Assembly: GCF_003236295.1 (NCBI RefSeq)
Contig: NZ_POTW01000058.1
Span: forward strand, 1 to 41,916
DNA length: 41,916 bases
Direction of reading: 5' to 3'
Source of the DNA: Jiangella anatolica
GTDB lineage: Bacteria; Actinomycetota; Actinomycetes; Jiangellales; Jiangellaceae
In this document: one piece after another, positions 1 to 41,916 of the stretch
How positions within the stretch are numbered: the stretch's first letter is position 1
How the letters are laid out: every line of letters begins with the position of its first letter
Program-made: the position numbers and the translations under genes
Notes under the pieces: model-generated
The model's database searches: none
What the model was told of the DNA's origin: nothing
The model's input: only the letters and a program-made list of their open reading frames with translations

Positions 1-15
1 GTGTATAAGAGACAG
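1..15. other. Nextera transposon-end adapter remnant (artefact)
   Basis: The first 15 bases, GTGTATAAGAGACAG, equal the last 15 bases of the 19-base Tn5/Nextera mosaic end (AGATGTGTATAAGAGACAG). The hyuB reading frame runs at full homology up to base 16 and then changes abruptly. These bases are library-preparation sequence left at a contig end and not part of the genome. Confidence 0.95.
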
Positions 16-1443
16 CGACAGGATCGACCGGTCCGCGATCGACATGAAGTGCGCGCCGCGCAGCATCCGCAGCCGCTTCTCGTAGCCGAGCCCGCCGCGG
101 TACCGTCCCGGCCCGCCGGAGTCGACCGCGAGCCCGAGCGACTCGACGACGAACGGGAAGCGCGCCTCGCTGAACTCCGTCGGCAGGTTCCGCGAGTCCG
201 GGACCACGTGGATCGTGTCCTCCCCGTCGGCGTAGTACCGCCCGCCCGACCCGCCGCCCAGCACCTCGCGCATGAGATACGGCCGCCCGTCGAGGTCGTC
301 GCCGTAGATGCCGGTGTAGCGGATGGTCTCCTGGTCCGCCGGCATCCGCCCGTCCACCGCCTTCGCCAGCACGCCGGCCAGCACGCCGAGCAGCCGCAGG
401 ATCACGAACGTCCGCGCGTTCGTCGGCGCCGGAAACACCGGGGTGAGCAGCGTGCCGGGCGGCGGGAACCGCATCTCGATCAGCGGCACGACGCCCTCGT
501 TGACCTCCAGCTCGGCCATCCGCTCCGGCGAGTCGGCGAGGTTGCGCAGGATCGGGGCCAGCCACTTCTTCAGGAACGCGCCGTCGGCGTAGTCGCCGCA
601 GTGGTTGATCGGGCCCTTGGCCTGCGGCCCGGTGCCGTTGAAGTCGATCACCAGCCGGTCCGGCGCCAGCTCCCGCGTCAGCGTGATCCGCTGCGTGTGC
701 AGCCGCGGCTCGTCGACGCCGTCGTGCTCGGCGTAGTCCTCCCACACGTACGTGCCGGGCTGGATCTTCGCCAGGATCTCGCGGCGGAACGTCTCCGTCG
801 TCCTGTCCAGGATCGCGTCGAAGCACGCCTCGACGTCGGCCCGCCCGTACCGCTGGAACAGCTCGGCCAGCCGGCGCGCGCCCATGAGGCAGGCCGCGCA
901 CTCGGCGTCGAGGTCGGCGGCCAGCGACTCGGGCATCCGCGAGTTGCGGGTCATGATCTTCAGCGCCGCCTCGTTCGGCACCCCCTGGTCCCACAGCTTG
1001 ATCGGCGGGACCATCAGGCCCTCCTCGAACACGCTGGTGGCGTGCGAGGGCATCGAGCCGGGGACGGTGCCGCCGATGTCGTCGTGGTGCCCGAACGCCT
1101 GGACGAACGCGACGACCTCGCCATCGTGGAAGACCGGGGCCGTGACGCACAGGTCCGGCAGGTGCCCGATGCCGCCCTCGGACAGGTACACGTCGTTGTG
1201 GAAGAACACGTCGCCCGGCCGCATCGTCTCGATCGGGTAGTCGCGGACGACGGGGTGGACGAGCGCGGAGTACGAGCGGCCGGTCAGCTTGCGGAGCCTC
1301 CGGTCGTGGATGCCGGCCCGGTAGTCGTGCGCGTCGCGGATCATCGGCGAGCGCGACGTGCGCCCGATCGCGGTCTCGACCTCCTTCTCCACCGACGTCA
1401 GGTAGCCCTCGACGATCTCGGCCAGGATCGGGTCCGCGCTCAT
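16..1443 (-). CDS. hyuB: Hydantoinase B/oxoprolinase family protein, C-terminally truncated by the contig edge
   Basis: This is the beta subunit of an ATP-dependent N-methylhydantoinase/oxoprolinase-type enzyme, which opens five-membered cyclic amides together with HyuA. Translation from ATG at 1443 begins MSADPILAEIVEGYLTSVEK. Family landmarks follow, including MIRDAHDYRAGIHD, GDVFFHNDVYLSEGG, AFGHHDDIGG, NGTGPQAKGPINH and VLGGGSGGRYYADGEDT. About 476 residues are present; the family is usually 500-600, so the C-terminus is missing. The frame runs into adapter bases at position 15. The start overlaps the hyuA stop by four bases (ATGA), so the two are translationally coupled. The natural substrate cannot be told from sequence: hydantoins, 5-oxoproline and ketones (acetone carboxylase relatives) are all handled by this superfamily. 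Confidence 0.93.
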
Positions 1444-3494
1444 GTGGCCTCCCGGGTGATCAGCAGGTTGCCGTGCGCGTCGACGACGGCGCGGAAGCCC
1501 GGGTGGATCGGGACGGTGGAGCCGAACTCCTCGATCACCGCCGGCCCCGCGACGGCGTCACCGGCGCCCAGCGCGGCCCGGTCGTGGATCGCCGTCTCCG
1601 TCCAGCCGGCGCCGAAGTCGACCTGTCTGGTGGTCCGGGGCGGCGCTCCGCTCCCGGGCGCGACGGTGCGCAGGGACGGGCGGGCGATCGGGCCGACCCC
1701 CGTCACCCGCAGGTTCACCCACTCGACCTCCTGCCGCGTGTCGCAGGCGAAGTCGTAGCCGTAGAGCTTGCGGTGCGCGGCGTGGAACGCGGCGGCGACG
1801 GCGTCCGCGAGCTGCGCCGTGACCGGCCCGTCCGGCACGTCGACCCGCACCTCCGACGCCTGGCCGAAGTAGCGCAGGTCGGCGGTGCGCAGGTAGCGCC
1901 GCTCCCCCGCCGCGAACCCCTCCCGCTCCAGCGCCGCGGACGCCTCCGCCGTCAGGTCGTCGAACGTCTTCGCGACGGCGTCGGGGTCCAGCGCCGCATG
2001 CCGCGCGACCGCCGTCCGCACGTAGTCGTTGCGGACGTCGACGGTGAGCAGCCCGTACGCGGACAGGTTGCCCGGGTCCGGCGGGACCAGCACGCCGGCC
2101 AGGCCCAGCACGTCGACCAGCCGGCAGGCCAGCAGCGAGCCGGAGCCGCCGGAGCAGACCAGGTGGAAGTCGCGGACGTCCAGCCCGCGGGTGACGGTGA
2201 CCTGGCGCAGCGCGTTCGCCTGGTTCCAGGCGGAGATCTCCAGGATCCCCTCGGCGCAGCGCTCCGGCGTCAGGCCGAGTCGCCCCGCGAGGTCCGCGAT
2301 GCCGTCCCGAGCCGCGGCCACGTCGAGCGGGATCTCGCCGCCGAGCAGGTGCGGCGGGATCCGGCCGAGCAGCAGGTGCGCGTCGGTGACGGTCGGCTCG
2401 GCGCCGCCGGTTCCGTAGCAGAGCGGGCCGGGGTCGGCGCCGGCCGAGCGCGGGCCGACCTTCAGCGTCCCCTCCGGGCTCAGCCAGGCGACCGAGCCGC
2501 CGCCGGCGCCGACGGTGACGACGTCGATCATCGGGATCTTGCTCGGGTAGGCGCCGACGCTGCCCTCCGTCGTCAGCGCCGGGTGCCCGTCGACGACGAC
2601 CGCGACGTCGGTGGAGGTGCCGCCGCCGTCCAGCGTCAGGACGCTCGGGAAGCCGGCCGCCTGTGCGACGACCGCCGCGCCCAGGGCGCCCGCGGCCGGG
2701 CCGGACAGCACGGTCGAGATGGGCTGGCGGACCACCTCGTCGGCGGACAGCACGCCGCCGTTGGACTTCATGATGTAGAACGCGGTCGGCTGGTCGGCCA
2801 GCTCGCCGAGCCGGGCCGCGATCGTCGCGACGTAGCGGGCGATGCTCGGCTTCACCGCGGCGTCGACCAGCGTCGTCACGCTGCGCTCGTACTCGCGGTA
2901 CTCCCGCAGCACCTCCGCCGAGATGGAAACGACGGCGTCCGGGTGCTCCCGCGCGAGCACGTCGCGCATGCGCAGCTCGTGCTCGGGGTTGGCGTAGGAG
3001 TGCAGGAAGCACACGCCGATGGTCGTGATGCCGCGCTCGCGGAAGAACCGGGCCGCGGCGACGGCGTCGTCCTCGCTGAACGGCCTGATCTCACCGCCGT
3101 CGAAGGCGAGCCGGCCGCCGACGGTGCGGACGAGGTCGGCGGGGACGATCCGCGGCGGCTTCACCCAGAAGTAGCTGTTGCCATAGCCGTCCGGGACCGA
3201 CTGGCGGGCGATCTCGAGCAGGTGCCCGTACCCCTCGGTGGTGACGAACCCGAGCCCGCCGACCTTCCCCTCCAGCAGCCGGTTGGTCGCGACGGTGGTG
3301 CCGTGCACGACGGCGGCGACGTCCTCGCCGGTGGCGCCGAGCTGGCCGAGGATCTTGTGCACACCCGCCATGAACCCCTCGGCCGGGTCGCCCGGCGTCG
3401 ACGGCGTCTTCGTGCTCGCCTGCCGGCCGGTCTCCTCGTCGACGGCGACGACGTCGGTGAACGTGCCGCCGGTGTCGATGCCGATGCGGATCAT
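1440..3494 (-). CDS. hyuA: Hydantoinase/oxoprolinase family protein, subunit A
   Basis: This is the ATP-binding alpha subunit that partners HyuB in ATP-driven hydrolysis or carboxylation of cyclic amides or ketones in the cytoplasm. The 684-residue product has the full family length. The actin-like phosphate loop MIRIGIDTGGTFTDVVAVD opens the N-terminal domain (about 1-180). A second ATPase region carries SNGGVLSADE, LSGPAAGALGA and LTLDGGGTSTDVAVV (about 240-300). The C-terminal beta-rich domain covers about 500-680. The start is ATG at 3494 with only a weak Shine-Dalgarno. The gene overlaps hyuB by ATGA. A nitrilase-family gene and a molybdenum hydroxylase operon 5-10 kb away on the same strand fit N-heterocycle catabolism, but that link is inferred from proximity only. 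Confidence 0.94.
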   Translation of the reverse strand: MIRIGIDTGGTFTDVVAVDEETGRQASTKTPSTPGDPAEGFMAGVHKILGQLGATGEDVAAVVHGTTVATNRLLEGKVGGLGFVTTEGYGHLLEIARQSVPDGYGNSYFWVKPPRIVPADLVRTVGGRLAFDGGEIRPFSEDDAVAAARFFRERGITTIGVCFLHSYANPEHELRMRDVLAREHPDAVVSISAEVLREYREYERSVTTLVDAAVKPSIARYVATIAARLGELADQPTAFYIMKSNGGVLSADEVVRQPISTVLSGPAAGALGAAVVAQAAGFPSVLTLDGGGTSTDVAVVVDGHPALTTEGSVGAYPSKIPMIDVVTVGAGGGSVAWLSPEGTLKVGPRSAGADPGPLCYGTGGAEPTVTDAHLLLGRIPPHLLGGEIPLDVAAARDGIADLAGRLGLTPERCAEGILEISAWNQANALRQVTVTRGLDVRDFHLVCSGGSGSLLACRLVDVLGLAGVLVPPDPGNLSAYGLLTVDVRNDYVRTAVARHAALDPDAVAKTFDDLTAEASAALEREGFAAGERRYLRTADLRYFGQASEVRVDVPDGPVTAQLADAVAAAFHAAHRKLYGYDFACDTRQEVEWVNLRVTGVGPIARPSLRTVAPGSGAPPRTTRQVDFGAGWTETAIHDRAALGAGDAVAGPAVIEEFGSTVPIHPGFRAVVDAHGNLLITREAT

Positions 3495-3549
3495 GGGCTC
3501 GATTCAACCTGCGGCCCGGACGCCCGGCGTCGGCAACTGCTGCCAAGGG

Positions 3550-4065
3550 TCAGGCTTCGAGTGTGGTGAGCGTCGTCACGCGTGTCTCGACGTACGTTGC
3601 GGAGCCGTCCGCCGGCCGGGCGAGCCGGTACTGGTAGACGATCGCCTCGCCGTCGACGTCTTCCTCGATGCGCCAGTACTCCGGTACCCCGGCGCTCGCA
3701 TAGAGGCGTGGTTTCACCTCACGGTCCTCTCGCCGCGATCCCTCGGAGACCACCTCGACCAGGAGGGCGAAGTCCGCGGCCGGATGATAGGCGCTCGTGC
3801 CGGACGGAGGGCGGGCGAAGACACCGACGTCGCACGTGCGGATCTCGCCGTGGGGCAGGATCACACCTTGCTCGATGTAGGTGGGCCTGCCTGGATCCAC
3901 CAGGAGGTTCCGCACCCGGGACTGGACGTCCGCGTGCCAAGGACGCCTCGCCGCGGCCATCACGACGAGGTTTCCTTCCCGCACCTCGTACCGGAACTCC
4001 GGCGACAACCGCTCCAGCGCCTCGGGGGTCCACTCGGTGACGTCGGGCAGTTCCAGCGTCCTCAT
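3550..4065 (-). CDS. Uma2 family protein (DUF820, restriction-endonuclease fold)
   Basis: This 171-residue protein is of the Uma2/DUF820 family, which has a PD-(D/E)xK nuclease-like fold and no settled cellular role. Visible landmarks are YEVREGNLVVMAA near residue 26, RTCDVGVF (D79), LLVEVVSEGS (E104), D114 and K118, then LYASAGVPEYW, which is the family's signature Y-x3-GVxEYW. D79, E104 and the following lysine are the expected metal and catalytic residues, so the fold looks intact. The ATG at 4065 overlaps the stop of the upstream ArsR-type regulator by ATGA, so the two genes are one transcript. Why a regulator should be coupled to Uma2 is unclear. Confidence 0.88.
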   Translation of the reverse strand: MRTLELPDVTEWTPEALERLSPEFRYEVREGNLVVMAAARRPWHADVQSRVRNLLVDPGRPTYIEQGVILPHGEIRTCDVGVFARPPSGTSAYHPAADFALLVEVVSEGSRREDREVKPRLYASAGVPEYWRIEEDVDGEAIVYQYRLARPADGSATYVETRVTTLTTLEA

Positions 4066-5093
4066 GAACGCACCTCCCTCGCGATCGGCTCTTCACCACC
4101 GTACGGTGCGGCCGCCAGGGCCGCGCCGAGCGCCGTCACCCGGTAGAGGACGGTCCGGCCGTGCCGCTCGCCCTCGACCAAGCCGTTCTCGCGCAGCACC
4201 CGCAGGTGCTGGCCGACGGCGCTGGGGGTGACGCCGAGGGCGCGGGCCAGGTCGGTGGTCGAGGCGGGTGAGCGCAGCGCGCCGAGCAGCTCGGCCCGGG
4301 CCCGGCCGAGCAGCCTGACAGTCGCGGCCGCCGGCGCGTGCTCCGGCGCGACCGACCAGAGCGCCGCGACGCCGCGGGCCGGGTAGCGCACCGTCGTCTG
4401 GGTCGACGTGCGCCGCTTGATGAGCACGTACGCTGACCCGAGCACGACCGGCATCAGCACCAGCCCGCCGGGACCCCGGTCGACGGTGCTGTCCTGCCGC
4501 CAGCGGTCGCCGCCGAGCTCGAGCCGGCCGTCCCGCCAGCGCAGGTCCGGGTGCAGGTCGGCGAAGAGGGCGGCCGCTCCCCCGCGCGCCAGCCGCCGGG
4601 CCCGGTGGGCGATGTCGGCGGCGAGGACGGCGCTGATCCGCTGCCAGTGCGGCGCGATCAGGCGGTCGTGGGCGGTGCGCAGCTCGGCGGCGAGCTCGCG
4701 CAGGCCATGGTGCGGGTCGGCGGCGAGGTCGGCGACGGCGGCCGACGGCGCGGTGTCGCCGAACCGGCGCCGCAGGTTTGCGCGAACGGACGCGGCCGGC
4801 GTGCGGCGCAGCGCCGCGAGGTCGTCGTCGATGGAGCCGCCCGGCCCGGCCGGCGCCGGGACCAGGAACTCCGGCCAGCCGCGCGCGTCGCCGAACAGCA
4901 GCGGCCAGGTAAGCGGCAGCGCCAGCGGCTCGTGGGCCAGCTCGTCCTGGGCCCACTGCAGCCAGCGCCGGTGCACGGCCTGCCGGTCCAGCCCGGCCAG
5001 CTGCTGCAGCGCGGCCACCGTCTCCGACAGCGGCGACACCGCGAACCGGGTGGACGCCAGCTCGTCCACGCCCAGCTCGACGGTCAGCGCCAT
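4062..5093 (-). CDS. ArsR-family transcriptional regulator with DUF5937 N-terminal domain
   Basis: The product is 343 residues, much longer than simple ArsR repressors. The first roughly 250 residues (MALTVELGVDELASTRFAVS onward) match the DUF5937 type found in actinobacteria. The C-terminus holds a winged helix: LLGALRSPASTTDLARAL, then VTPSAVGQHLRVLRENGLV and ERHGRTVLYRVT. No metal-binding CxC motif is seen, so a metal sensor is unlikely. ATG 5093 is preferred to the longer frame reaching 5162, because a CATAAT -10 element lies just 6 bases before it, which implies a leaderless mRNA. It is divergent from the MFS exporter at 5161 and shares a 67-bp spacer with a candidate operator. The likely role is control of that exporter and of itself. 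Confidence 0.88.
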   Translation of the reverse strand: MALTVELGVDELASTRFAVSPLSETVAALQQLAGLDRQAVHRRWLQWAQDELAHEPLALPLTWPLLFGDARGWPEFLVPAPAGPGGSIDDDLAALRRTPAASVRANLRRRFGDTAPSAAVADLAADPHHGLRELAAELRTAHDRLIAPHWQRISAVLAADIAHRARRLARGGAAALFADLHPDLRWRDGRLELGGDRWRQDSTVDRGPGGLVLMPVVLGSAYVLIKRRTSTQTTVRYPARGVAALWSVAPEHAPAAATVRLLGRARAELLGALRSPASTTDLARALGVTPSAVGQHLRVLRENGLVEGERHGRTVLYRVTALGAALAAAPYGGEEPIAREVRS

Positions 5094-5120
5094 GTCCCGA
5101 TTATGTAGCCCAGCGCTACA
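5094..5120 (-). promoter_or_regulatory. Leaderless promoter and 17-bp operator of the DUF5937 regulator and MFS pair
   Basis: An inverted repeat TGTAGC-N5-GCTACA occupies 5104-5120. It overlaps a minus-strand -10 hexamer CATAAT (5105-5100) that is six bases from the regulator ATG. Placement between two divergent genes and on the -10 suggests autorepression and control of the MFS gene. No convincing -35 is visible. The operator role is inferred. Confidence 0.6.
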
Positions 5121-5160
5121 ACATGGAGCGCGGGGCGAGGATCCCGCGACGATCGCCGGC

Positions 5161-6357
5161 ATGGCCCGCTACCGCCGGTTCGCCGTCGCCACCAGCCTGA
5201 GCACCGCCGGCGACGGCGTGTTCGCGGCGGCCGTCCCGCTGCTCGCCGCGACGCTGACCCGGGACCCGCGGCTGGTCTCGGCCGTCGCGGCGGCCGCGTA
5301 CGTGCCGTGGCTGCTGTTCTCGCTGCCGGCCGGCGCGCTGGTGGACCGGCACGACCGGGCCGCGATGATGTGGCGCGGCGTCGCCGTCCAGGCCGTCCTC
5401 GCCGCGGTCGTGGCCGTGCTGGCCGCGACGGACCGCCTGAGCGTCGCCGGGTTGACGGCGCTGGCGTTCGGCCTCGGCGCCGGGCAGGTGCTGACGGGGA
5501 CCGCGGCGCAGGCGCTGCTGCCGTCGCTGGTCGCGCCGGACCGACTCCCGTCGGCCAACGGCTACCAGCAGACCATCGCCGTCGTCGGGCAGCAGTTCCT
5601 CGGCCCGCCGCTGGGCAGCCTGCTGTTCGCCGTCGCCGCCGGGCTGCCGTTCGGCGTCGACGCGGTCGTGCTGACGGTGGCGGCCGCGCTGCTGGCGACC
5701 CTGCGCGCGGACCGCGGACGCCCTGCCCGGGTGACGTCGTCGCTGCGGACGGAGATCGCCGCCGGGCTGCGGTGGCTGGCCGCGCACCGGCTGCTGCGGA
5801 CGCTGACTCTGCTGGCCGCCGTCAACACGTTCTGCTTCCAGCTCGGCAACGCGACGCTGGTGCTGCTCGCGACGTCGGAGCTGGGTGTGACGGCGCGCGG
5901 GTTCGGCCTGCTGCTGGCGACGGCGGCGGTCGGCAGCCTCGCCGGCGGCGTGGCCGGGCCCTGGCTGCTACGCCGCTGCGGTGACCGTGCCGTCCTGCTC
6001 GCGGCGCTGACGGTGAACGCGGCGGCCGCGCTGGCGATCGGCCTCGCCGGCTCCGCCGTCGCGCTGGGCGCGCTGCTCGCCGTCATCGGGCTGGGGGTCA
6101 CGTTGTGGAACCTGGTCAGCATCGGGCTGCGGCAGCGGCTGGTCCCGGCCGAGCTGCTGGGCCGGGCGATGAGCGTGCACCGGCTGGTCGGCTGGGGGCT
6201 GATCCCCGCCGGCGCCCTGCTCAGCGGCGTCGTGGCGCACGAGTTCGGCCTGCGCGCGCCGTATCCCCTGGCCGGTGGGATCCGGCTGGCCGCCCTGCTG
6301 GTCGCCCTGCCCATGATCATCAACCTTTCGGGCTGGCATGACGACCCGGAAGGTTGA
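5161..6357 (+). CDS. MFS transporter (MFS_3/EntS-like exporter)
   Basis: This 398-residue integral membrane protein has about 12 hydrophobic segments. The N-terminus reads MARYRRFAVATSLSTAGDGV, and the segment-2/3 loop holds LPAGALVDRHDRAAMMW, the MFS G-x3-D-R motif. The half-molecule QTIAVVGQQFLGPPLGSLLF is typical of MFS_3 exporters related to EntS and macrolide exporters. The expected function is proton-driven export of a small molecule; the substrate is unknown. It is divergent from a DUF5937/ArsR regulator that probably controls it. An oddity is that the last codons and the TGA stop (6355-6357) lie inside a long palindrome, so the C-terminal tail (about MIINLSGWHDDPEG) appears to come from a repeat insertion. 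Confidence 0.9.
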   Translation: MARYRRFAVATSLSTAGDGVFAAAVPLLAATLTRDPRLVSAVAAAAYVPWLLFSLPAGALVDRHDRAAMMWRGVAVQAVLAAVVAVLAATDRLSVAGLTALAFGLGAGQVLTGTAAQALLPSLVAPDRLPSANGYQQTIAVVGQQFLGPPLGSLLFAVAAGLPFGVDAVVLTVAAALLATLRADRGRPARVTSSLRTEIAAGLRWLAAHRLLRTLTLLAAVNTFCFQLGNATLVLLATSELGVTARGFGLLLATAAVGSLAGGVAGPWLLRRCGDRAVLLAALTVNAAAALAIGLAGSAVALGALLAVIGLGVTLWNLVSIGLRQRLVPAELLGRAMSVHRLVGWGLIPAGALLSGVVAHEFGLRAPYPLAGGIRLAALLVALPMIINLSGWHDDPEG

Positions 6358-6366
6358 TGATCATGG
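6311..6366 (+). repeat. Long palindrome across the MFS stop codon
   Basis: The left arm CCATGATCATCAACCTT (6311-6327) and right arm AAGGTTGATGATCATGG (6350-6366) are perfectly complementary over 17 bp. As plus-strand RNA the stem extends to 21 pairs (6311-6331 with 6346-6366), using one G-U wobble and a 14-base loop. There is no T-run, so it is not a textbook terminator. Fourteen bases (CATGATCATCAACC) recur at 29843-29856. Confidence 0.85.
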
Positions 6367-6733
6367 GAGTCCACAGCTACGGGTGCGACGCCTCGAGGCG
6401 CTCACCGTCGACCAGCTGTCCGGCGGACGGCTGGAGCTGGGCATCGGCGCCGGCATCATGGCGTCGGACCACCACGCCACTTGCACGACGCCGTGGCCGG
6501 TGCGGGAGCGGGTGGCCCGCTACCCCGAGTACGTCCGCGTCCTCGACGAGGTGCTGCGCCGCGACGGCGGCCCGTACACGTTCGAGGGCGACTGGTACAC
6601 CGTCCGCGACCTGCCCACCGGCCCGGCGACCGTGCGGCGGCCGCGGCCGCCGCTCATCGTCGGCGGGCAGGCGCCGGCCACCGCGGAGCGGTTCGAGCGG
6701 CTCGCCCTGGAGGTGATCCCGAAGCTGCGCTGA
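6367..6733 (+). pseudogene. Degraded LLM-class F420-dependent oxidoreductase
   Basis: The frame reads LEALTVDQLSGGRLELGIGA, then DHHA, RVARYPEYVRVLDEVL, TFEGDWYTVRDLP, RPRPPLIVGGQAPAT and finally RFERLALEVIPKLR before the TGA at 6731-6733. These are parts of the luciferase-like F420-dependent oxidoreductase family (normally about 280-300 residues). The N-terminal third is absent, with homology starting near 6393 just after the palindrome. About 80 residues also appear deleted between ATAE and RFERLALEVIP (near 6685), which joins the middle to the normal C-terminal end. No ribosome site or proper start is present. It is almost certainly non-functional. Confidence 0.82.
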
Positions 6734-6738
6734 CGTGT

Positions 6739-6769
6739 TTGACTCGTCCCCTGGGGAAGAGTCCAGGCT
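6739..6769 (+). promoter_or_regulatory. MerR-type promoter with palindromic operator
   Basis: TTGACT (6739-6744) and CAGGCT (6764-6769) are separated by 19 bp, the long spacer typical of MerR-activated promoters. Between them lies a near-perfect palindrome, ACTCGTCCCC-T-GGGGAAGAGT (6742-6762), with one mismatch. The MerR gene starts at 6792, so this is likely an autoregulated promoter. The -10 is weak, as expected for an activator-dependent site. Confidence 0.72.
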
Positions 6770-6791
6770 CCTGGACGTGAGTGGAGTGGCG

Positions 6792-7601
6792 ATGGACGAG
6801 CTGCTGCCGATCGGCCGATTCTCCCGGCTGTGCTGGCTGAGCATCAAGGCGCTGCGGGTCTACGACGACATGGGTCTGCTGCGCCCCGCCCACGTCGACC
6901 CGGACACCGGCTACCGGTACTACCGCCCGGACCAGGCGACGACGGCTCGGATCATCGCCACCCTGCGCTCGCTCGACATGCCGCTGGCGACGATCAGGCA
7001 GGTGCTGGCCGAGTCCGACCCGGACCGTGTCCGCGACCTCCTCGACGCCCATCGGCTGGTGCTCGAGCGGCGCGTCGACCGCGATCGGCACCTGCTCCAG
7101 CGTGTCGAGACCTTCATCCGGATGGGAGCCGTCATGACGTACGAGATCAGCACCCGCGAGACCGCAGCCGCCGAGGTCCTCGGCACCACCTACCCCGCGC
7201 CCATGGACTCGCTGGGCGAGACCAGCCGGGTCGCCTACCACCGGCTCTACGACGCCATCGCGGCGGCCGGGGGACGACCGGACGGCTCGCCGCGCCTGGT
7301 GTACCTCGACCTCGCCGACGACACCTGGACCGTCGAGGCCTGCGTGCCAGTGGCCGGTCTGACGCGGGCGCCCGACGGGTTCAGCCTGCACCGGGCGCGG
7401 GGCGGGCTGGCCGCCGTCACGCTGCACGTCGGCCCGTACGAGGAGCTGGGCATCGCCTACCGCGAGGTCGAGTCGTGGATCGACGCCCAGGGGCTGCGCT
7501 CCGCGGGCGCGCCCTACGACGTCTACGTCAACGACCCGGCGGAGGTGAACGACCCGTCGAAGTTCGAGACGGAGATCGTCTGGCCGGTCAGCCGCGACTG
7601 A
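6792..7601 (+). CDS. MerR-family regulator with GyrI-like effector-binding domain
   Basis: This 269-residue BmrR/TipA-style activator binds a drug or small ligand and untwists a 19-bp-spacer promoter. The N-terminal winged helix reads LLPIGRFSRLCWLSIKALRV, then YDDMGLLRPAHVDPDTGYRY and the dimer coiled coil up to about residue 105. The C-terminal GyrI-like domain (about 115-269) includes YRLYDAIAAAG-like and VTLHVGPYEELGIAYREV segments. ATG 6792 is chosen because GGAG lies 5 bases upstream and the MerR motif begins right after it; GTG 6780 is the alternative. Its only adjacent target seems to be its own promoter. The gene tail overlaps the convergent nitrilase gene by 14 bp. Confidence 0.9.
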   Translation: MDELLPIGRFSRLCWLSIKALRVYDDMGLLRPAHVDPDTGYRYYRPDQATTARIIATLRSLDMPLATIRQVLAESDPDRVRDLLDAHRLVLERRVDRDRHLLQRVETFIRMGAVMTYEISTRETAAAEVLGTTYPAPMDSLGETSRVAYHRLYDAIAAAGGRPDGSPRLVYLDLADDTWTVEACVPVAGLTRAPDGFSLHRARGGLAAVTLHVGPYEELGIAYREVESWIDAQGLRSAGAPYDVYVNDPAEVNDPSKFETEIVWPVSRD

Positions 7602-8487
7602 ACGGGCTCGCGGCCGGGCGGGTGAGCTCGTCGACGTGCCGGCGGATCAGCTCCAGGTTGCGGTCGGCGAGGTGGTCGAAGCCCTGCCCGATGCTGGAGC
7701 CCGGGGTCAGCGAGCGCAGCGCCGCGTCGGGGTCCAGCCGCGCCGACACCCAGCACTCGTGGCTGGCCGCCCGCGCGACCACCTCGGCGATCGGGGTGAC
7801 GATCATCGAGTTGCCGAAGTAGAGCACGCCGGCCGGGTCGGCGCCGGTCGCGTTGGCGCCGATCACGTAGACGTGGTTGTCGTAGGCGCGGGCCCGGTTG
7901 GTCAGCTCCCACAGGTCGGCCGAGCGCAGGAGCGCCGACGGGCGCAGGATCACCTCCGCGCCGCGGACGGCGGTGATCCGGGACAGCTCCGGATAGTCGC
8001 CGTCGAAGCAGATGATCAGGCCGATCTTCCCGAGCTCGGTGTCGACGACGCAGACGTCGTCGCCCGGGGTGACCCAGCCGCCGCGGGAGGCCAGCTCGGT
8101 GCAGAACGGATGCGTCTTGCGGTAGACGCCGCCGATCTCGCCGTCCGGCCCGGCCAGGACCGCCGAGTTGTAGACGCCGCCGCGCTCCGGCCCACGCTCG
8201 TACGTCCCCCACGCCAGGTGCACGCCGAGCCGGCGGGCGGTCTCCTGGAACGGCTCGGCCAGCGCGCCGGGCACGTCGGTGACGAGGTCCCACAGCTCGT
8301 CGGCCGGCAGCGCCGGAGTGAACCCGGTGGTCACCGACTCGGGCAGCACGATCAGCTCCGCGCCGGTGTCGGCCGCGCATCGTTCGACGTGGTCGAGCGC
8401 GTGCTCGATGTTGGCCTTGACGCTCTGCGCGGTCAGCGGCTCGGCCAGCGGCCGCACCTGGACCGCGGCCGCGGTGAACGCCCGCAT
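7588..8487 (-). CDS. Carbon-nitrogen hydrolase (nitrilase superfamily amidohydrolase)
   Basis: This 299-residue cytoplasmic enzyme belongs to the Glu-Lys-Cys nitrilase superfamily, which hydrolyses C-N bonds in amides, nitriles or N-carbamoyl compounds. The triad is visible as E50 (IVLPESVTTG), K124 (YRKTHPF) and C160 (LIICFDGDYPE). ATG 8487 follows GAGGAGG with 8 bases of spacing. The open frame continues upstream to 8628, and its codons keep G/C at the third position (VNVIISARLRRPVQVQVGD and so on), so a longer form from an upstream GTG is possible. It follows the permease-hydroxylase operon after a 180-bp gap. The neighbourhood (hydantoinase, hydroxylase, nucleobase permease) would suit an N-carbamoyl or ureide hydrolase, but the substrate is not shown by the sequence. 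Confidence 0.9.
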   Translation of the reverse strand: MRAFTAAAVQVRPLAEPLTAQSVKANIEHALDHVERCAADTGAELIVLPESVTTGFTPALPADELWDLVTDVPGALAEPFQETARRLGVHLAWGTYERGPERGGVYNSAVLAGPDGEIGGVYRKTHPFCTELASRGGWVTPGDDVCVVDTELGKIGLIICFDGDYPELSRITAVRGAEVILRPSALLRSADLWELTNRARAYDNHVYVIGANATGADPAGVLYFGNSMIVTPIAEVVARAASHECWVSARLDPDAALRSLTPGSSIGQGFDHLADRNLELIRRHVDELTRPAASPFSRG

Positions 8488-8667
8488 GCTGCTCGCCTCC
8501 TCGTGGAACTGCTCCAGCGTATCGCCGACCTGGACCTGCACCGGGCGCCTGAGCCGGGCCGAGATGATCACGTTCACCACGAAATCCCCTGCCGCACTAC
8601 GCATGCAGGCGTGTTGATGGTCGTGCAAGCCTGGCGGGCGGCCCGGAGACGGCCCGCCAGGAGGTCG

Positions 8668-9300
8668 TCAGGCGCGACGGGAGCGCCCGGACAGCCAGCC
8701 GCCGAGGGCGACGCCGGCCAGGGCGACGGCGGCGCCGACGAGGATGCCGCGGGTGAAGTCGCCCGAGGCGGCCGAGCTCGCCGGCCGCGGCGGCGCCTCG
8801 TACACGCCCGCGGCCGCCGGGACCGCCGGCCCAGCGGCCAGGACCGGCGCGGCCGGCGCGCGCCCCGTCAGCACGTCGTCGACCGCGGCGAAGAACTCGC
8901 CGGCCGTCTTCTTGGCGACGCCGGCCAGCATCCGCTGCCCGACGCCGCCGATCATGCCGCCGACGATCGCGTCGGCGTCGTACTCCAGCCGGGTCGAGCC
9001 GTCCTCGGCGTCGGTCAGCGTGACGTGCACATCGGCGCTCACCGTGCCGGGCGCGCCCGCGCCGGACGCCGTCAGCACGAACGAGGCAGGCTCGCGCTGC
9101 GAGTGCAGCCGCACGTCGCCGTCGTAGCTGCCCTTGATCGTCCCAACGCCGGCCGAGACCGTCATGCGGTACTGGTCCGGCCCGGACGACTCCAGCCGCT
9201 GGCAGCCGGGGATGGTCCGCACCAGCACGGCCGGGTCGTTGAGCGCCTTCCACACGTCGGCCCGCGGCGCGTGCAGGACGGCGGTTCCAGAGACCTTCAT
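8668..9300 (-). CDS. coxG: CoxG-type SRPBCC protein with C-terminal membrane anchor
   Basis: This 210-residue protein has the START/SRPBCC fold of carbon monoxide dehydrogenase subunit G (MKVSGTAVLHAPRADVWKAL, then DPAVLVRTIPGCQRLE, about 1-145). A Pro/Ala-rich linker and one membrane helix (GILVGAAVALAGVALGGWL, about 187-205) follow, ending in basic residues. CoxG proteins are thought to recruit the molybdenum hydroxylase to the membrane or respiratory chain. The ATG overlaps the stop of the large subunit by ATGA, so it is the last gene of a four-cistron enzyme operon. Intact and of family length. Confidence 0.92.
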   Translation of the reverse strand: MKVSGTAVLHAPRADVWKALNDPAVLVRTIPGCQRLESSGPDQYRMTVSAGVGTIKGSYDGDVRLHSQREPASFVLTASGAGAPGTVSADVHVTLTDAEDGSTRLEYDADAIVGGMIGGVGQRMLAGVAKKTAGEFFAAVDDVLTGRAPAAPVLAAGPAVPAAAGVYEAPPRPASSAASGDFTRGILVGAAVALAGVALGGWLSGRSRRA

Positions 9301-11683
9301 CGCGACTCCCGAGCGAGACGGAGAGAGAACAGGTCCGACGGCGAGATCGGCATCCGGGTGATCGCGAACCCCTCCGCGTCGGAGATCGCCGATGCCAGCA
9401 CCGCCGACCCGGGGATCACGCCGGCCTCGCCCGCGCCCTTGACGCCGAGCGGGTTCAGCGGCGACGGCGTCTCGAGGTGGTCGGTCTCGATGAACGGCAC
9501 CTCGGTCGAGTACGGCATGAGGAAGTCCATGAACGACGCGTTCAGCAGCTGGCCGGCGTCGTCGTAGACCATCCGCTCGTACAGCGCTCCCCCGACGCCC
9601 TGGGCGACGCCGCCGTGGATCTGGCCCTCGACGAGGCGCGGGTTGATCAGCGTGCCGCAGTCGTGCACGACGCAGTAGCGCAGGATGGTGATCTCGGCGG
9701 TGTCCGGGTCGGTCTCGACGATGGCCGCGTGCATGCCGTTCGCGAACGTCGACCGCGGCGGCGAGTAGTAGCCGGTGTCCTCCAGCCCGGGCGACTCCCC
9801 CTCGGCGACCGGCGGCTTGGAGTAGTCGACGGGGCCGCCGAACTGCGTCGCCCGCTCGGCCTCGCGGTCGAACGCGTAGCGCAGCGGGTTGGCCAGCACG
9901 GCGACGGTGGCCAGCGGGATGCTCCCGCCCGGCGCCCCGGACGGCGACCCGACCACCCGCACGACGCCGTCGACGATCTCGAGGTCGCGCGGGTCGGCCT
10001 CCAGCGCCTCGCCGGCGATCCGCAGCGCCTTGTCGCGCACCTTCCGGGCCGCCGTGGCCAGCGCGTTGCCGCTCATCACCGCGGCGCGCGAGGCGAACGT
10101 CCCGACGGCGTACCCGAACCGCCGTGTGTCGCCGGTCGTCACCGTGACGCGGTCCACCGGCACGCCCAGCTCCGCGGCCACGACCTGCGCGAACACCGTC
10201 TTGTGGCCCTGGCCCTGGGTGGTCAGCCCGGTCGCCGCGACCACCGAGCCGTCCGTCTCGACCTTCACCCAGCCGCCCTCGTACGGACCGACGCCGGTGC
10301 CCTCGACGTAGCAGGCCAGGCCGATGCCGACGCGCCGCCCGGCGGCCCGCGCCTCGTCCCGGAACGCCTCGAACTCGTCCCAGCCGACCAGCTTCTTCAG
10401 CTTCTCCAGCGTCGCCGGGTAGTCGCCGGAGTCGTAGATCAGCGGCCGGCCGTCCTGGAAGATCAGGCCGTGGTCGTAGGGCATCTCGTCGGGCCGGATG
10501 AAGTTGCGCTCGCGCACCACCGTCCGGTCCAGCCCCAGGTAGGCGGCGACGGCGTCCATCGTCCGCTCCATCGCGAAGCAGCCCTGGGGCCGCCCGGCGC
10601 CGCGGTAGGGCGTCACGGTGACGGTGTTCGTGTAGAGGCTGAAGAACTCCGCCCGGTAGGCGCCGGGCTTGTACGGCCCGAGCAGCTGCGTTGTCGTGAT
10701 GATCGGGACGATGATCCCGTACGGCGTGTAGGCGCCATTGTCGTGCCAGACGGTGACGTCGAGGCCGAGCAGCCGGCCGTCGTCGTCGAAGCCGACCCTG
10801 ACGTGCTGCAGCTGGCCGCGCTCGTGTGCGGCGCCGACGAAGTGCTCGCGGCGGTCCTCGGCCCACTTGACCTCGCGGCCGAGCCGGATCGCCGCCCACG
10901 GGACCAGCACCTCCTCCGGCCACGGGTGCACGATCTTCACGCCGAACCCGCCGCCGACGTCGGGCGCGATCACCTCGACACGGTCCGGCGGCAGCTCCAG
11001 CCGCGCCGCCAGCGCCGCCCGCACCGACGTCGACGCCTGGGTGGACGTGTAGACGCGCAGGCTGGCGTCGTCGGCGTCCCAGCGCGCGTGCACGCCCTTC
11101 CCCTCCAGCGGGGTGGACGCGCTGCGCTCGATCGCCAGGTCCAGCTCGAGCACGTGCGGGGCGGCCTCGATGGCCGCCACCGCGTCGCCGCGGGACTGCA
11201 CCATGTGTGCTGCGACGTTGCCGGGGACGTCCTCGTGCACCAGCAGCTCGCCGTCGCGGGCGGCCTCGATGCCGACGACCGGCGGCAGGAAGTCGTACTC
11301 GACCCGGATCCGCGCGCAGACGTCCTCGGCGACGTACCGGTCGGTCGCGACGACCATGGCGATCGGCTCGCCGACGTGGTTGACCTCGTCCTTGGCCAGC
11401 GCGTACGCGGTGCGGCCGTGGGTCAGGGCCGCGTGCGGGATGAGCAGCGGCAGCGGCTCGCCGGCCCGGCCGTCGAGGTCCTCGTGGGTGTAGATCGCGA
11501 CCAGCCCGTCGACGTCCACCGCGTCGGTGACGTCGATGCTCACGATCCGCGCGTGCGCGTGCGGGCTGCGGACGAACGCGGCGGCCAGCGCACCGTGCCC
11601 GATGTCGTCGAGGAACCGGCCCTGCCCGGTGAGCAGCCGGGGGTCCTCCAGCCGCTGGATCGGCTCGCCGAACGCCCTCGTCG

Positions 11684-11687
<4 letters not shown>
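9297..11687 (-). CDS. coxL: Molybdopterin-binding large subunit, xanthine dehydrogenase/CO dehydrogenase family (form II-like)
   Basis: This 796-residue catalytic subunit binds the Mo-molybdopterin cytosine dinucleotide cofactor and hydroxylates a carbon of its substrate using water. It starts MTTRAFGEPIQRLEDPRLLT. The active-site loop is PYRGAGRP (YRGAGR at 361-366), not the AYxCSFR of true CO dehydrogenase, so this is a form II-like or general hydroxylase. DVGGGFGVK (about 243-251) and the catalytic glutamate in GVKGAGEAGVIP near the C-terminus are present. ATG 11687 overlaps the coxS stop by ATGA. Coupling to a uracil/xanthine-type permease suggests an N-heterocycle or purine substrate; aldehydes are an alternative. 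Confidence 0.94.
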
Positions 11688-12174
<487 letters not shown>

Positions 12175-12178
<4 letters not shown>

Positions 12179-13044
12179 GCGACGGCCGCCCGCCGGGCCG
12201 CGTCGCCCGCCGCCCGGGCCGTCAGCACCTCGGCGAGGTGGCTCCGGTAGGCGGCGGTGGCGTGGATGTCGTCGTCGGGCTCCAGCCGGCCGGCGGCCAG
12301 TCGCCCGGCCGCCGCCCAGTCCGCGTCGTCGTACATCGCCCCGGCGACCGCGTCGGTGAGGTCGAGCACCGCCGGCTCCGGGCCCATCGAGACGTACGCC
12401 GATCTGGCACCGGCGACCCGCAGGTCGTCGTCAAGTGTCACCACCACTCCGGTCCCGCAGACGGCGTAGTCGCCGTGCCGGCGGGCCACCTCCGTCCAGA
12501 CGGCCCCGGTACGGCCCTCCGGTACCGGGAACGTGACGGACGTGACCAGCTCGTCGGCGTCGGCGCAGGTGGTCAGCGGGCCGGTGAAGAAGTCGGCCGC
12601 CGCGACGGTGCGCTCGCCCCTCATGGAGCGCAACGTCGCCGTGCCGCCGAGCAGCGTCAGCACGGCGGTGAGCTCGCCGGCCGGGTCGGCGTGCGCGATG
12701 CTGCCGACCGTCGTGCCACGGTTGCGGATCGTCGGGTGCGCGACGTGCTCCAGGGTGTCGCGCAGCAGTGGCAGGACGGCGTACGCGGCGTCGTCGTGCT
12801 CGACGTCGGCGTGCCGGGCCAGCGCGCCGACGGTGACCTCGTCGCCGTCGACGCGCACGTAGGCCAGCTCCGTCAGCCGGTTGATGTCCACCAGGTGCTC
12901 GGGCGCGGCCAGCCGCATGTTGAGCAGCGGGACCAGGCTCTGGCCCCCGGCCAGCACCTTGCCGGCAGGGCTCACCTCGGCCAGCACCGCGACGGCGTCG
13001 TCGACGGTGGCCGGCCGGTGGTAGGCGAACCCCGCTGGCTTCAC
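12175..13044 (-). CDS. coxM: FAD-binding medium subunit of the molybdenum hydroxylase
   Basis: This 289-residue flavoprotein subunit has an FAD_binding_5 domain with AGGQSLVPLL at 32-41 and TVGSIAHADP at 112-121, and a CO_deh_flav_C domain from about residue 175. It transfers electrons from the iron-sulfur subunit to an acceptor. The GTG at 13044 is chosen because GAGAGGA lies about 8 bases upstream and the family normally starts with a KPxxFxYxRP-like segment (VKPAGFAYHRP). The frame is open further upstream into the permease 3' end but lacks homology there. It lies 4 bases after the permease stop, so permease and enzyme are one transcript. Confidence 0.93.
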
Positions 13045-13048
13045 GGCA

Positions 13049-14494
13049 TCATCCTCTCTCGCCGCGCGCCGTTTCGCCCGGCGGCTCGTCGTCGACCTCG
13101 TGCACACCCGGCGGCCCGACCGTCAGGACGGCGCCGCCGTCGCGCAGGTGCGGCGGGGCGACGGCCCTGGCCAGGTGGTACGCGGCGATCGTGACGATGG
13201 TGCCGAGCGCGATGCCGGACAGCACGAAGTCGTCGGTGATCTCCAGCGACGTGTCGCCGATCGCGATGATGATGCCGGCCGACACCGGCACCAGGTTGAT
13301 GGGGTTGGAGAAGTCGACCCTGTTCTCGATCCAGATCCGGGCGCCGAGCAGGCCGATCATCCCGTACAGCACGACGGTGATGCCTCCGAGCACCCCGCCC
13401 GGCGTCGCCGCGATCAGCGCGCCGAACTTCGGCGAGAACCCGAACAGGATCGCCACCAGCGCGGCCACGTAGTACGCCGCCGTCGAGTACACCCGGGTCG
13501 CCGCCATCACGCCGATGTTCTCCGCGTACGTCGTCGTCGGCGAGCCGCCCACCGACGTCGCGATGACCGTGCCGACGCCGTCCGCGGCGATCGCCTTGCC
13601 CATCACCGGGTCGAGGTCCTTGCCGGTCATCTCCGCGACCGCCTTGACGTGACCGGCGTTCTCGGCGATCAACGCGATGACGGCCGGCAGCACCAGCAGG
13701 ATGAAGGTGATGCTGAAGCTGGGCAGATGCCAGCCGGGGATCTCGACGCCGTTGCTGACCACGGTCTCGTCGGGGAAACCCAGCCAGTCGGCCTCGCGGA
13801 CGCCGTCGAAGTTCACCCGGTCGCGGGTGACGATCTCGCCGGTGCCATCGGGCGAGGTGATCTGACCGAAGATCCGGTCGAACACCCATGACAACGCGTA
13901 GCCGAACACCAGCCCGACGAAGATCGCGATCCGGCCGAAGAACCCGCGCAGCCCGACCGCCATGAGAATGACGGCCGTCATCACGATCAACGCGATCCAC
14001 TGGTCCTGCGGCCAGTACACCGTCGCGACCACCGGCGCCAGGTTGAAGCCGATCAGCATGACGACCGCGCCGGTGACGACCGGTGGCAGCACCTTGTGCA
14101 GCACACCGGCGCCCAGGTAGTGAATCAGGACACCGGCCGCCGCCAGCACTACACCTGCCACCAGGATCGCCCCGGTGACGTCCACCGAGTCGCCCTCCTG
14201 CGCCCGGATCGCGACGACACCGCCGACGAACGAGGCGCTGGTGCCGAGGTAGCTCGGCACCGCCCCCTTGACGATGAGCAGGAAGCAGATCGTCGCGACC
14301 CCGCTCATCATGATCGCGAGCTGCGGGTTCAGGCCCATGATGATCGGGAACACGAACGTCGCACCGAACATCGCGACGACGTGCTGCGCGCCGAGGCCGA
14401 TCGTCCGGCCCCACGACAATCGTTCGTCCGGCCTCACCACCGCCCCCGGCGGCGGCGTCCTGCCGTCGTAGACCACCTTCCAGCGCAGCGCCAC
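13049..14494 (-). CDS. NCS2-family uracil/xanthine permease
   Basis: This 481-residue polytopic membrane protein is of the nucleobase:cation symporter-2 family, with about 14 hydrophobic segments. Family landmarks are LGAQHVVAMFGATFVFPIIM near residue 34, the segment-8 glutamate in AENAGHV (E278) and the segment-10 signature AENIGVMAATR (324-334, E325). It imports uracil, xanthine, uric acid or a related base with protons. The GTG start at 14494 follows GAGGAGG with short spacing. It is the first gene of the operon that encodes the molybdenum hydroxylase and CoxG. This is the strongest clue that the enzyme acts on an imported nucleobase-like compound. A 90-residue loop (about 205-260) between segments is longer than usual. 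Confidence 0.94.
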   Translation of the reverse strand: MALRWKVVYDGRTPPPGAVVRPDERLSWGRTIGLGAQHVVAMFGATFVFPIIMGLNPQLAIMMSGVATICFLLIVKGAVPSYLGTSASFVGGVVAIRAQEGDSVDVTGAILVAGVVLAAAGVLIHYLGAGVLHKVLPPVVTGAVVMLIGFNLAPVVATVYWPQDQWIALIVMTAVILMAVGLRGFFGRIAIFVGLVFGYALSWVFDRIFGQITSPDGTGEIVTRDRVNFDGVREADWLGFPDETVVSNGVEIPGWHLPSFSITFILLVLPAVIALIAENAGHVKAVAEMTGKDLDPVMGKAIAADGVGTVIATSVGGSPTTTYAENIGVMAATRVYSTAAYYVAALVAILFGFSPKFGALIAATPGGVLGGITVVLYGMIGLLGARIWIENRVDFSNPINLVPVSAGIIIAIGDTSLEITDDFVLSGIALGTIVTIAAYHLARAVAPPHLRDGGAVLTVGPPGVHEVDDEPPGETARGERG

Positions 14495-14513
14495 GGGGCC
14501 TCCTCACGCGGGC

Positions 14514-14531
14514 GGGTGACGCACGTCACCC
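14514..14531. promoter_or_regulatory. Candidate operator upstream of the permease-hydroxylase operon
   Basis: GGGTGAC-GCAC-GTCACCC is an 18-bp site with perfect 7-bp arms, placed 20-37 bases upstream of the NCS2 start codon. Position and symmetry fit a repressor or activator site for a dimeric regulator such as a GntR or TetR protein. No cognate regulator is adjacent, so the assignment is inferred. Confidence 0.5.
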
Positions 14532-14640
14532 TTGCGGACACGTTGGAGGCAACTTAGGCATCAGACGTTTCCGGGGCATGGGCACGAAGTGCCGAGGAGA
14601 TCACCCCGTCGTCGGCAACGTCTGCACTGCGCGCGGACGC

Positions 14641-14681
14641 GCGGAAAGGCCGCCGCGGGATCGCGAGTCCCGCGGCGGCCT
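14641..14681 (-). terminator. Intrinsic terminator of the LolA-like gene
   Basis: A perfect 14-bp stem, AGGCCGCCGCGGGA (14647-14660) with TCCCGCGGCGGCCT (14668-14681), closes a 7-base loop. On the minus strand it is followed by TTTCCGC. It begins 26 bases after the stop codon at 14708. The T-run is short but the stem is very strong. Confidence 0.8.
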
Positions 14682-14707
14682 CTGTTCCCGCCCGTGTGGT
14701 CTGCCGG

Positions 14708-15883
14708 CTACAACGCCGCGGCCGGGTCCTGCGCGGCCTCCTCGAGGACCTCCAGCGGGACGGCGCCGGCCAGCAGCCGGCCGTCGTCGAGGAGGAGGAC
14801 GGTGAAGAGGTCGCTGCTCAGGGCGCGGCCGGTGCCGTACGGCCCGCTCACGTCCTCGAGTTCGGCGATGAACGCGTCGGCCATGGCCGCGGCACCGCCC
14901 TCGAGGCCGGCGGTGAGCTCGTCGAGGTTCACGTCGCGGGCGAGGACGACGCTGCTCCAGCCGGAGCCGATCACGTCCACGTCGGCGTCGCCCATCGCGA
15001 CGTCGGCGCCGGGGTGCGCCTTCGCGTCCTCGAGGTCGCCGGGCTGGATCTCCTCGACGGTGGTGCCGGGCGGCGGGGTGAACTCGTAGGTCGACGCGTC
15101 GGGCTCGTCGAAGGAGATGGAGGTGAAGCCGACCTCGAAGGACGGCTCGGTGGCGTCCTTGGCGACGATCTGCACGCGCAGCGGCATCGACGTCTCGCCG
15201 TCGACGGCCAGCCGGATCGAGCCGATCAGCGACTGCTCGTCCTTCGGCCGCAGCACCAGCTCGTAGGCCGAGCGGCCGGCCACGGTGGCCGTCCCATCGA
15301 CGTCGACCTGGGTGGACGGCTCGATCATCGCCAGCGCGAGCGACGCGGCCGCGGTCGGGATGTCGGTGGGCAGGTCCTCCGGCATGCCCTCGCCGCCGCC
15401 GAACGGGTTCTCGCCGCCGAACGGGCCCTTGCCGGCGTCGTCCTCGGTGTCCTCGGGGAGGACCAGGTGCGACGCGGACGCGCTCTCGCTGCTCCAGAAC
15501 CAGGTGTCCTGGCCGTCGCGCAGCAGGTCGGACTCGGCCTGGTCGCTCTGCAGCGCGACCCGGTAGGTGTCGCCGTCGGTGTACCAGATGCGTGCCGTCG
15601 ACGACCCGTTGAGCAGCGACAGCATGGCCGTCGGCAGCGAGGTGGCGTCGCCGCCGGTGACGTCGGGGAGGCCGACGTCGGCGGACTGGACGACGGTGCC
15701 GGCGAACGGCTGCACCTCGAGGCCGGCGAGGCCGATCAGCAGCTCGGCGGCGGTGCGATCGGGCAGGTCGGAGTCGGCGCCGGCGATCAGCGGGCCGGCC
15801 ACGGCCGCGCCGACGACCACGGTCGCGACCGTCGCCCCGGTCGCCCACCGCCGGGCCGGAGTGCTGAGAAGGGAGTTCGGCAT
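14708..15883 (-). CDS. LolA/LppX-like membrane-anchored protein (DUF2092-type)
   Basis: This 391-residue exported protein has an N-terminal signal or anchor (RRWATGATVATVVVGAAVAG, about 10-32) but no lipobox cysteine. The rest resembles the LolA/LppX/RseB half-barrel fold, with repeated short strands such as ARIWYTDGDTYRVAL, DTWFWSSES and AYELVLRPKDEQSLIGSIRL. Similar proteins in actinobacteria are often beside two-component systems or sigma factors and may bind lipids or sense envelope state. ATG 15883 follows AGGAG with 7 bases of spacing. It is divergent from the response regulator at 16020, and a strong terminator follows it. Substrate and role are unknown. Confidence 0.75.
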   Translation of the reverse strand: MPNSLLSTPARRWATGATVATVVVGAAVAGPLIAGADSDLPDRTAAELLIGLAGLEVQPFAGTVVQSADVGLPDVTGGDATSLPTAMLSLLNGSSTARIWYTDGDTYRVALQSDQAESDLLRDGQDTWFWSSESASASHLVLPEDTEDDAGKGPFGGENPFGGGEGMPEDLPTDIPTAAASLALAMIEPSTQVDVDGTATVAGRSAYELVLRPKDEQSLIGSIRLAVDGETSMPLRVQIVAKDATEPSFEVGFTSISFDEPDASTYEFTPPPGTTVEEIQPGDLEDAKAHPGADVAMGDADVDVIGSGWSSVVLARDVNLDELTAGLEGGAAAMADAFIAELEDVSGPYGTGRALSSDLFTVLLLDDGRLLAGAVPLEVLEEAAQDPAAAL

Positions 15884-16019
15884 GTCTGCTCCTGACGTGC
15901 TTCGGTGCGTTTCGGTGCTTCGGGGGTCGTCCCGATGAGAACCAGAGTGCCAAGTCGTCGCTGTGAGATCCCTGAGAGCCGCCGCCACGGCCCCAAGCCG
16001 GCAGGGCATGCTTGACGGC

Positions 16020-16697
16020 ATGCGGGTGCTGGTGGTCGAGGACGAGCGCGGGCTGGCCCGCGCGCTGCACCGCGGCCTGTCGGCCGAGGGCTTCTCCGTC
16101 GAGCTGGCCCACGACGGCCTCGACGGCCTGCACCTGGCCCGCGAGCACAGCTACGACGTCATCGTGCTCGACATCATGCTCCCGTCGCTGTCGGGCTACC
16201 GCATCTGCCGGACGCTGCGGGCCGAGGGCAACTGGGTGCCGATTCTCATGCTGTCGGCGAAGGACGGCGAGTACGACCAGGCCGACGGGCTCGACGTCGG
16301 CGCCGACGACTACCTCACCAAGCCATTCTCCTACGTCGTGCTGGTGGCCCGGCTGCGGGCGCTGCTGCGCCGCGGCGCGCCGGCCCGGCCGGCCGTCCTC
16401 ACCGCCGGCGACCTCGAGCTGGACCCGGGCGCCCGGACCGTGCGCCGCGGCGGCGAGGAGGTCACCCTGACGCCGCGCGAGTTCGGGGTGCTCGAGTTCC
16501 TCATGCGCCGCACCGACGAGGTCGTGTCCAAGCGCGACATCCTCGAGCACGTCTGGGACGCCCACTACGACGGCGACCCGAATGTCGTCGAGGTGTACGT
16601 CGGCTACCTGCGGCGCAAGATCGACACGCCGTTCGGCCGGGCCGCGGTGCAGACGGTGCGCGGCGCCGGCTACCGGCTCAGCGGCGACGGCGGCTGA
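16020..16697 (+). CDS. OmpR/PhoB-family response regulator
   Basis: This 225-residue two-domain regulator has a receiver (1-120) with acidic E7/D8, phospho-acceptor D51 (VIVLDIMLPSLSG), S79 and K101 (LTKPF). The winged-helix DNA-binding domain (about 130-222) contains LTPREFGVLEFLMRR, VVSKRDILEHVWD and VEVYVGYLRRKI. ATG 16020 is the start that gives the standard MRVLVVEDE opening; ATG 16008 is an alternative. The sensor kinase starts one base after the stop. Direct TGAGA repeats at 15964 and 15973 in the divergent spacer may be its own binding site, which would link control of the LolA-like gene, but this is weak. Confidence 0.95.
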   Translation: MRVLVVEDERGLARALHRGLSAEGFSVELAHDGLDGLHLAREHSYDVIVLDIMLPSLSGYRICRTLRAEGNWVPILMLSAKDGEYDQADGLDVGADDYLTKPFSYVVLVARLRALLRRGAPARPAVLTAGDLELDPGARTVRRGGEEVTLTPREFGVLEFLMRRTDEVVSKRDILEHVWDAHYDGDPNVVEVYVGYLRRKIDTPFGRAAVQTVRGAGYRLSGDGG

Positions 16698-16698
16698 C

Positions 16699-18084
16699 AT
16701 GGCCGTGCTCGGCCGGATGAGCCTGCGCGCCCGGCTCACCCTCGCGGCCACCGCGATGGCGGCGGTCGGGCTGGCCGTCGGCGGCGTGCTGCTGATCATC
16801 GCGCTGGACCGGGCGCTGCTGAGCGCGCTGGACGAGACCGCGCGACGGCAGGGCGAAGACATCGCGACACTGGTCGAGTCCGACCGGATACCCAACCCGC
16901 TGCCCGGCTTCGGCGCCGTCGTCGCCCAGGTCATCGATGCCGAGGGCCGCGTGCTGGCCTCGACGCCCGGCGGCGACCGGCTCACGGCCGTCGTCGCGGG
17001 CGCCGACCTGGAGGCGATCCAGGCCGGCGGGGCGATCGACCTCGACGGCACCCGGCTCGGGCAGCCGGAGCCGCTGCGCGTCGTGGGCGTCGCCACCCAG
17101 ACGGCGGGTGAGCCGCGCACCGTCATCGTCGCCGTCTCGCTGGAGGAGCAGCAGCGCAGCGTCCGGTTCGCGACGATCGGCGTGTTCGGCGGCGGGCTCG
17201 TCGTCACGATCGCACTGGCCGGGCTGAGCTGGCTGGTCATCCTGCGGGCGCTGCGCCCCGTCGACCGGCTGCGCGGGGGCGCCGAGGAGATCACCGGCGC
17301 CGGTGGCGGGCACCGGCTGCCGGTCCCGGCCGGCGGCGACGAGCTCAGCCGGCTCGCCGTCACGCTCAACGACATGCTCGGCCGGCTGGACGCGGCGGCG
17401 GCCCGGCAGCGCGCGTTCGTCGCCGACGCCGCGCACGAGCTGCGCAGCCCGATCGCGGCGCTGCGGACCGAGCTGGAGGTCGCGCTGGCGCACCCGGACG
17501 CCGTCGACCCGCACGACACCGCCCGCGAGGCGCTGGTCGAGGTTCAGCGGATGGCCCGGCTGGTCGACGACCTGCTGGTGCTCGCGCACCTGGACAACCC
17601 GCGGCCGGTACGCCGCGACGAGCTGGTCGACCTCGGCGAGCTGGCCATCGAGGTGGCCGAGGGGGTGCCCGATGGCGCGGTGGCGGTGCGGGTCGACGCC
17701 GGCGACGACGTCTTCACCCGCGGCCATCGCGACTCGCTCTCCCGGGTGCTGCGCAACCTGCTCGACAACGCCGTCCGGCACGCGTCGTCGCGGGTGGAGG
17801 TCGTGGTGACGACCGGCGGCGGCCGCGCCTGGGTGACGGTGGCCGACGACGGCGCCGGCGTCCGGCCGGCCGACCGGGAGCGGATCTTCGAGCGGTTCAC
17901 CCGCCTCGACGACGCCCGCGACCGCGACGCCGGCGGCTCCGGGCTGGGGCTGGCGATCGCCCGCGAGATCGTCGTCGCGCACGGCGGCACGGTGACCGTC
18001 GAGGACGCCGCGCCGGGCGCCCGGTTCGTCGTCGCGCTGCCGGCCGCCCGGGCCACCATCGGCGCGCCCGAGTCGGTGCCCTAA
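16699..18084 (+). CDS. Sensor histidine kinase (HAMP-HisKA-HATPase)
   Basis: This 461-residue membrane kinase is paired with the preceding response regulator. It has a first membrane helix (about 12-36), an extracytoplasmic sensor of about 115 residues, and a second helix (about 157-182). HAMP covers about 183-233. The H-box FVADAAHELRSPIAAL has the phospho-acceptor H246. The ATPase shows NLLDNAVRHA, DDGAGV, IFERF and GGSGLGLAI. All catalytic boxes are complete. The sensor domain shows no recognisable ligand fold. The likely envelope stimulus and the adjacent exported LolA-like protein suggest a link, which is inferred. Confidence 0.95.
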   Translation: MAVLGRMSLRARLTLAATAMAAVGLAVGGVLLIIALDRALLSALDETARRQGEDIATLVESDRIPNPLPGFGAVVAQVIDAEGRVLASTPGGDRLTAVVAGADLEAIQAGGAIDLDGTRLGQPEPLRVVGVATQTAGEPRTVIVAVSLEEQQRSVRFATIGVFGGGLVVTIALAGLSWLVILRALRPVDRLRGGAEEITGAGGGHRLPVPAGGDELSRLAVTLNDMLGRLDAAAARQRAFVADAAHELRSPIAALRTELEVALAHPDAVDPHDTAREALVEVQRMARLVDDLLVLAHLDNPRPVRRDELVDLGELAIEVAEGVPDGAVAVRVDAGDDVFTRGHRDSLSRVLRNLLDNAVRHASSRVEVVVTTGGGRAWVTVADDGAGVRPADRERIFERFTRLDDARDRDAGGSGLGLAIAREIVVAHGGTVTVEDAAPGARFVVALPAARATIGAPESVP

Positions 18085-18095
18085 CCTGCTGGGCC

Positions 18096-18674
18096 ATGAC
18101 GCAGTTCGTCCTGCGCCCGTCCGTTCGGCACCGTCCCCTCGCGTTGGTCCCCGTCGTCGTCTTCGTCGTGTTGTGCGTGGTCGCCGGCGCCTCGGCCGGC
18201 CGGTTCGGAGTGCTGATCGGCCTGGGCATCGCGTCCCTGGTCGTCGTGCCGGTCGCCGGCGTCCTGCTGCGCTCGCGCATCGTCGTCACGCCGTCGGAGA
18301 TCGCCGTGCGCGGCTTCCTCACCCATCGCCGCGCCGACCGCGCCCAAGCGGCGTCCGTCGTCCGCGCCATGATCGTCGCGCCCCGTGCGCCGCTGAACGA
18401 CTCGATCTTCGTCCTGGACCGCGACGAGAAACCGCTGCTGCGCATCCAGGGCGTCAACTACCCCAGGGCAGACCTCGACCGCCTGGTCGACCACCTCGGG
18501 CTGCCGGCCATGACGGCGGACCGGCCCGTGACCGCGGCCGAGCTGGAGCGGCGATATCCCGGCATCGTGCCGTGGATCGAGCGGCACCCGTACCGGTTCG
18601 CGTTCGCCGTCGCGGGCGGGGTGGTCGTGCTGGCGATCGTCATCGCGGTGATCGTCGCGGCGGCCGTCGCGTAG
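18096..18674 (+). CDS. PH-like-domain membrane protein, tandem copy 1
   Basis: This 192-residue protein has two N-terminal membrane helices (about 14-33 and 38-57), a soluble beta-rich core (about 60-130) resembling the bacterial PH domain, and a C-terminal helix (about 166-191). The core begins SRIVVTPSEIAVRGFLTHRR and includes DSIFVLDRDEKPLLRIQGVN. The linker ends RRYPGIVPWIERHPY. The next two genes have the same plan, so this is a local triplication. It begins 11 bases after the sensor kinase stop and may share its transcript. The function is unknown. Confidence 0.72.
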   Translation: MTQFVLRPSVRHRPLALVPVVVFVVLCVVAGASAGRFGVLIGLGIASLVVVPVAGVLLRSRIVVTPSEIAVRGFLTHRRADRAQAASVVRAMIVAPRAPLNDSIFVLDRDEKPLLRIQGVNYPRADLDRLVDHLGLPAMTADRPVTAAELERRYPGIVPWIERHPYRFAFAVAGGVVVLAIVIAVIVAAAVA

Positions 18675-18685
18675 GGTCGGGGGCC

Positions 18686-19276
18686 GTGCCCGAAACCGAC
18701 GTCCTCGTCCTGCGACCGGCCTCCGGCCCGCGCCGGCAGGTCCTCACGATCGCCGCCGTCATCTCCGTCGTGCTCGTCATCGGCGGCGTCATGGCCGGCG
18801 GCCGGCCGGCACTGGTCACCGGCATCGGCCTCGCCGCGCTACTGGCGCTCGCCGTCGCCGTCTACCTGTGGCGCTCGCGCATCGTCGTCACCCCGGCCGA
18901 GATCTCGGTGCGCGGCCTGTGGTTCCACCGCCGCCGCGACCGTGCCGACGCCGCCTCGGCGATCCGGGCCACCGTGGTCCAGCCGATGGCCGCGCCCTCC
19001 GAGACCATCGTCGTCCTCGATCCCGGCCGGCGGGCCCTGCTGCGCATCAACGCCGCCCTCTACTCCCCCGCCGACGTCGACCGGCTGATGGACCACCTCG
19101 AACTGCCGGTCGCCGGGTCGGACGGCCCGGTCACTGCCGCGCAGTTCGCCCGTGAGCAGCCGGGCGCCAGCAGCTGGATCGAGCGGCACATGCTGGCCTT
19201 CATCCTGCTCTGCGCCCTGGGCTTCGCCGTCCTCGCGCTCGTCCTCGGCACGGTGATCGCGGCCCTGTCGGACTGA
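18686..19276 (+). CDS. PH-like-domain membrane protein, tandem copy 2
   Basis: This 196-residue paralogue is closest to copy 1: SRIVVTPAEISVRGLWFHRR matches SRIVVTPSEIAVRGFLTHRR, and VDRLMDHLELP matches LDRLVDHLGLP. The order is two membrane helices, a PH-like core, then a WIERH motif and a final membrane helix (about 170-193). The GTG at 18686 is the only start keeping the hydrophobic N-terminus; it lies 11 bases after the stop of copy 1. No function can be assigned. Confidence 0.72.
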   Translation: MPETDVLVLRPASGPRRQVLTIAAVISVVLVIGGVMAGGRPALVTGIGLAALLALAVAVYLWRSRIVVTPAEISVRGLWFHRRRDRADAASAIRATVVQPMAAPSETIVVLDPGRRALLRINAALYSPADVDRLMDHLELPVAGSDGPVTAAQFAREQPGASSWIERHMLAFILLCALGFAVLALVLGTVIAALSD

Positions 19277-19290
19277 CGCCGTCCACGCCT

Positions 19291-19899
19291 ATGATGCTGG
19301 CCGTGCCCGGTCCCCTGCCCGCAGCCGCGCTCGAGCTGCGGCCGTCGCTTCGCCGCTACCTGGGCACCGTCAAGTGGTCGCTGCTGCCGATCGTCGTCCT
19401 GCTGGCGGCGCTGCTGTTCCGCGGCGGCGGGTTCGGCGCGATCGTGTCGCTGAGCGTCATCGTGCTGGCGTCGGCGGTCGTGCCGACGTGGTTCCGGCGG
19501 GCCGCGATCGCCGTCACGGCCGACGAGGTCGCCGTCACCGGCCTGCTGCGCACCCGCCGCGTGCCACGCAGCGCCGTCGCGTCCGTCATCACCGTCGCGC
19601 TCCCCCGCACCCACAAGAACAGCCGCAGCATGGCGCACCTCTATGTGCTCGACGGCGGCGGCCGGCGGATCGCCCGGATGAAGGGCAGCCGCTGGGTCGA
19701 GGACGACATGCGCCGCCTCATCGCCACCCTCGGCGTCGAGACCCGCAAGCTCGGCCGGCTCCCATCGGCCCGCGCGCTGGCCCGCCGCTACCCGCACGCC
19801 GTGCCGCTGCTCGAGCGCTACCCCGTCCTCGCCGGCGCCCTCGTCGTCGTCCCCGCCGTGGCGGCGATCTTCGCGCTGTCGCTGGAGCTCTCCTCCTAG
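19291..19899 (+). CDS. PH-like-domain membrane protein, tandem copy 3 (diverged)
   Basis: This 202-residue product has the same layout but is more diverged. LRPSLRRYLGTVKWSLLPIV leads into two helices, then AAIAVTADEVAVTGLLRTRR stands where copies 1 and 2 have SRIVVTPxEIxVRG. The later segment RMKGSRWVEDDMRRLIATLG and ARRYPHAVPLLERYPVLAGA parallel the linker of copy 1, and a final helix ends the protein. Start ATG 19291 or the next codon 19294. The gap to copy 2 is 14 bases, so all three probably form one operon. The function is unknown. Confidence 0.7.
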   Translation: MMLAVPGPLPAAALELRPSLRRYLGTVKWSLLPIVVLLAALLFRGGGFGAIVSLSVIVLASAVVPTWFRRAAIAVTADEVAVTGLLRTRRVPRSAVASVITVALPRTHKNSRSMAHLYVLDGGGRRIARMKGSRWVEDDMRRLIATLGVETRKLGRLPSARALARRYPHAVPLLERYPVLAGALVVVPAVAAIFALSLELSS

Positions 19900-19909
19900 G
19901 ATGCGGAGC

Positions 19910-20629
19910 ATGACACGTTACGTCGACGAGGATCTGCGCGGTGCGGAGTTCCGCGAGTGCGATCTGACCGGGGCACGCCTGATCGGCGTCGTCATGCAGG
20001 ATGCCGTGATCGACGGGCTCGTCACGAACCTCGTGGTGAACGGTGTCGAGGTCACCGGGTATGTCGAGGCAGAGCTCGACCGGCGTCATCCGGTGCGGGT
20101 GCTGATCCGCTCCGAGGACCCTGCCGATCTGCGCGAGGCATCGCGTCAGCTCCATGCCGCCTGGGCCGCCACGATCGAGCGAATCCGCGCTACGCCCGGC
20201 ATCGAGCGCCGCAGCGTGAACGACGAGTGGTCGGCGGCGCAGACGATGCGCCACTTGGTCTTCGTCCACGACTCGTGGTTCCGCCGCTGCTGCCTGGGCT
20301 CGACGGAGCTGTTCACGCCGATGGGCATCGGCACGACTGTCGAGCCCTACCGCGGGGCGCACGGGCTCGACCCCGCGCTCGATCCGCCCCTCGACGAGAT
20401 CGTGAGCGTGCGTGAGGCACAGGCCGCCGAGCTCGAGGCCTGGCTCGACGACGTCACCGTCGAGCAGCTCGCGGCGCGAGCGCCAGTGCCCGACGACGAC
20501 GTCTGGCCGCCGTACGCCCGGGGCCGCTCGGTGCGGCAGTGCCTCGGCACGGTGCTCAACGAGACCTTCGAGCACCACCGCTTCTGCGTCCGCGACCTCG
20601 ACCTGATCGAGGCACAGGACGCTGAGTAG
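19910..20629 (+). CDS. Pentapeptide-repeat and DinB-domain protein
   Basis: This 239-residue protein joins a short pentapeptide stretch (DLRGAEFRECDLTGARL, residues 7-30) to a DinB-like four-helix domain (about 75-225), with W and H residues spaced as in the family (DEWSAAQTMRHLVFVHDSWF and ETFEHHRF). DinB_2 proteins often bind a metal through three histidines and include thiol-dependent transferases; the reaction here is unknown. ATG 19910 matches the family's MTRYVxEDL start; an in-frame ATG at 19901 is also possible. It lies between the PH-like triplet and parC on the same strand. Confidence 0.82.
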   Translation: MTRYVDEDLRGAEFRECDLTGARLIGVVMQDAVIDGLVTNLVVNGVEVTGYVEAELDRRHPVRVLIRSEDPADLREASRQLHAAWAATIERIRATPGIERRSVNDEWSAAQTMRHLVFVHDSWFRRCCLGSTELFTPMGIGTTVEPYRGAHGLDPALDPPLDEIVSVREAQAAELEAWLDDVTVEQLAARAPVPDDDVWPPYARGRSVRQCLGTVLNETFEHHRFCVRDLDLIEAQDAE

Positions 20630-20691
20630 CGCCTGTCCGTCCTGCGGGTCGTTGCACGGTGGAGGACCCCGGCAGGGTGACAATGGTCGGC

Positions 20692-23205
20692 ATGGCACGC
20701 CGGACCACGACACCCCCGCCCGAGGACTTCGAAGAGGTCATTCTCGACGTCGACGTCTCGGAGGAGATGCGGGGCAGCTTCCTCGAGTACGCCTACTCGG
20801 TCATCTACTCCCGCGCGATCCCGGACGCCCGTGACGGGCTGAAGCCGGTGCAGCGCCGGATCCTGTTCCAGATGAACGAGATGGGCCTGCGCCCCGACCG
20901 CCCGCACGTGAAGTGCGGCCGCGTCGTCGGCGACGTGATGGGCAAGCTGCACCCACACGGCGACACCGCCATCTACGACACGCTGGTGCGGATGGCGCAG
21001 CCGTGGGCGATGCGGGTGCCGCTGGTCGACGGGCACGGGAACTTCGGCTCGCTGGACGCCGGGCCGGCCGCGTACCGGTACACCGAGTGCCGCATGAGCG
21101 AGCCGGCGATGCTGCTGGTCCGCTCCCTCGACGAGAACGTCGTCGACATGGTGCCGAACTACGACGGGCAGTTCGAGCAGCCCGAGGTGCTGCCGGCGGC
21201 GTTCCCGAACCTGCTGGTCAACGGCGCCACCGGGATCGCCGTCGGCATGGCGACGAACATGGCGCCGCACAACCTCGGCGAGGTCATCGACGCGACCCGG
21301 CACCTGCTGACGAACCCCGGCGCGAGTCTGGACGACCTCATGCGGTTCGTGCCCGGGCCGGACCTGCCCAGCGGCGGCCGGATCATCGGGCTGGACGGGA
21401 TCCGCGAGGCGTACGAGACCGGCCGCGGCGCGTTCAAGACCCGCGCGACCGCCCGGGTCGAGAACATCACCGCCCGCCGCAAGGGCATCGTCATCACCGA
21501 GCTGCCGTACATGGTCGGCCCGGAGCGGGTCCGCGAGCGGATCGTCGAGCTGGTCCGCAACAAGAAGCTGCAGGGTGTGGCCGACGTCGTCGACTACACC
21601 GACCGCAACACGACGTTGCGCCTGGTCATCGAGCTGAAGAGCGGGTTCGTGCCGGAGGCGGTGCTGGAGGAGCTGTACCGCCTCACCCCGCTGGAGGACT
21701 CCTTCTCCATCAACAACGTCGCACTGGTCGACGGCCAGCCGCGCACGCTCGGCCTCAAGGAGCTGCTCGAGGTCTTCATCGCGCACCGGCTCGACGTGGT
21801 CCGGCGGCGCAGTGAGTTCCGCCGGACGAAGGCCGCTGACCGGCTGCATCTCGTCGACGGCCTGATGATCGCGCTGCTCGACATCGACGAGGTCATCGCC
21901 GTGATCCGCTCGTCCGACGACGCCAGCGCCGCGCGCGAGCGGCTGATGGCCGTCTTCGACCTGTCCGACATCCAGGCCCGCTACATCCTCGACACCCCGC
22001 TGCGCCGGCTCACCCGCTACGACCGGCTGGAGCTGGAGAAGGAGGGCGAGGAGCTGCGCCGCACCATCGCCGAGCTGACGGCGCTGCTGGAGAACGAGGG
22101 CCTGCTGCGCCAGGCGGTCTCCGACGAGCTGGCCGAGATCGCCGCCGCGCACGCGACGCCGCGGCGCACCGTCCTGCTGGAGGAGTCCGGCGCCGTCACC
22201 ACCCGGGCCGGCGCCGCTTCGCTGGAGATCGCCGACGACCCGTGCCAGGTGCTGCTGTCGTCGTCGGGGCTGCTGGCCCGCACGGCCGGCGAGGAGCCGC
22301 TCGTCTACGGCGACAAGCGGTCCAAGCACGACGTCATCGTGTCCGTCGCCGCGTCGACGGCGCGCGGCCAGATCGGCGTCGTCACGTCGGCCGGCCGGGT
22401 GCTGCGGCTGTCGGTGCTGGACCTGCCGGCGTTGCCGCCGACGGCCGCGCTGACGCTGGCCGGTGGCGCGGCGTTGAAGGAGTTCATCGAGCTCGATCCC
22501 GGTGAGCGGGCGCTGGCCCTGACGACGTTCTCGCCCGACTCCCCCGGCCTGGCGCTGGGGACGGAGCGCGGCGTCGTCAAACGCGTGGTCCCGGACCACC
22601 CGGGCAAGGACGCCTACGACGTCATCCGGCTCGACGACGGCGACCGCGTCGTCGGCGCCGTCGAGCTGCGCACCGGCGACGAGGACCTCGTCTTCATCAG
22701 CTCCGACGCCCAGCTGCTGCGCTTCCCCGCGTCGGCGGTCCGGCCGCAGGGCCGGTCGGGCGGGGGCATCGCCGGGATCAAGCTCTCCTCCGGTGCGAAG
22801 GTCACGTTCTTCGGCCTCGTCGACGCCACCCGCGACGGCGCCGTCGTCACGGTCTCCGGCTCGTCGACGGCGCTGCCGGGCACGCAGCCGGGCGCGGTCA
22901 AGGTGACGCCGTACTCGGAGTACCCGGCCAAGGGCCGCGCGACCGGCGGTGTGCGCTGCCACCGGTTCCTCAAGGGCGAGGACACCCTGCTGCTGGCCTG
23001 GGCCGGCGTGGCGCCGGCCCGCGCGGCCGCCGCGAGCGGCGTGCCGATCGAGCTGCCGCCGGCGACCGGCCGGCGCGACGGGTCGGGCATCGCGGTGGCG
23101 CAGCCGATCGCGGCCGTCGCCGGCCCGCTGGCTGCCGGTGAATCGGTTGGTGCGTCCGACCCGGAGGAGCCAGTCGGCGATGGGGAGCAGTTGACGTTGG
23201 AGTAG
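20692..23205 (+). CDS. parC: DNA topoisomerase IV subunit A-like (ParC/second GyrA-type)
   Basis: This 837-residue catalytic subunit of a type IIA topoisomerase cuts and religates DNA to decatenate chromosomes. The active-site tyrosine is Y130 ([11 protein letters not shown]). The quinolone region is [10 protein letters not shown] (87-96), with T at the site where E. coli GyrA has S83. The breakage-reunion domain covers about 30-500, and a beta-propeller C-terminus covers about 510-800. The GyrA box is degenerate (PQGRSGGGI), as in ParC rather than gyrase. The ATP subunit, ParE, lies at 38993-41092. ATG 20692 is chosen; 20683 and 20659 are in frame. The tail is acidic and short. Confidence 0.92.
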
Positions 23206-23544
23206 CCGAGTTGTGCCGGCCCCCTGTTGCTTTCCATTGTCGGGGGCGCGGGAGGCGCCCAGGCTCCTACCTTCGCTGTACTTGGGCTCCGCTGGCCGCC
23301 TCTGGCCGCGCCCCCGTGATCATCGGCGATCCACCACACCATGGCGTGGTCGATCGCCGATGATCATGGAGCGGGTGGCGGCAAGCGGACGGCAACCCAC
23401 AGCGGAGTCGGTCGCCAAAGAGTGCGACCGTGAGAGGCCGGCGGACAGCAACCAGACAGCGGACCCCAAAGCCTGGGCCACTCTTTCCTCGCCCCCTGAT
23501 GCTGTGAGAACGAGGGCGCAGAGGGCCGAGGAACTGGAGAACCT
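23206..23544. other. Noncoding spacer between convergent parC and tetR
   Basis: This 339-bp gap has no credible gene; open frames across it lack homology. It holds a weak G/C hairpin just after parC (GCCCCC at 23219 with GGGGGC at 23242), the 50-bp palindrome at 23317-23366, and a small hairpin CGGTCGC-N8-GCGACCG (23409-23430). Convergent genes end on both sides, so some of this may terminate transcription. Confidence 0.7.
23317..23366. repeat. 50-bp near-perfect palindrome
   Basis: TGATCATCGGCGATC (23317-23331) pairs with GATCGCCGATGATCA (23352-23366), and pairing continues inward to the centre with only two mismatches (32/51 and 38/45). One mismatch is a U-G wobble in minus-strand RNA. It lies between convergent parC and tetR and shares the TGATCAT core with the palindromes near 6311 and 29843. 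Confidence 0.85.
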
Positions 23545-24144
23545 CTACCCCCGCGCAACCCCGTTCAACACGCCGTCGAGGAACTGCTCGAGCAGCTCGC
23601 GGGTCGGGTTGCGCTCGGGGTTGTGCAGCATCCAGTGCAGCGTCGGCGCGGTGACGATCTCGGCCACGACCTCCAGGTCGAGATCGTCGCGCAGCTCGCC
23701 CCGCTCGACGGCGCGCTCCAACGCGGCCCGCGTCAGCGCGCGCCGCGGCGCGATGACCGACTCCCGGTACTGGGCGTCCAGCGCCGGGTAGCGGGTCATC
23801 TCGCCGATGAAGCAGGCGTACACCTTGCGGTTGCGCGCCGACTCGCGGCCGCGGGCCGCCGCCTCCACCAGCACCAGGAGATCGTCGCGGATGGAGGTGC
23901 CGGGCAGCGTCGGCAGCGGGCCCTTGAGCTCGGCGACAGCGTCGCAGATCAGGCTCTCCAGGCCCTTCCACCGCCGGTAGATGGTGGTCTTGCCGACGCC
24001 GGCCTGGGCCGCGATGCCCTCGATGGTGGTGCCGGCGATGCCGGACCGCGCGAGCAGGTCGAGGGTCGCCTCGATGATCGCCCGGTCGGCGTCCTCGCTG
24101 CGCGGCCGCCCGCCGCGCCGCTCCGCCTGCGCGATCTCCGTCAT
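23545..24144 (-). CDS. TetR-family repressor
   Basis: This 199-residue repressor has an N-terminal helix-turn-helix (GTTIEGIAAQAGVGKTTIYR, about 38-57) and a TetR_C-type ligand domain. It starts ATG 24144, six bases after the stop of the DHA2 exporter, so the two share a transcript. Two matching palindromes lie around the operon promoter (25731-25753 and 25784-25806), and this protein is the obvious candidate to bind them. The inducing ligand is likely a compound carried by the exporter. Confidence 0.93.
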   Translation of the reverse strand: MTEIAQAERRGGRPRSEDADRAIIEATLDLLARSGIAGTTIEGIAAQAGVGKTTIYRRWKGLESLICDAVAELKGPLPTLPGTSIRDDLLVLVEAAARGRESARNRKVYACFIGEMTRYPALDAQYRESVIAPRRALTRAALERAVERGELRDDLDLEVVAEIVTAPTLHWMLHNPERNPTRELLEQFLDGVLNGVARG

Positions 24145-24150
24145 GTCAGG

Positions 24151-25701
24151 TCACGTCCTCGCTGTCTCCGGCTCCGGCGCCTCCGTTGGCGCCGGCGCGG
24201 ACGCGGCCGACCGGCCGGGCAGGAACACCCCGACGACGACCACGCTCAGCGCCGCCACCGCGGCTCCCAAGAAGGCTACCCAGTGCACGCCGCCGATGAA
24301 GGCGTCGAACGCCGGGCCGCGCACCTGCGCGACGACGCCGGCCCGCTCGGCCGCCTGCATCGTGGTGCCGATCGACTCGGCAGCGGCGTGCCTGACCCCC
24401 TCGGGCAGCACGCTGACCGCGTCCTCCACCCCGGACCGGTACCGCGCCGACAGCACCGCACCCAGCACGGCGACCCCGAGGGCGCCGCCGACCTGGCGCA
24501 TCGTGTTGTTGACGGCTGAGCCGACGCCGGCCTTCTCGCGCGGGACGGCGGCCATGACGGCGGTCGTGGCCGGCGGCATGACGTTGGCGATGCCGGCGCC
24601 CTGGACGAAGAACGCGGCCAGCAGGAACCACAGCGGCGTCGTCTCGTCGATGAACCCCATCGCGACCAGGCTGACCGCGACCAGCGACAACCCCGTCGCC
24701 GTCACCGCCCGGATGCCCCACCGCTGCACCGCCGTCGACGAGAACGTCGAGAACACCGTCTGCGCGATGGCGAACGGCAGGAACATCAGGCCGGTCTCCA
24801 GGGGCGAGTACCCGCGGACGATCTGCAGGTAGAACGTCATGAAGAAGAACGTGCCGAGCATGGCGAAGAACACCAGCCCGATCGTCGTCACCGACGCCGA
24901 GAACACCGGGTTGCGGAACAGCCCGACGTCCAGCGCGGGGTGGGTGGAGCGGCGCTCGAACACGACGAACAACGCCAGCACGACCACCCCGCCGATCGTG
25001 GAGCCCCAGACCAGCGGGTCGGTGACGGTGGCCCGCTCGCCGCCCTCGATGATGCCGTAGACGAGCAGCGTCAGCCCGACGATGGACAGCAGCACGCCGA
25101 TCGGGTCCAGCCGGCCGGGCGACGGGTTGCGCGACTCGGGCACCAGCCACGCGATCAGCGCCAGCCCGAGCACCACGACCGGCACGTTGATGAGGAACAC
25201 CGAGCCCCACCAGAACCGCTCCAGCAGCGCGCCGCCGAGCACCGGCCCGAGCACGATGGAGATGCCGACGGAGGCGACCCAGATGCCGATGGCCCGGCCG
25301 CGCTCCTCCGGTTCGAAGACCTGCGTGATGATCGCGAGCGTCGACGGCATGACGGCGGCCGCGCCGACGCCCATGAAGGCGCGGGCCGCGATCAGCTGCT
25401 CCGGCGACGACGCGTAGGCCGAGACGGCCGAGGCGATGCCGAACAGCAGCAGGCCGAGCATGAGCATGCGCCTGCGGCCGAACCGGTCGCCGAGCAGGCC
25501 GAACGTGAACAGCAGCCCGGCGAAGACGAGCGTGTAGGAGTTGATCGCCCACTCCAGCTCACTCTGGGTGGCCGAGAGGTCGTCCTGGATGGTGCGGAGC
25601 GCGACGTTGAGCACCGTGTTGTCGAGCACGACGACGAGCAGGCTCACGACGAGAACGCCGAGGATGCTCCATCGCCGGTTGTGGATCGTCGCTTGGTCCA
25701 C
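24151..25701 (-). CDS. DHA2-family MFS multidrug exporter (EmrB/QacA type)
   Basis: This 516-residue protein has about 14 membrane helices, the DHA2 drug:proton antiporter size. It begins VDQATIHNRRWSILGVLVVS, with LDNTVLNVALRTIQ in helix 1 and GLLGDRFGRRRMLMLGL as motif A. Motif C (VGISIVLGPVLGGALL) marks an antiporter. The GTG start at 25701 is preceded by GGAAGGA. A TetR repressor gene follows 6 bases downstream. A promoter with two operators precedes it, so it is probably induced by its substrate. The substrate is unknown. Confidence 0.94.
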   Translation of the reverse strand: MDQATIHNRRWSILGVLVVSLLVVVLDNTVLNVALRTIQDDLSATQSELEWAINSYTLVFAGLLFTFGLLGDRFGRRRMLMLGLLLFGIASAVSAYASSPEQLIAARAFMGVGAAAVMPSTLAIITQVFEPEERGRAIGIWVASVGISIVLGPVLGGALLERFWWGSVFLINVPVVVLGLALIAWLVPESRNPSPGRLDPIGVLLSIVGLTLLVYGIIEGGERATVTDPLVWGSTIGGVVVLALFVVFERRSTHPALDVGLFRNPVFSASVTTIGLVFFAMLGTFFFMTFYLQIVRGYSPLETGLMFLPFAIAQTVFSTFSSTAVQRWGIRAVTATGLSLVAVSLVAMGFIDETTPLWFLLAAFFVQGAGIANVMPPATTAVMAAVPREKAGVGSAVNNTMRQVGGALGVAVLGAVLSARYRSGVEDAVSVLPEGVRHAAAESIGTTMQAAERAGVVAQVRGPAFDAFIGGVHWVAFLGAAVAALSVVVVGVFLPGRSAASAPAPTEAPEPETART

Positions 25702-25730
25702 GATGGCGGTCCTTCCCTGCTGATCGATTC

Positions 25731-25806
25731 CGATACGGACACGTCCCGTATCGATTCGGCACCGACGCTAGACCGATCCGAAGCGATACGCAACCGTTTC
25801 GTATCG
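25731..25806 (-). promoter_or_regulatory. Promoter with two TetR operators
   Basis: Two identical-core palindromes, CGATACG-N9-CGTATCG, sit at 25731-25753 and 25784-25806. Between them a minus-strand promoter is visible: -35 TTGCGT (25793-25788), 17-bp spacer, -10 TAGCGT (25770-25765). The upstream operator overlaps the -35 and the downstream one covers the 5' leader. The centres are 53 bp apart, about five helical turns. This is a strong match to TetR control of the exporter-tetR operon. Confidence 0.87.
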
Positions 25807-25940
25807 CTACGACGGAACTCTCAGCGAAATCACAGCCGCCGGCGCGCATCGTGGCCGCGCACCGAACGTGAGGAGAGCAGTCCATGTCCAGGCCGGGTGT
25901 CGTGGGTCACAGGTCGCGCAAAGGCTGGCAGACTGCCGTC

Positions 25941-26657
25941 ATGCGTCCCGCCGCCCGACGTCTGCTGCCCGCCGCGCTCGTCATCGCCACACTGGCCCTG
26001 ACCGCGTGCAGCGACGACGGCGACGGCGGCGGCAACGAGCCGTCCGAGGACCCGCAGGCTCAGCTGCAGACCGCCGCCGACCTGCTCAACGAGGCGTCCA
26101 GCGTCACGTTCACGCTCGAGGGCGAGGACCTTCCCGACGACGGCACGGTCGTCGTCGGCGGCGAGGGCGTCGCGGTGCCGCCGTCGTCGTTCGAGGGCGA
26201 GATCCGGATCCGCGCAGGCGCCCTGCCGGCCACCATCGAGGTCGTCTCCGTCGACGGGACGCTGTGGGCGCAACTGCCGCTGACCAGCGGGTTCGAGGAG
26301 GTCGACGCCCAGGAGCTGGGGTTCGGCGACCCCGGCCTGCTGATCGACCCCGACCACGGCGTCAGCCAGCTGCTCACGTCCGGCACCGAGATCAGCGCCG
26401 GCGAGCAGGTGCGCGTCGACGGCGAGGTCTACGACCAGGTCGAGTCGGTGCTGCCGGGCGAGCTGGTCGGCGAGGTGCTCACGATCGCCGACCCGACCGC
26501 CGAGGTGCGCGCGGTGTGGGCGCTGGACGCCGAGACCGGCCACCTGCGCCGGGCCACGCTGACCGGTCCGTTCTACGACGGCGGCGACGAGCAGACCTAC
26601 TCCGTGAACCTCGACGACTATGACGAGCCCGCCGAGATCAGTGCTCCGGAGAGCTGA
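25941..26657 (+). CDS. lprG: LppX/LprAFG-family lipoprotein (LprG-like)
   Basis: This 238-residue exported lipoprotein has a signal ending in the lipobox LTAC (C23) after RRLLPAALVIATLAL. The mature domain reads QTAADLLNEASSVTFTLEGE and IEVVSVDGTLWAQLPLTSGF, the half-barrel fold that holds acylated lipids in mycobacterial LprG. The next gene overlaps it by 38 bp and encodes a P55-type exporter, the same pair as Rv1411c-Rv1410c. The likely role is carrying a lipid or lipoglycan across the cell envelope. ATG 25941 gives a normal 22-residue signal. ATG 25884 has the better ribosome site (GAGGAG) but codon bias before 25941 is weaker. Confidence 0.88.
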   Translation: MRPAARRLLPAALVIATLALTACSDDGDGGGNEPSEDPQAQLQTAADLLNEASSVTFTLEGEDLPDDGTVVVGGEGVAVPPSSFEGEIRIRAGALPATIEVVSVDGTLWAQLPLTSGFEEVDAQELGFGDPGLLIDPDHGVSQLLTSGTEISAGEQVRVDGEVYDQVESVLPGELVGEVLTIADPTAEVRAVWALDAETGHLRRATLTGPFYDGGDEQTYSVNLDDYDEPAEISAPES

Positions 26658-28395
26658 GCGCACCGGCCGCGCCGCGCTCGTCCTCGGGGTCATCGGCGTC
26701 CTGCTGGCCGCCGCGGACACCTACGTCATCGTCCTGGCGCTGCCGGACATGATGGTCGGCGTCGGGCTGGACGTCGACGAGCTCCAGCGCGCCGCTCCCC
26801 TGGTCTCGATGTTCCTGCTCGGCTACGTCGTCGTGCTGCCCCTGGTCGGGCGCGTCTCGGACGTGACCGGGCGGCTGCCGGTGCTGACCGGCTCGCTGCT
26901 GGTGTTCACCGCCGGGTCGCTGCTGACGGCGTCGGCCGACGGCGTCGCGGGCGCGGTCGTCGGCCGGTTCCTGCAGGGCGCCGGCGGCGGCGCGCTGGTC
27001 CCGGTGACGCTGGCGCTGGTCGCCGACCTGTGGCCGCCGGAGCGCCGTGGCGTGCCGCTCGGGCTGGTCGGCGCGGTGCAGGAGCTGGGCTCGGTGCTCG
27101 GGCCGCTGTTCGGCGCGGCGATCCTCGCGGTGGCGGACTGGCGGGCGATCTTCTGGGTCAACTTCGTGGTGGGCGCGGTGCTGTTCGCCGGGGCGGCGGT
27201 GGGGCGGCGGGCCGCGGCCGCGCCGTCGCCTGAGGACGACGCCGAGGCGCCGCCGCCGGGCCGGTTCGACGCGATCGGCGCGGTCCTCGGGCTGGCCGCC
27301 CTGGCCTGCGGCGGCGTCGCCGTGACCCGGCCCGCGTCGCTGGAGCAGAGCGTCCGCTGGGGCGAGCTGCTGGTGCCCCGGCTGGACGGCCGGGAGTGGA
27401 CGACGCCGCTCGCGCTGGCCGCGTTCGCGCTGGTCGCCGCGTTCGTCGCGCGGGAGCTGACGGCGCGCCGGCCGGTGCTGCCGCTGCGCCGCACCCCGTC
27501 GGTGCTGCGCGCGGCCGACCTGCCCGGCGCGCTGCTGCTCGGCGTCGCGCTCGGCGGGATCGTGCTGACGTTCGCCACCGCCGATCCGGCGGTCGAGCTG
27601 ATGGCGGACTCCGGGCCGTGGCTGCTGGCCGGGTCCGCCGTCGCGCTGGCGGCGTTCGGCTGGCGGCAGCGCCGGGCCGCCGCGCCGCTCGTCCCGTCGG
27701 CCGCCGTCCGCGCCACCGCCGCCTGGGGCGCGCTCGTGGTCAGCCTGTTCGTCGGCGCGGCGCTGGTGGCGGTCGTCGTCGACGTGCCGATCCTGGCCCG
27801 CACCGTCGTGCCCGGGTCGGACCAGCTGGACGCGGCGCTGGTGCTGCTGCGGTTCCTGGTCGCGCTGCCGGTCGGCGCGCTGCTCGGCGGCTGGCTGCTG
27901 CGCCGGTACGGTCCGGCGCTGCTGGCCGGCGCCGGGATGGCGATCGGCGCGGCCGGGCTCGCCGTGATGGCGACCTGGGGCGTCGGCTCGCTGGACGGGA
28001 TCGGCGACGACGCGGTGCTGGTGGCGGCGGGTCTCGGGTTCGGGCTGGCGATCGCGCCGGTCAACGCGGCGCTGCTGGCTGCGGCGCCGCGCGAGACGCA
28101 TGGCGTGGCCAGCGCGCTGCTCGTCGTCGCCCGGATGGTCGGCATGCTGGCCGGGCTGTCGGCGCTGACGGCGATCGGGCTGCGGCGGCTGTACTCCGTC
28201 CAGTCCGGCATCGAGTCACCGGCCGTCCTGTGCCCGGACTCCCCCACCGACTGCGACCCGTACGACGACGCCGTCCGGCAGGCCGTCGTCGAGCAGTTGC
28301 AGGCGACGTTCACCGGCGCGGCCGTGTGCGCGGCGGCCGCCACGGTGGGTGCCGTGCTGCTGTTGCGGCACCGTGCCCGTACCGTGGAGTCGTGA
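26620..28395 (+). CDS. P55-like MFS exporter (DHA2 family)
   Basis: This 591-residue polytopic protein has about 14 helices. ADTYVIVLALPDMMVGVGLD in helix 1 and VVLPLVGRVSDVTGRLPVLT (motif A) place it in the major facilitator superfamily. The start overlaps the lprG gene by 38 bp, which signals translational coupling. In Mycobacterium, P55 works with LprG to move triacylglycerides or to confer drug tolerance; a similar role is inferred from synteny here. A long extracytoplasmic loop is seen near the C-terminus (YSVQSGIESPAVLCPDSPTD), with cysteines that could form a disulphide. It is longer than Rv1410c (518 residues). Confidence 0.9.
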   Translation: MTSPPRSVLRRAERTGRAALVLGVIGVLLAAADTYVIVLALPDMMVGVGLDVDELQRAAPLVSMFLLGYVVVLPLVGRVSDVTGRLPVLTGSLLVFTAGSLLTASADGVAGAVVGRFLQGAGGGALVPVTLALVADLWPPERRGVPLGLVGAVQELGSVLGPLFGAAILAVADWRAIFWVNFVVGAVLFAGAAVGRRAAAAPSPEDDAEAPPPGRFDAIGAVLGLAALACGGVAVTRPASLEQSVRWGELLVPRLDGREWTTPLALAAFALVAAFVARELTARRPVLPLRRTPSVLRAADLPGALLLGVALGGIVLTFATADPAVELMADSGPWLLAGSAVALAAFGWRQRRAAAPLVPSAAVRATAAWGALVVSLFVGAALVAVVVDVPILARTVVPGSDQLDAALVLLRFLVALPVGALLGGWLLRRYGPALLAGAGMAIGAAGLAVMATWGVGSLDGIGDDAVLVAAGLGFGLAIAPVNAALLAAAPRETHGVASALLVVARMVGMLAGLSALTAIGLRRLYSVQSGIESPAVLCPDSPTDCDPYDDAVRQAVVEQLQATFTGAAVCAAAATVGAVLLLRHRARTVES

Positions 28396-29300
28396 CGCTC
28401 TGCTCGGACGTCGGCCGCGAGCTGGCCGAGCCGCTGGCCGGCACGGCGCCCGTCGCCGCGTGGTGGCTGGTGGTCGAGCAGCCCGGACCGTGGGGCGCGA
28501 AGGCGCTGACGCAGTCGCACCTGGACCCGTCGCTCGGGCGTGACCTCGACGCGGCCGCAGCCGAGTACGGCGGACGGGTCGCGCTGGTGCGGCGGCCGCG
28601 GCGGCATCCCGACACGCACTATCCGGCGGCGCGCCGGGTCTGGCTGGCCGGCACGACGCCGGGCGCGACGTTCCTGCTCGGCGGCTGGCTGCCGTCGCCT
28701 GAGGTGCTGCGCTCGCTCGACTTCGCCGCGCTGGCGTCCGGTTCGCCGTCCAGCCTGCCCGAGCTTCAGCCGGAGACCGAGCCGCTGCTGCTGGTCTGCA
28801 CGAACGGCCGCCGCGACCTGTGCTGCGCGGTGAAGGGGCGCGACCTGGTCGCCGGGTTGCGCGACGACGTGCTCGGCCGGGTCTGGGAGACCACGCACCT
28901 GGGCGGGCACCGGTTCGCGCCGACGGCGGTGCTGCTGCCGCACGGCGTCGTGTACGGGCGGCTGGACGACAAGCAGGCGCTGCTGCTGGTCGAGTCCGCC
29001 CGCGACGGTGGCTTCCTCGGCGACGGATACCGCGGCCGCAGCACGTTCTCCCGGCCCGGCCAGGCCGCCGAGGCCGCGGTCCGGCAGCGGCTCGGCGACT
29101 CCGGGCTGGACGACCTGACCGTCGCGTCCGCCGACCCGGACGGCGACGGCGCCTGGTCCGCCGTCGTCGCGCACCGTGACGGGCGGAGCTGGACGGTCGC
29201 CGTCCGCTCACAGGAGCAGCACCCGCCCCGGCCCGAGTCGTGCGGCAAGCCGCCGGCCACCCCGATCGCATACGTTGCCGATGTCCCCGTCCCGAGGTGA
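28392..29300 (+). CDS. Sucrase/ferredoxin-like protein (Suc_Fer-like family)
   Basis: This 302-residue protein is of the Suc_Fer-like thioredoxin-fold family. The family signature LLVCTNGRRDLCCAVKGRDL (about 136-155) and WETTHLGGHRFAPTAVLLPH, including H-x3-H, are clear, as is GVVYGRL. Relatives are proposed [2Fe-2S] or redox proteins; no enzymatic activity is established. The GTG at 28392 overlaps the MFS stop (GTGA), so it is the third gene of the lprG operon. Possible roles in redox protection are inferred. Confidence 0.9.
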   Translation: MTLCSDVGRELAEPLAGTAPVAAWWLVVEQPGPWGAKALTQSHLDPSLGRDLDAAAAEYGGRVALVRRPRRHPDTHYPAARRVWLAGTTPGATFLLGGWLPSPEVLRSLDFAALASGSPSSLPELQPETEPLLLVCTNGRRDLCCAVKGRDLVAGLRDDVLGRVWETTHLGGHRFAPTAVLLPHGVVYGRLDDKQALLLVESARDGGFLGDGYRGRSTFSRPGQAAEAAVRQRLGDSGLDDLTVASADPDGDGAWSAVVAHRDGRSWTVAVRSQEQHPPRPESCGKPPATPIAYVADVPVPR

Positions 29301-29310
29301 GAGGAACCCG

Positions 29311-29811
29311 ATGCAGTCCGACGAGTTCGCCGACGTCCTGGTCGCCAACGACGACTACGCCGAGCGGTTCGCCCTGGCCGGCCTGGAGCCGGTCGCCGCG
29401 CGCGGGCTGGCCGTCGTCACCTGCATGGACTCGCGCATCGAGCCGCTGGACATGCTCGGCCTGAAGCCCGGCGACGCGAAGATCATGCGCAACGCCGGCG
29501 CCCGCGTCACAGCCGACGTGCTGCGCACGCTGGCGCTGGCGACACACCTGCTCGGCGTCACCCGGATCATGGTGGTGGCGCACACGAAGTGCAAGATGGC
29601 CAGCGCAACGTCGGAGGAGGTCGTCGCCGCGATCGAGCAGTCCACCGGCATCGACGTGCGCAGCCTCGACTTCCAGCTGATCGCCGACCAGCCGGCCACC
29701 CTCCGCGACGACGTGCAGAAGGTCCGCTCCTGGCCCTTCCTGCCCCCGGCCGTCCCCGTCGGCGGCTTCCTCTACGACGTCGACACCGGCCGGCTCACCC
29801 AGCTCGCCTGA
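29311..29811 (+). CDS. Beta-class carbonic anhydrase
   Basis: This 166-residue enzyme interconverts CO2 and bicarbonate. Zinc ligands C38 (VTCMDSRIEP), H91 and C94 (VAHTKCKM) and the D40-R42 dyad are visible. The HTKCKM motif replaces the more usual HTDCGM; the zinc pair is kept. The ATG at 29311 follows GAGAGGA. It lies 10 bases after the ferredoxin-like gene and may be co-transcribed. A 480-bp gap with structured repeats follows. Confidence 0.93.
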   Translation: MQSDEFADVLVANDDYAERFALAGLEPVAARGLAVVTCMDSRIEPLDMLGLKPGDAKIMRNAGARVTADVLRTLALATHLLGVTRIMVVAHTKCKMASATSEEVVAAIEQSTGIDVRSLDFQLIADQPATLRDDVQKVRSWPFLPPAVPVGGFLYDVDTGRLTQLA

Positions 29812-29842
29812 CGTACCGGGCGTGCGGGCGGGTGTGGACGCT

Positions 29843-29931
29843 CATGATCATCAACCATCCGGTACCTCGCTAGGCGTTCTCCCGCTCTACCACCCATGCA
29901 TGCCCGGTAGAGCGGGAGAACGCCTGGTGGG
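29843..29931 (+). repeat. Perfect 20-bp inverted repeat hairpin with TGATCAT core
   Basis: AGGCGTTCTCCCGCTCTACC (29872-29891) pairs perfectly with 29906-29925 around a 14-base loop. In plus-strand RNA, three G-U pairs extend it to 26 pairs (29866-29891 with 29906-29931); the wobble pairs are not possible on the other strand. Just before it, CATGATCATCAACC (29843-29856) repeats the arm of the palindrome at 6312. Confidence 0.85.
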
Positions 29932-30012
29932 CCGCCCGGACCCGAGCCACAGACCACGCCGAAGTCCCCAACGGGGGTCGCCGTGCCCCGACGGGCCGTC
30001 GCCACACTCCCC

Positions 30013-30157
30013 CCGTCCCCCTGATAGCTGCCCGTTCTTGGCCGGGACGACTCGGGTCAAGTACGGCGGCCCCCACCACAACACAACAGAAACCAGCAAG
30101 AGCCGCCGGACTTGAGGCGCGCCGACCCGGCTAAGAAAATGGGCACCAGGGGGACGG
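30013..30157 (+). repeat. 145-bp imperfect inverted-repeat element (possible structured RNA or MITE)
   Basis: Four nested stems fold the segment into one long hairpin: 30013-30023 with 30147-30157 (11 bp), 30030-30033 with 30141-30144, 30035-30046 with 30126-30137 (12 pairs with one G-U), and 30057-30070 with 30102-30115 (14 pairs, one mismatch). The loop 30071-30101 is A/C-rich. No open frame in it looks coding. It could be a mobile element or a noncoding RNA. Confidence 0.7.
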
Positions 30158-30259
30158 CCAACGGTCGCAACCCCTCAATGCCGACGTCGCAGCCATCAAG
30201 CCAACGGCAGCAAGACCACCAACCTCCCCCGCCGGGTACAACGCGTCCTCCCCACGCCC

Positions 30260-30287
30260 TTGACGCATGCCGATATAGGCATACGAT
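30260..30287 (+). promoter_or_regulatory. Leaderless promoter and operator of arsR-type gene
   Basis: TTGACG (30260-30265), 16-bp spacer, TACGAT (30282-30287) lies 6 bases before the ATG at 30294, and no Shine-Dalgarno is present, so the mRNA is probably leaderless. An imperfect palindrome CGCATGCC-N6-GGCATACG (30264-30285, one mismatch) fills the spacer and may be the ArsR operator. Confidence 0.68.
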
Positions 30288-30293
30288 GGCGTT

Positions 30294-30635
30294 ATGGCAC
30301 GAGCAGCGACGACGTCGGACGTGTTCAACGCGATCGCCGAGCCGCAGCGCCGGGACATCCTGATGCTGCTGCGGGCCGGCGAGTGGCCGGTCACCGACCT
30401 GGCCCGGGAGCTCGGGATGACGCAGCCCGGCGCGTCCAAGCACCTGCGGGTGCTCCGCGAGGTCGGGCTGGTGCGCGACCGCAAGGCGGGCAAGCAGCGC
30501 CTGTACGGCCTCGACGCCCGCGGGCTGCGGCCGGTGCACGAGTGGACCGGCGGGTTCGAGCGGTACTGGAACGAGAGCTTCGACCGGCTGGACAGCTACG
30601 TCCAGCAGTTGAAGCAGGCCGGGCGGGAGGAGTAG
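30294..30635 (+). CDS. ArsR-family winged-helix repressor
   Basis: This 113-residue repressor has the layout DVFNAIAEPQRRDILMLLRA, then VTDLARELGMTQPGASKHLR and EVGLVRDRKAGKQRLYGLD. There is no metal-binding cysteine pair, so a metal is not the signal. It starts at ATG 30294 with a promoter immediately upstream and probably represses itself and the following AHSA1 and RibD-like genes. ArsR-AHSA1 pairs of this sort are common in actinobacteria. Confidence 0.92.
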   Translation: MARAATTSDVFNAIAEPQRRDILMLLRAGEWPVTDLARELGMTQPGASKHLRVLREVGLVRDRKAGKQRLYGLDARGLRPVHEWTGGFERYWNESFDRLDSYVQQLKQAGREE

Positions 30636-30638
30636 CCG

Positions 30639-31130
30639 ATGAGCGCGACGGCACAGTCCCCGACCGCTGACCGGGAGATCGTCATCTCCCGGGTCATCGA
30701 CGCTCCGCGCGAGCTGGTCTTCGGGGCGTTCACCGAGGTGCGGCACCTGTCGCGGTGGTGGGGACCGGAGGGCTTCACGACCACCACGCGGACCTTCGAG
30801 TTCCGTGTCGGCGGGGTGTGGGACTTCGTGTTGCACGGCCCCGACGGCACCGACTATCCCGAGTGGATCACCTGGACCGAGATCGCCCCGCCGGAGCGGA
30901 TCGCGCTGCTGCACGGCGAGTCGCGCGGCGACCCGAACGCCTTCGAGTCGGTCCTGACGTTCCAGCCCGACGGTACGGCGACCCGGATCGAGATGCGCAC
31001 GGTGTTCCCCACCCGAGAGCTGCGAGACGAGATGGTCGAGAAGTATCACGCGATCGAGGGCGGCCGGCAGACCCTGAGCAACCTGGCCGCCTACGTCGCC
31101 GAGATCGTCCGGACGAGAGCGGAGGGCTGA
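30639..31130 (+). CDS. SRPBCC/AHSA1-domain protein
   Basis: This 163-residue START-like protein has the Activator-of-Hsp90 C-domain fold. VISRVIDAPRELVFGAFTEV, HLSRWWGPEGFTTTTR and GGVWDFVLHGPDG are typical. It begins 4 bases after the ArsR stop and ends overlapping the RibD-like start by one base (TGATG). Such proteins bind hydrophobic ligands in a central cavity; the ligand is unknown. No membrane helix is present. Confidence 0.92.
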   Translation: MSATAQSPTADREIVISRVIDAPRELVFGAFTEVRHLSRWWGPEGFTTTTRTFEFRVGGVWDFVLHGPDGTDYPEWITWTEIAPPERIALLHGESRGDPNAFESVLTFQPDGTATRIEMRTVFPTRELRDEMVEKYHAIEGGRQTLSNLAAYVAEIVRTRAEG

Positions 31131-31750
31131 TGGCCGGCACGGTGTTCTTCAGCGTGTCGATGTCGCTGGACGGGTTCATCGCGCCCGAGTCCCCGGAGGA
31201 CCTGATGGGGCGGCAATGGGTGGAGCTGCACCAGTGGCTCTTCCCCCTGCGGTTCACCCGCGAGAACCTGAGGCTCGGCGAGGGCGGCGAGGAGGGGCGC
31301 GACAACGACATCGCCCGCGAGACGTTCGAGCGCACCGGCGCGAGCGTGATGGGCAAGCGGATGTTCGACGCCGGCGAGCGGATGTGGCCGGAGGAGGCGC
31401 CGTTCCACACGCCGGTGTTCGTCGTGACGCACGAGAAGCGCGACCCATGGGAGCGGCCGGGCGGGACCACCTTCCACTTCGTCAATGACGGCATCCCGGC
31501 CGCGCTCGAGCGGGCCCGCTCGGCCGCCGGCGACCGCGACGTCCGTGTCGCCGGCGGCGGCGCGACGATCGTGGAGCATCTCAACGCGGGCCTGGTCGAC
31601 GAGTTCACGGTCGCGCTGTCGCCCGTACTGTTCGGCTCCGGGGTCCGCCTGTTCGACGGTGTCGACGCGGGCCGCGTGGCCCTGAGGCAGGTCCGCTCGG
31701 AGTCCTCGCCGAGGGTGACGCACCTGACCTACACCGTCAGGGAGCGATAG
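31130..31750 (+). CDS. Dihydrofolate reductase-like (RibD C-terminal) protein
   Basis: This 206-residue protein has the RibD_C fold. It starts MAGTVFFSVSMSLDGFIAPE, then VMGKRMFDAGERMW, TPVFVVTHEKRDPW and VRVAGGGATIVEHLNAGLVD, the last being the NADPH-binding GGG motif. It is a likely NADPH-dependent reductase with unknown substrate; it is not the housekeeping dihydrofolate reductase. It overlaps the AHSA1 stop and is the last member of the ArsR-controlled set. Confidence 0.91.
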   Translation: MAGTVFFSVSMSLDGFIAPESPEDLMGRQWVELHQWLFPLRFTRENLRLGEGGEEGRDNDIARETFERTGASVMGKRMFDAGERMWPEEAPFHTPVFVVTHEKRDPWERPGGTTFHFVNDGIPAALERARSAAGDRDVRVAGGGATIVEHLNAGLVDEFTVALSPVLFGSGVRLFDGVDAGRVALRQVRSESSPRVTHLTYTVRER

Positions 31751-31770
31751 GCCGCGGTTACGCTCGACGG

Positions 31771-32253
31771 GTGCCGCACACGTTCCGGGCCACGGCCGAG
31801 GCCGACCACGCCGCCCTGCTCCAGCTGAACAACGACCACGCGCTCGAGCTGTCCGAGCTGACCGCCGACGAGTTCCGCGAGCTGCTGAAGGTGGCGTGGC
31901 GGGTCCGGGTCACCGACGACCTCGCGGCGATGGTGATCGCGTTCGACCAGGACACGGTCCGCAGCAGCCAGAACTTCGACTGGTTCAAGGCCCGCCACCG
32001 GCGCTTCGCGTACATCGACCGGGTCGTCGTCGCGCCGTCGCGGCGTGGGCAGGGGCTGGCCCGGGCCCTCTACGACGACGTCATCGCCGCCGCCCGCGCC
32101 GAGGGGCAGCCGCTGCTGTGCGCGGAGGTCAACCTCGACCCACCCAACCCGGCGTCCGACGCGCTGCACACGTCGATGGGGTTCGCACCGGTCGGCTCGG
32201 CCGAGCTGGTCGGCAAGGGCAAGTCGGTGACGTACTACTCGCGGCCGCTCTGA
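31771..32253 (+). CDS. GNAT-family N-acetyltransferase
   Basis: This 160-residue acetyltransferase has the acetyl-CoA motif A as VVVAPSRRGQGLARALYDDV (about 85-104), with the R/Q-x-x-G-x-G/A pattern. Strand 4 is IDRVVV, and the C-terminal segment includes LDPPNPASDALHTSMGFAPV. The GTG at 31771 begins 20 bases after the RibD-like gene. The acceptor is unknown. It converges on mrpG with a 19-bp overlap of coding ends. Confidence 0.88.
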   Translation: MPHTFRATAEADHAALLQLNNDHALELSELTADEFRELLKVAWRVRVTDDLAAMVIAFDQDTVRSSQNFDWFKARHRRFAYIDRVVVAPSRRGQGLARALYDDVIAAARAEGQPLLCAEVNLDPPNPASDALHTSMGFAPVGSAELVGKGKSVTYYSRPL

Positions 32254-32588
32254 CCGTCCGGGTCCGACGACAGCACCGGCGTCAGCTCGTCCACCAGCAG
32301 CGTGTCGCGGCGCACCGCGCCGTGCCGGTACGCCGCCCGGCCCACCATGTGCGCCGCCACCGGGGCAGTGAGCAGCTGGAACACCGCGACGGCCAGCAGC
32401 ATGCCGACGTCTGTCCAGTCGCGCAGCCGCAGCCCGACGCCGACCAGGATCAGCAGCAGGCCGAGCACCTGCGGCTTGGTCGCGGTGTGCATGCGGCTGA
32501 GCAGGTCCGGGAAGCGGACCAGCCCGATGGCGGCGACGAGCGACAGCGCGCACCCGGCGAGCAGGAAGACGGCGGAGAGCACGTTCAC
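32235..32588 (-). CDS. mrpG: Mrp antiporter subunit G
   Basis: This 117-residue membrane protein has three hydrophobic helices: VNVLSAVFLLAGCALSLVAA, then VLGLLLILVGVGLRL and VGMLLAVAVFQLLTAPVAAH. IGLVRFPDLLSRMHTATKPQ is the MnhG/PhaG signature. It is the last gene of a complete Mrp Na+(K+)/H+ antiporter operon. GTG 32588 overlaps the mrpF stop (GTGA), so translation is coupled. Confidence 0.95.
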   Translation of the reverse strand: MNVLSAVFLLAGCALSLVAAIGLVRFPDLLSRMHTATKPQVLGLLLILVGVGLRLRDWTDVGMLLAVAVFQLLTAPVAAHMVGRAAYRHGAVRRDTLLVDELTPVLSSDPDGQSGRE

Positions 32589-32857
32589 GGGTTCTCCCCC
32601 TTGTCGTCGTGGGCGGCGAACCGGGCGACGCTGACCGAGCCGACGAAGCCGACCAGCGAGAGCACGACGAGGATCGGCAGCGTCGTCGCGTGCCGGTTCA
32701 GCGCCGCCTCCAGCCCGAGCCCGGCGACGACGATGGCGATGAGCACGTCCATCGCGACGACCCGGTTGAGCATGGTCGGGCCGACCGCCATCCGGGTCAG
32801 CACGAGGACGGCGGCGACGCTCAGCATGGCGGCGCACACCCAGATCACGACGGTCAT
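32585..32857 (-). CDS. mrpF: Mrp antiporter subunit F
   Basis: This 90-residue protein has three membrane helices. MTVVIWVCAAMLSVAAVLVL, then RMAVGPTMLNRVVAMDVLIA is the MrpF/PhaF signature. It is a small accessory subunit needed for assembly of the antiporter complex. The ATG overlaps the mrpE stop by ATGA. Confidence 0.95.
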   Translation of the reverse strand: MTVVIWVCAAMLSVAAVLVLTRMAVGPTMLNRVVAMDVLIAIVVAGLGLEAALNRHATTLPILVVLSLVGFVGSVSVARFAAHDDKGENP

Positions 32858-33414
32858 GACGCTGCTCCCTCGACCCGGTAGGCGGCCAGTTCCTCCTCCG
32901 ACGCCAGCGCCCGCATGACCCGCTCCTCCTGCCGCAGCGCCCGCCGCCGGGCGGCCTCGACGTCGGCCAGGGAGCGGACGCCGAGAACGTGCAGGAACAG
33001 CGTCGACGTCGACCGGCGGGCCTCGACGACGAGGCTGCCGGGGACGAGCGACAGCAACTGGGCGGTGAGCGTCAGATAGAGGTCGGACCGGCTGCGCAGA
33101 TCCACCTCGATGACGGCGTTCAGCGGCCGTTGCCCGATCCGCAGCGCCTGTGCCGCGACCTGGACGCTGGCGACGACGAGGTCGGCGGCGAACCAGCCGA
33201 TCAGCCGGGCCAGCCCGAGCGGGCGGACCCGGCCGCCGAAAACGATCGGCGGCAGCGGGAACACCAGCACCACGACGGTGGCGACGACCAGCCCGGCCAG
33301 CGCGTTGGCGACGGTGAAGCTGCCCCACAGCAGCACCCACACGACGGTCAGGCCGATCAGCACCGGCCACTGGACGCCGTTGCGCCGCTCCGGGACCTCC
33401 TGCGACGAGCTCAC
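32854..33414 (-). CDS. mrpE: Mrp antiporter subunit E
   Basis: This 186-residue protein has two or three N-terminal helices and a conserved cytoplasmic C-terminus. VLIGLTVVWVLLWGSFTVAN leads; LARLIGWFAADLVVASVQVA and LLSLVPGSLVVEARR are MrpE landmarks. The GTG at 33414 overlaps the mrpD stop (GTGA). It is thought to help assemble the complex. The N-terminus carries a short polar extension (VSSSQEVPERRNGVQ). Confidence 0.94.
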   Translation of the reverse strand: MSSSQEVPERRNGVQWPVLIGLTVVWVLLWGSFTVANALAGLVVATVVVLVFPLPPIVFGGRVRPLGLARLIGWFAADLVVASVQVAAQALRIGQRPLNAVIEVDLRSRSDLYLTLTAQLLSLVPGSLVVEARRSTSTLFLHVLGVRSLADVEAARRRALRQEERVMRALASEEELAAYRVEGAAS

Positions 33415-34991
33415 GGCGCACCTCCCGGCAGGACGGCCTCGACATACGGGGTGCGTTCGCGCAGGTCGGCCGCGGCGCGGTCGGTGAGCCCGAACAGCGG
33501 CCCCGCGAACACCGTCATCGCGACCCCGACCAGCAGCAGCACGGCGGCAGGCCCGGCCATCCCGGCCCGGAGCGCGACCGTCGCGACCCTCCCGTTGACC
33601 GGAGTGGCGGTGCGGACGGGCTTGCGGTGCAGGTCGGTCCGTGGCCCCGCGGCGTCGTCCGGCGCCGGCGCCGGCGGCTGCCAGAACGCCCGGTTCCACG
33701 CCTTCGCCATCGCGTACAGCGTCAGCAGGCTGGTGACGACGCTGCCCGCGACCAGCACGTACGCCAGCCAGCCGCCATCGTCGACGCCGGCCTGCATGAG
33801 CCCGAGCTTGCCGAGGAACCCGGAGAACGGCGGGATGCCGGCCAGGTTCATCGCCGGGACGAAGAACAGCAGCGCCAGCGCCGGCGACAGCCGGGCCAGC
33901 CCGCCGAGCCGTTCCAGCGACGTGCTGCCGCCGCGCCGCTCGATCAGGCCGGCGACGAGGAACAGGTTGGTCTGGATGACGATGTGGTGCACGACGTAGT
34001 AGATCGCGCCGGACAGCCCGTCGTCGCTGGCCAGCGCCACCCCGAAGACCATGTAGCCGATGTGGCTGACCAGGGTGAACGACAGCATCCGTTTGAGGTC
34101 GTCCTGCGCGACGGCGCCGAGGATGCCGATCACCATTGTCAGCAGCGCCGCCCACAGCAGCAGGTCCGACAGCGGGCTGTCCGGGAACAGCAGCGTCTGC
34201 GTCCGGATGATCGCGTAGACGCCGACCTTCGTCAGCAACCCGGCGAACACCGCGGTGACCGGCGCGGGCGCGGTCGGGTAGCTGTCGGGCAGCCACGCCG
34301 ACAGCGGGAACACCGCCGCCTTGATCGCGAACGCCGTCAGCAGCATCAGCTGCAGCATCAGCGAGACACCGGACGGCAGCTCGTCCAGCCGGCCGGCCAG
34401 CTGGGCCAGGCTGACGGTGCCGGTCGCGGCGTAGACCAGCGCCAGCGCCGTCAGGAACACGATCGACGACGCCAGGCTGACGACGACGTACGTGCTGCCG
34501 GCCCGGATCCGGTCGGCCGTGCCGCCGAGCGTCAGCAGCACGTACGACGCGGCCAGCAGGATCTCGAAGCCGACGTAGAGGTTGAACAGGTCGCCGGAGA
34601 GGAACGCGTTCGCCACGCCCGCGACCAGGATCAGGAACGTCGGATGGTAGATCGACAGCGGCGTGTCCGGACCGTACTCCACCAGGCCCTGACTCAGCGA
34701 GTACACCAGGACGCACAGCGCCACGACCACCGACACCAGCAGCATCAGCGCCGACAGCCGGTCCGCGACCAGCGAGATCCCGATGGGCGCCGGCCACCCG
34801 CCGACGTGCATGACTTGCGGGCCGTGCTCGTCGGCGCGGGCCAGCAGCACCGCGGCGACGACGACGACCAGCGCGAGCACGACGACGCTGACGACCCGCT
34901 GCGCCCGGGCGGACCGGCCCAGCGCGAGCGCCAGCCCGGCGCCGAACAGCGGCAGCACGACGGGCAGCGGGACCAGGGCGGACGCGTTCAT
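33411..34991 (-). CDS. mrpD: Mrp antiporter subunit D (NuoN-like)
   Basis: This 526-residue polytopic subunit has about 14 helices and is related to complex I NuoL/M/N. FAIKAAVFPLSAWLPDSYPT holds the conserved lysine and proton-path residues, and VGFEILLAASYVLLTLGG and TKVGVYAIIRTQTLLF are family landmarks. With MrpA it provides ion translocation paths. The ATG at 34991 overlaps the mrpC stop by ATGA. It is intact and of family length. Confidence 0.95.
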   Translation of the reverse strand: MNASALVPLPVVLPLFGAGLALALGRSARAQRVVSVVVLALVVVVAAVLLARADEHGPQVMHVGGWPAPIGISLVADRLSALMLLVSVVVALCVLVYSLSQGLVEYGPDTPLSIYHPTFLILVAGVANAFLSGDLFNLYVGFEILLAASYVLLTLGGTADRIRAGSTYVVVSLASSIVFLTALALVYAATGTVSLAQLAGRLDELPSGVSLMLQLMLLTAFAIKAAVFPLSAWLPDSYPTAPAPVTAVFAGLLTKVGVYAIIRTQTLLFPDSPLSDLLLWAALLTMVIGILGAVAQDDLKRMLSFTLVSHIGYMVFGVALASDDGLSGAIYYVVHHIVIQTNLFLVAGLIERRGGSTSLERLGGLARLSPALALLFFVPAMNLAGIPPFSGFLGKLGLMQAGVDDGGWLAYVLVAGSVVTSLLTLYAMAKAWNRAFWQPPAPAPDDAAGPRTDLHRKPVRTATPVNGRVATVALRAGMAGPAAVLLLVGVAMTVFAGPLFGLTDRAAADLRERTPYVEAVLPGGAP

Positions 34992-35443
34992 CGGCGCTCC
35001 CCCGCGGTCTCGGCGGCCTCGTCGCTGCCCTCTTCGTCCATGGTGCCGCCGGCGCTGTCGTCGTAGCTGGACGACACCTCGTCCCGCTCGGCCCGGCGCC
35101 GGATCGCCGCGTCCTCGACGTCGTCCTGCACGTCGTCGTGCCCGTTGAGCTGCCAGGCCCGGTAGGCCATGGCCAGCAGGAACGCCGTCACGCCGAGCGT
35201 GATGACGATCGCGGTGAGCACCAGCGCCTGCGGCAGCGGATCGCTCATGTCGTCGACGTCACTCAGCCCGACGATCGGCGCCCGCCCGGCCGGGCCGGAC
35301 GCCACCAGGAACAGCGTGTTGACGCCGTTGCCGATGAGGATCACGCCGATCAGGACGCGGGTCAGGCTGCGTTCCAGCAGCAGGTACACGCCGGCGGCGA
35401 ACAGCACGCCGACCACGGCGACGAGGACCAGGTTCGCGCTCAT
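34988..35443 (-). CDS. mrpC: Mrp antiporter subunit C (NuoK-like)
   Basis: This 151-residue protein has three helices like complex I NuoK. The core LIGVILIGNGVNTLFLVASG and LPQALVLTAIVITLGVTAFL are the MrpC signature. An extra acidic C-terminal tail of about 50 residues (DDVQDDVEDAAIRRRAERDE and on) is longer than in Bacillus MrpC (about 113 residues). The ATG overlaps the mrpA/B stop by ATGA. Confidence 0.94.
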   Translation of the reverse strand: MSANLVLVAVVGVLFAAGVYLLLERSLTRVLIGVILIGNGVNTLFLVASGPAGRAPIVGLSDVDDMSDPLPQALVLTAIVITLGVTAFLLAMAYRAWQLNGHDDVQDDVEDAAIRRRAERDEVSSSYDDSAGGTMDEEGSDEAAETAGERR

Positions 35444-38355
35444 CGCACCCCCTCCGCGGTCTCGATGGACTCGCCGGCGTCGGCGTCATCGTCGTCGCCG
35501 GCCTGTTCGTCGACGCCGCCGCCGAGGCTGCGCAGCACGTCGAGCATCAGCCCGATGACGACGAGGTAGACCCCGACGTCGAAGAACAGCGACGTCACGA
35601 AGTGCACCTCGCCGAGCAGCGGCAGCGAGAGGTCGACGATGGCGCTCTGCAGCACGTCGCCGCCGAAGGCCAGCGGCGCCAGCCCGCTGCCGGTGGCGAT
35701 GAACAACCCGATCCCCAGCACCAGCCCGGCGTCGACCGGCGCCGCCTCGTCCAGCTCGTGCCGGCCCCCGGCCAGGTACCGGACCATCAGCGCCAGCCCG
35801 GCCACCAGTCCGCCGGCGAACCCGCCGCCGGGTGAGTTGTGGCCGACGAACAGCAGGTAGATGGAGAACACGATGACGATGTGGAAGGCCAGCCGGGTGA
35901 CGACCTCGAACAGGATCGAGCGGCCCTCCGGCGCGACGGTGCGGCCGGCCCGCAGCCACAGGTTGCGGTGCGGACGGCGCTCCGACGACGCCGGCGCGCT
36001 GGCGATCGCGTCGTCGGGCCGGTGCCGCCCGGTCCGGCCGGTGATGAGGAAGATCAGGCTGGCCACGCCGGTCGCGGCGACGACGAGGACGGAGATCTCC
36101 CCCATCGTGTCCCAGGCCCGGATGTCGACCAGTGTGACGTTGACGATGTTGTAGCCGCCGCCGTAGGAGACGGCAGGCTCGGCGAACCCCTCCGACACCG
36201 GGTCGGCGGTCCGCGCGCCGGACGCGGCCAGCGCCAGTCCGGACATCACCAGCCCGACGGCGACGCCGAGCCCGATGCGCCACCAGCGCGACTTCGTCAG
36301 CGGGCGGTCGGAGAAGTACGTCGGCAGCCGCCGCAGCACCAGCACGAAGATCACCAGCGTGACGGTCTCGACCAGCACCTGGGTGAGCGCGAGGTCCGGC
36401 GCGCCGTGCAGGATGAACAGCATCGCCATGCCGTAGCCGGTGCCGCCGGCCAGCACGACCGCCTTCAGCCGGCGCCGCGACCGCGCCGCCAGCACCGCCG
36501 CGGCGATCATGATCGCGCCGACGATGGCCTGCCCGATGCTGTCCCAGGCCCGCACGCCCGGGCCGTCGGCCCAGAGTTGCCCGGCCACCAGCACCCCGCC
36601 CGGCACCGCGACGATGACCAGGAAGATCACCGCGAGGTAGCTGGGCAGCGAGCCGCGCTGGGTGGCGCCGGTGACCTCGACGGCGAGCCGGTCGACGCCG
36701 CGCATCATCGCCCGGTACGCCGTCTCCGCGTCGGCCGGCGGGGCCAGCGCCGCCTCGGCCCGGTCGACCCGGTCACGCCAGCGGAACAGCGCGATGCCGG
36801 CCAGCACCGACGCGACCGACAGCAGCAGCGCCAGGTTGACGCCATGCCACAGCGCCAGCTCCGGTTCGTGCGCCCCTGCCGGGAACAGCTCGGCGTACGG
36901 CGCCAGCAGCTCGGTCTCGACCGGCCCGAGGAAGCCCAGCGCCAGCCCGCCGAACGAGAGGAGCACCGGCGTGGCGGAGAAGCCGGCGGTCGGGAACCGG
37001 CAGTCCCTGCTCTCGATCGGAGGCACCCCGCTCTTGACGGCGAACGCGCCCCACACGAACCGGATGCTGTACGCGGCGGTCAGCGCCGAGCCGACGGCCA
37101 GCCCGGCGACCAGCGCCCAGCCGGCGAACGCGCCGATCCCGGTGCCGTCGCCGGTCTCGGCGATGTCGACGGCGGCGGCGTACGCGGTCTCCTTGGCGAC
37201 GAACCCGGCCAGCGGCGGGATCGCCGCCATCGACGCGGCCGCCAGGATCGACGTCCACATCAGCAGCGGCAGCCGGCGGCCCAGCCCGGACAGCTCGCGC
37301 AGGTCACGGGTGCCGGCCGCGCGGTCCACCAGCCCGACCACCAGGAACAGCGTCGCCTTGAACAGCGCGTGCGCGACCAGCATCGCGACGCCGCCCAGCG
37401 CGGCGGCCCGGGTCCCGGCGCCGACCAGCACGATGAGGAAGCCCAGCTGGCTCACCGTCCCGTAGGCCAGCAGCAGCTTCAGGTCGGTCTGCCGCAGCGC
37501 CCGCAACCCGCCGAGCAGCATCGTCAGCACGCCGAGCGTCAGCAGCAGCGGCCGCCACGGCAGCAGCCCGGCGAACGCCGGCGCGAACAGCGCGACCAGG
37601 TACACGCCGGCCTTCACCATCGCGGCCGCGTGCAGGTAGGCGCTGACGGGGGTTGGCGCCGCCATCGCGCCGGGCAGCCAGAAGTGGAACGGCATCAGCG
37701 CCGACTTCGACACGGCGCCGACCAGCACCAGCACGACGGCGACCGTGACGGCGTCGCCGCCGGGCGGGTTCGCCAGCACGTCGGAGATCCGGTACGTCCC
37801 GGCGGCCTGCCCGATCACGATGACGCCGACCAGCATCGCCAGCCCGCCGAACGTCGTCACCATCAGCGCCTGCAGCGCCGCGCGCCGGTTCGCCTTGCGC
37901 TCCGGGTTGTGCCCGATGAGCAGGTACGACAGCACCGTCGTCAGCTCCCAGAACACGTACAGCACGAGCAGGTCGTCGGCCAGCACCAGCCCGAGCATCG
38001 CCGCGGCGAAGGCCGTCAGCAGCCCCGCGAACCGCGGCAGGCCGGCGTCGTCACGCCGGAAGTAGGCCGCGCAGTACGCCAGCACCAGCGCGCCGACGCC
38101 GGTGACCAGCAGCGTCATCACCCACGTGAGCGTCGTGAGCCGGAACGACAGCTCCAGCCCGAGCGACCCGACCCAGCGGACCCGCTGCTCGACCGAACCA
38201 CCGTCACGCAACTCGCCGGTCATCGCGGCCGCCCAGGCGAACCCGGCGGCCGGCACGACGGCGAGCAGCAGCAGCGCGCGGCGACCCAGCCAGGTCACCA
38301 GGGCAGGCGCCAGCGCCGCGGCGACGAAGTGCGCGGCGATCAGGGCCAGCATCAT
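35440..38355 (-). CDS. mrpA: Mrp antiporter subunit A fused to subunit B domain
   Basis: This 971-residue protein is the largest antiporter subunit. The first roughly 500 residues are NuoL-like (WELTTVLSYLLIGHNPERKA, then PFHFWLPGAMAAPTPVSAYL with histidine and lysine on the proton path). Next is the MrpA C-terminal part (about 600-790, including GAPDLALTQVLVETVTLVIF). The last part is an MrpB/MnhB domain (about 815-950, HNSPGGGFAGGLVAGLALMV). Fusion of A and B is usual in actinobacteria. It exports Na+ or K+ for protons, in pH and salt tolerance. ATG 38355 is used; a second ATG follows directly. The upstream 89 bp shows no clear operator. Confidence 0.95.
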   Translation of the reverse strand: MMLALIAAHFVAAALAPALVTWLGRRALLLLAVVPAAGFAWAAAMTGELRDGGSVEQRVRWVGSLGLELSFRLTTLTWVMTLLVTGVGALVLAYCAAYFRRDDAGLPRFAGLLTAFAAAMLGLVLADDLLVLYVFWELTTVLSYLLIGHNPERKANRRAALQALMVTTFGGLAMLVGVIVIGQAAGTYRISDVLANPPGGDAVTVAVVLVLVGAVSKSALMPFHFWLPGAMAAPTPVSAYLHAAAMVKAGVYLVALFAPAFAGLLPWRPLLLTLGVLTMLLGGLRALRQTDLKLLLAYGTVSQLGFLIVLVGAGTRAAALGGVAMLVAHALFKATLFLVVGLVDRAAGTRDLRELSGLGRRLPLLMWTSILAAASMAAIPPLAGFVAKETAYAAAVDIAETGDGTGIGAFAGWALVAGLAVGSALTAAYSIRFVWGAFAVKSGVPPIESRDCRFPTAGFSATPVLLSFGGLALGFLGPVETELLAPYAELFPAGAHEPELALWHGVNLALLLSVASVLAGIALFRWRDRVDRAEAALAPPADAETAYRAMMRGVDRLAVEVTGATQRGSLPSYLAVIFLVIVAVPGGVLVAGQLWADGPGVRAWDSIGQAIVGAIMIAAAVLAARSRRRLKAVVLAGGTGYGMAMLFILHGAPDLALTQVLVETVTLVIFVLVLRRLPTYFSDRPLTKSRWWRIGLGVAVGLVMSGLALAASGARTADPVSEGFAEPAVSYGGGYNIVNVTLVDIRAWDTMGEISVLVVAATGVASLIFLITGRTGRHRPDDAIASAPASSERRPHRNLWLRAGRTVAPEGRSILFEVVTRLAFHIVIVFSIYLLFVGHNSPGGGFAGGLVAGLALMVRYLAGGRHELDEAAPVDAGLVLGIGLFIATGSGLAPLAFGGDVLQSAIVDLSLPLLGEVHFVTSLFFDVGVYLVVIGLMLDVLRSLGGGVDEQAGDDDDADAGESIETAEGVR

Positions 38356-38444
38356 GAGCGGCTCTCACGGTCGGACACGAGGAAACCCTTCGATGGTGCC
38401 GCCTGCGAGTGGGTCGCGGGGGCACATTCGCACGGACGGAACGG

Positions 38445-38846
38445 TCAGGCGGCGACGGGTTCAGGAGGGGCGCGACCGGCCGCCGGGCCGGCGGGGGCCG
38501 GCGCGGCCGGCCGCGCGGTGCCGCCGCGGACCACGTCCGCGACCGTGCCGGCGGCGCCCGGCGACGCGACCTCGGTGACGACGGCGGCTGCGTCCGGTCC
38601 GTCGTGGGCGCCGGCGGATGCCTGGCCGCCGGCGCCGTCCGGGACGGCGTCGCCGGCCGGCTGCTCGTCCGCGTCGGTGCGCGGCAGCGAGTTCGGGGTG
38701 ATCTCCGCGGCCGGGTGGATGACCGGGCCGGCGCCGCGGACCGTGTCGCCGCCGCCGGTGACCATGGCGCCCGCCAGCACGACGAGGAGGGCGGACAACA
38801 TCGCGACGACGAGGCTGCGGGGCAGGACGCGGGGCGCGGTCACCAT
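38445..38846 (-). CDS. Hypothetical anchored Ala/Pro-rich protein
   Basis: This 133-residue protein has one N-terminal hydrophobic helix (LPRSLVVAMLSALLVVLAGA, about 8-29) and a low-complexity acidic, then Ala/Pro-rich, tail. No domain is recognised. ATG 38846 is chosen over 38855 because GGGGAGG lies 8 bases before it. A TAGGGT -10-like hexamer (38888-38883) is present upstream. It lies between parE and the Mrp operon on the same strand. It may be an exported or anchored protein, with moderate doubt that it is expressed. Confidence 0.6.
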   Translation of the reverse strand: MVTAPRVLPRSLVVAMLSALLVVLAGAMVTGGGDTVRGAGPVIHPAAEITPNSLPRTDADEQPAGDAVPDGAGGQASAGAHDGPDAAAVVTEVASPGAAGTVADVVRGGTARPAAPAPAGPAAGRAPPEPVAA

Positions 38847-38891
38847 GCGTCCCACCTCCCCGCTGCTCGTCTCGTCGCCCTCACCCTACCG

Positions 38892-38913
38892 GTCCGGAGG
38901 CCGGCCTCCGGAC
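38892..38913. repeat. 22-bp perfect palindrome downstream of parE
   Basis: GTCCGGAGGCC and its exact complement abut, giving 11-bp arms without a spacer. It begins 80 bases after the parE stop. There is no T-run, so it could be an operator for the following small gene or a GC-rich terminator; neither is shown. Confidence 0.6.
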
Positions 38914-38992
38914 GGCGCCGCGCGCCGGATCGGCGCTGACCAGCGACGTGTGGCGGCTATTCCTGGTGACGGGGTGAGGAATGTCCCAGCGG

Positions 38993-41092
38993 TCAGGCGT
39001 CGATGCGGGCCCGGTCCAGCTCGGCGGCGCCGGCGATGATGAACTCCTTGCGCGGCGCGACGTCGTTGCCCATCAGCAGCTCGAAGACCCGCTCGGCCGC
39101 CTCGGCGTCGCGGGCGTTGATGCGCCGCAGCCGGCGGTGTCGCGGGTCCATCGTCGTCTCGGCCAGCTGCTCGGGGTCCATCTCGCCCAGGCCCTTGTAG
39201 CGCTGCGGGGTCTCCTTCACCCGGACGCCCTTGCGGGCAAGGTCGCGCAGGGTGCGGTCGAGGTCGGCGTCGGTGTAGGTGTAGATGTACTTGTCCTGAC
39301 CCTTCTTCGGGTTGGACAGCTCGATGCGGTGCAGCGGCGGCATCGCGGCGAACAGCCGGCCGGCCTCGACGTACGGGCGCATGTACCGGTAGAAGAGCGT
39401 GATCAGCAGCGTGCGGATGTGCGCGCCGTCGACGTCGGCGTCGGTCATCAGGATGACCCGGCCGTAGCGGGACTGGTCGAGGTCGAACGAGCGGCCGCTG
39501 CCGGCGCCGAGCACCTGGATGATCGCCGCGCACTCGGCGTTCTTGAGCATGTCGGCGACGGACGCCTTCTGCACGTTGAGGATCTTGCCGCGGATCGGCA
39601 GCAGCGCCTGGTACTCCGCGTCGCGGGCCGACCGGCCGGTGCCCAGCGCGGAGTCGCCCTCGACGATGAACAGCTCGGACTTCTCCAGGCTGTTGGACCG
39701 GCAGTCGACCAGCTTGGTCGGCAGCGAGCTGGTCTCCAGCGCGTTCTTGCGCCGGACGGTCTCCTTGTGCAGCCGGGCGGCCACCCGGGCCTTGGCCGCC
39801 GAGACGACCTTCTCCAGCAGCGCCGCCGCCTGCGCCTTGTGATCACGCTTGGTCGACGTGAGCAGGGCCTTGAGCTCGCGCTCGACGATGGCGGAGGTGA
39901 TCGAGCGGACCGCCGCGGTGCCGAGGACCTCCTTGGTCTGGCCCTCGAACTGCGGCTCGTCGAGGCGGACGGTGACGACCGACGTCAGGCCCTCGAGGAC
40001 GTCGTCCTTCTCGATCTTGTCGTTGCCGGCCTTGAGCCGCCGGGCGTTGACCTTGACCTGGTCGCGCAGCGCCTTGAGCAGGCCCTGCTCGAACCCGGTG
40101 ACGTGGGTGCCGCCCTTCGGGGTGGCGACGACGTTGACGAACGAGCGGCCGACGGTGTCGTAGCCGGTGTCCCAGCGCAGCGCGACGTCGACCTGGCAGA
40201 CCCGCTCGGTGTCCTTGCTGACCAGCTGGCCGTCGTCGTCGAGGACGGGGACGGTCTCGCGGAAGGTCTGCTCGCCGGTGAGCCGCAGCACGTCGGTGAC
40301 CGGTGCGCCCGGGCTGAGGAACTCGACGAACTCGCTGATGCCGCCGTCGTGCCGGAACGTCTCCTCGACGATCTCGTCGCCGCGCTCGTCGCGGACCACC
40401 AGCTGCAGCCCCGGCACCAGGTAGGACGTCTGGCGGGCGCGGGAGATGAGGTCGTCCCACGAGTACGCGGCGGTGGCGAGGAAGATCTGCCGGTCGGCGT
40501 AGAAGCGGACCCGGGTGCCGGTGACCCGCTTGGCCACCCGGCCGGTGATGCGCAGCTCGGAGTGGTCGGTGAACGGCGCGAACGCCGCCCTGGGTCCGTC
40601 GCCGTCCCAGACGCCGGGCTCGCCGCGCCGGAACGACATGGCATGCGTGCGGCCGTTGCGGTCGACCTCGACGTCGACCCGCTCGGACAGCGCGTTGACG
40701 ACGCTGGCGCCGACGCCGTGCAGGCCGCCGGTGGCCGCGTAGGAGCCGCCGCCGAACTTCCCGCCGGCGTGCAGCTTCGTGTAGACGACCTCGACGCCGG
40801 ACAGGCCGGACTTGGCGTGGATGTCGACCGGGATGCCGCGGCCGTTGTCGGCGACCGAGGCCGAGCCGTCGGCGTGCAGCACGACCTCGACGCGGTCGCA
40901 GAACCCGCCCAGCGCCTCGTCGACCGCGTTGTCGATGATCTCCCAGAGGCAGTGCATGAGGCCGCGTGAGTCGGTCGAGCCGATGTACATGCCCGGCCGC
41001 TTGCGCACGGCCTCCAGCCCCTCGAGCACCGAGAGGTGGCGGGCGGTGTAGTCGCCACCGGTGGTGGGGGCGTCGGCGCGCGCGGCGGTCAC
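38993..41092 (-). CDS. parE: DNA topoisomerase IV subunit B-like (ParE/second GyrB-type)
   Basis: This 699-residue ATPase subunit of a type IIA topoisomerase partners the ParC at 20692-23205. GHKL residues are E51 and N55 (LWEIIDNAVDEALGG) with DNGRGIPVDIH and GGLHGVGASVVNALS. The TOPRIM domain shows LFIVEGDSALGTGRSARDAE, RGKILNVQKAS and MTDADVDGAHIRTLL. It ends MDPEQLAETTMDPRHRRLRR. GTG 41092 is preferred: AAGGAGG lies 6 bases before it and the homology begins right after. It belongs to the short actinobacterial second-GyrB class. Confidence 0.94.
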   Translation of the reverse strand: MTAARADAPTTGGDYTARHLSVLEGLEAVRKRPGMYIGSTDSRGLMHCLWEIIDNAVDEALGGFCDRVEVVLHADGSASVADNGRGIPVDIHAKSGLSGVEVVYTKLHAGGKFGGGSYAATGGLHGVGASVVNALSERVDVEVDRNGRTHAMSFRRGEPGVWDGDGPRAAFAPFTDHSELRITGRVAKRVTGTRVRFYADRQIFLATAAYSWDDLISRARQTSYLVPGLQLVVRDERGDEIVEETFRHDGGISEFVEFLSPGAPVTDVLRLTGEQTFRETVPVLDDDGQLVSKDTERVCQVDVALRWDTGYDTVGRSFVNVVATPKGGTHVTGFEQGLLKALRDQVKVNARRLKAGNDKIEKDDVLEGLTSVVTVRLDEPQFEGQTKEVLGTAAVRSITSAIVERELKALLTSTKRDHKAQAAALLEKVVSAAKARVAARLHKETVRRKNALETSSLPTKLVDCRSNSLEKSELFIVEGDSALGTGRSARDAEYQALLPIRGKILNVQKASVADMLKNAECAAIIQVLGAGSGRSFDLDQSRYGRVILMTDADVDGAHIRTLLITLFYRYMRPYVEAGRLFAAMPPLHRIELSNPKKGQDKYIYTYTDADLDRTLRDLARKGVRVKETPQRYKGLGEMDPEQLAETTMDPRHRRLRRINARDAEAAERVFELLMGNDVAPRKEFIIAGAAELDRARIDA

Positions 41093-41353
41093 GGGTGTCC
41101 TCCTTGCGGTGAGCACATGCGGTGACAGCGTAAGCCCTCGGCACGACGGAACCGGTGCTGCCACGCGGGGCCGCCCGGCCCGAACGTGCTGCCGAGTCGA
41201 TCAGGTGACCAGTGTCACAGCCCGGTCGATTACGCGCAGAGCGAACCACCCCTCACTCGAGATGCGGGAACGTCCGGGGGTGGTTACATGTTGGTACGGA
41301 TGCACGAGACCACCGGAACCTTCGGTGGACCAACGATCAGGAAGGTAGGCGAC
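41093..41353. other. Divergent spacer upstream of parE and the DUF7455 gene
   Basis: This 261-bp gap lies between divergent starts. It contains a perfect 9-bp inverted repeat, AACCACCCC (41244-41252) with GGGGTGGTT (41277-41285), around 24 bases. A TACGCT hexamer (41132-41127, minus) may be the parE -10. I see no convincing promoter for the plus-strand gene. Confidence 0.5.
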
Positions 41354-41572
41354 GTGACTACTACGGCTCTCGCTACCAGCCCGCTGAAGGCCGCCGACCG
41401 CTGCGACAGCTGCGGCGCCCAGGCGTACATCCGCGTCGTCCTGAACGAGGGCGATCTTCTTTTCTGCGGCCACCACGGCCGCCGGCACGAGGCCAAGCTC
41501 CGCCCGCTCGCGGTCGAGTGGCACGACGAGACCAACCGCCTCCAGCCGCAGGCCACGCCCATCACCGACTGA
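41354..41572 (+). CDS. DUF7455 small zinc-ribbon-like protein
   Basis: This 72-residue protein is of the actinobacterial DUF7455 family. VTTTALATSPLKAADRCDSC starts it; CDSCGAQAY and FCGHHGRRHE form a C-x2-C and C-x2-H metal site. The GTG at 41354 follows GGAAGG with about 8 bases of spacing. In Streptomyces a similar small gene lies beside the second gyrB and the main sigma factor gene, the same position as here. It probably binds zinc. The function is not known. Confidence 0.85.
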   Translation: MTTTALATSPLKAADRCDSCGAQAYIRVVLNEGDLLFCGHHGRRHEAKLRPLAVEWHDETNRLQPQATPITD

Positions 41573-41916
41573 CTTCTCGTCCCACCACGTCGCCGCCGGC
41601 CGCCTCGTTCGCGAGGCGGCCGAGCACTATCCGCCAGCCGTCGATGGTCTCGCCGCGCAGCGTCGCCGGCAGACCGTCGTGGCGGAGCGTCACCCGGGTG
41701 CCACCGTCGTCGGGGGTCAGCGTGATCTCCACCCGGGAGCCGCCGGGCGGGATGTCCGGCACGCCGGGCGCCGGCTCCCAGCCGAACGTGAACACCAGCC
41801 GCTCGTACGGCTCCAGCTCGACGAACCGCCCGCTCATCACCGGCTCCGGCCCGCCGTCCATCGCGACGCGCAGCGTGCCGCCGGGACGCGCGTCCGCCTC
41901 CGCCCTCCCCCACCAC
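41562..41916 (-). CDS. SRPBCC/AHSA1-domain protein, N-terminus missing
   Basis: The frame runs off the right edge. It begins in-window WWGRAEADARPGGTLRV, then MSGRFVELEPYERLVFTFGW, VEITLTPDDGGTRVTLRHDG and WRIVLGRLANE. These are AHSA1-family features, and the ligand-cavity fold is the same as that of the gene at 30639, but the two are not close copies. About 118 residues are seen. The stop at 41562 overlaps the DUF7455 stop region by 11 bases (convergent). The start lies outside the window. Confidence 0.85.
   Translation of the reverse strand, partial: WWGRAEADARPGGTLRVAMDGGPEPVMSGRFVELEPYERLVFTFGWEPAPGVPDIPPGGSRVEITLTPDDGGTRVTLRHDGLPATLRGETIDGWRIVLGRLANEAAGGDVVGREVSR

Follow-up and report, generated by a model that had tools for sequence, protein, structure and literature searches.

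A hairpin located between a carbonic anhydrase gene and an arsR-type gene of Jiangella anatolica is, with high probability, one arm (the beta arm) of an incomplete copy of a non-autonomous element interspersed in Jiangella genomes, which resembles a giant REPIN or BIME and spreads to new sites. It was found in a stretch of 41,916 nucleotides, referred to below as the window. The arm is repeated, its structure is conserved between copies, the unit to which it belongs is polar, the copies share a preferred location with respect to genes, relatives carry loci free of the element, and the element is restricted to the genus as sampled.

The sequences CCGTCCCC at position 30013 and GGGGACGG at position 30157 form the exact ends of a 145-nt imperfect palindrome (Table 1). 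An earlier note, made from the letters alone, had described an imperfect hairpin between carbonic anhydrase and arsR, and both its coordinates and its neighbours proved correct, the latter being assigned by Pfam to the carbonic anhydrase (PF00484) and ArsR regulator (PF01022) families. The A/C-rich loop of 31 bases was recovered when the palindrome was folded as DNA (z -7.39, with 0 of 200 shuffles as good), and the consensus structure derived from 51 copies has 40 pairs. Folding of positions 30000-30170 as RNA gave z of -4.80 for the + strand and -6.18 for the - strand. What the note had missed is a second palindrome of the same composite, B. In its 3' arm the window copy carries CACC in place of the consensus CAGC. 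Several mechanically defined open reading frames run across the hairpin, and none of them was retained by our gene calls, which were home-made and based on GC at codon positions. The comparison with Rfam, proposed in the note, gave no match in the window for any of 4227 families at the gathering threshold; at E up to 5, seven matches of microRNA-type or other families were obtained in the segment 29800-30260, all of them far below gathering, and these are weak, chance-like matches with nothing credible among them.

Table 1. Features of the element and of its surroundings in the window
Feature	Coordinates	Strand	Details
Carbonic anhydrase gene (Pro_CA), start approximate	29176..29811	+	ORF, Pfam
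Half-site CATGATCATCAAC bordering B, common to a separate small palindrome family	29843..29855	+	
Palindrome B	29844..29939	+	Perfect 20-bp arms 29872-29891 and 29906-29925
Beta-type head flank GTCGCCACACTCCCC	29998..30012	+	GTCRCC head typical of beta arms
Hairpin core A, beta-type arm, 145-nt imperfect palindrome	30013..30157	+	Own-genome matches, covariation, DNA fold
Hairpin 5' arm, conserved start CCGTCCCCCTG-ATAG-CTGCCCGTTCTT	30013..30070	+	51-copy alignment, fold
ATAG, 4 nt, conserved, 5' side only, makes the hairpin asymmetric	30024..30027	+	Alignment, consensus structure
Middle stem, co-varying, 5' side; partner 30120-30128	30044..30052	+	Alignment columns 35-44 with 113-121
Variable A/C-rich loop, 31 nt	30071..30101	+	DNA fold; alignment columns poorly conserved
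Hairpin 3' arm, consensus end GGCTAAGAnAATGGGCAGCAGGGGGACGG	30102..30157	+	51-copy alignment
Outer-side tail of the element, CCAACGGTCGCA...CCAACGGCAGCAAG, end approximate	30158..30214	+	Tail conservation, 32 own-genome copies
Promoter-like hexamers ahead of arsR	30260..30287	+	103 nt past hairpin
arsR-type regulator gene	30294..30635	+	ORF, Pfam

A search of the organism's own genome (G000; 7.0 Mb in 256 contigs), which had also been suggested in the note, revealed at least 47 matches to positions 30000-30170, at least 32 of them near-complete, with 40 of the 63 candidates scored. Exact matches to the core numbered 183, 57, 57, 55, 50, 40, 31, 16, 10, 5, 0 and 0 in 12 Jiangella genomes, and the 10 members of the family sampled outside the genus had none. 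Among 40 genomes of relatives, matches were present in 11 of the 12 representing Jiangella, weakly in G005 (best E 2.4e-5); G003 had no match to 30000-30170, and a single weak match was noted in 1 of the 28 genomes of other genera. In a sample of 148 genomes of the class, searched with the opposite arm, 7 of the 8 Jiangella genomes had 13-227 matches, and 20 of the 140 genomes outside the genus had 1-2, where a reversed control gave 1-4 matches in 11 of those 140. Matches outside Jiangella are rare and near the reversed-control level, and the element is confined to one genus as sampled. A minority variant of the core, with one or two extra bases, was represented by four stretches in Jiangella endophytica and J. 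rhizosphaerae. The viral contigs searched had no exact match to the 23-nt core, and the plasmid collection gave no match. Palindrome B occurs apart from A in G003 and G005, both devoid of the A core (loci L126, L129, L145 and L095), and three of these four loci lie just past a gene end. Our literature search, which covered titles and the beginnings of abstracts and reached subscription journals thinly, returned no description of such an element for Jiangella.

Conservation of the hairpin was assessed in an alignment of 51 copies from 9 genomes. BLAST matches covering fewer than about 120 bases were removed beforehand, and of 56 copies aligned, 5 were set aside (L015:1667, L017:2268, L023:95, L026:1650 and L049, the sole copy from G004). 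In the consensus structure 97.4% of cells were paired, against a mean of 91.3% in shuffled alignments; 11 pairs showed double changes versus 6.9, double-change cells numbered 119 versus a mean of 33, none of 500 shuffles matched the real alignment on any of five measures, and 38-49% of cells paired when the partners were slid, neither of these controls amounting to a probability, since related copies push the counts up relative to shuffles, and a structure that comes from the consensus has an advantage against slid ones. Even with these limits the number of double changes is large: compensatory changes maintain the pairing of the hairpin, far beyond chance. The check for covariation proposed in the note thus came out in favour of a preserved structure, and the contrary case, in which no homologues would have kept the pairing, did not occur. 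Most of the double changes fall in the middle stem. Variation is concentrated there and in the loop, and the feet of the hairpin, including the one-sided ATAG, are nearly invariant; in the numbering of the first sequence, positions 12, 13 and 15 of this motif are invariant and position 14 nearly so, and the motif is unpaired in the consensus structure. On the + strand G-T cells outnumber A-C cells by 82 to 18, or by 31 to 15 when two columns beside internal loops are left aside. Such an imbalance suggests a lean toward the + strand acting as RNA, which would be antisense to the gene preceding most arms; it is not decisive, since the cells are not independent events.

The arms are organized into larger units. 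Matches shorter than about 100 nt were excluded from the counts of orientations, gene ends and direct repeats, and the loci from G001, G002 and G008 were the best BLAST matches, which introduces a bias toward intact copies. All 39 of 39 pairs of A arms separated by at most 700 nt were inverted (-+ orientation), and palindrome B sits between the arms in most composites read. When arms from three genomes were classified by the orientation of B, a GTG-type head flank was found in 38 of 38 alpha arms and a GTCRCC head in 44 of 47 beta arms, the remaining 3 being undecided. Many alpha arms of G001 and G002 are shorter, with a different tail. In G000 the two outer tails, compared in inverted position, show partial similarity; in G001 and G002 they differ from each other. 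The outer length of composites was 677-792 bp in G000 (9 composites), 510-624 bp in G002 (15), 454-702 bp in G001 (12) and 546-656 bp in G008 (3). The full unit is therefore a polar alpha-B-beta structure of about 450-800 bp, and the window copy is incomplete, consisting of B and the beta arm without the alpha arm.

Another palindrome, of 54 bp (CATGATCATCAACC...GGTTGATGATCATG, window positions 6312-6365), represents a second repeat family, with 82 half-sites in the own genome, 26 pairs of which are 41 bp apart. It is present on the inner side of three single arms, and a half of it borders B; A, B and the 54-bp palindrome were found in several combinations. At L194, L168 and L155, partial arms or tandem fragments lie next to complete arms, which suggests nested or repeated insertion.

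Positions of the arms relative to genes are far from uniform. By the home-made gene calls, there was a stop codon within 120 nt of the outer side for 64 arms (at 7-119 nt) and a start codon for 8. When distance is disregarded, 80 of 101 arms face a stop, and 5 further arms had no gene call. The window arm, which faces arsR, is one of the 21 exceptions, and 32 nt separate the stop codon of the carbonic anhydrase gene from B. Such a location between the two genes, together with the strong fold, could point to a regulatory leader of one of these genes, be it an attenuator, a riboswitch or a target of ArsR, and an attenuator had indeed been considered in the note. However, the same arm stands beside many unrelated genes, the orthologous arsR loci of seven relatives had no match to the arm in the regions read, the promoter-like site of arsR lies downstream of the hairpin, and Rfam gave no credible match; the first two of these observations in particular speak against an attenuator specific to arsR or carbonic anhydrase, and we consider a local leader of any kind extremely improbable. 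The element as an arsR leader was rejected also because the orthologues share sequence only from about position 30256. The beta tail of the window copy ends upstream of the promoter-like site, and most likely the element does nothing specific for arsR.

Sixteen loci of the own genome were queried with pieces from both flanks. At L027 and L017, convergent genes with touching or overlapping stop codons and no element between them are present in G008 and G010, and the same holds for the convergent genes of L014 in G008; at these three loci G000 contains about 0.45-0.85 kb of extra DNA, arms included. Other loci are shared between species, among them L019, where arms occur in G008 too, and the vicinity of rho described below, and this counts against the mobile reading. 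The element-free sites may be deletions in the relatives, and movement of a copy was never observed directly. At L027 the insert is bordered on both sides by a perfect 13-nt direct repeat, which is single in G010, with its first bases different.

The repeat at L027, the inverted arrangement of the arms and the partial likeness of the inverted outer tails in G000 could all be accounted for by a MITE derived from a DDE insertion sequence, with the arms serving as terminal inverted repeats and the parental insertion sequence lost or unsampled. A MITE was among the guesses of the earlier note, and the part of it that implies a mobile repeat stood, given the many dispersed copies, the inverted pairs and the element-free sites. 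A general target-site duplication, on the other hand, did not emerge: the 38 composites, compared exactly and with tolerance of mismatches, showed no excess of direct repeats over mismatched pairs, the 13-nt case being a solitary one. This means that duplications either decayed or never existed. Moreover, the tails of the two arms differ in G001 and G002, the transposase genes encountered in composites have inserted into arms or between them, and the loci read showed no transposase bounded by arm-like ends. Origin from a DDE element is thus improbable in our assessment.

The insertions just mentioned deserve a comment of their own. In G008, at L195, L196 and L197, the hairpin is interrupted at nearly identical points (profile positions 21-37, around CTAAG) by transposase genes (PF13701; PF13340 with PF01609; PF13613). 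All three insertions are of DDE type, and by Pfam name one is probably IS1380-type and one IS4/5-type. Since the hairpins are split at nearly one place, the hairpin is a landing site for insertion sequences. In two further composites of G008, L191 and L192, one and the same rve-type (IS3-like) transposase gene occupies the space between the arms. We considered larger units carrying their own genes between the arms, and rejected them, as the genes read were transposases of other insertion sequences. Landing of insertion sequences in REPs is described in the material cited from an earlier report (PMC1525189). At L013 and L015 of G000 the flanks are swapped relative to G008, G010, G004 and G007, which suggests that two composites have recombined or that an inversion took place between repeats, unless the assembly is at fault.

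A different explanation would be that the arms are retained because they act at gene ends as barriers, in RNA or DNA form (terminators working in both directions, Rho-assisted stops or stabilisers of 3' ends between convergent genes), and that their spread is secondary. We regard it as a real possibility, though on the unlikely side; a role as a transcription barrier is a serious rival of the mobile-repeat reading or an addition to it. The + strand, carried by a transcript coming from the opposite side, has a C/A-rich unpaired loop, such as would be expected of a Rho site. Location past stop codons, with the outer side facing the stop in the 80 arms counted above, and preservation of pairing in the 51 aligned copies would both be accounted for. 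Single arms also stay intact: in three genomes single and paired arms did not differ significantly in intactness (p 0.08, 0.14 and 0.73, after removal of 7 singles close to contig ends, in a sample biased to good matches). Against a barrier function, a scan for terminators yielded a single weak match with a U-tract, located within the hairpin, versus 0.4 in shuffles, 2 of the 12 Jiangella genomes have no core match, and the convergent genes of L027, L017 and L014 do without the element in relatives. The excess of G-T cells, not decisive as it is, leans toward RNA antisense to the gene preceding most arms.

The vicinity of rho (identified by Pfam, with release factor 1) is instructive in this respect. 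Of seven genomes, three have an arm near rho, one has a remnant and three have none. By eye, in all three arm-bearing genomes a short inverted repeat belonging to the gene itself lies between the stop codon and the arm; this repeat is common to five of the seven genomes, two of them having at most a remnant of the arm, and the other two genomes have a different one. Because the gene's own repeat stands between the rho stop codon and the arm, the latter is not simply the rho terminator. Use of the rho arms as orthologues for measuring selection in place was tried and rejected: arms near rho differ in type between genomes, which makes their orthology unsure.

How, then, does the mobile element compare with systems already described? 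According to PMC3116915, REPINs of Pseudomonas and other bacteria are inverted doublets of REP sequences, proposed to be moved by RAYT, with conserved inverted ends and a variable hairpin spacer undergoing compensatory changes, and REP singlets decay. As far as that description goes, the Jiangella arms likewise form conserved inverted ends with a variable spacer, belong to a compensatory hairpin, and are extragenic, dispersed and non-autonomous; unlike REPINs, the A arm is about 145 nt long, has bulged stems and is further paired into a polar alpha-B-beta unit, and its singles look undecayed. Single arms as intact as paired ones, seen in a sample biased to good matches, would not fit the REPIN pattern, and an arm on its own may therefore have a function. 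The REP literature cited here links REP-type repeats to RAYT transposases, or, in the case of CGTC repeats, to no known enzyme. A Y1/RAYT transposase (Y1_Tnp, PF01797) was detected in none of the 12 Jiangella genomes, while the control was positive in E. coli and in 4 of 13 other control genomes. There is also no GTAG tag in the Jiangella element, and the terminal CCGTC is paired. With no Y1 transposase, no GTAG tag and a size several times larger, the element stands outside the REP/RAYT family as defined.

REPs tagged with GTAG or CGTC are characterized in PMC3733652 as 20-40 bp sequences located near the 3' ends of convergent and unidirectional ORFs and forming inverted dimers; the main text of that article never mentions actinobacteria, Frankia, Mycobacterium or Streptomyces. 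On this description, the Jiangella arms share the location near ORF 3' ends and the inverted pairing, and differ in the size of the unit, 145 nt versus 20-40. BIMEs appear in PMC2817692 as mosaics of REPs in alternating orientation. By comparison with that account, the Jiangella element is also a mosaic of palindromes in opposite orientations at gene ends, but its modules are much larger, its sequence is different and its host is an actinobacterium. BIMEs bind gyrase, IHF or Pol I. The small mobile repeats RU-1 and RU-2 of enterobacteria measure 127 and 168 bp (PMC2759123). Compared by that description only, they resemble the Jiangella arm in size, intergenic position and MITE-like character. 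RU-1 is ERIC, and neither repeat is known to be arranged as alpha-B-beta. The attC sites of integrons are long bulged hairpins with a variable end, placed in the same orientation beside gene cassettes. The Jiangella arm is a long bulged hairpin with a variable end as well; unlike attC sites, the arms form inverted pairs around a mostly non-coding interior, and no GTTRRRY-type core was recognized by eye.

Under the favoured reading, that of a spreading interspersed element, the polar unit consists of an alpha hairpin, B and a beta hairpin. Each hairpin measures roughly 145 nt, their outer tails point in opposite directions, and the unit spreads mainly to sites shortly past the stop codons of genes in convergent or tandem arrangement. 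An enzyme acting in trans might recognize the folded, single-stranded hairpin by its foot, the ATAG bulge and the internal loops, and move the element; we infer the mobilising enzyme, as well as any role of the RNA, such as the undescribed structured RNA suggested in the note. Sites past stop codons may be either those at which the element inserts or those at which it is tolerated. A more specific proposal, which we regard as rather doubtful, would combine all these features: a polar fold-back alpha-B-beta element, moved by a non-Y1 enzyme reading the 145-nt bulged single-stranded hairpin and targeting junctions of convergent genes, where it would also act as a two-way barrier to transcription.

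The effect of insertion at touching stop codons on convergent transcription is directly testable. As a high-copy actinobacterial relative of REPs in genomes with no detected Y1 transposase, the element constitutes a clean system for finding the missing enzyme, and the contrast between the ten Jiangella genomes in which the core occurs 5 to 183 times and the two that lack it may serve as the basis of such a search.
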